This document shows, in pieces, positions 1 through 46,905 of a stretch of 46,905 nucleotides of DNA. This stretch comes from a virus: the IMG/VR virus record IMGVR_UViG_3300021962_000183, positions 1 to 46,905 of that record; one strand, 5' to 3'. A model generated the notes under the pieces. The model ran no database searches. It worked only from the letters and a program-made list of their open reading frames with translations, and had not been told where the DNA came from. How positions within the stretch are numbered: the stretch's first letter is position 1; each line of letters begins with the position of its first letter. The position numbers and the translations under genes were made by a program.

Positions 1-1
1 G

Positions 2-76
2 AAGGCGCTCGAGACTAGGCCTGCCGCCGGGATCTCGCGCCGTCTTTCGATTGATTGGAGCAAGGCCGCCCGCTGA
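2..76 (+). CDS. 3' end of a gene cut by the window edge
   Basis: This frame is open from the first bases to a TGA at 74-76, ten bases before the next gene's ATG at 87, the same tight spacing as the rest of the cluster. Overlapping the last five bases of the window (gaagg) with the first five makes it continue the truncated gene that starts at 46644, giving a C-terminus rich in Arg, Ala and Ser. The join is inferred from frame continuity only. With a plain end-to-end join the upstream gene would instead read into the frame of the gene at 87. Confidence 0.4.
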   Translation, partial: KALETRPAAGISRRLSIDWSKAAR

Positions 77-86
77 CTTTTTCGCC

Positions 87-587
87 ATGAAAAACACAAA
101 AAACACCGCCGCGCTTGCGGCATGCTTCGCCGGGGAGGATTGGAAGATCCTCCTGGGCGCTATCGACGGAAACGAAAAAGACCGGGCTACCCTCCTGGGC
201 TACTGCGCCGAATACGGCGCGCGACGCGGCAAGGGCGCTGCGGAATGGGCTGCCATGGAGCTGTGGGGCGGGCGGGTTGGATCCGCGCGCAAGGCCGCGG
301 ACACGGCGCGCGCCTTCCTCAAAGGGTATGATGACGGAGATCCCGCGGTTTATGACGGGATGCCTCATTACGGCGAGGGCGACACATGGAGCGCGGAGGC
401 CTTGCCCCTGGCGCTGACATGGGCTTACATTCAGCGCTTTGACGCTGCGCGCGACGCGCTGCGCGGCATGATTGACTACTCCGACTACGCTGACCTGTGC
501 GAGCTGTGCGAGGAAACGGCGCGGCAGGCATTTGATGACGCGCGCGACGGCGAGCTGATCTCGAGCGCGCAAAGCGCCATTGAATGA
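87..587 (+). CDS. hypothetical acidic helical protein (166 aa)
   Basis: No family is recognised. The 166-residue product begins MKNTKNTAAL and is rich in Ala, Asp, Glu and Tyr, with long predicted helices and a C-terminal stretch containing closely spaced Cys and Asp (around residues 135-150). The ATG at 87 is preferred over an in-frame ATG at 51 because it is followed by an A-rich AAAAACACAAAA stretch, the start signature shared by several genes here, and the extra N-terminus from 51 reads through spacer. There is no Shine-Dalgarno sequence. It leads into a run of small co-directional genes and may be an early host-interaction protein, which is inference from position only. Confidence 0.7.
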   Translation: MKNTKNTAALAACFAGEDWKILLGAIDGNEKDRATLLGYCAEYGARRGKGAAEWAAMELWGGRVGSARKAADTARAFLKGYDDGDPAVYDGMPHYGEGDTWSAEALPLALTWAYIQRFDAARDALRGMIDYSDYADLCELCEETARQAFDDARDGELISSAQSAIE

Positions 588-598
588 GACTTTTCCCC

Positions 599-901
599 AT
601 GAAAGACAAAAACGAAGACAAACGCAACGGCACGCCGCCGTTGCCCGCCGCGGACGGCATCCGCGAGATGGACAAGGCCGCGGACGCATGGGAAGCCATG
701 ATCGCGGAGGTTGACTCCAGGATCGCCCGGCTGTCCATGGACGAGCTGTCGCAGGCGCTCATGCAAGCCGCCGATCAAATCTCGGAGCACGCGCACGATT
801 GCCGCGGGGACGACTGCGAGGTGAGCTACCGCCTCGAGGCCGCCGCGGTTTACCGCGCCGCGGGGATCATCCGCAAGCTCGGGAAGGGAGGCGCGCTGTG
901 A
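599..901 (+). CDS. hypothetical protein (100 aa)
   Basis: Unknown 100-residue protein with a charged Lys/Asn-rich N-terminus (MKDKNEDKRNG) followed by an amphipathic helical body with regularly spaced Ala, Leu and Met. The ATG at 599 is preceded by TTTTCCCC with no Shine-Dalgarno and followed by an A-rich stretch, matching the starts at 87, 44188 and 44580. An in-frame ATG at 584 overlaps the previous stop and is a possible alternative. Its TGA overlaps the GTG start of the next gene, so the two are probably translationally coupled. Confidence 0.7.
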   Translation: MKDKNEDKRNGTPPLPAADGIREMDKAADAWEAMIAEVDSRIARLSMDELSQALMQAADQISEHAHDCRGDDCEVSYRLEAAAVYRAAGIIRKLGKGGAL

Positions 902-1242
902 GCTCACCTCCCGAGAAAAAGCTGTACCGCCTGCATTACGGGCGCGCAGCGGAGGTTGGCAGGCTCATGTCGCGGCTGTGCGAAGGGTCTTCCCTGTCGG
1001 ACGACGAGACTGACGCGCTCGCCTGCAGCGCCGCCGCCGTGCTGCGCGAGCTGGGCTATTTCGTCTATCTTGGCATGCCCCAGGATGCGATTGAGAGGGA
1101 CGGGCGGCTGACGCGCGCGGAGGCCGAGGATGTGATTGGGAGGCTGTCCGATTACGATCACATTTGGAGCGCGGTTAACGATGCCATTGACGACGCTATC
1201 CCGCAAGTGATCTCTGATCGCGAGAAAGGAGGTGCGGCATGA
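898..1242 (+). CDS. hypothetical protein, GTG start (114 aa)
   Basis: Unknown 114-residue helical protein. The start is taken as the GTG at 898, which overlaps the preceding stop as GTGA and has a good Shine-Dalgarno-like GGGAGG upstream; the ATG at 799 would run far into the previous gene in another frame. The sequence contains an acidic segment (SDDETDALA) and ends KGGAA, followed by an overlap with the next ATG. The junction belongs to a repeated class described in the findings. Confidence 0.65.
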   Translation: MSSPPEKKLYRLHYGRAAEVGRLMSRLCEGSSLSDDETDALACSAAAVLRELGYFVYLGMPQDAIERDGRLTRAEAEDVIGRLSDYDHIWSAVNDAIDDAIPQVISDREKGGAA

Positions 1243-1571
1243 GCCTTTACATTTTCGGCGCTAGGCTGCGCTTTTCCAATCGCGAGCCCGAGTATCGCAT
1301 GGCAAAGCCCGGTGATCTCGCGAAGCTCCGCGAGTATCTCGAGCACCCCCGAGCGGACATGCTCGTGATCGAGGCGCTGCATGGCGGCGCAAAGGTGGAG
1401 GTTGAGCGAAAGCCCGACGAGAGCCTCGGGGATATCGTGGCTTTCTGCGAGGACGAGCTGCGCCGATCCGACGAGCTGTGCATCAGCTGGGATCATGAGT
1501 GGCAGGAGGCTACCGCCAGGAGCGGCATCGCGGAGCTTGCTAGGCAGCTGGAAAGCGAGGGTGGGAGATGA
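1239..1571 (+). CDS. hypothetical protein with strong SD (110 aa)
   Basis: Unknown 110-residue protein starting MSLYIFGARLRF. It has one of the few textbook ribosome-binding sites in the window, AAAGGAGGTGCGGC directly before ATGAGC, and overlaps the previous stop by four bases. The body mixes charged and hydrophobic residues without a recognisable motif. Its own stop overlaps the next ATG (ATGA at 1568-1571), placing it inside a coupled set from 599 to 1753. Confidence 0.7.
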   Translation: MSLYIFGARLRFSNREPEYRMAKPGDLAKLREYLEHPRADMLVIEALHGGAKVEVERKPDESLGDIVAFCEDELRRSDELCISWDHEWQEATARSGIAELARQLESEGGR

Positions 1572-1753
1572 AGTCGGATCCCAAGATGGCGCTGCGCATG
1601 AGCTACCTCATGGGGCGGCGGGGAGCGCCTTGGCCGCGGGCATGGGCCCGGGCTAGGGCGCATTGGGAGGGAGCCTGTTTCGCGCGCTGCTCCAGCGCGT
1701 GGAACGCGGGCAGGCAGGATGCCGGTTTGTTTCCGCAGGAGGTGTTGCCTTAA
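1568..1753 (+). CDS. small Arg/Trp/Ala-rich protein (61 aa)
   Basis: A 61-residue product, MKSDPKMALRMSY onward, with several Trp and Arg and two Cys, of unknown function. It is accepted as a gene because its ATG overlaps the previous stop by four bases, its third codon positions are GC-rich like its neighbours, and it fills an otherwise empty stretch. A perfect hairpin (1768-1794) follows its stop. It could still be a chance frame. Confidence 0.55.
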   Translation: MKSDPKMALRMSYLMGRRGAPWPRAWARARAHWEGACFARCSSAWNAGRQDAGLFPQEVLP

Positions 1754-1767
1754 CCATGGAGCAAAAA

Positions 1768-1794
1768 TAGCCTTGATAACAACACCCAAGGCTA
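1768..1794 (+). other. perfect 8-bp hairpin between genes
   Basis: TAGCCTTG at 1768-1775 and its exact reverse complement CAAGGCTA at 1787-1794 flank an 11-base loop. No T-run follows, so it is not a standard terminator; it could be a processing or mRNA-stability element, or an operator, ahead of the gene at 1824. Confidence 0.5.
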
Positions 1795-1823
1795 CCAATT
1801 TCACCCTGAACACAAACACACAC

Positions 1824-2303
1824 ATGATAATCAAAATCGACACCAAAAACATCAATGTAACAAACGCCATAGCCGGGTTGATCAATTCGGCTTTCGAGAC
1901 GGGCATCAACCCGGCTTGGTTCAAGGTTAAGTCGCTGAAGGCTGGCGGCTTTCTTGACGCTGCATTCGCCGACGGGGAGCTGCCCACCCCGAGCGGGGAA
2001 AAGCCCAGGACTGATTGGACGCTTGGCGCGTGCCTGTATGACCACGATGCCCAGGAGGATGTAACCGCCATGATCGAGCTGACTCCCGAAATCGCTGTGA
2101 ACAGGTGGACTGCCTATGTTTCCACCGGCAATGGCGCGTTCACGCAGCGCGTGTTTGCGTTCCTTGTCTACCTGCACCTGTTGAGCGTCAGGGGAAGCGG
2201 AGATCTTTCCGAGACTGTGCTCATGGAATGGTATGAGCCCGACGGCTGCCATGACGACGCGATGGCTCAAATCGCGATCGGCGAGGACATCGTCTTTGGC
2301 TGA
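1824..2303 (+). CDS. hypothetical acidic protein (159 aa)
   Basis: Unknown 159-residue protein beginning MIIKIDTKNINVTNA. The ATG at 1824 is chosen over an upstream in-frame ATG because it sits in CAAACACACACATG, exactly the sequence before the next gene (2321-2334), and because the longer version runs through the hairpin. The N-terminus looks beta-rich with Ile/Thr/Asn, and the body carries many Asp, Glu and Thr. Base composition is less GC-rich at its start than the neighbouring genes. No catalytic motif is visible. Confidence 0.7.
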   Translation: MIIKIDTKNINVTNAIAGLINSAFETGINPAWFKVKSLKAGGFLDAAFADGELPTPSGEKPRTDWTLGACLYDHDAQEDVTAMIELTPEIAVNRWTAYVSTGNGAFTQRVFAFLVYLHLLSVRGSGDLSETVLMEWYEPDGCHDDAMAQIAIGEDIVFG

Positions 2304-2331
2304 CTCAATTCACCCCCACGCAAACACACAC

Positions 2332-2745
2332 ATGAAAGACAAGCTGATCATTGAAAACCTGAACGACGGCAACCTGCACGAGCTGCTGGCGAAAGCGCTG
2401 GCGATGCTTTCGGGCATGGGAACGGAGGAGTCCCGGGACATCATCCGCGAGGCCGTCGCCGAGTCCTATGTGGACGCTGGCTGCGGGCGGCGCTCCGATC
2501 TGACCCTGGCATGCATGTGGATCGGCAAGGCCGCATGCGAGATGGCGGAGGAGGATCACGACGAGCTCGCGTCCTTCTACACCCGCGAGGCCGAGGATGC
2601 CGGGAACAGCGACCATTCGCCCGAGGATTGCCGGCAGTGGGCTTCCGAATACGACGAGGCCGCCCGAGCCTACTCGCGGGCTGCCGCGAAGCTGTCGGAG
2701 GCCGGTGAAAGCCTCGCGTCCACCCTCGACGAGACCGACCTGTGA
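2332..2745 (+). CDS. hypothetical helical acidic protein (137 aa)
   Basis: Unknown 137-residue protein, MKDKLIIENLNDGN onward. It is strongly helical and acidic, with Asp/Glu-rich stretches (EEDHDELASFY, EDAGNSDHSPED) and two Cys around residues 48-60. It has no Shine-Dalgarno; the leader is CA-rich (CAAACACACACATG). A small acidic protein in a putative early cluster could be a DNA mimic or inhibitor, but nothing in the sequence proves that. Its stop overlaps the following GTG as GTGA. Confidence 0.7.
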   Translation: MKDKLIIENLNDGNLHELLAKALAMLSGMGTEESRDIIREAVAESYVDAGCGRRSDLTLACMWIGKAACEMAEEDHDELASFYTREAEDAGNSDHSPEDCRQWASEYDEAARAYSRAAAKLSEAGESLASTLDETDL

Positions 2746-3158
2746 GCGCCATGGAGAAGACAAACCCATCCCCGTCGGAGATCCTGTCGGCCATCGCCAC
2801 CCTCTCCAGGGTTTCCGATTGGAGCGAGGTCGTGGGCGAGATGGACGGGGTGGACGACAGGCTCTCGCATGTCCGGGGGCTCGCGGAGATCCTGTCGGAT
2901 CTCGCCCATGAGGTTTCAAACGACATTGATGCCGTGGCCTACGGCGAGCAGAAGGAGGCTAGGCAAAGCGACGAGCCCCACCGGGGCTTGATGTATGCCA
3001 ATTCCTACGCATCCAACCTGCAGGCCGCGCAGGCTAGCGCGTTTGCCGCCGCCGTGGTCTCCGCCGAGGTCGAGTACCAAGGGCTGCAGGCGGAGATCAA
3101 GGCGATCCCCGACTCCATGACGGAGGCCGATTTTGACAGGCTTCTGGGCAGGAGCTGA
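2742..3158 (+). CDS. hypothetical helical protein (138 aa)
   Basis: Unknown 138-residue protein, last gene of the left plus-strand run. The GTG at 2742 overlaps the previous stop; an ATG at 2751 (MEKTNPSPSE) is an equally possible start. Residues 35-75 (EMDGVDDRLSHVRGLAEILSD) and the C-terminal third look helical. About 105 bases downstream lies a strong rho-independent terminator that ends this transcription unit. Confidence 0.65.
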   Translation: MSAMEKTNPSPSEILSAIATLSRVSDWSEVVGEMDGVDDRLSHVRGLAEILSDLAHEVSNDIDAVAYGEQKEARQSDEPHRGLMYANSYASNLQAAQASAFAAAVVSAEVEYQGLQAEIKAIPDSMTEADFDRLLGRS

Positions 3159-3263
3159 AGCTTTCCACCCCCGGAAATCAACCCCGACTGCTGCCGAGTC
3201 GGATACATCAACAAAACCATGGCCTTATAGCACCAAAATCGACCCAGCTGGCAAACATGGCTC

Positions 3264-3293
3264 GGGGGTTCCCAAAGGAACCCCCTTTCTTTT
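3264..3293 (+). terminator. rho-independent terminator ending the left plus-strand operon
   Basis: GGGGGTTCC (3264-3272) pairs perfectly with GGAACCCCC (3277-3285) around a CAAA loop and is followed by TTTCTTTT. The T-run is only on the plus-strand side, so it stops the small-gene operon ending at 3158 rather than the opposing resolvase gene. The 100 bases before it hold a weaker hairpin (CCGACT/AGTCGG, near 3185-3205) and no gene. Confidence 0.9.
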
Positions 3294-3332
3294 AAGCGCT
3301 TTGCCGCCTCCTGGGCGTTTTCAGCCCCCGAC

Positions 3333-3803
3333 CTAGGCTGGGATACCCCCAAACCAGCCCGGATGCTGCAGGATGCGCCCCCATGGGGGCAGGATGGGTT
3401 CGGGCGAGGGGGTGGGGACTACCGCGATCACCGCGCCCTCGTTCCCGGGCTTGCACCACACCTTGCGGGCTCCGCCCGACCACACCACCGAGTCGTCCGC
3501 CCAAGCCCCCGCCGCCGTCATGGCGTCGAGCACGGCTTTGTCCAGGTTGTCCCTGTCGGGCTTGAGGGTGTGGGGTTTGCCCCACCTGGACTTGTCCTTC
3601 GTGGGCATGAAGAACACCGACTCGACGGCTACCGCGCCCTTGATGGCTACCGCCAGGTTGTTGCGGGTCTCGCGGGCTACCGCGTCCTTCCAGGCCTTCA
3701 CCTTTGGATCCGTGTTGGACACCACCCTTCCGCGGACGAAGCGCGGTCGGGGCTGTGGCTTGGGGATGCCGCGGACATGGATGACGAAGCTGGGGGGTGG
3801 CAT
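3333..3803 (-). CDS. rusA: RusA-family Holliday junction resolvase
   Basis: RusA enzymes are small homodimeric endonucleases that cut four-way DNA junctions during phage recombination and replication. The 156-residue product has the family signature at residues 81-93 (KPDRDNLDKAVLD) with acidic residues D83, D85 and D88, and a second acidic patch at D103-D104 in AWADDSVV, matching the metal-binding aspartates. The N-terminus (IHVRGIPKPQPRPR) fits the start of the fold, and the Lys/Arg-rich segment 22-45 fits DNA binding. It is transcribed alone, away from the 3804-4085 control region and opposite to the gene at 4086. It could work with the Sak4-like ATPase, nuclease and helicase encoded further right. 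Confidence 0.88.
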   Translation of the reverse strand: MPPPSFVIHVRGIPKPQPRPRFVRGRVVSNTDPKVKAWKDAVARETRNNLAVAIKGAVAVESVFFMPTKDKSRWGKPHTLKPDRDNLDKAVLDAMTAAGAWADDSVVWSGGARKVWCKPGNEGAVIAVVPTPSPEPILPPWGRILQHPGWFGGIPA

Positions 3804-3859
3804 GTGGCTGTCTACCCCGGGTGTGCCGCCTGATCAATCTTTTGCTCGCCCCTGCGGAA

Positions 3860-3949
3860 GAGGGTAGTGGACTACCCTCCCCCCCAACGGGGGGTGAGAG
3901 GGTAGGATTGTTCCCGTTAGGGGACATACTACCTTCCCGTAGGGAATCC
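3860..3949. promoter_or_regulatory. array of mutually exclusive hairpins upstream of rusA
   Basis: GAGGGTAG occurs at 3860-3867 and 3898-3905, and its complement CTACCCTC lies between them at 3872-3879, so the middle element can pair with either side. The downstream version is reinforced by CCCCCC/GGGGGG (3880-3885 with 3889-3894). GGTAG at 3901-3905 can instead pair with CTACC at 3929-3933, enclosing GTTCCC/GGGGAC. TTCCC/GGGAA (3934-3946) forms another hairpin. It lies in the 5' flank of rusA (minus) and behind the promoter at 4050, so it may be a leader-RNA switch, an attenuator or a structured origin; the strand that matters is not known. Confidence 0.6.
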
Positions 3950-4019
3950 TCGCGGCTCGCCGATGTTTACTGGGTTTTTAGCGTAGTAATTTTGAGGAAG
4001 GCTTCCTCGCGCATGGTTT

Positions 4020-4087
4020 ATTTCACGCGCAACTTCATGACAAACCCTGTTGACAGCTGGGTTTGTCATGAGGTAATTTCGTGAAAT
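4020..4087 (+). promoter_or_regulatory. nested palindromic operator around a sigma70-like promoter
   Basis: An outer inverted repeat ATTTCACG (4020-4027) / CGTGAAAT (4080-4087) encloses a perfect 12-bp inverted repeat CATGACAAACCC (4036-4047) / GGGTTTGTCATG (4059-4070). A third CGTGAAAT lies at 4113-4120. The central spacer contains a consensus -35 TTGACA (4050-4055), and TAATTT (4074-4079) could be the -10 after an 18-bp spacer, putting +1 at about the ATG at 4086 and implying a leaderless transcript. Such symmetry suggests binding of a dimeric repressor. A further near-palindrome, GAGGAAG/CTTCCTC, sits at 3994-4008. Confidence 0.65.
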
Positions 4088-4544
4088 GAAAACCGAAAAC
4101 GACCTTCCTCATCGTGAAATACATGGGGGGTCTTCCTCAAAGGAAGCACCCCACCTTCCTCGTTCCTCGAGCGTTATCCCGCTGTTCCAGGTGGTCTTGG
4201 AGCCCGACTTTTTTGACACCAAAACGCCAAGTTTTTTGGCCCGCTGCCAGCTCCCACGGGGCACCATTTCCAGCATGGCGAAGTGGCTGCTGGGGATGAT
4301 CCGGTCGGCCTCCATGGCGGTGCGCCGGTCTCGGCGTGCGAAGCCCCAGTCCAAGCCCATACCCGGGCCCACAAAGGCACAATACCAGCGGAACCACAGG
4401 GCTTCGCGGCGGCGGCGCCTGGAGGAGATCCGCCGGCGCATGCCGGATGTGGTCGACCAGGTGACGGATGCGGCCTCCAGGGCTCGGGAGGAGCGCCGGC
4501 TGCGCGGACAGCTGCGCGAGGATCGCCGCAGGGGCATACTTTGA
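4086..4544 (+). CDS. basic hypothetical protein before the tRNA (152 aa)
   Basis: Unknown protein whose C-terminal two thirds are highly basic (repeated RRSRR, ASRRRRLEEIRRR, REERRLRGQLRED) and predicted helical, suggesting nucleic-acid binding. Codon third positions are GC-rich from about 4170 onward, supporting this strand. The ATG at 4086 coincides with the predicted transcription start of the palindromic promoter, and no other ATG occurs before 4275 (MAKWLLG), the alternative start. The stop at 4542-4544 is one base from the tRNA, so both are probably cotranscribed. An antisense frame across 4109-4696 is rejected because it runs through the tRNA. Confidence 0.5.
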   Translation: MKTENDLPHREIHGGSSSKEAPHLPRSSSVIPLFQVVLEPDFFDTKTPSFLARCQLPRGTISSMAKWLLGMIRSASMAVRRSRRAKPQSKPIPGPTKAQYQRNHRASRRRRLEEIRRRMPDVVDQVTDAASRAREERRLRGQLREDRRRGIL

Positions 4545-4545
4545 C

Positions 4546-4617
4546 GGGGGATTGGCTCAATGGCTACAGCACCCGGTTTGCATCCGGGAAACGGGGGTTC
4601 GACTCCCCCATCCTCCA
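4546..4617 (+). tRNA. tRNA-Ala (anticodon TGC)
   Basis: The cloverleaf can be folded by hand. The acceptor GGGGGAT (4546-4552) pairs with ATCCTCC with a single G-T wobble at pair 3-70, the alanine identity element. The anticodon stem CCCGG/CCGGG encloses TTTGCAT, giving anticodon TGC for GCA codons. The T-arm is GGGGG-TTCGACT-CCCCC. The D-stem is three pairs with one mismatch and the variable loop has only four bases. CCA is not encoded (the sequence continues ACCC). It is followed by its own terminator. Phage tRNAs commonly supplement codons that are rare in the host. Confidence 0.93.
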
Positions 4618-4627
4618 CCCAATTGGA

Positions 4628-4659
4628 GACAGCCCGGTTCTTAGGCCGGGCTGTCTTTT
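4628..4659 (+). terminator. rho-independent terminator after tRNA-Ala
   Basis: GACAGCCCGG (4628-4637) pairs perfectly with CCGGGCTGTC (4646-4655) across an 8-base loop, followed by TTTT. The T-run is on the plus-strand side only. It ends the 4086-tRNA transcript and separates it from the convergent small-terminase gene, whose stop is about 40 bases further on. The 4660-4700 gap holds CA-repeat sequence and no gene. Confidence 0.9.
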
Positions 4660-4700
4660 CCTCGGGCGGGCGCACACACACGCGCCATGAACACACACAA

Positions 4701-5276
4701 TCACCCGCCTTCGGAAATGCTCTTGGGATCTATGTCTATGGTGTCCTTGTGGGACTTCAAGACAGTTCCGACTGTGGCCTTCATGGTCTCGAAGGTCTGC
4801 CGCCCGCGGTTGATGAACTCCTCCAGCTCCGACACCGACATCTCGGAAAGCGGCTTGTTTGTCTTCTTCAGGCCAAGCTGAAGGGATGCGGCGACCGCGG
4901 ACAGGCCGTGGCCGGATGCCTCAAGCGTCCACTTGGCGGCCTGGAACTTGACCTGCGCGGGCGCGGCGGGGTCGTTCATGAGGCTCCTGATCGTGGCCCA
5001 GGCCTGGCTTGCGCCGCTGGTCTTGATCTCGGTGTCCCGCATGAGCTCGACCTGCTCCCGGATGCGGGGGTCGGCCAGCCAAAGCTTGGCCTTTTCCCTG
5101 TCCTCGCCGACGGCCTTGGCGGCCGCAACCGCGTCGCCCCCGTTGCCGACATAGGCCTCCACGAATGCGATGTCCCTCTCCCCCAGCGGCTCTCGCTCCT
5201 CGGGTTTGACCTGAAGGCCGCCCTTCCAGGAGTCCTTGCGCTGGTTCAGGTTTGATGGTGTCTTGGGTGTGCTCAT
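4701..5276 (-). CDS. terS: terminase small subunit
   Basis: The small terminase recognises the packaging site on phage DNA and hands it to the large subunit. The 191-residue product has the usual plan: a helix-turn-helix-like N-terminal part at residues 33-75 (ERDIAFVEAYVGNGGDAVAAAKAVG, then a DPRI segment) as in phage TerS proteins, then a conserved helical region (TIRSLMNDPAAPAQVKFQAAKW, about 95-116), and a charged C-terminal tail. Its ATG overlaps the stop of the lysis gene upstream. It is the last gene of the long minus-strand operon and lies about 33 kb from the large subunit within the window, an unusual separation. Confidence 0.85.
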   Translation of the reverse strand: MSTPKTPSNLNQRKDSWKGGLQVKPEEREPLGERDIAFVEAYVGNGGDAVAAAKAVGEDREKAKLWLADPRIREQVELMRDTEIKTSGASQAWATIRSLMNDPAAPAQVKFQAAKWTLEASGHGLSAVAASLQLGLKKTNKPLSEMSVSELEEFINRGRQTFETMKATVGTVLKSHKDTIDIDPKSISEGG

Positions 5277-5719
5277 TTGGAGGTGGCCATGGTCTCGAAC
5301 CGAATGGCTGCATCATGCCTGGGGAATGGCGCCCCGCAAACCTGGAATCCGATCCGCCTAAAGGCCTCGTAGCCCATGTTGTGCGCGAGGAATACCTCGG
5401 CGGGCCTGGGCCAGCGCCCGGTGTCCTTGGCGAGCCTGTTGGCTATCATGGACAGCCAGGTCGAGGCGTACAGCCTGGACACGGAAGGATCCCATGCGTG
5501 CGAGTACGGGTGGGTGGGTTGCCCGCGCCTGCGTCGCTCGGCGGTGACGTCGCGCCACGCCGACGAATGGAACTGGTGCGGCCCCCTTGCGCGCGTGCCG
5601 TCGCCGGCCACGGACCTGTTGCCGGTCTCGACGAGCGCAAGCGCCTCGACCCAGCGATCCGGAACATCGCCTAGAGCCGTGGCTCCGGCCACTGACAGAA
5701 TTGTGTACAGCTTCCCCAT
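5273..5719 (-). CDS. lytic transglycosylase/lysozyme-like endolysin
   Basis: The 148-residue product resembles small phage muralytic enzymes with a lysozyme-like fold. After a hydrophobic N-terminus (LYTILSVAGATA, possibly a signal-arrest segment) comes WVEALALVETGNRS around residues 23-36, in which E31 is the likely catalytic glutamate, and then AGDGTRARGPHQF, matching the family's ES/TGN...GDG..A.G..Q core. The C-terminal half (PRPAEVFLAHNMGYEAF) fits the substrate-groove helices. Its start overlaps the preceding stop (TGATG), and its stop overlaps the small terminase start. It could instead be a virion-associated lysin, but its place outside the structural block favours lysis. Confidence 0.75.
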   Translation of the reverse strand: MGKLYTILSVAGATALGDVPDRWVEALALVETGNRSVAGDGTRARGPHQFHSSAWRDVTAERRRRGQPTHPYSHAWDPSVSRLYASTWLSMIANRLAKDTGRWPRPAEVFLAHNMGYEAFRRIGFQVCGAPFPRHDAAIRFETMATSK

Positions 5720-5991
5720 CAGTAGCCGTCGTATTCCAGGTCGTCGACCTCGGACTTGATGGCCTTGGACAGGCGCGGGACATCGTCCTCGTCGACTTCC
5801 TCGCCGGTCTCGTCGGTGATCGAGACCACCTCGTACTCGGCTGGCTCGAAGTGGTGGGCCTCGAAGGTGTGCGGCCGGCCGTACAGATGGCCGTCGAATG
5901 AGTCGTCCACCTTCTTCCACTCGACCTCGACCTGGACGAAGTAAAGGACCCCGCCGATCTCCACCTTCAGGTCGTGCTCGGTGCGGCTCAC
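5719..5991 (-). CDS. hypothetical acidic protein, GTG start (90 aa)
   Basis: Unknown protein with a beta-rich N-terminal half (EIGGVLYFVQVEVEW) and a very acidic C-terminal half (DETGEEVDEDDVP, SEVDDLEYDGY). The pattern of a compact domain plus acidic tail recurs in small phage proteins. The start is set at the GTG at 5991 because it overlaps the previous stop as GTGAGC and is preceded by AAAGGGGGTGTGGTC, a repeated junction sequence that includes a Shine-Dalgarno-like G-run. Confidence 0.7.
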   Translation of the reverse strand: MSRTEHDLKVEIGGVLYFVQVEVEWKKVDDSFDGHLYGRPHTFEAHHFEPAEYEVVSITDETGEEVDEDDVPRLSKAIKSEVDDLEYDGY

Positions 5992-6209
5992 GACCACACC
6001 CCCTTTGCCACAAGCCAGGCCTCGACTGTTTCGGGGTAGGAAACGCGGCCGTTTCTCTCGACAAGCTCATCACTCATCGCATCCCCAGCCTTGCGGAGCC
6101 GCTCGTTCTCGGCGCGCAGGCGGGCAATCTCCTGGTCTTTGGCCAAGCCCGGATCGGCCCCGTAAAGCATCGCCATCGCCAGCGGGATGCGGCGCCTAGT
6201 CTTGCTCAC
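5988..6209 (-). CDS. hypothetical coiled-coil protein, GTG start (73 aa)
   Basis: A 73-residue unknown protein with a basic start (SKTRRRIPLAMAML) and a short predicted coiled coil (KDQEIARLRAENERLRK, residues 24-40), ending in YPETVEAWLVAKGVWS. The GTG at 6209 overlaps the previous stop and has AAGGGGGTGCAGTC upstream, the same junction type as at 5991. Longer versions from upstream ATGs would overlap the 6206-6505 gene extensively and are rejected. The coiled coil suggests a dimer. Confidence 0.65.
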   Translation of the reverse strand: MSKTRRRIPLAMAMLYGADPGLAKDQEIARLRAENERLRKAGDAMSDELVERNGRVSYPETVEAWLVAKGVWS

Positions 6210-6505
6210 GACTGCACCCCCTTGGCGGCGAGCCCGCTTTCCTGGATCACGACTATGTACCACCGGCCGCTGTGTGTGTCCTCGACACGCGCCACATTTC
6301 CAAGCGCCTTCAGGGCGGCCGCCGGGCTCATGTGCCAGCTCCACGCGATGTGCTTCTTGTACGACTTTGCGGAAACCTGCGCCTGGAGCTGCGCGATGTC
6401 CTTGTCGCTGCGCTCGTAGCACAGGACGTGCGTGTACGGACGCGGTGTTCGTCGGCTGGCGGACGATCCGTCCTCCAGCTGTATGGTCAGTTTTCGGGTT
6501 TTCAT
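6206..6505 (-). CDS. hypothetical protein (99 aa)
   Basis: Unknown 99-residue protein beginning MKTRKLTIQLEDGSS, with a mixed alpha/beta look and a C-terminal GRWYIVVIQESG strand. It has no Shine-Dalgarno; the mRNA leader is C/A-rich (CCCCAACCAAC before ATGAAAAC). It ends KGVQS with its stop overlapping the next GTG. Nothing points to a specific function. Confidence 0.7.
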   Translation of the reverse strand: MKTRKLTIQLEDGSSASRRTPRPYTHVLCYERSDKDIAQLQAQVSAKSYKKHIAWSWHMSPAAALKALGNVARVEDTHSGRWYIVVIQESGLAAKGVQS

Positions 6506-6537
6506 GTTGGTTGGGGAAGGCCTACAAGTTGTAGGGA

Positions 6538-6753
6538 TCAGGCTTGCTTGTCAACATCATCCGACCTGATCCCAAAGGTGTCGTTGCGCAGCAGCTTGAA
6601 CTGGTCGGTTGTCATGTGCCGTATAACCCCGTCCTTGTCCAGGGCTATGGCGAACACGTCGTTTGAGAACGCCCCGCCGTCGCGAACGTAGATGAGCATG
6701 CCGTAGCCCAGCGGGGTTTCCACCGGTATCGGGTTCCGGAACTCCAGGAACAT
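6538..6753 (-). CDS. small phage hypothetical protein (71 aa)
   Basis: The 71-residue product starts MFLEFRNPIPVETPLGYGMLIYVRDGG. Proteins with this kind of MFxxFRxPIPVxTPLG opening recur in replication regions of unrelated phages, with no assigned role. The rest reads as a small beta-strand domain followed by a basic/hydrophobic stretch (RHMTTDQFKLLRNDTFGI). The ATG at 6753 is two bases from the previous stop. A longer frame starting at 6894 would read over the upstream gene and is rejected. Confidence 0.75.
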   Translation of the reverse strand: MFLEFRNPIPVETPLGYGMLIYVRDGGAFSNDVFAIALDKDGVIRHMTTDQFKLLRNDTFGIRSDDVDKQA

Positions 6754-6755
6754 GC

Positions 6756-6959
6756 TCAGATCTGGCTGGCTTCGGAAATCTCGTCGTTTGTGGTGGCCTT
6801 GTCCATGGCCATGCCCTTCCAATACTTGGCCTGGATCACCATGCCTTCCCACGCCGGGTTGTCGGGGGTGAGGTCGCGGAGTACGCTGACGCACTTGCGC
6901 GCCTTGTTGAGGCAGCGCCTGAAGGTCAGGGGTTTCATGGCCTTGTGCTTGATTTTCAT
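6756..6959 (-). CDS. small basic hypothetical protein (67 aa)
   Basis: A 67-residue unknown protein, MKIKHKAMKPLTFRRCLNKA onward, with a basic N-terminal half and two Cys (about positions 16 and 24). The ATG at 6959 overlaps the preceding stop as ATGA, which fixes the start despite a much longer open frame upstream that shadows the primase gene. The high positive charge could fit nucleic-acid contact, but no fold is recognised. Confidence 0.7.
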   Translation of the reverse strand: MKIKHKAMKPLTFRRCLNKARKCVSVLRDLTPDNPAWEGMVIQAKYWKGMAMDKATTNDEISEASQI

Positions 6960-7249
6960 TTGGATTGCTTGGTTTTGAAGGTTCCCGAAAAGCTGCAAAG
7001 CGGAGATTTCATCTTGATCACAGCGCAAAGCGTGCCTCGCTCGTCCCCGACGGCGACGGAGGCGTCGAAGCCGGCCCTGTCGGCGCAGTCGACGAAGACC
7101 GTGGCCGACCCCAGGGCGAAAGCGCGGGCCGCCTGGGCGCCGTCGTCCTTGTCGAGCATGCACTGCGCGAACTCCAGGTCCTCCATGAGCGCGGCCAGTG
7201 AGGCGCACGCCTCGAAGTGTGTTTTCCTTGCCGGAGGGAGCGGTTCCAT
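6956..7249 (-). CDS. hypothetical protein (97 aa)
   Basis: Unknown 97-residue protein beginning MEPLPPARKTHFEACASLAAL. Its first half is helical with Cys and acidic residues, and the second half (SATVFVDCADRAGF, GTLCAVIKMKSP) looks beta-rich. It starts about 30 bases after the primase-helicase stop and overlaps the next gene by four bases, so it belongs to the replication operon. Confidence 0.65.
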   Translation of the reverse strand: MEPLPPARKTHFEACASLAALMEDLEFAQCMLDKDDGAQAARAFALGSATVFVDCADRAGFDASVAVGDERGTLCAVIKMKSPLCSFSGTFKTKQSK

Positions 7250-7279
7250 GTCTGGAATCTGGGTTTGCCTGCGAGCGTG

Positions 7280-9535
7280 TCAAGTCCTGGCGGCAACCCC
7301 GGCCTCCTGGTAGTACATCCAAGCGTCCCACCTGGGCGGGGTGTAGGCGCCCGATGCGAGCTCGGCCCCGGCCTCGTCGGTGGCGATCGGGCCGTTGGGG
7401 ATGTCGAGCCACTTCTTGTCCTTGCCCCCCCGCGCGGCGCAGGCAACCAGCACCTTGCGCAGGAGCAGGTCGTCCACGATGTGCGAGAACTCGGACGGCC
7501 CCACCTGCCTGAGGATAGGCGGCAGCTCGTTCCGCCGGCGGTACAGTCCGGACTTGGCGTTCTTGCCCTCGACCGAGTAGGGGTGCCCGGCCCGGGCCGC
7601 CTCCTCCACGGCCGCGGCCAGCCAGGCATGCCGCTCCCCCATGTTGACCGACGAGAACTGGTCCTTGTCGGTCACGTCGACCAGCAGGCCCGAGTCCTGC
7701 CGGAGCAGGGTCTTCTCTCCGTCGAACATCTCGGGGTTGTTGGCCTTGACAACGGCGATCTTCCACAGGATGCCGCGCCTGGGAAGCATTCCCATGCCGA
7801 CCATGCGCCTGTCGTAGTCGGCGCAATGCCAGATGCCCAGGACCGCGCGGAACGCGGCCGGCAGGGCCGATGAGCCGCGGATGGCCGCCTTCATGTCCTC
7901 GACGCCCCTGATCGGCTCGTTGCCCTGCTTGCGGATGTGGTGGGTCAGGATCATGGCTGCGCCGAGCTCGCCGCAGACCTGGCTGGCCACGCGGACGAAC
8001 TCGTTGATCACGGTGGCGGAGTTTTCCTCCCCGTGGAGGGTCGAGTTGAGGGTGTCGACGACGACCAGCTTGAGGTCCGGAAGCCTGCGTAGCAGGGCGA
8101 AGAACTCGGCCCAGCGCTTGGAGGGCTTGGCCTCCTGGGTCTTGGGATCCCTGTCGACGATGGCGAACGAGCCGCCCGAGTTGATGGTTGGCAGGATGAT
8201 GAGCCTGTCGCCCGCCTTCTCGCGCCGGCGCCCGACGTCGATGTCGTGCAGGCGGATGTGCAGCTCGTCCTTGTCGTCCTCGGTTGTCAGGATGACGACG
8301 GTGCCGCCTTCGCGGATTTCCCCGCCGCACCAGTCGAGCTTCTCGCCGGGCTCGTAGGACGCGACCTTGATGGCCAGGTCCAGCATGAGGAAGGTCTTGC
8401 CCGCCCCTCCCTCTGCGACGAGGAGCTGGTGCTTGCCGGCCAGGATGAGCCCGCCGACGAGGAACCGGCGCTCGGGCTTGGCGGTCATGGACCACCTGTG
8501 CGCAGCCCACACCTCCAGTCCCTGGCCGTCCTCGATCATGGGCTTGATGGGCTCGGGGTAGGGGCCGTGGTTGGCGAGGTCGCGCGACATCATGGCGTGC
8601 CATTCCCGCTCGAAGCGGGCGACTGGCCATGCCGGGTGCATGTGGGCGTCCATCCATCCGGCCGTGGCCTCCTTGGCCTCGTCGACGGAGAGCTCGCCCT
8701 GCCGAACGCAGTGCAGGTAGTGGCCGCACACGCGGGAGAACTGCCCCCAGCGGTTCTTCTCCTCGTCGCCGCCCTCGTGGACGTCCTCGGTGAGGTCGAG
8801 CTCCCCGCGCTCAGGCCTGAAGAGCCCCTTGTGGGCCTCCTCGGCTGCGGCGCCGTCGTGGCGTGGCATGGCGGCGGCCCTGTCGGACAGCAGCCTGATG
8901 CCGTATGCCTGCGGATCCTTTGGAACCTCGATTGTGACCGGACGGGCGTTGCCACCCTTGTTGTGGACGGAGCCGGCGATGCGGACCGGCTGGTGGGCGC
9001 GGCCGTATGGGTTTGAGACGACCCCAAGCCCGAACTGGATGTCCCCGCCGCCCTTGCGTGCCAGCGCGTCGCGAAGCTGGACAACCGCGGCGACATCCCT
9101 GCAGTGGTCGTTCAGGGTCCAGTAAAGGTGGCGCTTGCGCTGCCCGTCGGACTCGCCGCCCGAGTACACCACTGCCGTGGGGGCGCCAAGTTTCCCGGAC
9201 AGGAAGTCGTGCTTGGACTGGATGTCGCCGGAGTCGATGTCCACGATCACGGAGCTGAAGCTCTCGACGTTCTTGGACTCGCCCTTGGGCTCGGACAGTA
9301 TGGCCGGCACCATGTATGAGGCGTGGCCATGCTGGGTCCACCGGTCGACATTCCTGCACACCTCGGCCACGGGGTCCTCGATCCTGGACAGGTCGATGAA
9401 CTTGTCCTCGCGGAAGACGCCCTCGGCCGGCGTGCCCTTCTCGCCGATGCCGCGCAGGTTGATGAAGCCGGCCTTGGGAAGCTTGCCAAAAACGACGGTC
9501 AGGTGGAGCCTGACCTGGGAGTGGTCGGTGCTCAC
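7280..9535 (-). CDS. primase-helicase, RepA-like AAA ATPase (751 aa)
   Basis: Probably the phage replication primase-helicase. The N-terminal third (residues 1-240) has archaeo-eukaryotic-primase-like or RepB-like features: VIVDIDSGD (97-104) could supply metal-binding aspartates, and RKRHLYW (133-139) a conserved His. Residues 355-560 are a RecA-type ATPase of the RepA/AAA_25 sort, with Walker A AEGGAGKT (374-381), Walker B KLVVVDTLNS (489-498) and a THHIRK sensor (531-536). The C-terminal 170 residues are basic and may bind DNA. It starts with GTG overlapping the upstream HTH gene. No DNA polymerase is present, so the host replisome is probably recruited. Confidence 0.82.
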   Translation of the reverse strand: MSTDHSQVRLHLTVVFGKLPKAGFINLRGIGEKGTPAEGVFREDKFIDLSRIEDPVAEVCRNVDRWTQHGHASYMVPAILSEPKGESKNVESFSSVIVDIDSGDIQSKHDFLSGKLGAPTAVVYSGGESDGQRKRHLYWTLNDHCRDVAAVVQLRDALARKGGGDIQFGLGVVSNPYGRAHQPVRIAGSVHNKGGNARPVTIEVPKDPQAYGIRLLSDRAAAMPRHDGAAAEEAHKGLFRPERGELDLTEDVHEGGDEEKNRWGQFSRVCGHYLHCVRQGELSVDEAKEATAGWMDAHMHPAWPVARFEREWHAMMSRDLANHGPYPEPIKPMIEDGQGLEVWAAHRWSMTAKPERRFLVGGLILAGKHQLLVAEGGAGKTFLMLDLAIKVASYEPGEKLDWCGGEIREGGTVVILTTEDDKDELHIRLHDIDVGRRREKAGDRLIILPTINSGGSFAIVDRDPKTQEAKPSKRWAEFFALLRRLPDLKLVVVDTLNSTLHGEENSATVINEFVRVASQVCGELGAAMILTHHIRKQGNEPIRGVEDMKAAIRGSSALPAAFRAVLGIWHCADYDRRMVGMGMLPRRGILWKIAVVKANNPEMFDGEKTLLRQDSGLLVDVTDKDQFSSVNMGERHAWLAAAVEEAARAGHPYSVEGKNAKSGLYRRRNELPPILRQVGPSEFSHIVDDLLLRKVLVACAARGGKDKKWLDIPNGPIATDEAGAELASGAYTPPRWDAWMYYQEAGVAART

Positions 9536-9987
9536 TTGGATTTCCTCACCCAGCTGTGGATGCGAAGGCCGTTGTCCTTGATGAACCTTGAGACGGCGGC
9601 GTCCTTGGCGCCGAGGCGCCTGGCGATGGATCGCTGGCTTTCGCCGGCATCCAAGCCCGATTTTATGGCCTCCTCCCAGCCGGTCTTGTCAAGGCGGTGC
9701 AGTGGCCGGTGGTTGCGGCGCTTCCATCGGATGCCGAGGATGGCAATCCACTGTCTCAGGGCCGCCTTGCTGTAGCCTAGCCACTTGGCCGCCGCTGGGA
9801 TGGACATGCCCTTGGAGTTGGCCCTGTTGATCAGGGGCTCGAGGGTGGCGATGCGCTGGGCCCTGAAGTAGGCCATGCGGCGTCCCTTGAATATGACCAT
9901 GGTGCGGTTCTTGCCGTCCCTTGCGGCCGGCTTGGTCGTCGGGTTGACGATCTCGGGAACGATGTTCCCAGGGGTGTCTTCGCTCAT
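9532..9987 (-). CDS. helix-turn-helix DNA-binding protein (151 aa)
   Basis: The 151-residue basic protein has two likely helix-turn-helix units: MSIPAAAKWLGYSKAALRQW (about residues 60-80) and ESQRSIARRLGAKDAAVSRF (about 115-135). The repeated pattern of an AxxLG helix followed by a recognition helix resembles replication-initiator or recombination-directionality proteins and phage regulators. It lies directly before the primase-helicase with a four-base overlap, so it may help load it at an origin, but that is inference from position. Confidence 0.75.
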   Translation of the reverse strand: MSEDTPGNIVPEIVNPTTKPAARDGKNRTMVIFKGRRMAYFRAQRIATLEPLINRANSKGMSIPAAAKWLGYSKAALRQWIAILGIRWKRRNHRPLHRLDKTGWEEAIKSGLDAGESQRSIARRLGAKDAAVSRFIKDNGLRIHSWVRKSK

Positions 9988-10307
9988 TTGATGAGGCGGA
10001 TGAAGATTGGCGTGTGCTCGCCGACGTAGGCGCCCGTGACGTTGAAGCTCATGTACTCAAGGGCGTCCTCCTCGGACATGTCCTTCATCAGGATCTCGAC
10101 GCACTTCTCCCAGTCGTAGACGACCTTGCTGTCGGATCCCATGTTCATCTCGGTGAAACCCACGATGGCGGCCTCGAAGCCGTCGGCAAACAGGAACTCC
10201 TGCTCGCATTCGGTCGCGATGTCGCAGATCGCGCGCCTCATGCGCTTGCCCTCGGCGATGTCGGGATCCTGTGGTTTCTTCTTTTTCAGGTGTTTTTTGT
10301 TAGCCAT
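9984..10307 (-). CDS. conserved phage hypothetical protein (107 aa)
   Basis: The product starts MANKKHLKKKK, a Lys-rich tail, and ends with a compact domain containing DMSEEDALEYMSFNVTGAYVGEHTPIFI. The EDALEYxxFNVxGAYVGExTPIFI motif recurs in small proteins of many tailed phages, usually near replication genes, with no known role. The first 22 bases overlap the end of the nuclease gene. The ATG at 10307 is chosen because longer frames run antisense to codon use. Confidence 0.78.
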   Translation of the reverse strand: MANKKHLKKKKPQDPDIAEGKRMRRAICDIATECEQEFLFADGFEAAIVGFTEMNMGSDSKVVYDWEKCVEILMKDMSEEDALEYMSFNVTGAYVGEHTPIFIRLIK

Positions 10308-11083
10308 GACGGTGTGTTGTTGGTGGGGGTTGGAATGGTTTCGGTGAGGTTCCAGCAGCGCCTGCGGTAATCGCAGAACTTGCACCTCTTGTCCGTGGAC
10401 TCTCCGGCTATGCGGCCGAAGTCCTCGGGGGAGGATGAGCTGATCACCCGCACAGCCCTGTCGCTGGATTCCTGGGAGTTCTGCAGGTCGGGTTTGATGA
10501 TCTCGACGTAGATCTCCCCGCTGTCCCTGTTGATGGCCGTGAAAAGGCAGCACGACAGGTCCATGTAGGCCATGTAGGTCTGGGCCTGGGAATAATAAAG
10601 CGGCTTGCTAACCCTTATGCCGTTCTTGACGGCGGATTCCCACCCGTTGTCGTTCAGGCCCTTGTTCTCCCAAAGGCATGGGTAGGTGATGCCGTCGAGC
10701 AGGGGTCCAGACACGAGTATGCCGTCCAGGTGGCCCTTGAGCTTGCCGTCGCACTCGCTGAAGCCGAACTGCTTGCCGTCATCCTTGTGTGTCTTGAGCT
10801 CGAAGCCCGCGATCCGGAGGTACTCGGCGACCCGTTCCTCCGCGTCGTGGCCCATGTCGAAGATCCGCAGGATCCTGGGCGAGAAATCGCGGCCCTCGTC
10901 GACGGGGAACTGATGGTAGCCGTAGGCGAGCTTGCGCGCGCACTCCTCGCCCCACATGGAGGCACCCAGGTACTGCCGCCTCGGCTGCGCCGCGCGCCTG
11001 TCCTGGATGGACTTGTCGAGCAGCGCCCGGATGTCCTCGGCCCTGGCGGGCTGGTCCTTGTCTGGTTTGAATATGTTGGTCAT
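10286..11083 (-). CDS. PD-(D/E)XK nuclease with four-cysteine (Fe-S type) motif
   Basis: The 265-residue protein resembles the Cas4/AddB-type PD-(D/E)XK exonucleases. Catalytic residues can be seen as D120 in GHLDG and E139-x-K141 in WENKG. Cys48 in MWGEEC together with C234, C237 and C243 in CKFCDYRRRC gives the one-plus-three cysteine pattern that binds a 4Fe-4S cluster in that family. It overlaps the SF2 helicase gene by four bases, so the two probably act together, for example in end resection before strand annealing by the Sak4/SSB-like pair. Start at 11083 by the ATGA overlap. Confidence 0.83.
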   Translation of the reverse strand: MTNIFKPDKDQPARAEDIRALLDKSIQDRRAAQPRRQYLGASMWGEECARKLAYGYHQFPVDEGRDFSPRILRIFDMGHDAEERVAEYLRIAGFELKTHKDDGKQFGFSECDGKLKGHLDGILVSGPLLDGITYPCLWENKGLNDNGWESAVKNGIRVSKPLYYSQAQTYMAYMDLSCCLFTAINRDSGEIYVEIIKPDLQNSQESSDRAVRVISSSSPEDFGRIAGESTDKRCKFCDYRRRCWNLTETIPTPTNNTPSWLTKNT

Positions 11084-12741
11084 GTCTTGAGGCAAAGCCG
11101 CTGGATCTCCCTCTCGTTGAACTGCCATGTGATCATGCAGGACGCGAGGTACTTGGTGACTCCGTTGCCGAAAAGCGTGGGTTTCATGCCGAGCTGGGCA
11201 AGCTGTTTGTTTGTGGCCGGCTCGGATATCCACCGCTTCGTCTTGCGGGCGGCGTCCTTTTCCCCGTTCTCGCGCAGGAAATCGTCAGCGCTGGCAAGGG
11301 CTATGGCCTTCGAGTCGTTTGCGGTGACGGCCAGGGTCCTGGCGCGCTCGCCGTCCTTGCGGCCTATGGCCACCCACTTGTCCCTGAAGTTGAGCACAAC
11401 CGCCCACGCCGTCAGGCCGTTCGCCAGCGTTACCGCCCCCTCGAACAGGTCCTGCCACTTGTATGGGGATGCGTTAAGCAGGTCGACCTCGAGCATGCCG
11501 AAATCGGTGAGCACGCCCCTTGCCTTCTGGAAGGCCATCTTCTCGGCCCTGTCTATGACGCACCCGCAGATGGGGCATTCCAGGGCGCCCTTTGGCAGGG
11601 CAGTGTCGCAGTCGGGGCACACCGGCTTGAGCGGAGTGCCGGAACCCTCCCTGTCGTCGATCACGACGTCTGTGTCGATCGAGCCGTGGGTGAGCAGGGA
11701 GTACCCGAAATCCAGCACGATGCAGTCCGACTTGACCACCCCTGGGTAACGCTCCGGGTCCACCTTGCGCAGTCCCCTGCCGATCATCTGGATCATCGTT
11801 CCCTTGAATGAGCATGGACGAAGCAGCACAACGCAGCTGACAGCCTGGCAATCCCAGCCCTCGGTCAGCACGGCAACGTTGACGAGCACCTGGCTTTCGC
11901 CGCGGTCAAACGCCCTCAGGGTTGACGCCCGCTGGCCGTCCGGCATGTCGCCGTGGACCATGGATGACTTGACGCCGACCCTGGAGAACGCGGCCATGAC
12001 GTGCTCGGCGTGGGAGACGGTTGAGCAGAACACCACGGTCCTGCGGTCCCCGGCCTTTTGTTGCCACTCGGTTATAACGCGGTCCGTGACGGCGTCCTTG
12101 TCCATGATGGCCTCGACCTGCTGCATGTCGAAGTCGTTGGCCGTGACGCGCACCTTGGAGAGCGCCTCCTGGATGGCGCAGTCGATCACGAAGAACCTGG
12201 GCCTGACAAGGAACCCGCCGGCGATCAGCTCGGACAGCGATATGACATCGGCCACGTTGTCGAACGCGGCCCTCAGCCCCCTCCTGTCTCCCCGCTGGGG
12301 GGTGGCCGTGACGCCAAACAGCTTGACCTTCGGGTTGATCTCCCTGGCCCGCTTGATGATCTTTACGTAGGACTCTGCGGCCACGTGGTGGGCCTCGTCG
12401 ATCACCAGCAGGTCGAAGGCTGGCATGGAGTCAAGGTTGTCCCCCCTGGAGAGCGTCTGAACCATGGCGAATGTGGCCCCCGGGGACCAGCGCTTGCGAT
12501 CCGCCGTGTAAAGGTCCGTCTCGACGTCGGGTGCAACCCGCTTGAACGTGGCGCGGTTCTGGGCGACCAGCTCGTCGCGGTGCTGCAGTATGAGGGCGCG
12601 ACCGCCGGCCTCCTTGGCCACGGCGGATAGCATGACGGTCTTGCCAGCCCCGGTGGGGGCGATGCCTATGGTGTTCCCCCTCTTGTCGAGGGCGGCGACG
12701 CACTTGGACACAAAGTCCTTCTGCCTGGGTCTTAGCTGCAT
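11080..12741 (-). CDS. SF2 DEAH-box helicase with zinc ribbon (553 aa)
   Basis: A superfamily 2 DNA helicase. Walker A PTGAGKT lies at residues 29-35, the DEAH box (IDEAHH) at about 114-119, and motif III TATPQRG at 145-151. The second RecA domain has the V/VI-type motifs AVLTEGWD and QMIGRGLRK. After this comes a CPDC...CPICGC zinc ribbon (about residues 386-407) and a C-terminal domain of unknown role. The start at 12741 is preferred because the longer version lacks similarity and lies in the structured spacer. It is probably coupled to the nuclease downstream; together they resemble an AddAB-like or ComFA/UvrB-like processing pair. Confidence 0.88.
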   Translation of the reverse strand: MQLRPRQKDFVSKCVAALDKRGNTIGIAPTGAGKTVMLSAVAKEAGGRALILQHRDELVAQNRATFKRVAPDVETDLYTADRKRWSPGATFAMVQTLSRGDNLDSMPAFDLLVIDEAHHVAAESYVKIIKRAREINPKVKLFGVTATPQRGDRRGLRAAFDNVADVISLSELIAGGFLVRPRFFVIDCAIQEALSKVRVTANDFDMQQVEAIMDKDAVTDRVITEWQQKAGDRRTVVFCSTVSHAEHVMAAFSRVGVKSSMVHGDMPDGQRASTLRAFDRGESQVLVNVAVLTEGWDCQAVSCVVLLRPCSFKGTMIQMIGRGLRKVDPERYPGVVKSDCIVLDFGYSLLTHGSIDTDVVIDDREGSGTPLKPVCPDCDTALPKGALECPICGCVIDRAEKMAFQKARGVLTDFGMLEVDLLNASPYKWQDLFEGAVTLANGLTAWAVVLNFRDKWVAIGRKDGERARTLAVTANDSKAIALASADDFLRENGEKDAARKTKRWISEPATNKQLAQLGMKPTLFGNGVTKYLASCMITWQFNEREIQRLCLKT

Positions 12742-12873
12742 TTTTCGGTTTTGGGTAAAGACGGGGGGCGTCCGGAGAGGCAACCAACGGTGCGTCACGG
12801 ATGCGGAGGTGGTCGCCGGATTGGAACCGACACCGATCTTACGTGCCCCTCCTCGCCCTGTCTTGAAAATTGT

Positions 12874-12925
12874 CAGCCGTACGGAATGTTGCGGAAACGG
12901 GTCCGCAAGTCAAGCCGTACGGCTG
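12874..12925 (-). other. nested hairpin downstream of the SSB-like gene
   Basis: CAGCCGTACGG (12874-12884) pairs exactly with CCGTACGGCTG (12915-12925), and inside it TTGCGGA (12889-12895) pairs with TCCGCAA (12902-12908). On the minus-strand transcript it comes 7 bases after the stop at 12932 and is followed by ACAATTTTC, so it may be a weak terminator or RNA-processing site that lowers helicase expression relative to the SSB-like protein. A protein-binding site in DNA is also possible. Confidence 0.6.
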
Positions 12926-12931
12926 TTCCGA

Positions 12932-13546
12932 TCACATGCCGGGCTTCTTGAGCCAGGTGGGGACGGGCGCCGATCCGGTGGGCTTGGAAGCGGCGGGGGC
13001 GGGGTTGGTCAGCGCGTTGTTTCGCGACTGGGCGACGGGGTTGAGTCCGCCGACGAGGGCCTGCCAGCCGCGGTAGCCGCCGGAACCCTTGAACGGGCTC
13101 AGGTACTCGCCGACCTCGTTCTTGGCGTCGTAGCCGTCCTTGGCCGGCCTGACCTTGATCTTGATGGCGACCTTCTGGCCGTCCAGCATCCCGAGGATGT
13201 CCTCAAAGGACTTGCCATCGAGGATGTTGTAGCTGTCGGGCTTCTCGCCGTCGACGATCCTGGCGGCCTCGAGCATGCGGCTGATGTTGACGATGCCCAT
13301 CTTGGCGGCGTCGACCTTCTTCTCCTTGTTTTCGTTCAGGGGATCCATCGGGTTCATCACGATGGTCCAGACCTTGCGGCCCTCGTGGGGACCGTCGATC
13401 AGGGCCAGCTCGAGGCTGGCGTAGGATCCGCCGGTGTTCTGCGACTTCCTGATCTCCTTGAACCGGACCTGCGCGAAGTGCAGGGTGTTGTCGGGGATCA
13501 GCTCCGGCTGGTCGCCGGCGCCGCTGGTGGGTGAGAACATGTTCAT
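12932..13546 (-). CDS. DUF669-like single-strand DNA-binding protein
   Basis: The 204-residue protein resembles the DUF669 group of phage SSB-like proteins. It has an early strand DNTLHFAQVRFKEIRKSQNTGGSYASLELALIDGPHEGRKVW in parts, i.e. the family's pattern of a strand, a Lys/Ser/Gly loop and a DGPHEGR turn (about residues 20-58). A second conserved part LDGKSFEDILG...GQKVAIKIKVRP follows, and the C-terminal tail is Pro/Ala/Gly-rich with a basic end. It sits directly after the Sak4-like ATPase, as annealing proteins and SSBs often do. Translation is preceded by a six-copy AACCC leader. Confidence 0.7.
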   Translation of the reverse strand: MNMFSPTSGAGDQPELIPDNTLHFAQVRFKEIRKSQNTGGSYASLELALIDGPHEGRKVWTIVMNPMDPLNENKEKKVDAAKMGIVNISRMLEAARIVDGEKPDSYNILDGKSFEDILGMLDGQKVAIKIKVRPAKDGYDAKNEVGEYLSPFKGSGGYRGWQALVGGLNPVAQSRNNALTNPAPAASKPTGSAPVPTWLKKPGM

Positions 13547-13553
13547 GTTTTGT

Positions 13554-13583
13554 GGGTTGGGTTGGGTTGGGTTGGGTTGGGTT
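13554..13583. repeat. six tandem GGGTT units (AACCC in the mRNA sense)
   Basis: Six perfect 5-bp repeats fill the short gap between the Sak4-like gene's stop (13582-13584) and the SSB-like gene's start, eight bases before the ATG. On the mRNA strand this is AACCC x6, an exaggerated version of the C/A-rich leaders before other genes; on the plus (template) strand it is a telomere-like G-quadruplex-capable tract. Repeat number could vary by slippage and tune expression. Confidence 0.9.
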
Positions 13584-14439
13584 AGCCCTGCGTAGGCAGG
13601 GAAGTGTTGATCACGGTGTCGAGGCGCTTGCCTGCGCGGATCTTGGCCATCAGCGCGCCCAGGTCGGGCGGCTCGATCATCTCAAGGCAGCCGGAGCGGT
13701 CCTTGGCGGGGTAGCCCCACGGGTTCTGCTGATGGCAAACGAGGGCCCGGTACATGGAGCCGTCGTCGGCCTTCATGTTCTGAAGGGTGATGACCTCGTC
13801 GAAGATGCCGGGAAGCTCTCGCGCCGTGGCGGCTCCCTCAACCTGGGGCGACCAGGTGACGCGCTTGAGATCGTCCTCCTCGCGGTTCAGGATGCCAACC
13901 ACGACGACCGACATCGGGGCGTGCTGCAGGTGGGTGAGCCAGCGGATCATCTGCTTCTTCAGGATGCCGTAGGCACCTCGGGTGTCGGGCTTGCCGGTCT
14001 TCTCGGAGACGGCCTGCGGGCTCTTCTCCGACCACTTGAAGCACTCGCGGCTGGCGACCGTGATTGAGTCGACGAACACGGTCTTGTACTTGGCGAGGTT
14101 GATGTGCTCGCCGACAAGGGCGCTGACCTGGTCGTAGGTGGCCTTGGAGTAATCGCCGTCGGCGTCGCTGGGATCCTGGCCACCGATGAAGAGGGAAAGG
14201 GCGCGAGCCATCTCCCAAGGGTGAGCTCCAATCTCCTGGGAGACGGCGCGGAGGTCGATCACGTCGCCGGACCAGTCCTGGATGGCGAGGGTGCCGGCCT
14301 CGAGGTCCACGAACAAGGTGGTCTCCGGGTCCAGCGTGCGAGCCAGCGTGGTCTTGCCGACTCCGGACGGGCCGAAGAGGGCGATGTTGATCTTGGGGGA
14401 GGCCTTGAGGCGCTCCGAGGCTTTGATGATGCGGATCAT
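13582..14439 (-). CDS. Sak4-like RecA-family ATPase (recombination)
   Basis: A 285-residue RecA-type ATPase similar to phage Sak4/AAA_24 proteins, which promote single-strand annealing. Walker A GPSGVGKTT lies at residues 23-31, Walker B TVFVDS at 120-125, and an acidic DLEAGT at 45-50 follows strand 2. The C-terminal part carries GILNREEDDLK and a conserved GxFDEVI segment. The start at 14439 (MIRIIKASE) is preferred because the longer frame lacks conservation and the ATG has the CCCAACCCAAACCGAC leader typical here. Its neighbour is an SSB-like protein, the usual partner. Confidence 0.82.
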   Translation of the reverse strand: MIRIIKASERLKASPKINIALFGPSGVGKTTLARTLDPETTLFVDLEAGTLAIQDWSGDVIDLRAVSQEIGAHPWEMARALSLFIGGQDPSDADGDYSKATYDQVSALVGEHINLAKYKTVFVDSITVASRECFKWSEKSPQAVSEKTGKPDTRGAYGILKKQMIRWLTHLQHAPMSVVVVGILNREEDDLKRVTWSPQVEGAATARELPGIFDEVITLQNMKADDGSMYRALVCHQQNPWGYPAKDRSGCLEMIEPPDLGALMAKIRAGKRLDTVINTSLPTQG

Positions 14440-14458
14440 GTCGGTTTGGGTTGGGAAA

Positions 14459-14881
14459 TCACTTGGCAAAAACGACCTTTGGAGCGCAGATCTCGACGGT
14501 CCTGGCCTCGTCAATCTTGGCCCGCAGCGTGTCGTCGGTAAGGGCCTTGTAGGTCGGCTCAGGCACCTCGAACTTGATCTTGAACACGCGCTCGACGGTG
14601 GACCACGGCAGGCTGGAGGCCAAAGCCTGGAGCTGCTTGCTGTCCCACTTGACCTTCTTGTCGACGCAATAGGTGAGCTTCACGCCGTCGATCTCGCGGG
14701 AGATCTCGCCGTGCTGCTTGCCGGCCAGCTCCATCTCCAGGGCCATGCGGGGGGCGTGCCTCTCGGTGATAACCTGGGTGATGTGCTCGACCATGGCCTT
14801 CTGGGCTGCGATGGTCTCGTTGATGTCTGCGACGAGTCGACGAAGATCGGCCGTCGACTTCTGGGTGTAGTCGGTGTTCAT
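14459..14881 (-). CDS. hypothetical protein upstream of the recombination genes (140 aa)
   Basis: Unknown 140-residue protein. Residues 10-60 look like a coiled coil (STADLRRLVADINETIAAQKA and following). The middle has KLTYCVDKKVKWDSKQLQAL and the end VFKIKFEVPEPTYKAL. Similar proteins occur next to Sak4-type ATPases in other phages, without an assigned function. The leader before its ATG is CACCCTAACCGAC, with no Shine-Dalgarno. Confidence 0.7.
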   Translation of the reverse strand: MNTDYTQKSTADLRRLVADINETIAAQKAMVEHITQVITERHAPRMALEMELAGKQHGEISREIDGVKLTYCVDKKVKWDSKQLQALASSLPWSTVERVFKIKFEVPEPTYKALTDDTLRAKIDEARTVEICAPKVVFAK

Positions 14882-14898
14882 GTCGGTTAGGGTGAAGG

Positions 14899-15126
14899 TC
14901 AGAGAGGTTGCTCCTCGATAACGTAGTCGTCAAGCACCAAAGGACGATTTTCTTTCTTGGCCATTTCCATTAGGACCAGGAGCCTGGCTGACGGTATGCT
15001 TCGGCGCTCCATCCATTTCTCGATGGTTTTGACGCTGATGTCATGCCCGCCTGCCCGAAGCTTTCTGAAAAGCTCCATGCGTCCGCCAAAGCGGAAAACG
15101 ATCTTTTTTGCGTCAAGTCGGTACAT
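14899..15126 (-). CDS. small Cro/CarPH-like HTH regulator (75 aa)
   Basis: The 75-residue product has the layout of small phage HTH regulators: RFGGRMELFRKLR (12-24) as first helix pair, a glycine turn, then SVKTIEKWMERRSIPSARLL (31-50), which matches the recognition helix plus IP-turn of CarPH/YdaS-like repressors, and a short acidic tail. It starts the minus-strand replication operon, divergent from the integrase, the usual place of a Cro- or repressor-type switch protein. The ATG at 15126 is preferred over a TTG at 15165. Confidence 0.78.
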   Translation of the reverse strand: MYRLDAKKIVFRFGGRMELFRKLRAGGHDISVKTIEKWMERRSIPSARLLVLMEMAKKENRPLVLDDYVIEEQPL

Positions 15127-15216
15127 GTTTGATCGGATAAATGCTGCGTCCGCCGGCAGGGTCAACTACATTTTTTAGGTTGTCATGGCCGGCGGCAGCC
15201 CCAGTTTCGCAAACCC
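15127..15216. promoter_or_regulatory. divergent regulator/integrase control region
   Basis: CCGCCGGC (15150-15157) and GCCGGCGG (15188-15195) form a perfect 8-bp inverted repeat around a 30-bp spacer. For the minus strand, TTGACC (15165-15160) and ATTTAT (15142-15137) are separated by 17 bp and could be -35 and -10 of the replication operon, placing the transcript start only a few bases before the ATG at 15126 and giving a near-leaderless mRNA. The inverted repeat overlaps this region and would suit repressor control of both directions. No convincing plus-strand promoter is seen. Confidence 0.5.
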
Positions 15217-16143
15217 ATGAAACACACAGCCCAAACCATAAGGCAGGTGCTTAAGGCCTATTTGCTTGAGCACGTCGACCACAAGGTGGTTGCCAGGAGG
15301 AGACAGGAAAACTGCATTGACGTGCTTTCCGCCGAGCTGGGGCACCTGCCCCCGTCCGGTCTGACGCACGAAGTCATCATGCGCTACAGGAGCCGCAGGG
15401 CCTCGGGCAAGACCAACGGCCGCAGGGTGGGGGATGGTACCCTGAGGCGCGAGCTGAACTGCCTCGTTGCCGCCTTGAACCACGCGGCAAGGCATCGCAG
15501 GATCGACCAATCCATGATTCCCCACATAGACCTTCCAAAGGCCCCTCCGCCCAGGGACATGTGGTTGAACGAGCAGGAGGCAGACCAGCTTTGGGACGCG
15601 GCAAGGGCTGAGGGCGGCAGGGCCTTCCTGTTCGTAGCCATAGCCATTGAGACGGCAAGCCGCCGGCGAGCCATAGAAACCTTGAGATGGGATCAGGTTG
15701 ATCTGCAATGCGGATTGATCAATTTCCAGGCATCGGGCCTTGAGATCACAAAGAAAAAGCGCGTGCCGGTTCCCATGTCCACCAGGCTGCACAAGGTGCT
15801 TTCGGAGGCCAGGAGCTCTTCCGAAAACGAGTGGGTCATAGGGTCGCCGCACCCCATACAAAGGTGCTTTGACAGGGTTAAGCGCAGGGCGCACGAGGCC
15901 ACCGGGAACCGCCGGTTCATGGCCATATCGCCGCACACGCTGAGGCACACCTGGGCGACGCTTGCGGCAAGAGCCGGCGTGCCATTGTTTGAAATAGCAG
16001 GCGTACTTGGCGATTCCGTGGCGACGACAACCAGGGTTTACGCTCACCATTCGCCGGACCACCTTAGGTCGGCCGTCAATTTCAGGTCGCAGCGATCAGG
16101 ACAGGCGCTTGCCCTTCATGTTGACGAAGGCCAGCAGGTATGA
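15217..16143 (+). CDS. int: tyrosine-family site-specific integrase
   Basis: The 308-residue recombinase would integrate and excise the phage genome. The N-terminal 110 residues are the SAM-like arm/core-binding part (including VVARRRQENCIDVL). The catalytic domain has box I arginine in ETASRRRAIETLRW (around 149-151), a beta-hairpin lysine near 179-181 (ITKKKR), HTLRH at 240-244 with R243, and Y275 in RVYAHH. The usual box LGH is LGD here (D266). It is the only plus-strand gene between the two minus blocks, and its last 48 bases overlap the convergent membrane-protein gene. No excisionase or attP site can be named. Confidence 0.9.
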   Translation: MKHTAQTIRQVLKAYLLEHVDHKVVARRRQENCIDVLSAELGHLPPSGLTHEVIMRYRSRRASGKTNGRRVGDGTLRRELNCLVAALNHAARHRRIDQSMIPHIDLPKAPPPRDMWLNEQEADQLWDAARAEGGRAFLFVAIAIETASRRRAIETLRWDQVDLQCGLINFQASGLEITKKKRVPVPMSTRLHKVLSEARSSSENEWVIGSPHPIQRCFDRVKRRAHEATGNRRFMAISPHTLRHTWATLAARAGVPLFEIAGVLGDSVATTTRVYAHHSPDHLRSAVNFRSQRSGQALALHVDEGQQV

Positions 16144-16386
16144 AAGCACCTCGGGTGCCGCGTAAGACAGGGCCCCGATTGCCGCGTACTTAAGTGACTC
16201 GTGCTCGACGTAGGCGTCGGCCGCGAAGCCAACGAAGATCGCCGCGATCATGGCGGCTCCGGTCCGGCCGGCAACCTCAACCCAACTCCTTTTTTCCTTC
16301 TCGATCATATGCCTGGCGGTGATCGCCAGGCCGCCGAGACTGGCCGACGTTGCGATGTCCTTGAGCATGTTTGGACCCTCGCTCAT
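16096..16386 (-). CDS. holin-like small membrane protein (96 aa)
   Basis: The 96-residue protein has two hydrophobic spans, about residues 44-58 (TGAAMIAAIFVGFAA) and 68-88 (YAAIGALSYAAPEVLSYLLAF), joined by an acidic loop, and an N-terminal amphipathic stretch (LGGLAITARHMIEKEKRSW). This matches small phage holins, which permeabilise the inner membrane at lysis. The start at 16386 overlaps the upstream stop and carries AGGAGGGTGCGGCA, one of the few Shine-Dalgarno sites. It lies at the end of the late operon with other membrane-associated genes. Confidence 0.6.
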   Translation of the reverse strand: MSEGPNMLKDIATSASLGGLAITARHMIEKEKRSWVEVAGRTGAAMIAAIFVGFAADAYVEHESLKYAAIGALSYAAPEVLSYLLAFVNMKGKRLS

Positions 16387-16631
16387 TGCCGCACCCTCCT
16401 GTATCCTTGGTTCCAAAGAAGACCTCCCAGTATCTTCCCAATTCGGCACACCTGCTTCTCGGTAAGCCCATTGTCGGCCAGGTGAGCGCCCTCGTGGCAA
16501 AGGATCGTGAGCCGGTCGGATTCCGACAGGCGCTCGTCCAGCTCGATCAACCCGCTTTCGTCAAAAGTGCCCCAAGCTCGCTCGCGCATGAGCTTGCGCT
16601 CCACAATCTTGACCTTTCGTTTCTTACCCAT
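16383..16631 (-). CDS. small zincin-like protein with HExxH (82 aa)
   Basis: An 82-residue protein with ILCHEGAHLAD at residues 43-53: H46-E47-x-x-H50, the zinc-binding HExxH signature of metallopeptidases, preceded by a strand-like FDESGLIELDERL. Similar tiny proteins with HEALH-type motifs occur in phages and resemble the core of SprT/ImmA peptidases. At this length it lacks most of a protease domain, so enzymatic activity is uncertain. It overlaps the lipoprotein gene by eight bases and the holin-like gene by four. Start at 16631 (MGKKRK); longer frames are rejected. Confidence 0.68.
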   Translation of the reverse strand: MGKKRKVKIVERKLMRERAWGTFDESGLIELDERLSESDRLTILCHEGAHLADNGLTEKQVCRIGKILGGLLWNQGYRRVRQ

Positions 16632-17190
16632 TGCGACGTGTTTCGTCCCGCACTTTGTCCAGGAACCACCAGGCCCCGCCGGCTGAGATAGCGAGGGCCA
16701 GGATTGAGAAGGCTGCGTAGCCGGCCAACCGCACCCGCTCGTTGCCCAGGAACTCGTTGAGCCAGGGTGCGAGGGTGGCGATGGCGGCGCCCAGGGCGAC
16801 TGTCCATCCGCCGGCTGCGCGGATGCCCGGGATGGGGACGAAGCCCCCAAGCAGGAAGACCAGGAAACCGGCGCCCATGGCCCAGGCTGCGTACCTCACA
16901 ACCTCGTATAGCGCAGCCTCCTTGATGTCCCTGGCCGATGCCGCGTCGGCCGACCGCTCGACGATGTCGACGGCCTGCTTAATCACGGCGGGGGTGGACT
17001 GGGCGACCTGGGCTGCAACCGTTTCAAGGCTTGGGATGGCAGGCCACAGGCCAAGATCTACCTGGCGTGCAGGAAGGGTGGTGGCTTGAGCCGTTGCAGG
17101 AAGTTGCGCCGCCTGGTCAGCACTGGACGGCTTAAACCACGACGCGCAGCCCGTAAGGGCCAGCAGCGAGATGGCAACGACCGTCCTCAT
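16624..17190 (-). CDS. lipoprotein with three membrane spans (188 aa)
   Basis: The N-terminus MRTVVAISLLALTGC is a lipoprotein signal with lipobox LTGC (Cys15). A Ser/Ala/Thr-rich linker and a helical segment (ETVAAQVAQSTPAVIKQAVDI) follow, then three hydrophobic spans at about 99-123, 126-148 and 152-175, ending in a basic tail (RDETRRNG). It belongs to the small membrane-protein cluster beside the holin-like gene, so it may take part in lysis (spanin-like) or superinfection exclusion. No family is recognised. Confidence 0.6.
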   Translation of the reverse strand: MRTVVAISLLALTGCASWFKPSSADQAAQLPATAQATTLPARQVDLGLWPAIPSLETVAAQVAQSTPAVIKQAVDIVERSADAASARDIKEAALYEVVRYAAWAMGAGFLVFLLGGFVPIPGIRAAGGWTVALGAAIATLAPWLNEFLGNERVRLAGYAAFSILALAISAGGAWWFLDKVRDETRRNG

Positions 17191-17195
17191 GTGGA

Positions 17196-17351
17196 TCAGC
17201 CGCGGACCTTCTTAACGGTGTCCTTGACGGTCTTGGCAACGGTCTCGCCGGCGTCCTTTACGGCGTTGACCTTGGACAGGTTCTTAAGGGTGAACAGAAC
17301 CCCGGCTGTGCCGCCGAGGATAAGGCCGATGAACAGGGCGAAGATTTCCAT
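17196..17351 (-). CDS. short single-span membrane protein (51 aa)
   Basis: Reading the minus strand from the ATG at 17351 gives a 51-residue protein: one membrane span (MEIFALFIGLILGGTAGVLF), then an amphipathic Lys/Val/Asp helix ending DTVKKVRG. It is too short for usual gene-calling thresholds but fits exactly between the DNA-binding gene and the lipoprotein gene, five bases before the latter. The layout resembles small holin, antiholin or spanin-like subunits of lysis clusters. Confidence 0.7.
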   Translation of the reverse strand: MEIFALFIGLILGGTAGVLFTLKNLSKVNAVKDAGETVAKTVKDTVKKVRG

Positions 17352-17378
17352 GCCAAGAAGTGTGCCGGACATGGCTGT

Positions 17379-17645
17379 TTAGTCAACCATGCGCTTGCCC
17401 CTCATGGATGTAGGACGGTAGTGCGGGACGGTTTGGAAGCCGTGTCGGTAGCGCACGCGAAAGCGCCGCATCTCCACCAAGCCCCTTTTCATGCCGGCGT
17501 CGAGGAGCTTTTTGGCGTGGGAGTGGGAGCAGCCCCACTCTTCCTGCCATTGCGCGCGGGTCTTGTAGCCAGGCTCGACATCGTCTGTCGGCCGCAGAAG
17601 CTCAGCCGTGAGTCGGGCGAGCAGATCGTCGGTTTTGGGTTCCAT
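17379..17645 (-). CDS. small winged-helix-like protein (88 aa)
   Basis: The 88-residue product begins MEPKTDDLLARLTAELL and contains RAQWQEEWGCSHSHAKKLLDAGMKRGLVEMRRFRVRYRHG. The helix-turn-helix-like segment around residues 35-57 (TRAQWQEEWG then AKKLLDAGM) followed by a basic wing-like strand suggests DNA binding. It sits one base after the phosphoesterase stop at the far end of the virion operon, so it may be a late regulator; that is inference. A longer frame to 18050 lies antisense to the phosphoesterase and is rejected. Confidence 0.65.
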   Translation of the reverse strand: MEPKTDDLLARLTAELLRPTDDVEPGYKTRAQWQEEWGCSHSHAKKLLDAGMKRGLVEMRRFRVRYRHGFQTVPHYRPTSMRGKRMVD

Positions 17646-17646
17646 G

Positions 17647-18399
17647 TCAGTAGGGAAGGCGCCATTCCTCGCCGGCCAGTGTGGCGGCCAGTGGTTGGAC
17701 GTAAAGGGTCGGCATGATGCCGGTGTCGCAGTACTCGCCGTACACGATGGCCTGTCCCCACGAAAGCGTTTTGCGCCTGGATTTCGCGTAGTCGTTGGCG
17801 CCGTACTTCTTAAGGGTGCCGACGTTGATAGACAGGGTCCGGCGGGTGGTGCGCGCCATAGCAAGGGCAGGGCAATGGGTGTGGGCCGAGAAGACCGCGT
17901 CGGCCTCGACGTAGATCTCGCCCATGTCGCGCGGGGCCTGCTCGTTGAAGATCGTGCCGTGCGTGAACAGGCCGGTGCCGAGCATATACTTCTGGAAGAC
18001 GCCTGTGTAGGGCACCATCTCGGCGCCGAGCTTCTTGACGCAGGACTCAATGCGCCCCTTCAGCATGGTGGCGCACTCTGCAACGACCTCGTTGGAGGAG
18101 TGAGCCAGCCGCCACAGCCTGTCCTCGTGGTTGCCTGGCAGGACCACGTTGAACGCCCCCTCCTCCAGGAAGGCAAGTCCCTCTTCGATGTCCGGGGCGA
18201 TGGGCTCGCCTTGGCCGGAGCCTCCGCCCATGAAGGCTTCCATGTCGGTGAAGTCGCCGAGGTGGAGGCGCTTGGCGCCTTTGCCGCGGCAGAAGGCCTT
18301 AAGGAACTTGAGGACTGACCGCCTGGCGACGGGGTCGATGTGATGGGCGTGCGAGCATCCAACCGCCGCAAAGGGGCGCCAGTTTCGTGTGATGTTCAT
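17647..18399 (-). CDS. calcineurin-like metallophosphoesterase (250 aa)
   Basis: The 250-residue protein has the ordered metallophosphoesterase motifs: GCSHAHH (14-20) in place of the usual GDxH, GDFTD (48-52), GNHED (89-93), HG (147-148) and AHTH (172-175). The aspartate of the first motif is replaced by Cys-Ser, as seen in some phage members, so metal binding may differ. Substrates could be nucleotides, nucleic-acid ends or phosphoproteins; none is indicated. It overlaps the kinase gene by four bases (ATGA at 18399), and the two may act in nucleotide or DNA-end metabolism. Confidence 0.82.
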   Translation of the reverse strand: MNITRNWRPFAAVGCSHAHHIDPVARRSVLKFLKAFCRGKGAKRLHLGDFTDMEAFMGGGSGQGEPIAPDIEEGLAFLEEGAFNVVLPGNHEDRLWRLAHSSNEVVAECATMLKGRIESCVKKLGAEMVPYTGVFQKYMLGTGLFTHGTIFNEQAPRDMGEIYVEADAVFSAHTHCPALAMARTTRRTLSINVGTLKKYGANDYAKSRRKTLSWGQAIVYGEYCDTGIMPTLYVQPLAATLAGEEWRLPY

Positions 18400-18983
18400 T
18401 TGAGGGCGTTTGTGACGATCTTTTTTGCGGCTTCGTCTATCGCCCCAAAATCTCCCTTGGCGAACTCGAATCTCCACATGTGCCGATCTCCGTTTGTTAG
18501 CTCCTTGATGCTATCCATTTCCTCGCGGTTTGCCGGACCAAGAGAAGGTTGGCTGACGTAAATTGGCACGAACGTCCAAAGCTCGGAATTGCAGAGCTCA
18601 AATAGCACGTCGTACTCGTTTGGATATCGCATGTCTGTGACAAGCACTGCCTGCGCGCCGATGTTGTAATAATGCTTAACCGTCCTTTTGGCGATCTTTG
18701 CGAATATCGACTTGTCGCGGCCCCTGCAGTACCTGCCGAACTCAACCATGAGCGGCCTGATCTGCTCCTTGGCTTCCCTGTCTTCCGTGAAAGCAACGGC
18801 TGGAAGCCCCATGTATGCCAATGCCTGGTTGATCGCCTCCTTGAGCTCGTCGGCCATCTTCACCCTTGAGCTTGAGGCCGGAATGTAATGCTCAATGGCG
18901 TCTGCCAGCGTATCCTTGCCGGCCCCGGCAAAGCCGGATATGGCGAAAACCGTTGGCCTGGTGATTCTTGGTGTCGGGTCCAT
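18396..18983 (-). CDS. deoxynucleoside monophosphate kinase-like protein
   Basis: The 195-residue protein has a P-loop GFAGAGKDT (residues 17-25) characteristic of the AAA_17/dNMP-kinase group that phosphorylates deoxynucleotides for phage DNA synthesis. A GRDKSIFAK lid-like region and VLVTDMRYPNE (a Walker-B-type strand with Asp and an Arg-Tyr-Pro-Asn-Glu motif) match phage dNMP kinases closely. The start at 18983 (MDPTPRITRP) is used; a longer frame at 19082 lies in the giant gene's 3' end. It follows the giant virion protein after 43 bases. Confidence 0.85.
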   Translation of the reverse strand: MDPTPRITRPTVFAISGFAGAGKDTLADAIEHYIPASSSRVKMADELKEAINQALAYMGLPAVAFTEDREAKEQIRPLMVEFGRYCRGRDKSIFAKIAKRTVKHYYNIGAQAVLVTDMRYPNEYDVLFELCNSELWTFVPIYVSQPSLGPANREEMDSIKELTNGDRHMWRFEFAKGDFGAIDEAAKKIVTNALK

Positions 18984-19026
18984 GCAAAAGGACAGTATGG
19001 AACCAAGTGCCTTGCAACAACTTATT

Positions 19027-22000
19027 TCACCTGGTTGGCGGCCTAGTGTTTTTCCTGGGAGCCCTGGGGTCGGCTGGCTCATTGGGCATAAGCATGCCTA
19101 CGGTTTCTTCTCGCGCAGCCTCTGTTCCCGCAAGCCTTGTGACAAGCACGCCAAGAGCCGGCGGAAGCATTGCGGCCGCAAAGGCCTGTACTCCTGGTTG
19201 ACCGACATACTTCACGGCGTCCTTGACCAAGACCTTCTCCCCCTTGCCTTGTTCGGCGCGCGAAATGTTCTGCATGGTCTTGACGATCTCGCTGATGACC
19301 GGGGGGATCTCGCCTCGCATTAGTTTGTTCACGAACTCGGCCTTGCCGCCGGCTGCGCCGGTGTAGGAGTAGCCCTCGATTGTTCGCTGCATAAGGCTCT
19401 TGTCGTTGCGGTTTTGGATCATGTCCCTGAGGAGCAGATACGCCGCGGCAGCCATCATCATGGCAGGTATGGCAAGCGCCTGGGAAATCATCCTGAACCT
19501 TGAATAGGACGAAAGGTCGATGTCCTTGTTGCCTCCGGCAGCTCCTGTTGCGACATCGCTGAACAGCGGCCTGAACACCTGCTCGAGGGCGGCAGCAGGG
19601 TATCGCAGATAAGTCATCGCCGCCTTGCCGAAGAAGTGATCCTGGCTGATCAGCTTGCCCCTTTCCCCGCCGGTGTTGTACCCGCGGTTGGTGTTGACCA
19701 TGGCAAGCGAGGATTCCATGCGGATCACTTTCCTGGCCAGCTTTGCGCTTGGTGCGTCAGAGGAAAGCCATTCGACAAACTTGCCTGACTTCCTTGCCGC
19801 GATCCAGTCCTGGGCGAACTGATCCATGTCGGCGTCGGAAACGCCTGCCCTGCGAAGGCGCATGCGGCACTCGGCCTTGATGGAGAACGGGTTGTTCTGG
19901 GCGTTGGGGAAGGCCGCGGCGTGCCCCGCGGCAAGCATGCTGTCGTTGACAAGTCCGTCTACAAATCCGTCGATTCTGTTAACGGCCAGACGGGCGGTGG
20001 TTGCTCGCTTGGCGTTTTCAGTGACCTCAAGCCCGTAAGCCCTGGCAATGGCGTTTGTGCCCCTGTTAACCATTCGCGCGCCTCGCAAAGCCGGACCGAA
20101 TCCGGCATAGTCCTCCTCGGTGTCCAGCGTGTATCCTGAATTGTCCAGGATCCCGTGGGCACCGGCTGCGTCTATCAGGCCAACCGCCCTTGCCAGCGCG
20201 ATGTCCCCGTTTTCGTCATTCAGAAGGCGTCCCAGCTCGGTCTTGAATCGGGCGGCGTCCGCCGGCGACATCTCGGCAAGCAGCCTGATGGTGTTGTGCA
20301 TCATCAGAATGGGCCCAGTCACTGCAGTGGTGAGGTCGCCACGGGTGGCGGCAGCCATGGGCTCAAGGAAGTTTGCCAAGGCCGTTGTCTTGAGCTTCGC
20401 CATGTTGGACAGCGCGAGGAGCGAATTGGCCAATGCGTGCCCTGGCGATGGCATGGGATTCAAGGTTCCAAGGGCGTCCTTCACATGGTCCTTGAAGATC
20501 TGGATCTGGAACTCGCTGGCCCCCTCGGCGCGCATCCTGTCCACCATGGCCAGCCATTTTTCGCCTTTTGCGCCAAAACGCCTGGAGAACTCGGACAACG
20601 TGGTCACACGGTCGATGTACCTGCTCCAGGCCAGGCGCGCGTCGTTCTTGTAAAAGTCGCGCAATACGGCCCTGGCCTGGGGAGCGAACATCCTGGACTT
20701 CATGAAGTCAGCCGAGGTGCTGACCTTTGCCCCCTCCATGATAAGTCCCATTGTCTGGTCTGCACCCTCTGCCCCGAGCGAGATCTTGTCGAGCCATGCC
20801 TGGGCCTGTTCCGCCGGCTTGGCCGTGGTCAGCTCGGCGATTTCCAGGTTTAGGCTGGCAACCTCGTCCGGATCCGCAGTAGGAGCTCCAGGCTTCTGCA
20901 TGTCCTTGAGCTTCCTGGTCAGCATGGCTATGCGCATGGGGTTGTTTATCGCGTACGCCCTGGTGGCAGCCGCCAGGAAACCGGACTGATCACCCTCAAC
21001 CTTGGCGATGTCGATGCTGTGCGGCATGCCATAGTCCTGCGCCTTGCCAATTTCCAGGCCGGCTTCCTTGGCATAGTCGTAGGCCCTGTCAGCAAGGTCC
21101 TTTAGCCCCTTGGCAACCTGGCCTTCGGGGCTGTTGTCGATCGGCATCTCGCCAGTGACCATCTTGGCGATCTTCAGGTCTGCGTCGGCCAGCTCAGCCT
21201 CGGTCATGGTGGCCATCTGCGCGGCCATTGGCTCGAAGGCCTTTGCAAGCCGCCCCTTCATGATGCGACGGTTTGAGTCTCTTTCGTCGTAGAATGTCTC
21301 CTTTGCGCCAGCCGGAGTGTTGCCGTCTCGGATCGCGAACATGTTGGCCACGTCCGACATGGTTCCGGACTGCACAAACCTTTCGTTCTTTCCCGCAAAA
21401 ACAGCGCCGATGTCCCTGCCGTCGGCGATCAGGTGCATGTTGGAGACAATGGGGTTGAGTCCTGGAAGCAGCCTCGAGTCGGCTAGCGCGGCCGTGGCCC
21501 CGAGCTGTGCAATGTCCATCGCGGCAACGCCGGCGTCGGTAAGTGCGGCAGCAGGAACTGCCGCGCCCATGCTGCTCGGCTTAGACTTAGGGATGATCAG
21601 GGGGCCGTCATCGTCGGGGTTCACCATTTCCGGCGGCTGATTGAACCTGGCTGCAAGCGCATCTAGTCGCTCATTTGCATCCTTAATCGTTATAGCGCCT
21701 TTTGCCAAATCATCCTGAATCCTGTCTTTCTTGCTTTTGTACAAGAATTGATTTTCACTCTGCTGTTTGCTAGGCTTACGACCTTTCTTTCCAGGCACTG
21801 CTGCTTCATCGGCCGGGGCAACAAACGGACTCACCTCGTCTATGGCAACGTCAAGCGCCTCGATCGCCTCTTCCCGGGCGTAGTATGCGTCGGTTTCCTG
21901 CAGGCTTTCAGGGGTGTTGTCCTGTCGATCCTGAAGGCCATCGCGCATGGTCTGCAGCTCGCCGAGCTTCTCCTGGATCTTGGCCTTGTCGTCCGCCTCG

Positions 22001-25000
22001 ATCGCGGCCTTGAGCTCGTTGACAATGCCCCCGCCCTTCTTTCCGCCAAACAGCTCCTTCGTGTCGGCCTTGGAAATCGTCAAGCCGGACAAGTCGTCAA
22101 GGGCGTCGATGGCTGTTTGGTTTTTAGAATCAGGTTTTTCGCCAGACTTAGCCTCAATTTCATCAAGCATCTCCTTTGCATACTCGATCTTTTCCTTTGC
22201 AATTTTAATTTCATTTTTTGAGGCAGAAGATTTCAATACTGCCTCGTTCTCGGCTATGACGCGTTTGTAGAAATCCGGTGATTCGCTGTTTCCGGACTCA
22301 TTAGCCTCAAACATCACTTGCTCCCATCCGTCCAAAGACCTTTCACCTATTTGGTCTGACTTCAGAATTATTGTCTTATCCGATTCAACGTTTTTCAGGG
22401 TGATGTCAGGGTTCCTTCCGTTCCCAACTGAAACGACAATGTAATCCTCGCCATCAATATTGAACTGATCCAGCGCGTTGACTCCTTTGTATCCCTTTAC
22501 TGATCCATCTTTCGCAAGAACACCTAGGTCAATAAGCTCCGACTCTAGCGCATCTGACTCAGGAGTGTTTTTGTCGTTATACTTACCTCTCATTTTCCAC
22601 AAAGCATCCTTCGCCAGGCTAACATCTCCATTGTATTTTGAATCTACGATCCCTTTGCTCTTTGTTGGCTTGCCATCCTTTCTTTGCTCCCTTGCTTCCC
22701 TCAGCTTCAGACTCAATTCAAGCCATTCTTCCTTGGCTTTTTCATTTTTAGCCCCAGAAGCACTGCGCTTTGCGTGATCAAGGATCTGGGCGTCATAAAC
22801 AGACTTATCGGATTTCACGGCAGACCACTCACCATTTCCAGCTTTAAAGTCGTAAGTGTATGTGAACGTTTTGTCTGGTGTGATTATGTGAGCTTTGTAA
22901 ATCTTCTTAGTTTTATCAAACTCATGGTAGTTGTCGTCTACTACTGCTCCCTTAGACCTGAAGTCATCGGATTCAATCAATGAATAAACCATGTCATTGA
23001 TGCTTTTCACTGTCACAACCTTTACCCTTTTATCACCCCTGTAGACTTCGTGGTCCTTTTTGGGACTGGGAAAATTGCTTACGTCTATGTTTCCGCCTTC
23101 GCCTTCTGGAGCCGACGGCTTGCTAACCGGAGGTTTCGTGGCCGGCTTTTGGCCAGAAAGTCCAGCTGCCGGCTTATTCGGCTGCTGAACGGGAGCTAGT
23201 TTCGCAAACTCAGGAGCACCACTGGCGCCAGCAGCCCCAGTGACAGCCTTCAAAACGGCCAGGATGTTCTTTGTGTTTTCATTTCCACTATCTTTCGCGT
23301 CTTTAAAGTCCGTTTTGATATGCCCATCTTGCTCGGCCTTGATCAGGGCCTTGACGTAAGTTTTGGCCGAATTGGCGTTTTTAATTTGCCCCGCGTCGGC
23401 CCCCATCCTTGTTGCCATGTGAACAACTTTCCACGTGCCTCTGCGTGTTTTTCCAATGCCCCATGTTCCATAACTGGTCACTTCCATTCCCTCTCCACCA
23501 CTGTTAATGGATGCAAGTCTGACTTTTTCTCCTTTTGGAAGCTTAACTTTTTCAACTTCTCCAAGATATGCCTGGCGACTTGATTCGGGAGATGTGCCCT
23601 CGGAAGGCTTAGCCGGCACGGAAGTGGGGATCTTTTCAGCCGGAGCATCTCCGGCTTTGCCTGATGCTTGCTGTGATTTGATCAACTTGTCTGCTTCGGC
23701 AATGGTCGCTACCTCATCAATGATGTTATTTTTTGAGTCCATTACAAGGTAGCCCTTTTTGGGCAAAACCATTCCACTGATCACAAAATTGCCGTCTTCG
23801 CTAACGTAATCAGCCTGCGACGTGATCATTCCCTCTCCTCCGTCATTCAGCTTATATCCAAGCCTGGTGTATTCGATGTGGTTTTTGGCAGCACTAGAAA
23901 TACCACCTCCGTATTGCGTGGCCCATGGAGTCTCGAAAAGCTCCCTCACCCTTTGGTCAGGATCATTCCTGAAGCGCTCGATGTCTTCCATTTTTGCAGG
24001 CTTTTCTTTTTCGACGGCAGCCTCGGCGTCCTGGACGGCCTTTTCTTGCTTGGCGATGGTCTTGCGCAGCTTCTCCGCCTGCTTGCTGTCGCCCTTGCCG
24101 GCCTTCTCCAGCCTTGCAAGTTGCTGCCTGGATCCCTCCAGGACATTCCGTGCGGTATCAGCGTTTACCTGGGCATCGGATTTGGGGATGTTTTCACCTC
24201 TGGCGGCGTTGTCCTCGGCCCACAGCTTCTCCCTTTCGGCCACGTCAGCAGGATCCTCCGCAGGATTCGGCTCGTCGCCGGCCTCGTCGTAGTCCTCTGC
24301 GTCAGGCTTGGTTACAACCGGCTCTTCCTGCGCCGATGGCTTGGCGGATTCCTGCACAGCAGGCGCGCTGAAGAAAGATTCACCGGTCTTCTCGACCTGT
24401 GACTCGGGATGCCATCCGCCGTACCAAAGGCTATCGGCCGTTTCGAGCAAAACGTTATGATCGTCACCATCGGCAGACGTTGTGACACTAAGAACAATCG
24501 CCTTTACAGGGACAAGGCCTCTACCTTCATCCAAAACAACTATGTCTCCAATTTTAAGCCCCTTTGTGTTCTTTTTCTCAACGGTATCATGGAACCGCTC
24601 AGGGTCATCAATTTCTTCTTTAAGGCCACTAATTGGATCGTTTTCCTTTACGTTGTCGTAAAGGTGCTTGTAGATCATCCTGCGTCGCTCATTCAGGTCA
24701 CTGGGCGCCAAAACCTTTTGCGAAGGCATCTTGAACTCCTGGCCCTCAAGTTGCGCACGATTCATCCTAAGCTCTCCCCTTAGCTTACTGATTTCCTCCT
24801 CAATCTTATCTCTCTTTCTGTTAGAGATTTTTTTGCCGCCGTCTTTAAGTTCAGATTCAAGCTGCTTTATTCTGCTGTTGATTTCAGATTTCCTTGCTAC
24901 AAGCTTATCAATGGCCTCCTTGTTGGCCGCATTAGGTGCGGCGGCAGCAGGTTTATCGCTCTGTTCCTGGGCCTGCGGAGTAGGTGCGGTAGGAGCAAGC

Positions 25001-26868
25001 GGATCCTCGAAGAACACGACCTGGTTTTGGCCGAATACGTTCCTGAGCGTGCGAACGTTTTTGTCGACAAACCTTGCGTTCGGCCCCGGGATCCCCTGGA
25101 TTACAACGGCGTCATGCCCGTCGGCCTTGATAAGCGCGACCAGGCTGTCGATGCTGCGGTTCTGCTCGGCCTCGTCGGCCATGTTCATGGGGTTGTCGTA
25201 TCTCCAGCCCGCTCGGCTAACCAGCTGGCGCCACTGATCATCGTCCGAGATAACCAGCGGGTTCTTGGCGTCCATGTCGCGCTTTTCTACCTGAGGGCCA
25301 TACTCAAGGGCCTCGCGCTCAGAGAACGCGTAGTATTTGCCGGTCCCGAAAATAGGGCGCCCAGACGATCCTTCGCCATACACGGAAAGTCGATCAGGAC
25401 GTCCATAGCCTCGGTACAGCTTGAAGCCCTTGAGCGGGGAATCATTTTGCTGGGCCGAAGGAGCTGGCTTACCGGCTTCTGAAACAGGCTGGGCCGCCTG
25501 CTGGGCGGCAGGCTGTGCAGAGGCAGGAGGAACGACAGGTGACTGCGGCTGTCCCTCGGCGTACTCCTGTGCCAACATCTGCTTAACTTCAGGGCTATAT
25601 CCATCCCAGTCCTGCGGTTTCACAGTGGGAGGGCGCTGGGGTTCCTGAGCCTGAGCAGGGGCGGCTTGAGGTGCGGGCTGATCGGGCGCCTGAGCAGGCG
25701 CGGGAGCCGGACGGGGAGGCTGCTGGGCAGCTTGGGCTGCAGGCTGAGGTGCCGGCTGAGGTGCTGGAGCCGGCGTCCTGGGCTGAACGGCTGGCTGAGG
25801 GGCCGGGGCGTTTTGGTCGGGTGCCGGGACTGCCTCTGCAGGGGGCAGGTCAACGGTTTGGTTTGCGGCCCTGGCGTTCCAATCAGCGATCGCGTTGGCC
25901 TTGCCCTCTGGCGTAAGGCCGGCCCAAACGTCCGGATTGAATCCGGCAGGCATCTGTGGATCTCCGATCGGCATGGGCGCCTCAACAACCTCGGGGTTGG
26001 AAAGCGGAGCCCTGGTCGTGCGAGGGTACCTGCGGGCGAGCGCGTCCCACGCCGCCGACGTGGTGGCATAGCCGGCGTTGAATGGCAATTGGCCAGCGGG
26101 ATTGGGCCTGGTGCCGAACACGCCTAGCGCGATGTCCCCAATGGCCTGGTAGCCGTTGATGTCGCCCTGGTTGCCAACGTAGTTTGCACCAAGCGCCAAA
26201 GGTATGTTTGTGCCAACGTTGACTGCGGCCTCCTTGGCTGCAGCCGGCATTGCCTGACCTGCGCGAGCTGCCTGCACGCCCTGTGCAAGGCCCTTTACGT
26301 TGCCCAAGCCGTAGGTAAGCGAAGCGGCGCCAGGCACATATGAGCCGGCCATGAAATATGGAGCCGTCTCAGGGTTGGTTGCCAGCTGGCGCTGGCGCTC
26401 ATCAAGCGGGTTGACTACGTCCTGCACGGCAGAGGTGCCGAAGGCGCTTGCGATCCCGCCAACCCCAGTGATGGCGGCCTGGGCCGCAAGCTTGCCAACA
26501 GGATGAGGGATTAGGTTGACGAATGGACGTGAAACGCCGGTTGCTGCGCCAGCTCCGAAAAATCCGGCAGCCGCGGGCGCTGCGCCCCTGAGCGCACCTT
26601 CGCCGAACGCAATCGCCTTGTCGGCAGGAGTGGGAAATGGATTAAGGAAGCTGTCCGACGATTTCCTGGCGGCGGACATCGTGTCCTGAACGTTGATCCT
26701 GGTCAGCTCCTCCGAGAATTGCTGAGCCTCGATCGCCTTGCGACGTTCCTCGGCAAGCGGATCTACGGCTGCGGATGGCGCCGGCTCGGCATCAAAAGCG
26801 TCAAAGGGGTTTCCGGCCGGCTGGGCTGGAACTGGGGTGTCGAATGCGTCGAAGGGATTTGGTTCCAT
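19027..26868 (-). CDS. giant polyvalent internal virion protein with ART domain (2613 aa)
   Basis: This is probably ejected with the DNA, as T7 gp16-like and other large polyvalent proteins are. N-terminal duplicate NPFDAFD motifs (4-10, 20-26) precede a Gly/Ala-rich hydrophobic region (90-260) and a Pro/Ala/Gln linker (330-475). Residues 480-625 look like an ADP-ribosyltransferase: KLYRGYGRPD, GTGKYYAFSEREALEYG, KNPLVI, HDAVVIQG. A coiled coil follows (655-712), then several Lys-rich domains (700-1720). The C-terminal 830 residues are helical with membrane-like spans near 2465-2480 and 2560-2580 and resemble PLxRFG-type phage proteins. Roughly 21.7-24.9 kb is much more AT-rich, suggesting inserted domains. 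Together with the three genes upstream it forms the internal core. Confidence 0.85.
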   Translation of the reverse strand: MEPNPFDAFDTPVPAQPAGNPFDAFDAEPAPSAAVDPLAEERRKAIEAQQFSEELTRINVQDTMSAARKSSDSFLNPFPTPADKAIAFGEGALRGAAPAAAGFFGAGAATGVSRPFVNLIPHPVGKLAAQAAITGVGGIASAFGTSAVQDVVNPLDERQRQLATNPETAPYFMAGSYVPGAASLTYGLGNVKGLAQGVQAARAGQAMPAAAKEAAVNVGTNIPLALGANYVGNQGDINGYQAIGDIALGVFGTRPNPAGQLPFNAGYATTSAAWDALARRYPRTTRAPLSNPEVVEAPMPIGDPQMPAGFNPDVWAGLTPEGKANAIADWNARAANQTVDLPPAEAVPAPDQNAPAPQPAVQPRTPAPAPQPAPQPAAQAAQQPPRPAPAPAQAPDQPAPQAAPAQAQEPQRPPTVKPQDWDGYSPEVKQMLAQEYAEGQPQSPVVPPASAQPAAQQAAQPVSEAGKPAPSAQQNDSPLKGFKLYRGYGRPDRLSVYGEGSSGRPIFGTGKYYAFSEREALEYGPQVEKRDMDAKNPLVISDDDQWRQLVSRAGWRYDNPMNMADEAEQNRSIDSLVALIKADGHDAVVIQGIPGPNARFVDKNVRTLRNVFGQNQVVFFEDPLAPTAPTPQAQEQSDKPAAAAPNAANKEAIDKLVARKSEINSRIKQLESELKDGGKKISNRKRDKIEEEISKLRGELRMNRAQLEGQEFKMPSQKVLAPSDLNERRRMIYKHLYDNVKENDPISGLKEEIDDPERFHDTVEKKNTKGLKIGDIVVLDEGRGLVPVKAIVLSVTTSADGDDHNVLLETADSLWYGGWHPESQVEKTGESFFSAPAVQESAKPSAQEEPVVTKPDAEDYDEAGDEPNPAEDPADVAEREKLWAEDNAARGENIPKSDAQVNADTARNVLEGSRQQLARLEKAGKGDSKQAEKLRKTIAKQEKAVQDAEAAVEKEKPAKMEDIERFRNDPDQRVRELFETPWATQYGGGISSAAKNHIEYTRLGYKLNDGGEGMITSQADYVSEDGNFVISGMVLPKKGYLVMDSKNNIIDEVATIAEADKLIKSQQASGKAGDAPAEKIPTSVPAKPSEGTSPESSRQAYLGEVEKVKLPKGEKVRLASINSGGEGMEVTSYGTWGIGKTRRGTWKVVHMATRMGADAGQIKNANSAKTYVKALIKAEQDGHIKTDFKDAKDSGNENTKNILAVLKAVTGAAGASGAPEFAKLAPVQQPNKPAAGLSGQKPATKPPVSKPSAPEGEGGNIDVSNFPSPKKDHEVYRGDKRVKVVTVKSINDMVYSLIESDDFRSKGAVVDDNYHEFDKTKKIYKAHIITPDKTFTYTYDFKAGNGEWSAVKSDKSVYDAQILDHAKRSASGAKNEKAKEEWLELSLKLREAREQRKDGKPTKSKGIVDSKYNGDVSLAKDALWKMRGKYNDKNTPESDALESELIDLGVLAKDGSVKGYKGVNALDQFNIDGEDYIVVSVGNGRNPDITLKNVESDKTIILKSDQIGERSLDGWEQVMFEANESGNSESPDFYKRVIAENEAVLKSSASKNEIKIAKEKIEYAKEMLDEIEAKSGEKPDSKNQTAIDALDDLSGLTISKADTKELFGGKKGGGIVNELKAAIEADDKAKIQEKLGELQTMRDGLQDRQDNTPESLQETDAYYAREEAIEALDVAIDEVSPFVAPADEAAVPGKKGRKPSKQQSENQFLYKSKKDRIQDDLAKGAITIKDANERLDALAARFNQPPEMVNPDDDGPLIIPKSKPSSMGAAVPAAALTDAGVAAMDIAQLGATAALADSRLLPGLNPIVSNMHLIADGRDIGAVFAGKNERFVQSGTMSDVANMFAIRDGNTPAGAKETFYDERDSNRRIMKGRLAKAFEPMAAQMATMTEAELADADLKIAKMVTGEMPIDNSPEGQVAKGLKDLADRAYDYAKEAGLEIGKAQDYGMPHSIDIAKVEGDQSGFLAAATRAYAINNPMRIAMLTRKLKDMQKPGAPTADPDEVASLNLEIAELTTAKPAEQAQAWLDKISLGAEGADQTMGLIMEGAKVSTSADFMKSRMFAPQARAVLRDFYKNDARLAWSRYIDRVTTLSEFSRRFGAKGEKWLAMVDRMRAEGASEFQIQIFKDHVKDALGTLNPMPSPGHALANSLLALSNMAKLKTTALANFLEPMAAATRGDLTTAVTGPILMMHNTIRLLAEMSPADAARFKTELGRLLNDENGDIALARAVGLIDAAGAHGILDNSGYTLDTEEDYAGFGPALRGARMVNRGTNAIARAYGLEVTENAKRATTARLAVNRIDGFVDGLVNDSMLAAGHAAAFPNAQNNPFSIKAECRMRLRRAGVSDADMDQFAQDWIAARKSGKFVEWLSSDAPSAKLARKVIRMESSLAMVNTNRGYNTGGERGKLISQDHFFGKAAMTYLRYPAAALEQVFRPLFSDVATGAAGGNKDIDLSSYSRFRMISQALAIPAMMMAAAAYLLLRDMIQNRNDKSLMQRTIEGYSYTGAAGGKAEFVNKLMRGEIPPVISEIVKTMQNISRAEQGKGEKVLVKDAVKYVGQPGVQAFAAAMLPPALGVLVTRLAGTEAAREETVGMLMPNEPADPRAPRKNTRPPTR

Positions 26869-28257
26869 TTAGCGCGGTCCGAGGACAGCCTCGGCAGCAC
26901 CTGAACCATACTTAAGATCAAAGTCCCTGGCAAGACCAGGATTTCGCCTCAGATGCTCGACGGCGGCTGCAGGAGGGGAGATCCTGGGGACGACGGCGGC
27001 CTGCGTAGCGGGGGCGATTGCAGGAGCAATGCCGCCTCCTGCCGCGCCTGGAGCAACTGGAGGCTGGACGACAGGGGGACGAACCGCTGGCGGCGGCGGT
27101 GCGGCCTGGGCCGGAGGCGCAACAGGAGCCGGCGCTGTAGCGGGTGGCTGGATCGGCGGGGCGATGGTGCCGGCAACACCACCGGCCGCAGGGGGAGGCG
27201 CCTGCCCAGCCGCAGGAGGAGCGGGCGCCTGTGTTGCAGGGGCTGCTGGAGCCTGAGCTGGACCGTAATTCCAAGGCTGAGCAGGCACAAGAACTGTGCC
27301 AAATCCAAACTTGGCGTCAATAAGTCCGGCCCCCTCGGCGGGATTTACGCGCCCAAACTTGGATGAAATAACCTTTGCAACAGAGGATTGCGGATCAGCA
27401 GATAGCCCGTTTTGCACGCGCTCTCGGTCAATGGCCAATGCCTCCTGTGCAATGGCAGATGCCCAGTTTGATCCAAGTCCTGGGATATTGGCCAAAACCT
27501 GGCCTTCGTAGGCAGCCTGTGTCTTTACTGCACTTTCAGAAGCTCGATCGGGAGAGTTGGCCGAAATCTTCGCCCTTTCGGCCTCGGCTTGGGCGTTGAT
27601 CCTGGCAACCTCGGCGGCCCCCTCGTTCCTTCCAGCTTGCACGCTCACGGCCTCCGCGATGCGGCTGTTGTTCGCAAGCTCGGTGCGCTTATCTCGCTCT
27701 TGCGTCGTGAACGATGCGTCGGGCTCAAGAGAACCAGGAGTGCGCAGCAATTTGGCTGATCGCTCGGGCTCCGCAACGGAGATTATGCCGCCCTCCAGAT
27801 CAAGCAAGGCGCTGGCAATGTCCTTGGGATCAATGCCAAGAGTGCCCAAGGCCGAGCCAAGAGCGGCGCCAGCCCCCCTGCGGTTCTCAGGACTTGCCTG
27901 CAAATAGGATGCCACAAGGGCGCCGATCTCCGACCTTGTTTTGTTGGTAAGCTCAAGGCCGGCCGTTTCCGCTTTTGTCTTCCCGGTCTTTGCCTCAACC
28001 TCGGACGTTTCCGCCTTAACCTTGCCGGTTTCTGCGTTTGTCTTGACGGTGTCGGCCTCGTTCTTGCCGGCGGTGGTTTCGTACACCCTGCGGCGAGCTG
28101 GGATAAGGCCGCGCTCGGCAACCTCCGAATTGATCTTCTCGTTCAGGTAATCGCTTTGCGCCTGGATCTGGCGCCCCTCGGCCCTTGCCTTGGGGTTCAA
28201 ACCAAAGATGTTGGCCGTGTTGTTGAAGGTCTCGGGGATCCAGTCGTATTTGCCCAT
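26869..28257 (-). CDS. internal virion protein with Pro/Ala-rich tail (462 aa)
   Basis: The 462-residue protein has a charged helical N-terminal half with degenerate K-A-E-T-G/S heptads (around residues 72-100) typical of coiled coils, a middle helical part (SALLDLEGGIISV, NNSRIAEAVSVQAGRNEG), and a long Pro/Ala/Gln-rich segment (about 325-430) before a short C-terminal domain. It adjoins the giant protein without a gap. By position it corresponds to a podovirus internal core or ejection protein (T7 gp15-like slot), though sequence alone does not show that. Confidence 0.65.
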   Translation of the reverse strand: MGKYDWIPETFNNTANIFGLNPKARAEGRQIQAQSDYLNEKINSEVAERGLIPARRRVYETTAGKNEADTVKTNAETGKVKAETSEVEAKTGKTKAETAGLELTNKTRSEIGALVASYLQASPENRRGAGAALGSALGTLGIDPKDIASALLDLEGGIISVAEPERSAKLLRTPGSLEPDASFTTQERDKRTELANNSRIAEAVSVQAGRNEGAAEVARINAQAEAERAKISANSPDRASESAVKTQAAYEGQVLANIPGLGSNWASAIAQEALAIDRERVQNGLSADPQSSVAKVISSKFGRVNPAEGAGLIDAKFGFGTVLVPAQPWNYGPAQAPAAPATQAPAPPAAGQAPPPAAGGVAGTIAPPIQPPATAPAPVAPPAQAAPPPPAVRPPVVQPPVAPGAAGGGIAPAIAPATQAAVVPRISPPAAAVEHLRRNPGLARDFDLKYGSGAAEAVLGPR

Positions 28258-28260
28258 AAA

Positions 28261-28959
28261 TTATCGCCCTGCGGTAAGCAGCCTGTAGTATTCGTTTGGA
28301 TCCATCAGCCTGGAACTCGGAAGCGTCACAAGCGTCGACGGGGCAACAGTGGATGCAAACGGGTTGACACCCATTGCTGCGCCCATGCCAAACAGCGACC
28401 CAGCGGTCTGTAGGCCGGCTCCAATTGCCTTGGCCTTGTCTCCGCGCCTCGCAGCGGCCTCAAGTTCCCAACCAAGCGTGTTGGAGGAATCGCTCATAAA
28501 CCTGGAAAGATTGCCCTGGTCCTGCAAATAGCGGCTGTTGAGCAGGGCGTTGCCCAGCTGAAGATCTCCAAAGCCCTGGACATTGGCCGCAAGATTAGCG
28601 TCAGAAAGAGCCCTGGCGTTGCCAGCTGCGACTCGAACGTCGGACTCGTCCTTTACGATCTTTGGAGCATCTCCCTGGGTTTTGAACTCAGCGATCGGTT
28701 GGGCGACCTGGGCGGCTGCTGAGGCTGCAGAGCGCTCTTCGACCTCGGTTGCCAGGCGTTTCTTCTGAACGTCTGCGCCTTGCTTGCCAAGGGACTCGTT
28801 GAAAAGCTGATCAGCCTCTGAGCGCAGCTTGCCCTGCCTGGCCGCCTCGGCGTTCCTTGCAGCAGACATGGCCTTCTCAGCCTGCCTTGCGCCACGTGAT
28901 TGCGCATATGTGCCGGCGGCCGTCATGGCCAGGGCAACGGCTGCCATAGGGTTGCACAT
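28261..28959 (-). CDS. internal virion protein B-like (T7 gp14 slot)
   Basis: The 232-residue protein starts MCNPMAAVALAMTAAGTYAQSRGARQAEKAMSAARNAE in parts: an MCxP start, a short hydrophobic helix, and a long Ala/Gln/Arg-rich amphipathic region. T7 gp14-like internal proteins of podoviruses have this start and layout and form the outer-membrane pore during ejection. The C-terminal third (NPFASTVAPSTLVTLPSS) contains an NPFA motif echoing the giant protein's NPFDAFD. It lies in the expected order between the small gp13-like and large core genes. Confidence 0.68.
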   Translation of the reverse strand: MCNPMAAVALAMTAAGTYAQSRGARQAEKAMSAARNAEAARQGKLRSEADQLFNESLGKQGADVQKKRLATEVEERSAASAAAQVAQPIAEFKTQGDAPKIVKDESDVRVAAGNARALSDANLAANVQGFGDLQLGNALLNSRYLQDQGNLSRFMSDSSNTLGWELEAAARRGDKAKAIGAGLQTAGSLFGMGAAMGVNPFASTVAPSTLVTLPSSRLMDPNEYYRLLTAGR

Positions 28960-28962
28960 GCG

Positions 28963-29571
28963 TCAGTTAACCACCCGCGAAGCGGATGTCCTCCCTGGCT
29001 GGCCAAGGCCGAATGCGCCCAAACCGGGGGCGTTTCGATCGTAGTATCCGGCCTGGGCTGCGTTCCCAAGAAGGCCGGTTGTCGCTTGGAAAAGGTTTCC
29101 AATGGGGCTAAAGCCCATCTGCTGCTGAAGCATGTTGGCCCTGTTGAGCGCCCCGCTGGCGGCCGCCCGGGCGTCACCTGTGGCGTTCAGCTGGGCGATC
29201 AGGTCTGCGCGGTTTTCCTCCACCGCCCTTCGAGCTGCGTTCGACTGGTTGATCCCCTCGGCAGCGATGGCGGCCCTGCCCGTGTTGTATTGGCGCTGGA
29301 TTTCGCCGGCGTTCCTGGCGGCCTCGCTGGACGACGTCAGACCTGACCTGGCCAGGTTATAGGCCAGGTTTTGCTCCTGCTTGTTGTATTGTTCCTCAAG
29401 CTGTGGGTTCGCAAAATCCTCGTACGCCTTTGCCCTGCTCCTGTAAAACGGCTCGTCAAAGCCATAGAAGTTTTTGTTGATCTTGTCCATGCCCTCGCGA
29501 ACACGGGCCTGCCTGGCCTGTTCATCAGCCCTGGCTTGCGCCGCACCGCCGTCTCCTCCTCCGGAACACAT
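28963..29571 (-). CDS. putative virion-associated protein (202 aa)
   Basis: The 202-residue protein starts MCSGGGDGGA and contains a helical region EEQYNKQEQNLAYNLARSGL, Ala/Arg/Asn repeats and a Gly-rich C-terminus (GLGAFGLGQPGRTSASRVVN). The unusual Gly/Cys start resembles the N-termini of other podovirus core proteins. No enzymatic motif is visible. Its place, between the gp13-like and gp14-like genes, suggests a structural or ejection role. Confidence 0.6.
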   Translation of the reverse strand: MCSGGGDGGAAQARADEQARQARVREGMDKINKNFYGFDEPFYRSRAKAYEDFANPQLEEQYNKQEQNLAYNLARSGLTSSSEAARNAGEIQRQYNTGRAAIAAEGINQSNAARRAVEENRADLIAQLNATGDARAAASGALNRANMLQQQMGFSPIGNLFQATTGLLGNAAQAGYYDRNAPGLGAFGLGQPGRTSASRVVN

Positions 29572-29583
29572 GGTTTTGTTGGC

Positions 29584-30066
29584 TCAGTATTGTGGGCCTT
29601 TCGGATCCCTAGTCCAGCAGTAAAGATAAAATAGCTCGGCGTTTCTTCCGTAGTTCCTGAGCTCCGACTCTTTGTAGGCCCCAAGCGACTCCAGCCAGGC
29701 GTGCGCAACAAGATGGTCGTGCTTTGATCGGCACTGGGCCCGGTGCACGCCGACATCCTCAAGCGAAGGTATCATGACCCTTTTCACAAACCTCGTGACG
29801 CCAAGGGCTATCTCAGGCCACTTGTCAGTGGCAAACATCCAAACCTCCCACACGCCAGGCCATGCTGGCACAGCCCCGAAGGCGGCTATTGGCGTCCCGT
29901 TGTCGTTTCCGGCAACCCATCCAAAATCACCACCGGCAAGCAAACCGGCGCAAAGCTCTGCAGGATCGTCGTTCCACCTGGTGGCATAGATCTCGTCCAT
30001 GTCCTGGCGGCGCATGCGCCTGGCAACCCAGTCCAGGTCGTCAGCGTTTATCTTAGCCAGCTTCAT
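29584..30066 (-). CDS. T7 gp13-like internal protein, GNAT-like fold (160 aa)
   Basis: The 160-residue product reads like the phage Gp13/DUF2833 family, an acetyltransferase-like fold found in the internal core region of podoviruses: LAKINADDLDWVARRMRRQD (2-21), GTPIAAFGAVPAWPGVWEVWMFAT (57-80) as the central GNAT strands, and SKHDHLVAHAWLESLGAY (113-130) as the final helix. No acetyl-CoA binding signature (Q/RxxGxG/A) is clear, so it may be a structural relic of the fold. It overlaps the nozzle gene by 14 bases. Confidence 0.72.
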   Translation of the reverse strand: MKLAKINADDLDWVARRMRRQDMDEIYATRWNDDPAELCAGLLAGGDFGWVAGNDNGTPIAAFGAVPAWPGVWEVWMFATDKWPEIALGVTRFVKRVMIPSLEDVGVHRAQCRSKHDHLVAHAWLESLGAYKESELRNYGRNAELFYLYCWTRDPKGPQY

Positions 30067-32572
30067 GCTTGGGCTGAAGCTCGTCGTAGTGCACTATGAA
30101 ATTGGCCAACTTGCAGTAACCCGTGGCAGGCCCCACGAAGCGCATGCCAAAATGAGTTCCTATTCCGACGGCCGGGATCTGTCCCAGTGAAAAGGTCGGC
30201 TGGCTCACAGTTGCGATAAGGTCCCTGGCCGAGGGAGCCGTGTGATCAAAGCCCATGTACACCCTCCATTGGCCCTGACAAGTGAGCTCAATGGCCTTGG
30301 CCCGCTTGTAGGTGGCTGGTTTCTTGGCGTCAAGGTATGGCAGCTCAACAACGATCTCGGACGAGTCGTACTCGTTTCCTGATTCGCCGCCGTAAAGATA
30401 GATGTTGTCGCCGGACCTGACAAACACCTTGGCGCCCTGGGCGGCCATTTCGTCCACATTGAAGCCTGGCTCATAGGTGGACCAAGCGTTGATCTGTGAT
30501 CCAGGAAAATAAGACAGCACGTAAATCTTGTCCGCGATCGAAAGCCAATACCGTCCGTCAATGGGCTCCACAACGGCCTTCGCAAGGTAAACGTCGTCCT
30601 CTCCGGCCTGTGACATGTCGGAGATCACGATGCTGTCGATCGGCGATCCGATATCGTTGGCGAACGCGGTATCGGTGCCCTCGCGCGCCCTGAGCGACCT
30701 GATGCCGTTGTCGGCCAGGTAAAGGACATCAAGCGCCCCCATTGACACCACGCTGTTGGGAGCCACGCATCCCGTGTTTGCCAGGACTTGCAACTGCTGG
30801 TTTTGCGCCGGGTCTGCGTCCATGAACCAAAGCTGCACATTGCGCCGGCTAAACACCGCCAGTTTGTCCTGGTAAACGCCGAATCCGGTAAGGGGTTCGC
30901 GTCCGCCAAAGTTGTTCGACATGTCGATGAATCCAGACCCAAGGTCGTAAATGTCCCATAGCGTCGCGTCGTTGAGCGACGAAAAATAGGTGGTCGACCC
31001 AACCGCAGCGTATTCCTTTGACTTGTAAGTTATGGAGAACTCGGGCGTCTTTCCGGCCACGCGAGAGGCCCCGGCAACGTATGGATCAATGGCCCCCTGC
31101 GGCGTGATGTAGAGGCTTACCGTGTCGCCAACCTGGGGAGTTCCGGTGATGATGACGGTCGTTTTCTGGGTTTGTCCGGCGAATCCGTTTTTACCGGTTA
31201 TGAAATTGGCGGTGGTCGCGACGACGTTGCCAACTGTAAAGACATCAACGGAGTTCCCATTGTATGACTCGGGATCTACTGTGGGCGAAAATACGGAAAC
31301 AACGGCCTCGCCGCTCAAGCTGTTGACGGCGGCGGTGAATCCATGATCAGCCGTGTGGGCGTTGATCTCTGCGACCACGGCAGCTGCCGTGGATGACTTG
31401 TCTAGCTGATAGGGTATGTAATTTTCGGTAAGGCTAACGCTGCCGTATGAAATCTGATTTATTCCATTCAAATCACCTCCCTGAAGCGTTCCAAACGTGC
31501 CTATGAACTTTCCTGGTGTGTAGGGGCTTGCGACAACGCCTGTGACGAGCTCTGAAAGCCCCATTACCCCTGTTGGGTCGGCGTCGAACTCAAAATGCAC
31601 AGAATACCCGTTGGGCTCAGCACCCTCGCTTGGAGATGCGCTGATTATGATGTTTCCCTGGTCCAATCCGCCCAGGTTCGTGTTGTAGTTCCTTGCGCTG
31701 TATCCGCTGGTGGACCCGTTTGCGTTGACGACCGTTGCAATCGTTTTTGCAAACCTTGGTCCAACATTCCATGACGGATCGCCAGATATGCTGTCCCATT
31801 GAAAACCAGATCCTGGTGTGAGAGCCGTGATTTCCACCCCGTTGATGTAGATGCCAATGATGTCGGGAAGAGAGTTTGCATCTATGAACCTCAGGGACTT
31901 TCCGGCCTGCGACAGCTCAGCTGAGCCGGAAAGAAAGCCGATTTGCCCTTGTGCCGGTTGCGGTGTTACAACCGGCTTGGCCTCCTGCGTGTTAGAGATT
32001 GTTGCGACCAGCGAGCCTGTGGTTTTTGAAGTGACGGTGAACGGTTTTTCGTTCGGGCCCTCCAGGAAAATAACGTTTATGGAGCCGGTGCACGTGAAAC
32101 CTGGAACGTCAAAATTGGACCGGATGTTGGCGGCCAAATCGTTCACCCCGGCCATTGATGCGGAAAATGCGCCAACAAACCAGTCTTTGATTATGGCTCC
32201 GTCCCAAAAACACATCCTGGTTCCCCCCTCGTACTCGGCGATCACAAAGGGAAGGCCGCCGTACACGGTTGACCAAACCACCTTGGTCATGGCAAGTCCG
32301 TTGGGGTGCTGTAGGCGCTGATAAGTCACGCCGGCCGGCATGACTGGGGGCGGCTGCGATCCGAACACATAAACCTTGTCCTGCGTGGTCTCCAGGCCGA
32401 AGGTGTCGGCCGGAAGCGAGGCAAACTGCGCAAACGCCTTGCGCTTCTCGATCTCTCCGCCACGGGTGATGTGCCCGTTCTTCAGGGCGGTCAGAGTTCC
32501 ATCCTTGCTGTTCAGGACGTGCCGTCGGCTGTCCAGGCCGGATGAAAAGTTGTCAAGTACCAGGTATGGCAT
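30053..32572 (-). CDS. tail nozzle protein (tail tubular protein B-like, 839 aa)
   Basis: The 839-residue protein is probably the tail nozzle. It follows the adaptor gene, and ends in a beta-propeller-like region with YAAVGSTTYFSSLNDATLWDIYD, LTGFGVYQDKLAVFSRRNVQLWFMD, and NAWSTYEPGFNVDEM, the repeat style of T7 gp12/P22 gp10-type proteins. The N-terminus MPYLVLDNFSSGLDSRRHVLNSKDGTL is typical of that family too. The middle (about 190-480) carries Ig-like Ser/Thr/Val-rich strands. It overlaps the adaptor stop by one base and the gp13-like gene by 14. Confidence 0.8.
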   Translation of the reverse strand: MPYLVLDNFSSGLDSRRHVLNSKDGTLTALKNGHITRGGEIEKRKAFAQFASLPADTFGLETTQDKVYVFGSQPPPVMPAGVTYQRLQHPNGLAMTKVVWSTVYGGLPFVIAEYEGGTRMCFWDGAIIKDWFVGAFSASMAGVNDLAANIRSNFDVPGFTCTGSINVIFLEGPNEKPFTVTSKTTGSLVATISNTQEAKPVVTPQPAQGQIGFLSGSAELSQAGKSLRFIDANSLPDIIGIYINGVEITALTPGSGFQWDSISGDPSWNVGPRFAKTIATVVNANGSTSGYSARNYNTNLGGLDQGNIIISASPSEGAEPNGYSVHFEFDADPTGVMGLSELVTGVVASPYTPGKFIGTFGTLQGGDLNGINQISYGSVSLTENYIPYQLDKSSTAAAVVAEINAHTADHGFTAAVNSLSGEAVVSVFSPTVDPESYNGNSVDVFTVGNVVATTANFITGKNGFAGQTQKTTVIITGTPQVGDTVSLYITPQGAIDPYVAGASRVAGKTPEFSITYKSKEYAAVGSTTYFSSLNDATLWDIYDLGSGFIDMSNNFGGREPLTGFGVYQDKLAVFSRRNVQLWFMDADPAQNQQLQVLANTGCVAPNSVVSMGALDVLYLADNGIRSLRAREGTDTAFANDIGSPIDSIVISDMSQAGEDDVYLAKAVVEPIDGRYWLSIADKIYVLSYFPGSQINAWSTYEPGFNVDEMAAQGAKVFVRSGDNIYLYGGESGNEYDSSEIVVELPYLDAKKPATYKRAKAIELTCQGQWRVYMGFDHTAPSARDLIATVSQPTFSLGQIPAVGIGTHFGMRFVGPATGYCKLANFIVHYDELQPKHEAG

Positions 32573-33267
32573 CAGAGGCGGTCGTCGCGGACGGATCTGC
32601 CCCCGATGTAGCGGAGTCGCTCGCCCTTGCTGACGCCGCCGCCGTAGATAAACCGATCCTTCTTGAGGCTGTTGCCCTTGAGCTTGTTGAACATGGCCTG
32701 GGCCTGGGCCATCTTTACGTTGGCGTCCTTGGCTCCGGACCTGGCCAGCAGCTCAGCTGCCGCGAACATGACGATGAGGTTGTCGTCAAGGAAAGCCGTG
32801 TCGCTTGGCTGAATCAGCTGGGGAAGCTTGCGGTATGCCTTGAATCGCAGCGTGTAGCTCGAGTCAGGGATCGGCCAAACCTCGAACATGTTGTTCTCGT
32901 GGTGATCCCAGCGCAGAACAGGGTCAAGACGCTCGCCCTCGTCGGAGTCGTGGGCGTTGTAATGCGAGGTTGAGATTCCGTACTCGATCGGATGCCAGAT
33001 GTCACCCCACTTGACGTGGGTGTCGACAATGCGGTCAAAGTCCACGTCGTCGCCGAAGGCGTAGTAGCGCTGTCCTGCCACGAGCTGCTCGTCGCGCTGT
33101 ATGGATCCAAAGTCCCAGTTATGGTCCACCCACAGCCGCTCCTGGGTGCGGCGAAGCAGGTGGTCGTGCTGGTTGGCCGTGTTGACGCCCATGGCAACGT
33201 TTGACGACGCGCCGATCTCGGCGCGAAGCATCTCGCGCAATTCGGTCAGCATCGTGTGGCGAGCCAT
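32572..33267 (-). CDS. head-tail adaptor (tail tubular protein A-like, 231 aa)
   Basis: The 231-residue protein looks like a podovirus adaptor that joins portal to nozzle. It starts MARHTMLTELREMLRAEIG, with HDHLLRRTQERLWVDHNW (34-51) matching the family's QERLW/DW helix, a beta-rich centre (YYAFGDDVDFDRI, EVWPIPDSSYTLRFKAYR), and a long C-terminal helix region (AAAELLARSGAKDANVKM) followed by a basic tail. It is placed between capsid/connector genes and the nozzle, as expected. Confidence 0.8.
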   Translation of the reverse strand: MARHTMLTELREMLRAEIGASSNVAMGVNTANQHDHLLRRTQERLWVDHNWDFGSIQRDEQLVAGQRYYAFGDDVDFDRIVDTHVKWGDIWHPIEYGISTSHYNAHDSDEGERLDPVLRWDHHENNMFEVWPIPDSSYTLRFKAYRKLPQLIQPSDTAFLDDNLIVMFAAAELLARSGAKDANVKMAQAQAMFNKLKGNSLKKDRFIYGGGVSKGERLRYIGGRSVRDDRL

Positions 33268-33269
33268 GG

Positions 33270-33572
33270 TCAGTCAGCCTTTTGGCGGCGGGCAGCCTTC
33301 TCGGTTTCAACGCCGACAGACGCGAATGTGGAAGGCAAAACCGGCATGGCGCCCGGATACACCTTGTCGACGACGGGCTTGCCGTAGATCCGGCGAAGAC
33401 GCTCAACTTCCTCGACGTTGGATCGGCCGGAGCGCGATGCCTCGCCGGGGTTAACCACGGCGTCGTCGCCGTGAATGTGGCGCAGGATGGCGACCTCGGG
33501 GGCCGAAACCTTGCGGGTGGTGCTGTTGCCGATGTTGCCGTTTAGGAGGATTTCTACGAGTGCGGTTTCCAT
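33270..33572 (-). CDS. small virion-region hypothetical protein (100 aa)
   Basis: A 100-residue protein beginning METALVEILLNGNIGNSTTRKVSAPEVAILRHIHGDDAV in parts; the middle (SNVEEVERLRRIYGKP) is helical and the end basic. Similar short proteins with APEVAILRxIHG motifs occur after the major capsid gene in other podoviruses and may be minor capsid or connector-related, but the function is unknown. It is the first gene after the capsid terminator. Confidence 0.7.
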   Translation of the reverse strand: METALVEILLNGNIGNSTTRKVSAPEVAILRHIHGDDAVVNPGEASRSGRSNVEEVERLRRIYGKPVVDKVYPGAMPVLPSTFASVGVETEKAARRQKAD

Positions 33573-33611
33573 GGGGCATATTAGGGCTCAACTTTGAGAC
33601 CTATGCAACAA

Positions 33612-33644
33612 GAAAGGGGGGTGGTTCCGAAGAACCACCCCCCC
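33612..33644 (-). terminator. strong terminator after the major capsid gene
   Basis: On the minus strand GGGGGGTGGTTC and GAACCACCCCCC form a perfect 12-bp stem (plus coordinates 33632-33643 and 33616-33627) around a TTCG tetraloop, followed by TTTCTTGTT. It stands about 20 bases after the capsid stop and, as in T7-like phages, would make capsid mRNA more abundant than downstream tail mRNA. A TAATAT-like -10 (33583-33578) beyond it might restart transcription, but its -35 is poor. Confidence 0.9.
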
Positions 33645-33666
33645 TGGGTATCAGGTCAGCCTGGGA

Positions 33667-34737
33667 TCAGACGACCGCGTCCTCGACCAGGTAGAGGCCG
33701 GAGCTGTTCAGCTTCTTGGCCGCCATGGCGCCGGTCCAGGTCATCGCCTTGTAGATGACGTACTTGTCCTCGGGACGGGCCGGGTTGTGGACCTTCTTGT
33801 CTTCGCCTTCCATGACCCAGACGCCGAGGGCTTCGGTGTCGAGGATGTAGCAGGCGTTCGACTGGTTGCCCTCTTCCTCGCCGTGTGGCAGGAGGTCGTC
33901 CAGGGTGGGGTCGTAGACGAACTCGCCGAGGCCCAGGAGCTGGGGCACGCCGATCGAGATGTCGGTCGACTTGCTGAAGCCCGACTGGGTGAAGAGACCC
34001 TTGGAGGTGATCTCCTTCTCCAGGCGCTCCAGGAAGGCCGAGCCGGCAACGATGAGGTTGGGCTTGCCGCCGTAGCGCTTGAGCTGTCGGACTTCCTTGC
34101 GGAGGCCGTCGATGATGTTGGTGGCACCGGCTTCGTAGGTGAAGGTGTCGGTGCGATTGCGCCAGGCCGCGTTGGTCGCGCGGGAGATACCACCGGTGGT
34201 GCCGGTGTTATTGGTGGCCGAGGGGCGGATGAAGGACATCAGCCCGGCAACCTGCTTGGCATCCTGGGAACCGTCCTTCCAGAGCATCTCGTTCATCGAG
34301 CGGGCCCAGCCCTCGGACATGTCGTCGAGCTTGGCCTTCAGGATGTTCGTGAGGACGGTCTGGTCGCGACCGCTGTGCTTGCTGGTGGACTCGCCGGCGA
34401 GGCTGTCGGTGACGGACAGGCCGTCGATCTTGAGCTCCGTCAGGGTGACGGTGATGCCGGCGTGGATTTCCTTCCACGGATAGGAGACCCGCTTGGTGTT
34501 CTGCGGGTTCTGGTAGGAGACCTGGTCGTCACCTTCGTACCCCACGATGGACGTGGTGTAGTCGAAGACGACAGGCATGGTGATCTCACCCTTGCCGCCG
34601 GGGAAGCTCTTCTGCTTGCGCGTGAGCGCGTTGAGAAGGGGCTTGTCCTGGATGGTCTGGGCGAAGGCGTCGGACTTGACGTGGAAGTCAAGGGCCGAGG
34701 CCACGATGTGGTCGAGCTGGGAGAACGTGCTGGGCAT
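33667..34737 (-). CDS. major capsid protein (356 aa)
   Basis: The 356-residue protein lies between scaffold and connector genes and has the make-up of a phage coat protein: an N-terminal helical part (TFSQLDHIVASALDFHVK), an E-loop-like stretch (KSFPGGKGEITMPVVFDYTTSIVGYEGDDQVSYQNPQ in parts), a helical spine (HSGRDQTVLTNILKAKLDDMSEGWARSMNEMLW in parts), and a C-terminal domain with LIVAGSAFLERLEKEI and YKAMTWTGAMAA. The length suits HK97-fold coat proteins. The mRNA leader is CCCCAAAACGAACCAGATAAC, with no Shine-Dalgarno, and a strong terminator follows. Confidence 0.85.
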   Translation of the reverse strand: MPSTFSQLDHIVASALDFHVKSDAFAQTIQDKPLLNALTRKQKSFPGGKGEITMPVVFDYTTSIVGYEGDDQVSYQNPQNTKRVSYPWKEIHAGITVTLTELKIDGLSVTDSLAGESTSKHSGRDQTVLTNILKAKLDDMSEGWARSMNEMLWKDGSQDAKQVAGLMSFIRPSATNNTGTTGGISRATNAAWRNRTDTFTYEAGATNIIDGLRKEVRQLKRYGGKPNLIVAGSAFLERLEKEITSKGLFTQSGFSKSTDISIGVPQLLGLGEFVYDPTLDDLLPHGEEEGNQSNACYILDTEALGVWVMEGEDKKVHNPARPEDKYVIYKAMTWTGAMAAKKLNSSGLYLVEDAVV

Positions 34738-34758
34738 GTTATCTGGTTCGTTTTGGGG

Positions 34759-35823
34759 TTAGCTGTTGAGCCCCAGCCTTACTATGTCCTCTAGCGAGGA
34801 CGGTTTGGGCCGGGTGTTCGCGGACGACAGTGAGCTGGTGGGACTCCTGAGCGATACGTTCCTCCCGGCAAACGGCCGCAGCCTCGAGTTCACATCGGCG
34901 AGCGCGCGACGTGCGAGCTCAACTGCTTCCGACGGATTCGAGGGTCGTTCCGTGACCAAGAGGGCTTTCACCCTGTCCATCACCATCTCTTGTTTCGCGG
35001 TCCAGTCCGGATCCTTGGCTTTCTCGGATGCCTCCCACGTTGCCACGGCGTCGTGCATGGCGGTCTGCCTTGCTACCAGCTCGTTTTGCTCCGCCCTTTG
35101 ATGCGCCTCGGCCTGACGTGCGGCCGCGAAGTCGCGCTCCGCCTTGAGGCGGGCGAGCTCCTTGGCGCGCGTGTCGTTGATGTAGCCCTCCTCGACGTCC
35201 TTCTTGAGGTCGTCGGGGAGCACTTCGCCCACAATCGGGGCGAGCTGCTGAACGTAGACCTGCAAAGCCTTGTAAGCCTCGGCAGGGTTGGTCTTCATCA
35301 TTGCCATGACGTGCATCCCGTCGGCCATCTCCTTGGCGGAGAGCCCGGCGTTCTGCATGAAGGTGGTGATCTTCTCGTATTGCTCGGCCTTGGGTTTCAG
35401 GGCGTCGCGCTCGGAGATCATCTCCTTCCATCTGGGGTGGTTGTGGAAAGGAACCTTGTCGGCCGCCTTCTGCCCGCCATCCTTCTGGGCTTGGGCGTCG
35501 TCCAGACTCCCACTCCCATCGTCGGCGCCAGCTTTGGCGGATTCCGTCTGTTCCCCCTCGGCGGACGAACCCGAGTCGGACTTGGCCTCGTACGCGGCTT
35601 TCACCACGTCCAGCAGGCTGGTCCTCTTGTTAGCGTCCTTGTCGCCCGCGGCCGACGTCTCCGCGGAATTGTTAGCGTCTTTCTCCGAAATCCCGGTGTC
35701 AGCCACATTGGCACGAGTTTCGGAAACAGGGGCCGGCGAAGGCTCCTGCTGGGTTGCGGTTTCCGCTGACGGGGCGGAAACTGGCTGTTTTAGCGTCTCT
35801 TGCACATCGGTAATGTTGCTCAT
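34759..35823 (-). CDS. capsid scaffolding protein (354 aa)
   Basis: The 354-residue protein sits between portal and coat genes. Its N-terminal 120 residues are Ser/Ala/Glu/Asp-rich and likely disordered, followed by a conserved HNHPRWKEMISERDALKPKAEQY (127-149), and long helices (AKELARLKAERDFAAARQAEAHQRAE). This composition, low in aromatic residues, is typical of scaffolds that direct shell assembly and leave the capsid. The mRNA leader is TTTTAACCAAC. Confidence 0.82.
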   Translation of the reverse strand: MSNITDVQETLKQPVSAPSAETATQQEPSPAPVSETRANVADTGISEKDANNSAETSAAGDKDANKRTSLLDVVKAAYEAKSDSGSSAEGEQTESAKAGADDGSGSLDDAQAQKDGGQKAADKVPFHNHPRWKEMISERDALKPKAEQYEKITTFMQNAGLSAKEMADGMHVMAMMKTNPAEAYKALQVYVQQLAPIVGEVLPDDLKKDVEEGYINDTRAKELARLKAERDFAAARQAEAHQRAEQNELVARQTAMHDAVATWEASEKAKDPDWTAKQEMVMDRVKALLVTERPSNPSEAVELARRALADVNSRLRPFAGRNVSLRSPTSSLSSANTRPKPSSLEDIVRLGLNS

Positions 35824-35841
35824 GTTGGTTAAAAGATCAAG

Positions 35842-37956
35842 TCAAAGCGCGTTTGGGGCCGAGGGGGGGGCGTTGTATAGGTCGGCCTGCGGGACGTTGG
35901 GAACCTGTCCTCCGCCAGGTGCGCCGGGAGCTCCTGCCGCGGGCGCGACATTTCCTGCGCCCTCCTGGCCCTGGGCGTTGGGGTCCGAGGATATATTGCC
36001 GGTGGCAAGCTGCTTCTGCGCGTTCATCGCGACGATGGATGGCAGGGATGATCCGATGGCGTCCTGAAGATCCATGCCATCGTCCATGCGCTTGATGGCC
36101 TCCTTGGCCAACCAATGGGGGTCGATGCCCGGGATCTGCAGCAGGATGGGGGCAAGGCGCTCGAAGTTTGCGATCTCGGCCGCCCGGTTGGGGCGACCAG
36201 ATGAGCCGGCCTCGATCTCCAGGATCAGCTCGTCGGCGATCTGCTGGGCAGAAAGCGTGGGCCACACGGCGCCCTGGCCGGCAAGCTTCTGCGCGGTCAT
36301 CGGGTCCATCATGGTCAAAAGCACCTGGCCAGACGCCCTGGCGATCTCCGAAAGAAACTCGTCAAGGTCGTCCACGTTGGAGCCAAGGGCCGACATGCGG
36401 CTCGATTCAGCCACGGACACCTCGGTGGCTGTCCCGCCCCCGGTGCCCCCAAGGTTCGCCTCCTGCGAGCCGACGACACGAAGCATGTCCTCGATGAGCA
36501 TGGAAGTGTCGTACAGCGAGGGGTCGATCGGGACGGGCTTGACGGCCTGCAGAACCTGGTCGACGGCCTGGCCGGCCTGGATGGCCTGCAGCTGAACGAC
36601 CTCGTTGGCCTCGCGCACCTGGAGCTTTTGGATGTCCTCCGGAGACAGGGAGCCCACGGGGGTTACATAAAGCGGCCGGTTCGCGTTGCGGTGCTCGCGC
36701 AGCCGCTGGCGCGCAAGGTTGTATTCCTCCTGGATTGGACGCAGGAGCGCCACGTCGGAAGGAGGGTAGATCTCGCGGTCGTTCTCCACCTCGTTGAAGG
36801 TGAGCGTGAAGAACGGCCAGAAGCGCTTGATCTTGATCTCGGGAGCCGAAGGTTCCTGGAGGAACTCGGGGTATCCGTCGGCGACCACGTACTTGATGCC
36901 GTCGGTCTTGGAGTAGATCTCCCACACGCGGGCAAGCTCGCAGTCGCGCTTCTTCTTGTCGTCGTCCTGCCCGTAGATCTGGCCGGTCTCCTCCTGGCGG
37001 GTGTAGGCCGTGCCAAGGTCGACGCCGTAGATGTCCTTGATCTCGTCGAGCGAAAGGATGAACTCCTGGGCAACCCAGTCGGCGCCTATGAAGCCCTTGA
37101 GCTGTCGGCACCTGGGGTCGATGACGATGCTGTGGGACTGGGGGAAGTCGAACACCAGGCCCTCGTCCACGATGTAGTCCTCCTTGGACTGGAGCTCGGC
37201 CAGCAACAGACGGAGCTGCTCTGCCTTGGCGTGGTCCTGGTCGAACTTGCCGTCAACGCTGTCCGCCATCAGGCGGTTCATCATGACAAGCTGCTCGGTG
37301 ATGTCGGTGATCTTCTCGACATCCTCCGGGCGCTTGCCCATGACGCGGTGAAAACCGACCTTCACGAAGCCCACGCCGGTCACGCAGACGCGCCTGACAA
37401 GCTGCTTCATGCTTTGCTTCATGTTCTGCATCTCCACGGTGTGGCGGAACACGATCTCCAGGGTCTTGGCGACCTTGTCGGCCCTGGCCCTCGCCTCAAA
37501 GCCGCGCTGCACGTCCTGGAGCATGGCGATCGACTGCGGGTTGGGGAAACCGGTCTCGCGAACGCTCAGGTCGGAGGCCGCCTGGGCCGCTTGCAGCGTA
37601 CCGGGATTTCCGTCCCACAGGAGGAAGTCGATGGTTTCGCGCCGGCGGGCGATGGCCTTGGGGTTCTTTGCATACAGCGATGCCACGCGCTGCTGCACAT
37701 GGCGCTGCACGATGTTCGCAACATACTTGTCGCCGTTTCCGTGGCGCCACTGCTTGCCCATGAAGAAATCCATGTCGTCGCGCATCGCCTTGTGAGCGGC
37801 CTCCCAATGCTTCTTGGCCCGCAGAACCTTGTCGGCCCATTCGCGAACCAATGACCGGCGAGACTGGGAGAGGCCTGGATTGACCTCGCGAACCATCCCT
37901 GTGCTGGGTGTGGTGTCGACTGGCATGTCCTGCGGCTGTTCTTCCATTGGCTCCAT
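35842..37956 (-). CDS. P22-like portal protein (704 aa)
   Basis: The 704-residue protein forms the dodecameric channel through which DNA enters and leaves the capsid. It follows the large terminase and resembles long P22/podovirus portals: LVREWADKVLRAKKHWEAAHKAMRDDMDFFMGKQW near the N-terminus (in parts), GVGFVKVGFHRVMG, PSDVALLRPIQEEYNLARQRLREH, and a conserved helical stretch VSVAESSRMSALGSNVDDLDEFLSEIA. The C-terminal 70 residues are Gly/Pro/Ala-rich, possibly the flexible barrel end. It starts five bases after the terminase stop. Confidence 0.85.
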   Translation of the reverse strand: MEPMEEQPQDMPVDTTPSTGMVREVNPGLSQSRRSLVREWADKVLRAKKHWEAAHKAMRDDMDFFMGKQWRHGNGDKYVANIVQRHVQQRVASLYAKNPKAIARRRETIDFLLWDGNPGTLQAAQAASDLSVRETGFPNPQSIAMLQDVQRGFEARARADKVAKTLEIVFRHTVEMQNMKQSMKQLVRRVCVTGVGFVKVGFHRVMGKRPEDVEKITDITEQLVMMNRLMADSVDGKFDQDHAKAEQLRLLLAELQSKEDYIVDEGLVFDFPQSHSIVIDPRCRQLKGFIGADWVAQEFILSLDEIKDIYGVDLGTAYTRQEETGQIYGQDDDKKKRDCELARVWEIYSKTDGIKYVVADGYPEFLQEPSAPEIKIKRFWPFFTLTFNEVENDREIYPPSDVALLRPIQEEYNLARQRLREHRNANRPLYVTPVGSLSPEDIQKLQVREANEVVQLQAIQAGQAVDQVLQAVKPVPIDPSLYDTSMLIEDMLRVVGSQEANLGGTGGGTATEVSVAESSRMSALGSNVDDLDEFLSEIARASGQVLLTMMDPMTAQKLAGQGAVWPTLSAQQIADELILEIEAGSSGRPNRAAEIANFERLAPILLQIPGIDPHWLAKEAIKRMDDGMDLQDAIGSSLPSIVAMNAQKQLATGNISSDPNAQGQEGAGNVAPAAGAPGAPGGGQVPNVPQADLYNAPPSAPNAL

Positions 37957-37961
37957 AATTG

Positions 37962-39524
37962 TCAGGTCCAGAACGATTTCAACCTATTTTCCCTATCTTC
38001 GCGGGCTTTGGAGGACGCCTTGATCCAAGCCAAGGTGCCGGTCTTGGGGCCCGTCTTTCTCTGGATCTCGGGATTGGCCGCAACCTGGCTGGCCAGCCCC
38101 ATGCCAATGTGGGCGAGCGCGTCCACAAAGTCGTCATGCCTGGCCTGCGGGAACTTCAGCAGCTCGGACTGGGCGTCGGGCCACCAAGATGCGAAGCGAG
38201 GGAAGAAAACCTTGCCCTGGGCCATTCGCGCCCTGATCGCCTGGGCTCGAGCCTGCTTGTCCTTGACCGGCACAACCTCGTCAATAACGCAATATATCCC
38301 TCTCTCCTGCATGCGTTTACGCAAGAACGGCCCAATGGCCTTCGAGATGTGGCCGCGCTCGGCCTTCCACCAAAGCGGCTTGTGCTTTTTCATAAGGTCC
38401 AGCATCCCGTCGCAAACATGGTCGGTCCTGGCCCTCCTCCAAAAAAGGTCGGGCATTACCCAGATGTTGTCGTCCTCGTCAACCCCGACGACCATCAGGC
38501 ACGTCTTGTCAGCCTCCTGGGCTGTCGAAACGGCATGGTCGGAACCAGCATAGATCCGCAGGTTGCTTGGCAGCTCGCTCGGACCGTAGGTCTTCAGCCA
38601 CTCGCGCTTAACGAAATCGCCGTCGTCAGGCGTCGGGCTGCCCTGATACAGGGCCGAGAAGCCGCGGGGATTAAGCCGCTTGATCTGCTCAAGGGACTCG
38701 ACCGGGAAGCGTTCCGGCCAAAGAGCCTCGCCTGGCTTGCGCTTCATCGGGTCGTCATCGACGGCGATGGCGGGCAGCGCCAGTACCTTCCAGTTCTCCG
38801 CCTCCTCTGCGTTGAAACACGGGTTCTTGGGGTCCGTGAGGCGTCCGATCAGGTCGTCCTCGTGCCAGCGGGTCATGATGATCACCACACGCCCACCTGG
38901 CATGAGGCGGGTCATTGCAACCTCGGTGAACCAAGCCCATTGCTTGTCGCGGAAGCTTTTGCTGTCAGCCTCCTCGCGGTCCTTGATCGGATCGTCGATG
39001 ACGAGCAGGTCGGCGCCGCGGCCCGTCAGCGATCCGCCGGTGCCGACGAACACGGCCAGGCCGCCTTCCTCGGTCTGGATGCGATCTGCGGCGGCCGAAC
39101 CGGCCTTTAGCTTGGCGCCTGGAAAAACCTGCTGGTACACAGGCATTCGCATTGTCTCTCGCACAGATCGGCCGAAGTCCTGGGCAAACTCGGCGTTGTA
39201 GGTCGCAAAGATCAGCTGGCGGTACGGATCCTTGCCCATGAACCACGCAGGAAAGCGCCTAGATGCCAGCTCAGATTTGCCGTGGCGAGGCGGCATTGTG
39301 ATGATGAGCCGCGGCATCTTCCCCTTTTCCACCTCCTCTAGCGCGGCTGCGATCACATGATGGTGCTTGGCCGGCTTGTACCTGGAGGCCGTGTGGTCGT
39401 CGGGTGTCTCGGGATCAGGAAGCGTGAACTGGGCAAAGTCTATCAGGCTGTCCTTGGCCTTCCTGAGCCTCAAAAGGCGCTCGGCAGCCCTGAGCTGGTC
39501 CCTCAGGTCGGCGTCGTCGCTCAC
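37962..39524 (-). CDS. terL: terminase large subunit (520 aa)
   Basis: The packaging motor-nuclease. The ATPase domain has Walker A MPPRHGKS (77-84), Walker B LLVIDDP (173-179) with following acidic residues (KDREEAD), and coupling motif IMTRWHEDDL (216-225). The nuclease domain carries YAGSDHAVS (about residues 320-328) with a metal-binding aspartate, and a final acidic site near HDDFVDALAHIG (about 457-468). It starts with GTG overlapping the short fibre gene's stop. Length and motifs fit headful-type terminases. The small subunit lies far away at 4701-5276. Confidence 0.93.
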   Translation of the reverse strand: MSDDADLRDQLRAAERLLRLRKAKDSLIDFAQFTLPDPETPDDHTASRYKPAKHHHVIAAALEEVEKGKMPRLIITMPPRHGKSELASRRFPAWFMGKDPYRQLIFATYNAEFAQDFGRSVRETMRMPVYQQVFPGAKLKAGSAAADRIQTEEGGLAVFVGTGGSLTGRGADLLVIDDPIKDREEADSKSFRDKQWAWFTEVAMTRLMPGGRVVIIMTRWHEDDLIGRLTDPKNPCFNAEEAENWKVLALPAIAVDDDPMKRKPGEALWPERFPVESLEQIKRLNPRGFSALYQGSPTPDDGDFVKREWLKTYGPSELPSNLRIYAGSDHAVSTAQEADKTCLMVVGVDEDDNIWVMPDLFWRRARTDHVCDGMLDLMKKHKPLWWKAERGHISKAIGPFLRKRMQERGIYCVIDEVVPVKDKQARAQAIRARMAQGKVFFPRFASWWPDAQSELLKFPQARHDDFVDALAHIGMGLASQVAANPEIQRKTGPKTGTLAWIKASSKAREDRENRLKSFWT

Positions 39525-40387
39525 GGGGATGACTCAAGCGTTGCCGCCACAAGGTAGACCTGGCCGTTTGTGGCCGTGAAACGCAGGAACTGCCCGACAG
39601 CGGGAATGTCGACGAACTCCGGGGCTCCGACATGGGGCTGGTCCGCGTTGTGCTTGGAGATTGCGTCGACGATCTGACGAACCGAGGCCAGCGGGTTCTG
39701 GGCGCTGGGGAGAAGGTGAAGCTGCTGGTTGTACGCCAACGGATTTGGGAATGTGCCGCCCAGCGGGTCGGCAGCGTATCCGTCGCCAAGCGTTCCGGCC
39801 CAACCGATGGAGGCAGAAAGGTTGTCCATTCGGCTCCAGATCTCGGGCATGGGCCCCGATCCCATCCATGTGGCGTAATCGTACAGCGAACCGGTAAGCA
39901 CAGCAGCCCTGAACCGCCTGGCCGCGAAACTCCCGATCGGACCCAGCCAGTTGTCGGCCTGGTCGGAATATTGTCCAGGCTGGGGACTGTTCAAAACGTG
40001 ATCCACAACCGGGAAGACTGGATATTCAACGCCAAACGACAGCACGTTTTCCCCGTCAAGATCTGAATAAAAAGACGAAAGCTGCAGGTTTTGCCTGGCT
40101 TCAGCCTTGTCTGGGACGCTGGCCAGGTTGTCCGCATATGTCTTTTCAGCGGCGGCAGCAGCGGCCTCGTCGGTGATTGCCTGCAGGCTCGAAGACAGCG
40201 CCTCGGCCCTGATCAGCCCGTCATCGCGCTGGATCTCGGAAAGCCTGGACTGGGTCTGGTCAAGAGACTCCTTCACCTCATCAAGCTCAAGGTCGATCTT
40301 GTCGCCTTGGTGGGGCTCAGTTGGGTGCGAAAGGCTCCAGCTGGTGAAGCTGAACTGCCGCTGGTAGGGATCGGGAGGCTGGCTCAT
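39521..40387 (-). CDS. second tail fibre/spike protein with shared anchor (288 aa)
   Basis: Residues 1-65 (SQPPDPYQRQFSFTSWS, IDLELDEVKESLDQTQSRL, EIQRDDG) match the N-terminus of the long fibre at 40544, so both probably dock at the same virion site. The helical neck (EALSSSLQAITDEAAAAAAEK) is followed by a Gly/Trp/Asn-rich beta domain (LGPIGSFAARRFRAAV, SLYDYATWMGSGP, PNPLAYNQQLHLLPS) unlike the long fibre, and a C-terminal strand set. The ATG at 40387 is used because it aligns with the other fibre. It overlaps both its neighbours by four bases. Confidence 0.72.
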   Translation of the reverse strand: MSQPPDPYQRQFSFTSWSLSHPTEPHQGDKIDLELDEVKESLDQTQSRLSEIQRDDGLIRAEALSSSLQAITDEAAAAAAEKTYADNLASVPDKAEARQNLQLSSFYSDLDGENVLSFGVEYPVFPVVDHVLNSPQPGQYSDQADNWLGPIGSFAARRFRAAVLTGSLYDYATWMGSGPMPEIWSRMDNLSASIGWAGTLGDGYAADPLGGTFPNPLAYNQQLHLLPSAQNPLASVRQIVDAISKHNADQPHVGAPEFVDIPAVGQFLRFTATNGQVYLVAATLESSP

Positions 40388-40542
40388 TCGGCTGGTTCCT
40401 CCATGTAAGCGATGGACATAAGGTATTCGTCTGTCATCTGCGCGTTGCCGATAACCTTGCGACCGTCCTCGCAAACGAGCTCGCGCCCGTCCCGTGATCG
40501 GGTCCACTTTTTTCCGTCAGGTCCTGTGATGGGTTCGCTCAT
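40384..40542 (-). CDS. small protein between the two fibre genes (52 aa)
   Basis: Translation from 40542 gives a 52-residue protein: MSEPITGPDGKKWTRSRDG, then RELVCEDGRKVIGNAQMTDEYLM and an acidic end. The DGKKWTRSRDGREL phrase is repeated in tandem style (DG-basic-DG-basic), as in small phage tail-fibre accessory proteins. It fits exactly between the fibres, one base after the long fibre stop and overlapping the short fibre start. It could be a fibre assembly chaperone, which is inference from position. Confidence 0.68.
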   Translation of the reverse strand: MSEPITGPDGKKWTRSRDGRELVCEDGRKVIGNAQMTDEYLMSIAYMEEPAE

Positions 40543-40543
40543 G

Positions 40544-43500
40544 TCAAAGTGTGGTGATCACAATCACCATGCCGTTGGCCCCATTGCCGCCGACTCCAGA
40601 CAGGAAGCCAGCGTCGGAAGCACCCCCGCCACCACCGCCGCCGCCAGGCCAGCCGCCATTTCCTCCGGCCTTGCCGAGCTGACCGGTGATGTAGGCGCCG
40701 CCACCGCCGCCGGTGCCGCCGGCGAACTTTGTGTCCTGGTCCGACCCATTGGTGGCCGCAACGCCGCCGGTCGTGCCGCCGGCTCCGCCAGCCAGGGCGT
40801 TGTTGTAGGCAAAAGGTGATCCAGTTGCTGCCAAGCGTGAACCTCCCGCGCCGCCGGCAGCCGCAGTCGTTGAGCTTGCGGCCGCACCGCCACCACCCCC
40901 GCCGCCGGTGGGTAGAAGATAGCCTGTCGAAATGCCGGTTGGGGTTGTGCCCGTGGTTGTGGTGCCAGCTCCGGACGCGCCGGAGATCACACCCACCTGG
41001 GTGAACACGGCACCTGTTCCGGATGTGTTGGATCCTGTACCGGTGGACCCAAGGCCATGCCGGACATTGAAGCCGCCAAATGTGGTGACGCCACCATTGC
41101 CGGCCGGGTTAGCCAAACCGGAGCTGGCTGCGCCGCCTGCGCCGCCGGCGCCAATCTGGACGGTTACGGAGTTGGGAAGGCCGTCGGCAAGCTCAAGGAA
41201 CGTGGATGACGCGCCGGCACCGCCGCCACCGCCGCCGGACCGGGCAGAGGTTGTGGCCGCCGACACGCCAGACCCGCCACCGCCACCAGCGCCGACCATC
41301 TTGATCGTGACTGTCTTTGCGCCAAGAGGCTTGTTCCAGGTGAACGTGCCGCTCGACGTGGGCCCGCCGAAGATCTGGATGTCAACACCACCGCTTCCGC
41401 CAGCCGCCACAACTGAATCAAGGCCGTCACGAAGGCCCTTGGGCGTGACGGCAAGCGTCTCGCTCGTGCCGGCAAGCGCCTCGGCCGACGTCGCCAGCTC
41501 GACAATGCCCTTGACCGTGGTGGAGGCGTCGGCAACTGAAAATCCAGAAAGTGCGCTTTGCACAAACGCCGTCGTTGCGATCTGCGTAGTGTTGGTCGCG
41601 GCTGCCGCGGTCGGCGCCGTCGGAACGCCGCCTAGGGCTGGTGAAACCAGTGGGGCGTAGCCTGAAAGATTAGCCGCGGTCGCCTGCGTTGTGCCATCCG
41701 GGAAGCGCACACCATAGCTCGGGTTCAAGCCAACCGAGGGTTGTCCAGCCGTGTCCCAAAACTCAAGGCCGCTCAATGGACCAAGCGAGTATGAGTTGTA
41801 AAAAGGACCGCCAGGAAGCGCCTGGCTGTCTATCCTGATGCCATAAAGGTCCTGCGAGATTTGCCCGACGGTGTAGTTGGCTGAAACGTTGAAGAACGAA
41901 ACACCGCTGTCCTTGACCAAAAGGCCTCCGGAAAGGGTGCCACCGGAAAGGAAGTTGAACGAGCCACCGTCAACAGTGCCAACGGTAAGACCCTGGAACT
42001 GCACGTCATTGTACGTGTTCAGGCTTTGGTCATAGGAAGCGCCCGCGGCCGCCGTGGTCATCGAGCTCCCATCCGGGAACATAAGGCCGGACGCCGTAAC
42101 CCTCATCGGCGCCGGGGACAGCGCGGAGTCGGACACCGTCAGGCCAGCGATCTCAAGGCGCGAAACCTGGGTGCCGGACGTGGCTGTGAAACCAAGGAAG
42201 GAATCAATTCCGTATCCACCGACAGTCACGCCTGCAAACGACACTGAACTCGTTGTGTCTAGCGATTGATTAAACGGGTTCCTGTCGACCCACATGCCGT
42301 AAAGACCGTCAAAGCCGATTACCTTGTCGACATCAGGTGACCCACCAACCGCGAGCCCTCCGGTCTGTCCTCCGGACATGCCCATCTTGGACGCCATCTC
42401 GTTGGCGAAATCGAAGATGTCGGAAGCCGCGTGGGCATGGGTTGAGGCCGCAAACGCCGAACTGTCCTGGGTTGCCGCTGACCCAAGACCCATGTTTGAC
42501 CTGGCTACGGATTGCGACGCACCGCCAAGGCCCTGCGCGATGTCATGCCTGACGACACCGATGGTCTGGTTCTTCCAGAGATTTCCATCCCTAACCAAAA
42601 ACTGACCGGTTGCCGGAGAGGCGATCAGAACGTCGTGCAGCTCGTCGAGCTCGTATCCGTTGGCGATCCTGACCAAAACCTCGCCCTGGGTCTGGTGCAC
42701 GCGCACAACGTAGCCCACAAGGACGGCGTGGTTGGGAGCCGTCGGCTTTGTCTGCGTAAAACCGCCGGGCGTTGTCGGCGACAGCCAGATCGCCGATCCA
42801 GCCGTGTAGCCGAGCGTGTCCAGGCCCTTGAGCAATCCGGACGTCACAACATAGCCGTTGTTGTTGTCGGCGATGTTCGCCGCGATCACGCCAAAGGTCT
42901 TGCTGCTCGTGGCCTCGGTGTTCGCCTGCGACTTGACGGCCAACGGCTTGTTGCCGCTGACGCCATTTAGGTAAACCACAGTCCCTTTGTCCAGGACTGC
43001 GCCGGTCTCGTTGCGGACTGACTCTTGCAGAACGGTCGCAAAATTGTCCTGCGCAATCCACGCCGTGCCGTCGAAGCCAAGGATTTGATCGGCGACAGGC
43101 GCCACCGCTGGCTGCGGGATGTATGCGCCAGGGTTGAAGCTATCAACGGCGTCCTGGGCCGCTTGCGCTGCAGCCTGGGCGGCAAGCTCGTGGTCGCCGG
43201 CAAGCTCGGCGCTGGCCGCCGCAAGCTGCGCCTGCTCCTGCGCGCTTTGGGCGTGAGCCTGCGCGTTGATCTCGCTTTGGTCGGCAGAAGATGCCGAGGT
43301 TGCCGCGTTCTGCGCGTAGGAACCGGCAAGCGCCGCCTGGTCCGCCGCCTGGTCGAGCGTGTTGGTGGCCTCAATGTAAAGCTCGCTGATCTCCTGCGGC
43401 AGCTGCTCGGCCGTTTGCTCGACGTAATCCTTGGCTGCCTGGGCGGCCGCGTTGGCGGCAACCGCCTCGTTCTTCGCCTGCTGTGCCAAGGCGATCTGCT

Positions 43501-43714
43501 GCTCGATGTCGTTGCCGGGCCAGGCCTCGGTGCGAAGCTTCCCATCGTCACGCTGGATCTCGTTGAGCCTGGAGATCGTCTGATTGATGCTTGCCTGCGC
43601 CTCGTTTAGCTCAAGGTCGATTTGCTGCCCGGGCTGCTGGGCGTCGGGCTGGGTCTGGCTAAAGCTCGTGAAATCGAACTGCCGCTCGTAGTTATCCGGA
43701 GGTTGACTGGGCAC
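40544..43714 (-). CDS. long tail fibre, Gly-rich C-terminal receptor domain (1056 aa)
   Basis: The likely receptor-binding fibre. Residues 1-65 are the virion-anchor module shared with the gene at 39521 (PSQPPDNYERQFDF, IDLELNEAQASINQTISRL, EIQRDDG). A long Ala/Gln coiled coil (60-215) leads into beta repeats typical of phage fibres (FPDGTTQATAANLSGYAPL, TQIATTAFVQSALSGF). The last 250 residues are dominated by polyglycine runs and short loops (GGGGGGAGASS, GGAGGTTGG), like the glycine-rich adhesin domains of some phages, where loop sequences choose the receptor. The GTG at 43714 is chosen because it aligns with the other fibre's start; an ATG at 43756 is possible. It is the first gene of the late operon. 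Confidence 0.82.
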   Translation of the reverse strand: MPSQPPDNYERQFDFTSFSQTQPDAQQPGQQIDLELNEAQASINQTISRLNEIQRDDGKLRTEAWPGNDIEQQIALAQQAKNEAVAANAAAQAAKDYVEQTAEQLPQEISELYIEATNTLDQAADQAALAGSYAQNAATSASSADQSEINAQAHAQSAQEQAQLAAASAELAGDHELAAQAAAQAAQDAVDSFNPGAYIPQPAVAPVADQILGFDGTAWIAQDNFATVLQESVRNETGAVLDKGTVVYLNGVSGNKPLAVKSQANTEATSSKTFGVIAANIADNNNGYVVTSGLLKGLDTLGYTAGSAIWLSPTTPGGFTQTKPTAPNHAVLVGYVVRVHQTQGEVLVRIANGYELDELHDVLIASPATGQFLVRDGNLWKNQTIGVVRHDIAQGLGGASQSVARSNMGLGSAATQDSSAFAASTHAHAASDIFDFANEMASKMGMSGGQTGGLAVGGSPDVDKVIGFDGLYGMWVDRNPFNQSLDTTSSVSFAGVTVGGYGIDSFLGFTATSGTQVSRLEIAGLTVSDSALSPAPMRVTASGLMFPDGSSMTTAAAGASYDQSLNTYNDVQFQGLTVGTVDGGSFNFLSGGTLSGGLLVKDSGVSFFNVSANYTVGQISQDLYGIRIDSQALPGGPFYNSYSLGPLSGLEFWDTAGQPSVGLNPSYGVRFPDGTTQATAANLSGYAPLVSPALGGVPTAPTAAAATNTTQIATTAFVQSALSGFSVADASTTVKGIVELATSAEALAGTSETLAVTPKGLRDGLDSVVAAGGSGGVDIQIFGGPTSSGTFTWNKPLGAKTVTIKMVGAGGGGGSGVSAATTSARSGGGGGGAGASSTFLELADGLPNSVTVQIGAGGAGGAASSGLANPAGNGGVTTFGGFNVRHGLGSTGTGSNTSGTGAVFTQVGVISGASGAGTTTTGTTPTGISTGYLLPTGGGGGGGAAASSTTAAAGGAGGSRLAATGSPFAYNNALAGGAGGTTGGVAATNGSDQDTKFAGGTGGGGGAYITGQLGKAGGNGGWPGGGGGGGGASDAGFLSGVGGNGANGMVIVITTL

Positions 43715-44187
43715 GATGACATGTTGGAGCCAATCAAGCCGGATGCAAGAGAACAACGTGTAGGAGAAAGTTTTTCAGCTCCGCGGATTTTCTCGAGCGG
43801 GCCGAGATAAAAATAATCTCCCGGAATTGGGGGGGTGGGGCGGGGTCGGGGTCGAGAGCGCCGGAAACGGGGGAAGCTCGCCCCGTTTAGCGCCTCGCCT
43901 TTCGCAACCTGGAGCGTCGCGGCGCTTGCGCCTTGCTAGGGCGCAATCCGGGCAGCGGGCATGCGCCACGCCTCCGGCGGGAAGGGCATGAATGCAGGGA
44001 AGGGCGAGCCCGCGGGGGAGATCTCCTGCCCCGCCCTGCCCCGTCCCCTAGGCGCGCACCGGCGAGCCCCTCGCGCGCGAGGCGACGCGCTGCAGCGGGC
44101 GGGCATGCGCCCCAGGGATTAAAGCGCCGGAGCCGTTGCAAGGTTTGCCCTTGCAATGCCCGCGGGCGCTTGCACGCTGGAAATGCC
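43715..44187. promoter_or_regulatory. divergent intergenic region: late-operon and right-operon control
   Basis: No gene is seen in these 473 bases. From left to right it holds an AT-rich island GATAAAAATAATC (around 43807-43818, inside GAGAT/ATCTC) that could be the promoter of the late minus operon, a G-quadruplex-capable tract of four G-runs (43829-43851), a 13-bp direct repeat GCGGGCATGCGCC (43955-43967 and 44099-44111), and an inverted repeat (44136-44156) just before the first right-hand plus gene. The remainder is GC-rich with no open frame using the local start context. An origin is also possible. Confidence 0.55.
44136..44156 (+). promoter_or_regulatory. perfect inverted repeat upstream of the right plus-strand genes
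   Basis: TTGCAAGG (44136-44143) and CCTTGCAA (44149-44156) are exact reverse complements around TTTGC. The right half recurs as CCTTGCAA at 45511-45518, and in both places it ends exactly 32 bases before an ATG (44188, 45550). That constant spacing suggests a promoter or activator-type element for the early plus-strand genes. Confidence 0.6.
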
Positions 44188-44568
44188 ATGAAAAACAAAC
44201 GCAATGCAACACCCCCCGCCGTCCTCACCCTGCTGCGCGAGCTCGCCGCCGCGGAAGACAAAGCCGGGTTCACAAAAAACGCCGCTGACCTGCGCGCCGT
44301 CGCGGCGCTTGTCTCCGCTTGGGACGCGGAGAGCCAAGGCGCTTTCAATGTTCCCGAGTGGAGCAATTGGGAAGACGAGCGCGGGCGCTTTTGGCCGCTT
44401 GGCGCTGTCGCGGTCAATTATGCCGCATGGAGCCGGGAAGAGGACGCCGACTGCAGCCAGGACGGGAAAGAGCAATTGGCTGACCTCGCTGACAGCATGC
44501 GCCGCACGCTGAACGCGCTCGACCGCCTCGCCCCGCGCCTCGCGCGCCGCGCCCCCTCCACCCGCTAA
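44188..44568 (+). CDS. hypothetical protein (126 aa)
   Basis: Unknown 126-residue protein beginning MKNKRNATPPAVLTLLRELAAAED. A helical N-terminal half is followed by a Trp-rich acidic segment (EWSNWEDERGRFWPLG) and an Arg-rich tail. The start at 44188 is chosen because it follows GAAATGCC and is followed by the A-rich AAAAACAAACGC, as at 87 and 44580, and because the longer frame reads the structured spacer. No function is recognised. First gene of the right cluster. Confidence 0.68.
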   Translation: MKNKRNATPPAVLTLLRELAAAEDKAGFTKNAADLRAVAALVSAWDAESQGAFNVPEWSNWEDERGRFWPLGAVAVNYAAWSREEDADCSQDGKEQLADLADSMRRTLNALDRLAPRLARRAPSTR

Positions 44569-44579
44569 ACCTTCCCCAC

Positions 44580-44930
44580 ATGAAAAACAAAATGCCCATT
44601 GAGCACGCGCGGCGCATGCTCTCCGACTGTCTCGAAAAGGGTTGCCTTGGCAAAGGCGACGCGGAGGCGCTGCGCGCCTTGCTCGCCGCCCTGGAGGAAG
44701 AGCTCAAGCGCTTTGACCTCCTGCGCCGCGCCGCGCTTTCCCTTGCGGGGGACGCTTGCGGCCTTGCCGCGGAGGTCGAGAGCATGGACGAAGCCGGGGT
44801 TTTCGGAGATTGCGACGCGGACGGCGACGCGGAGAGCGGGGAGCGCCGCAGCGCCTTGCTCGCCCTTTGCGACTCCATCGCCCTTGAGGCGGGCAAGGTG
44901 GACACTTACGCGGAAAGGGGGGACGCATGA
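44580..44930 (+). CDS. hypothetical helical protein (116 aa)
   Basis: Unknown 116-residue acidic, helical protein: MKNKMPIEHARRMLSDCLEKG, then a long Leu/Ala/Glu helix (EALRALLAALEEELKRFDLLRR), a DCDADGDAESGERR segment, and a final helix. The ATG at 44580 has CCTTCCCCAC upstream and an A-rich start without Shine-Dalgarno. Its stop overlaps the next gene's ATGAGC, preceded by AAAGGGGGGACGC. Confidence 0.68.
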   Translation: MKNKMPIEHARRMLSDCLEKGCLGKGDAEALRALLAALEEELKRFDLLRRAALSLAGDACGLAAEVESMDEAGVFGDCDADGDAESGERRSALLALCDSIALEAGKVDTYAERGDA

Positions 44931-45157
44931 GCACGCAGCGCACCCGCGAGGCGCTCGCCCTCGCCCGCCTGCTAGCCCGCCTAGCGTGGCGGCGGCAGGC
45001 CTTCGCCCTGTCCGCGCTGCTGTCGGCCTGCGCCGTCGCCGCCGGTGTCCTCGCCTTGCTGCAGGCGCTGGACGGCCTGGGCAGCGCGGCGGCCTGCAGC
45101 GCCGCGGCTGCAATCCTTTGCGCCGCTGCGGCGGCTGCCCTGGGGGTGCGGTCATGA
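44927..45157 (+). CDS. two-span small membrane protein (76 aa)
   Basis: A 76-residue protein with an Arg-rich start (MSTQRTREALALARLLARLAWRR in parts), followed by two hydrophobic spans, about residues 26-47 (FALSALLSACAVAAGVLALLQA in part) and 54-72 (AAACSAAAAILCAAAAAALG), and the end GVRS. The Arg-rich flank predicts a cytoplasmic N-terminus. It could act at the inner membrane, for example in superinfection exclusion, but this is inference. Coupled to both neighbours by four-base overlaps. Confidence 0.62.
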   Translation: MSTQRTREALALARLLARLAWRRQAFALSALLSACAVAAGVLALLQALDGLGSAAACSAAAAILCAAAAAALGVRS

Positions 45158-45408
45158 GCGCCCTTGATGCCCTGCCCCCCGCCCTCCGCGCGCAATGCCC
45201 GCGGGGGCTCCCGGGGGAATTGCGGGAGCAATGGGCAAGCCTGCAGGCGGAGCGCCTGCGGGCGCTGCGCGAGCGGCGGAGCGTGCTTCCCGTGGCGGCG
45301 GAGCTCCGGGACTTTCACGCTTACATTTCCCGCATTGATTGGGAAGGGGAATGGGAAGACGGCTTTCGCGGCGACAGGGAGCCGGGGGAGGGCATGCGCT
45401 ACCCCTAG
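45154..45408 (+). CDS. hypothetical protein (84 aa)
   Basis: An 84-residue unknown protein: MSALDALPPALRAQCPRGLP, a basic helix with LQAERLRALRERRSVLP, and an aromatic-acidic C-terminal part (DFHAYISRIDWEGEWEDGFRGD). The ATG at 45154 overlaps the previous stop in GGGGGTGCGGTCATGAGC. It is followed by a terminator, so it is the last gene of the first right-hand unit. Confidence 0.62.
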   Translation: MSALDALPPALRAQCPRGLPGELREQWASLQAERLRALRERRSVLPVAAELRDFHAYISRIDWEGEWEDGFRGDREPGEGMRYP

Positions 45409-45421
45409 CCCCAGGAGGGCA

Positions 45422-45495
45422 GGGGCTGGGGTTTGTGATCATCCAGCCCCCGCCCCGCAGGCTACCGCAACAGCGCCCCCCGCGGGCGCTTTTTT
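45422..45495 (+). terminator. tandem hairpins with rho-independent terminator
   Basis: GGGGCTGG (45422-45429) / CCAGCCCC (45443-45450) forms the first stem. The second, AGCGCCC (45472-45478) / GGGCGCT (45484-45490) around CCCGC, is followed by TTTTT (45491-45495), a typical terminator after the gene ending at 45408. The strand overlapping the T-run can also pair GGGCGC with GCGCCC (45496-45501), an alternative fold. Nothing else lies in 45409-45549 apart from the CCTTGCAA element. Confidence 0.75.
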
Positions 45496-45549
45496 GCGCC
45501 CTTAAAAAACCCTTGCAACGCTCCGGCTACGGCCTTTGCTGCTGTTGCC

Positions 45550-45882
45550 ATGCAACACCCTACCGCCCCCGCCCTGCCCGCCGTCCCCTCCCTGGGGGCT
45601 GCTGTTACTGTCCGTTTCCGTCCCCCCACAAATCACCGCGGCGCGCGCTGGAGCGCTACCCTGCGCCGCAACAGCAAGCTGACGCTGCGCGCTTCCGTTC
45701 CGTTTAATTACGGCGACAGCGCGAGCAACGGAGCCGACGAAGCCGCGCGCGCCTGCCTCGAGCGCTTTGCCGCTTTTTGCAATTCCGGACACTTCGCGCC
45801 TTCCGTCCCCGTTGCGTTTGAGCCCCGCGGGCGCTGCTCCATTGATGCGGACACTTACGCTTATTTTTTTGCCAACGCCTAA
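45550..45882 (+). CDS. hypothetical protein (110 aa)
   Basis: Unknown 110-residue protein with a Pro/Ala-rich lead, a basic beta-like segment (VTVRFRPPTNHRGARWSATLRRNSKLTLRA in parts), and a helical part (DEAARACLERFAAFCNSG) before DADTYAYFFANA. The ATG at 45550 follows CCTTGCAA by 32 bases, like the gene at 44188, and starts a new unit after a terminator. No function is recognised. Confidence 0.62.
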   Translation: MQHPTAPALPAVPSLGAAVTVRFRPPTNHRGARWSATLRRNSKLTLRASVPFNYGDSASNGADEAARACLERFAAFCNSGHFAPSVPVAFEPRGRCSIDADTYAYFFANA

Positions 45883-45893
45883 TTTTCCCCGCC

Positions 45894-46103
45894 ATGGACA
45901 AGCCCACAATAACACCCCAGGCGCTCGCGGTTTTTTACACCGCCGCCTTTATCAAAGGCCGGATTGAGCGCATCCGCTGCAACATGCGCAACCCCGCGCC
46001 CGCCCTCGCAGCTGACAAGGCGCGCCGCAAGGCCGCCCGCCGCGAGGCCGCCGCCGTCATTAACCTTTATCGCGCCGCGCTGCGGCTGCAGCGGAGCCGC
46101 TGA
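45894..46103 (+). CDS. small basic helical protein (69 aa)
   Basis: A 69-residue protein, MDKPTITPQALAVFYTAAF, followed by IKGRIERIRCNMRN and an Ala/Arg-rich helix DKARRKAARREAAAVINLYRAALRL in parts. High Arg content suggests nucleic-acid contact or membrane-surface binding. The start has TTTTCCCCGCC upstream and no Shine-Dalgarno. Function unknown. Confidence 0.6.
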   Translation: MDKPTITPQALAVFYTAAFIKGRIERIRCNMRNPAPALAADKARRKAARREAAAVINLYRAALRLQRSR

Positions 46104-46105
46104 AC

Positions 46106-46342
46106 ATGAGCCGCCGCAACTTGATCCACCCCCGGCTTTCCCTGCTCTCGCTGATCAGCGACGCGGAAACGGGGGAGCCGCGCGCTTTCTTCTCCTGGAG
46201 CCCCTGCGACTGCTGCGGGGACACCTTTGGCGGCGAGCGCTACAGCGCCCGCGCGCTTTATGTGGACAAGCGCAGGCGCTCGCCCGCGCTGCGCCGCTGC
46301 ACCTATTCCGTTTGCCCCTCCTGCCTCCAGCGCTGGAGCTGA
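46106..46342 (+). CDS. putative zinc-finger protein (78 aa)
   Basis: The 78-residue product contains C34, C36, C37 in SPCDCCGDT and C65, C70, C73 in CTYSVCPSC, spaced like a zinc ribbon with two CxxC-type knuckles. A basic loop (DKRRRSPALRR) lies between them. It may bind DNA, RNA or a host protein; small zinc-ribbon proteins are common among early phage inhibitors. The start is two bases after the previous stop. Confidence 0.65.
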   Translation: MSRRNLIHPRLSLLSLISDAETGEPRAFFSWSPCDCCGDTFGGERYSARALYVDKRRRSPALRRCTYSVCPSCLQRWS

Positions 46343-46353
46343 ACCCCTTTGCC

Positions 46354-46647
46354 ATGACACTGAAAAAACACATGATCAAGGCCGGTTGGAGTTTCGGCGG
46401 CTACCGCAGCCCCGTGGCTCCTGGGGCTATCCTGCGCGCCATGTGCGCGGACGGGCGCGCGCGCTCCGCGACTGTAAGCGCCTATTGTGACACTTATTTC
46501 ACCCTGCCCGCGCGCGTAAAGGTGCGCGGAAAGACTGTTTCCGGCTTCGTTTGGATAAACGAAACGGGCGAGGGGCAGCCGCTTTGCTTCACTCCGCAGG
46601 GCAAAAACGCGGGCGAGCTGCCCGCATGGAAGGGGGCGCGGTCATGA
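46354..46647 (+). CDS. hypothetical beta-rich protein (97 aa)
   Basis: An unknown 97-residue protein: MTLKKHMIKAGWSFGGYRSP, a helix, then strands (SATVSAYCDTYFTLPARVKVRGKTVSGFVWINETG in parts) and PLCFTPQGKNAGELPAWKGARS. The beta-rich part with conserved-looking Trp/Gly/Pro suggests a small barrel. The ATG at 46354 sits in TTTGCCATGACACTGAAAAAA. It ends KGARS in a repeated junction with the last gene. Confidence 0.65.
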   Translation: MTLKKHMIKAGWSFGGYRSPVAPGAILRAMCADGRARSATVSAYCDTYFTLPARVKVRGKTVSGFVWINETGEGQPLCFTPQGKNAGELPAWKGARS

Positions 46648-46905
46648 GCAAGCGCCCTTGCGCCCGGTTTGTCCGTCGCCTGCTGCGCATGGAAGGGGCG
46701 GGGATTGACGAGCTTGCCTCCCTCGCCTTCGACGCTGCCGCCATGGCTGCCCACAAGGGCGCATGGATCTCGGGCTACCGCCCCGCGGGCGGCAACACTT
46801 CCGTTGCGGTTGCGGAGATCCATGCGGAGCGCCGCGGGGAGCTGCGGCGGCTGTCGCCGTCCACCCTGGAGCGCGTCGCCTCGCTTGCGTGGCGCGCATG
46901 GAAGG
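46644..46905 (+). CDS. last plus-strand gene, truncated by the window end
   Basis: At least 87 residues can be read, MSKRPCARFVRRLLRMEGAG onward: a basic lead, an Ala-rich helix (ELASLAFDAAAMAAHKGAW), a GYRPAGGNTSV loop and VAEIHAERRGELRRLS, like a small helical domain. The ATG overlaps the previous stop in GGGGGCGCGGTCATGAGC. It continues past the window; with a five-base overlap of the ends it would finish at the TGA at 74-76. Function unknown. Confidence 0.6.
   Translation, partial: MSKRPCARFVRRLLRMEGAGIDELASLAFDAAAMAAHKGAWISGYRPAGGNTSVAVAEIHAERRGELRRLSPSTLERVASLAWRAWK

Follow-up and report, generated by a model that had tools for sequence, protein, structure and literature searches.

Upstream of the Holliday-junction resolvase gene rusA of a tailed phage lies a branched hairpin element of 107 bases, a real, conserved and probably DNA-based structure with two covarying alternative pairings. 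By analogy with plasmid origins, we consider the chances slightly better than even that it forms the single-stranded-DNA part of the phage replication origin. The DNA analysed, hereafter the window, is a 46.9-kb contig (an IMG/VR virus record) that carries integrase and terminase genes. The genes referred to below are:

3333-3803, - strand: rusA, Holliday-junction resolvase (PF05866, E 6.6e-19)
4086-4544, + strand: small basic protein divergent from rusA, with weak but consistent relatives at the same place
4701-5276: TerS-like gene (phrog_2538, E 0.005, a weak assignment)
7280-9535, - strand: replication protein, predicted fusion of a RepB'-like primase domain and an RSF1010-RepA-like helicase
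15217-16143, + strand: integrase
37962-39524, - strand: terminase

The original prediction described a chain of mutually exclusive hairpins in front of rusA, and all of its arms were recovered, namely the GAGGGTAG copies at 3860-3867 and 3898-3905, CTACCCTC at 3872-3879, CTACC at 3929-3933, and TTCCC (3934-3938) with GGGAA (3942-3946). Absent from it were the hairpin P3, formed by TGTTCCC (3909-3915) and GGGGACA (3920-3926) around a GTTA loop, and the pairing P1 of GAGGGTAGT (3860-3868) with ACTACCTTC (3928-3936). Because of P1, most of the stems can coexist as a three-way junction: in the predicted fold of the + strand (3850-3944), P1 (3860-3868/3928-3936) encloses P2 (3872-3905) and P3 (3909-3926), and P1x (3850-3857/3937-3944) extends P1 outward. 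The switching geometry of the prediction is supported by covariation among relatives, as detailed below, with the correction that the main fold is a junction of largely compatible stems and not a chain of exclusive ones. The parts of the element are:

3850-3956, + strand: the complete element, made up of the three-way junction, the mini-hairpin P4 and a conserved tail; best GC-corrected fold of the contig, and z -5.1 against shuffled sequences
3850-3857, + strand: P1x 5' strand CCCTGCGG, which can pair with CCGTAGGG (3937-3944) and competes with P4
3860-3868, + strand: R1 GAGGGTAGT, 5' strand of P1, pairing with R' (3928-3936)
3872-3905, + strand: P2 hairpin CTACCCTC/GAGGGTAG enclosing C6/G6; R2 is its 3' strand (3898-3905)
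3898-3905, + strand: R2 GAGGGTAG, alternative partner of R'
3909-3926, + strand: P3 hairpin TGTTCCC-GTTA-GGGGACA, with a C-GNNA-G type loop
3928-3936, + strand: R' ACTACCTTC, common 3' strand with either R1 or R2 as its partner
3934-3946, + strand: P4 mini-hairpin TTCCC-GTA-GGGAA with an invariant GTA loop, supported by covariation
3946-3956, + strand: conserved tail ATCCTCGCGGC, 3' of P4, from alignments

P4 competes not only with P1x but also with the base of P1. RNA folding of the + strand gave a minimum free energy of -63.3 kcal/mol (z -5.1), a value reached by none of 200 shuffled sequences, and the - strand folded with a z-score of -2.7. Among 4,680 windows of 110 nt covering both strands of the contig, 3841-3950 (+) ranked first with the lowest GC-corrected energy, and the second-best one (3981, +) adjoins the element. 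In the computed ensemble, CTACCCTC is paired with its downstream partner in ~75% and with its upstream partner in ~25% of cases.

Relatives were collected with the replication protein (751 aa), the primase-helicase, as the query, which yielded more than 100 related contigs in IMG/VR and thereby the useful relatives; rusA as the query gave one distant locus. The detailed architecture is found upstream of rusA in 14 sequences (the window and 13 others) from ~7 lineages, all of which have P2, P3, the closing 3' strand R', P4 with its GTA loop, and the tail (consensus ATCCTC(A/G)CGGC or a variant). The stem sequences largely differ among these members and the shape is kept, as exemplified by the P1 pairs GAGGGTAGT/ACTACCTTC, AAGGGTATG/CATACCCTT, GATTA/TAATC and GTTAA/TTAAC. 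We scored 42 loci longer than 9 kb with readable sequence upstream of rusA: in 16 of them the 110-nt window that folds best lies in this region, in 36 a top-10 window does, and in 20 no repeat cluster elsewhere in the locus is denser than the one found here (ties counted). Other clades have other strong structures at the same place, for which we claim no homology to the 14-member element. The loci L016, L024, L025, L029, L044 and their relatives, for instance, have a different, strongly conserved element upstream of rusA, with GGGC(C)AAAGCCCGAGGATGGC and later TCCTCGCTTCCTCG, which looks pseudoknot-capable.

Both alternatives of an exclusive pairing covary across seven lineages, so that the mutually exclusive hairpins of the original prediction withstand the covariation check that it had proposed. 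When R' was matched to the R1 and R2 regions of its own or of other lineages in a permutation test, own-lineage matches were better than permuted ones (R1-R' p 0.0004; R2-R' p 0.0012; P4 p 0.0024), values that come from only seven lineages, with regions and helices picked after inspection, and of which the first two are not independent because R1 and R2 are near-copies. Since R1 and R2 both track the changes in R', one strand appears to have two alternative partners, and a conserved, exclusive choice of R' (3928-3936) between R1 (3860-3868) and R2 (3898-3905) is supported by the sequences. The R2-R' pairing is possible over 6-11 contiguous pairs in all 14 members. Folding energies computed with DNA parameters favour the R1 form in 13 members, the margin being 0.1-7.4 kcal/mol overall and 0.7 kcal/mol in the window, and the R2 form in L012. 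P1x, whose partner was assigned by hand in 11 of the 14 members, looked conserved by eye but did not pass the cross-lineage permutation test (p 0.29).

In P4, both-sided changes occur at all five pairs, and none of the 14 sequences breaks any of the four inner ones. Compensatory changes between close relatives were also found in P2 (A-T to G-C between L090/L095 and L096; C-G to T-A between L008 and L062) and in P3 (G-C to A-T between L060/L069 and L059), and the three clusters with such changes have at most one broken pair. Pairwise compensation is weak in cluster A (L007, L061 and L012; 1 compensatory and 13 broken pairs), apparently because L012 prefers the other fold. Counts for clades 2-4 derive from unconstrained folds with many broken pairs and were left out of the evidence. 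In a MAFFT alignment of the 14 elements, P4 aligns well but P1-P3 do not, so that RNAalifold recovers P4 only; helices were assigned by hand and combined with the cross-lineage permutation in place of RNAalifold on this alignment.

Two counts bear on which strand and which nucleic acid folds. In folds that excluded G-U pairs, which puts the two strands on an equal footing, isolated helix mismatches on the + strand comprise 19 G.T and 2 A.C (11 of the G.T and both A.C from other clades) versus 56 and 72 in 246 random segments, a bias with a Fisher p of 4e-5 without correction for relatedness. Shuffle z-scores gave no clear + strand preference (27 of 44 loci, with windows picked on the + strand), and the strand preference thus rests on the mismatch and loop counts. 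Perfect hairpins with GNA loops occur at 4.7/kb in the elements of the 14 members versus 0.4/kb in the background, an excess that is largely the single conserved P4 loop, and those with GNNA loops at 1.9/kb versus 0.4/kb; hairpins with the complementary TNC or TNNC loops are absent from the + strand of the 14 elements. The P3 and P2 loops vary within the class (GTTA, GGTA, GTCA, GAA), and GNRA or UNCG loops are hardly found, an exception being GTGA in L060. GNA and GNNA are not classic stable RNA loops. As DNA, mini-hairpins with GNA and GNNA loops are exceptionally stable (PMC4686876). We infer from these observations that single-stranded DNA is more likely than RNA to be the folding molecule.

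The small basic protein encoded downstream of the element gave no family in searches of Pfam and PHROG. Such proteins divergent from rusA form a conserved family of ~20-30% identity, which is present in close members and absent from clade 2; in the window, the N-terminal codons overlap the repeats described below. This ORF is followed by a complete tRNA-Ala gene (4546-4619; anticodon TGC), in which the G3-U70 identity pair is present. The corresponding place is taken by a tRNA-Thr in L004 and by a tRNA-Met in both L007 and L061, a pattern that resembles the exchange of tRNAs at a fixed site. The TerS-like gene is located on either side of rusA depending on the lineage, and the neighbouring genes vary between lineages. 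Elsewhere in the window, a 2613-aa protein (19027-26868) has one weak PHROG match only, of unknown function in PHROG; the GC content in the middle of its gene (~22-24 kb) falls to 45-50% versus 61% for the contig, and a tRNA-Cys predicted within its coding sequence (25805-25897) is probably a false positive. A DNA similarity search against named phages gave matches only in the tRNA and the rusA coding sequence, and a search of genome contigs for a host returned helicase-domain matches of only 28-30% and no host.

Several further features lie downstream of the element:

3951-4150: AT-rich stretch, where three successive 100-nt windows have 45-49% GC versus ~61% for the contig
3994-4161: CTTCCTC repeat cluster, with copies at 3994 (-) and at 4002, 4104, 4132 and 4155 (+)
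4032-4074: CATGACAAACCC/GGGTTTGTCATG inverted repeat spanning a TTGACA box (4050-4055)

Five of the 13 CTTCCTC copies of the contig lie within these 168 bp downstream of the element. Relatives have other repeats at the same place, namely GAGAGAC (L058-L060, L069), CGTCCTC (L067, L115) and CCACACA (L005), and this change of repeat type suggests a DNA-binding protein that co-evolves with the repeats. DnaA boxes were considered as a general explanation and rejected, as only L005 has one, within five TCCACA repeats. The inverted repeat with its TTGACA box, near which TAATTT occurs at 4074-4079, is likely the promoter/operator of the + strand ORF; a strict sigma-70 scan gave no site.

The original prediction had also viewed the geometry as typical of attenuators or riboregulators. 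For rusA itself such a role is not supported: a leader of that gene would be on the opposite strand to the favoured + strand, an Rfam search of the element returned nothing above gathering or above chance, and a terminator scan detected no terminator-like site at the element. A structured + strand RNA with two alternating folds that acts as an attenuator or riboregulator, be it a small RNA or part of the 4086 ORF transcript as its leader, would account for the two covarying, mutually exclusive pairings, which are typical of RNA switches, and for the strong RNA folding energies, and the favoured strand runs towards the conserved divergent ORF in the close members checked. However, a TTGACA-like box, read from the sequences, lies between the element and this ORF in most of the 14 members, which would place the element upstream of the transcript and outside the leader of that gene; a strict scan of 3300-4750 found no sigma-70-like site, the loops are of the stable DNA type, and clade 2 relatives (L016, L025, L044 and others) lack a + strand ORF there. 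We therefore regard an RNA switch as unlikely.

Three further explanations invoke DNA. The structure might be a packaging site (cos or pac) and serve as the recognition signal for a nearby terminase small subunit, given that the TerS-like gene lies within ~1.2 kb in most relatives that have both genes, at 4701-5276 in the window and across rusA, still close, in L058-L060, L069 and L096. The TerS-like assignment is weak, however, the element stays beside rusA while the TerS-like gene moves, and, to our knowledge, a single-strand structure with covarying stems is not usual for pac or cos sites, which makes this reading very unlikely. A double-stranded cruciform could be a substrate or an autoregulatory site of the adjacent resolvase, given that RusA cuts four-way junctions and that the relatives compared have the element upstream of rusA, though in part by construction, since rusA served to locate it; yet a cruciform needs both strands, whereas the mismatches are biased to one, and it leaves the adjacent clusters of short repeats unexplained, and we find it highly improbable. 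Finally, the element might be a DNA-hairpin promoter read from the extruded strand, like the promoters of the phage N4 virion RNA polymerase, which have a 5-7 bp stem, a G-N-A triloop and a purine at -11 (PMC4496689). P4 would likewise be a single-stranded DNA hairpin and has a 5-bp stem and a G-N-A triloop, but its loop centre is a T in 14 of 14 members where N4 has a purine, it is part of a larger folded element, and no RNA polymerase was recognised (the 2613-aa protein with its single PHROG match of unknown function included), leaving such a promoter exceedingly improbable.

The origin reading draws on the replication protein, which the predicted structure and profile matches identify as a RepB'-type primase fused to an RSF1010-RepA-type helicase. 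Its helicase part (AAA_25) matches PDB 1g8y (E 1.6e-10 over residues 358-620), its predicted N-terminal fold matches the S-2L PrimPol (6zp9, E 9e-11) and RepB' (3h20, E 2.2e-8), and the RepB_primase family PF16793 was found in the distant relatives L071 and L072 and not in the window protein itself. A candidate for a RepC-type initiator that binds the repeats, an HTH protein (9532-9987), is encoded beside the primase-helicase gene. Clustered repeats, an AT-rich stretch and a primase-helicase fusion together point to an origin with a single-strand initiation element. The original prediction had named a structured DNA origin as an equal possibility; of the ideas considered it fits best, on the strength of the structure, the repeats, the AT-rich DNA and the primase-helicase.

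Two known systems provide the closest comparisons. In RSF1010, RepC binds the iterons and RepA unwinds the DNA; the ssi hairpins that become exposed are recognised by RepB', with priming on the 3' side of the stem-loop (PMC4434180, PMC4234260). The RSF1010 (IncQ) oriV resembles the present locus in having a RepA-type helicase and a RepB'-type primase, here fused in one protein, and in the grouping of repeats and AT-rich DNA with a structured single-strand element. Unlike the locus described here, it has two ssi, simple hairpins of 40 nt, one per strand, instead of one branched and switchable element, and tandem ~20-bp iterons instead of short 7-bp repeats that are irregular and occur in either orientation; the 3' tail of the phage element lacks the GTG at which RepB' starts, and no RepC homologue was identified. 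The Sulfolobus plasmid pRN1 requires a 100-nt stem-loop origin, conserved in shape but not in sequence, beside its primase-helicase gene, and its authors noted a similar stem-loop in phage BIP-1 (PMC4234260). The pRN1-type origins share with ours a structure of ~100 nt whose shape is kept and whose sequence is not, and an archaeo-eukaryotic-type primase fused to a helicase. In pRN1, the fusion comprises an SF3 helicase and a winged helix, as opposed to the RepA-type AAA_25 helicase here, where a repeat cluster is present in addition; and the pRN1 stem-loop directly follows the replication gene, whereas the element of the window lies 3.3 kb away, adjoining rusA. Only L071 and L072, which are the most divergent of the relatives in the comparison, have a structured element directly behind the primase-helicase gene. 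The element would thus work like the ssi of RSF1010 and the pRN1 stem-loop but lacks some of their defining features, and by this comparison is a member of neither class.

The distance to the replication gene, the short and irregular repeats and the presence of a single structured element count against an origin, and the GC skew of the contig showed no clear turning point. In the Rhizobium phage RHph_Y3_1 (L145), a repeat-rich gap directly behind the primase/helicase gene (7159-7464) is the best fold of 13 kb and is packed with GTTCCCA/TGGGAAC repeats; as a precedent it is weakened by a primase that is TOPRIM-like and not RepB'-type. This gap has the motif AAGTCRTTGA in common with clade 2 relatives. 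In the Wolbachia phage WO relative (L146), no outstanding structure was found beside the RepA-like gene.

Counterparts of most RSF1010 and pRN1 origin parts are present here, and we accordingly propose an origin in which the + strand folds for the primase. A phage DNA-binding protein would bind the repeats and help to open the AT-rich stretch, and the primase-helicase would then load. The exposed + strand may fold into the element and be recognised by the RepB'-type primase domain, and a primer would be started next to it, as by RSF1010 RepB' at ssiA and ssiB. As a guess, the exchange of R' between R1 and R2 could shift the element back and forth between a closed Y and an open state with P4 free. 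That this conformational switch of single-stranded DNA hides or frees the C-GTA-G mini-hairpin read by the primase-helicase, and so licenses initiation, is a tentative and rather doubtful extension of the origin proposal.

RepB'-type primases are known to read structured single-strand origins in a few plasmids. If the element is such an origin, the range of these origins would extend to a large group of uncultivated dsDNA phages represented by more than 100 IMG/VR contigs. These phages would offer a natural set of variants with a constant structure and a changing sequence, together with unusual covariation evidence for a switch made of DNA, not RNA, and origin recognition by primase-helicase fusions would become directly testable.
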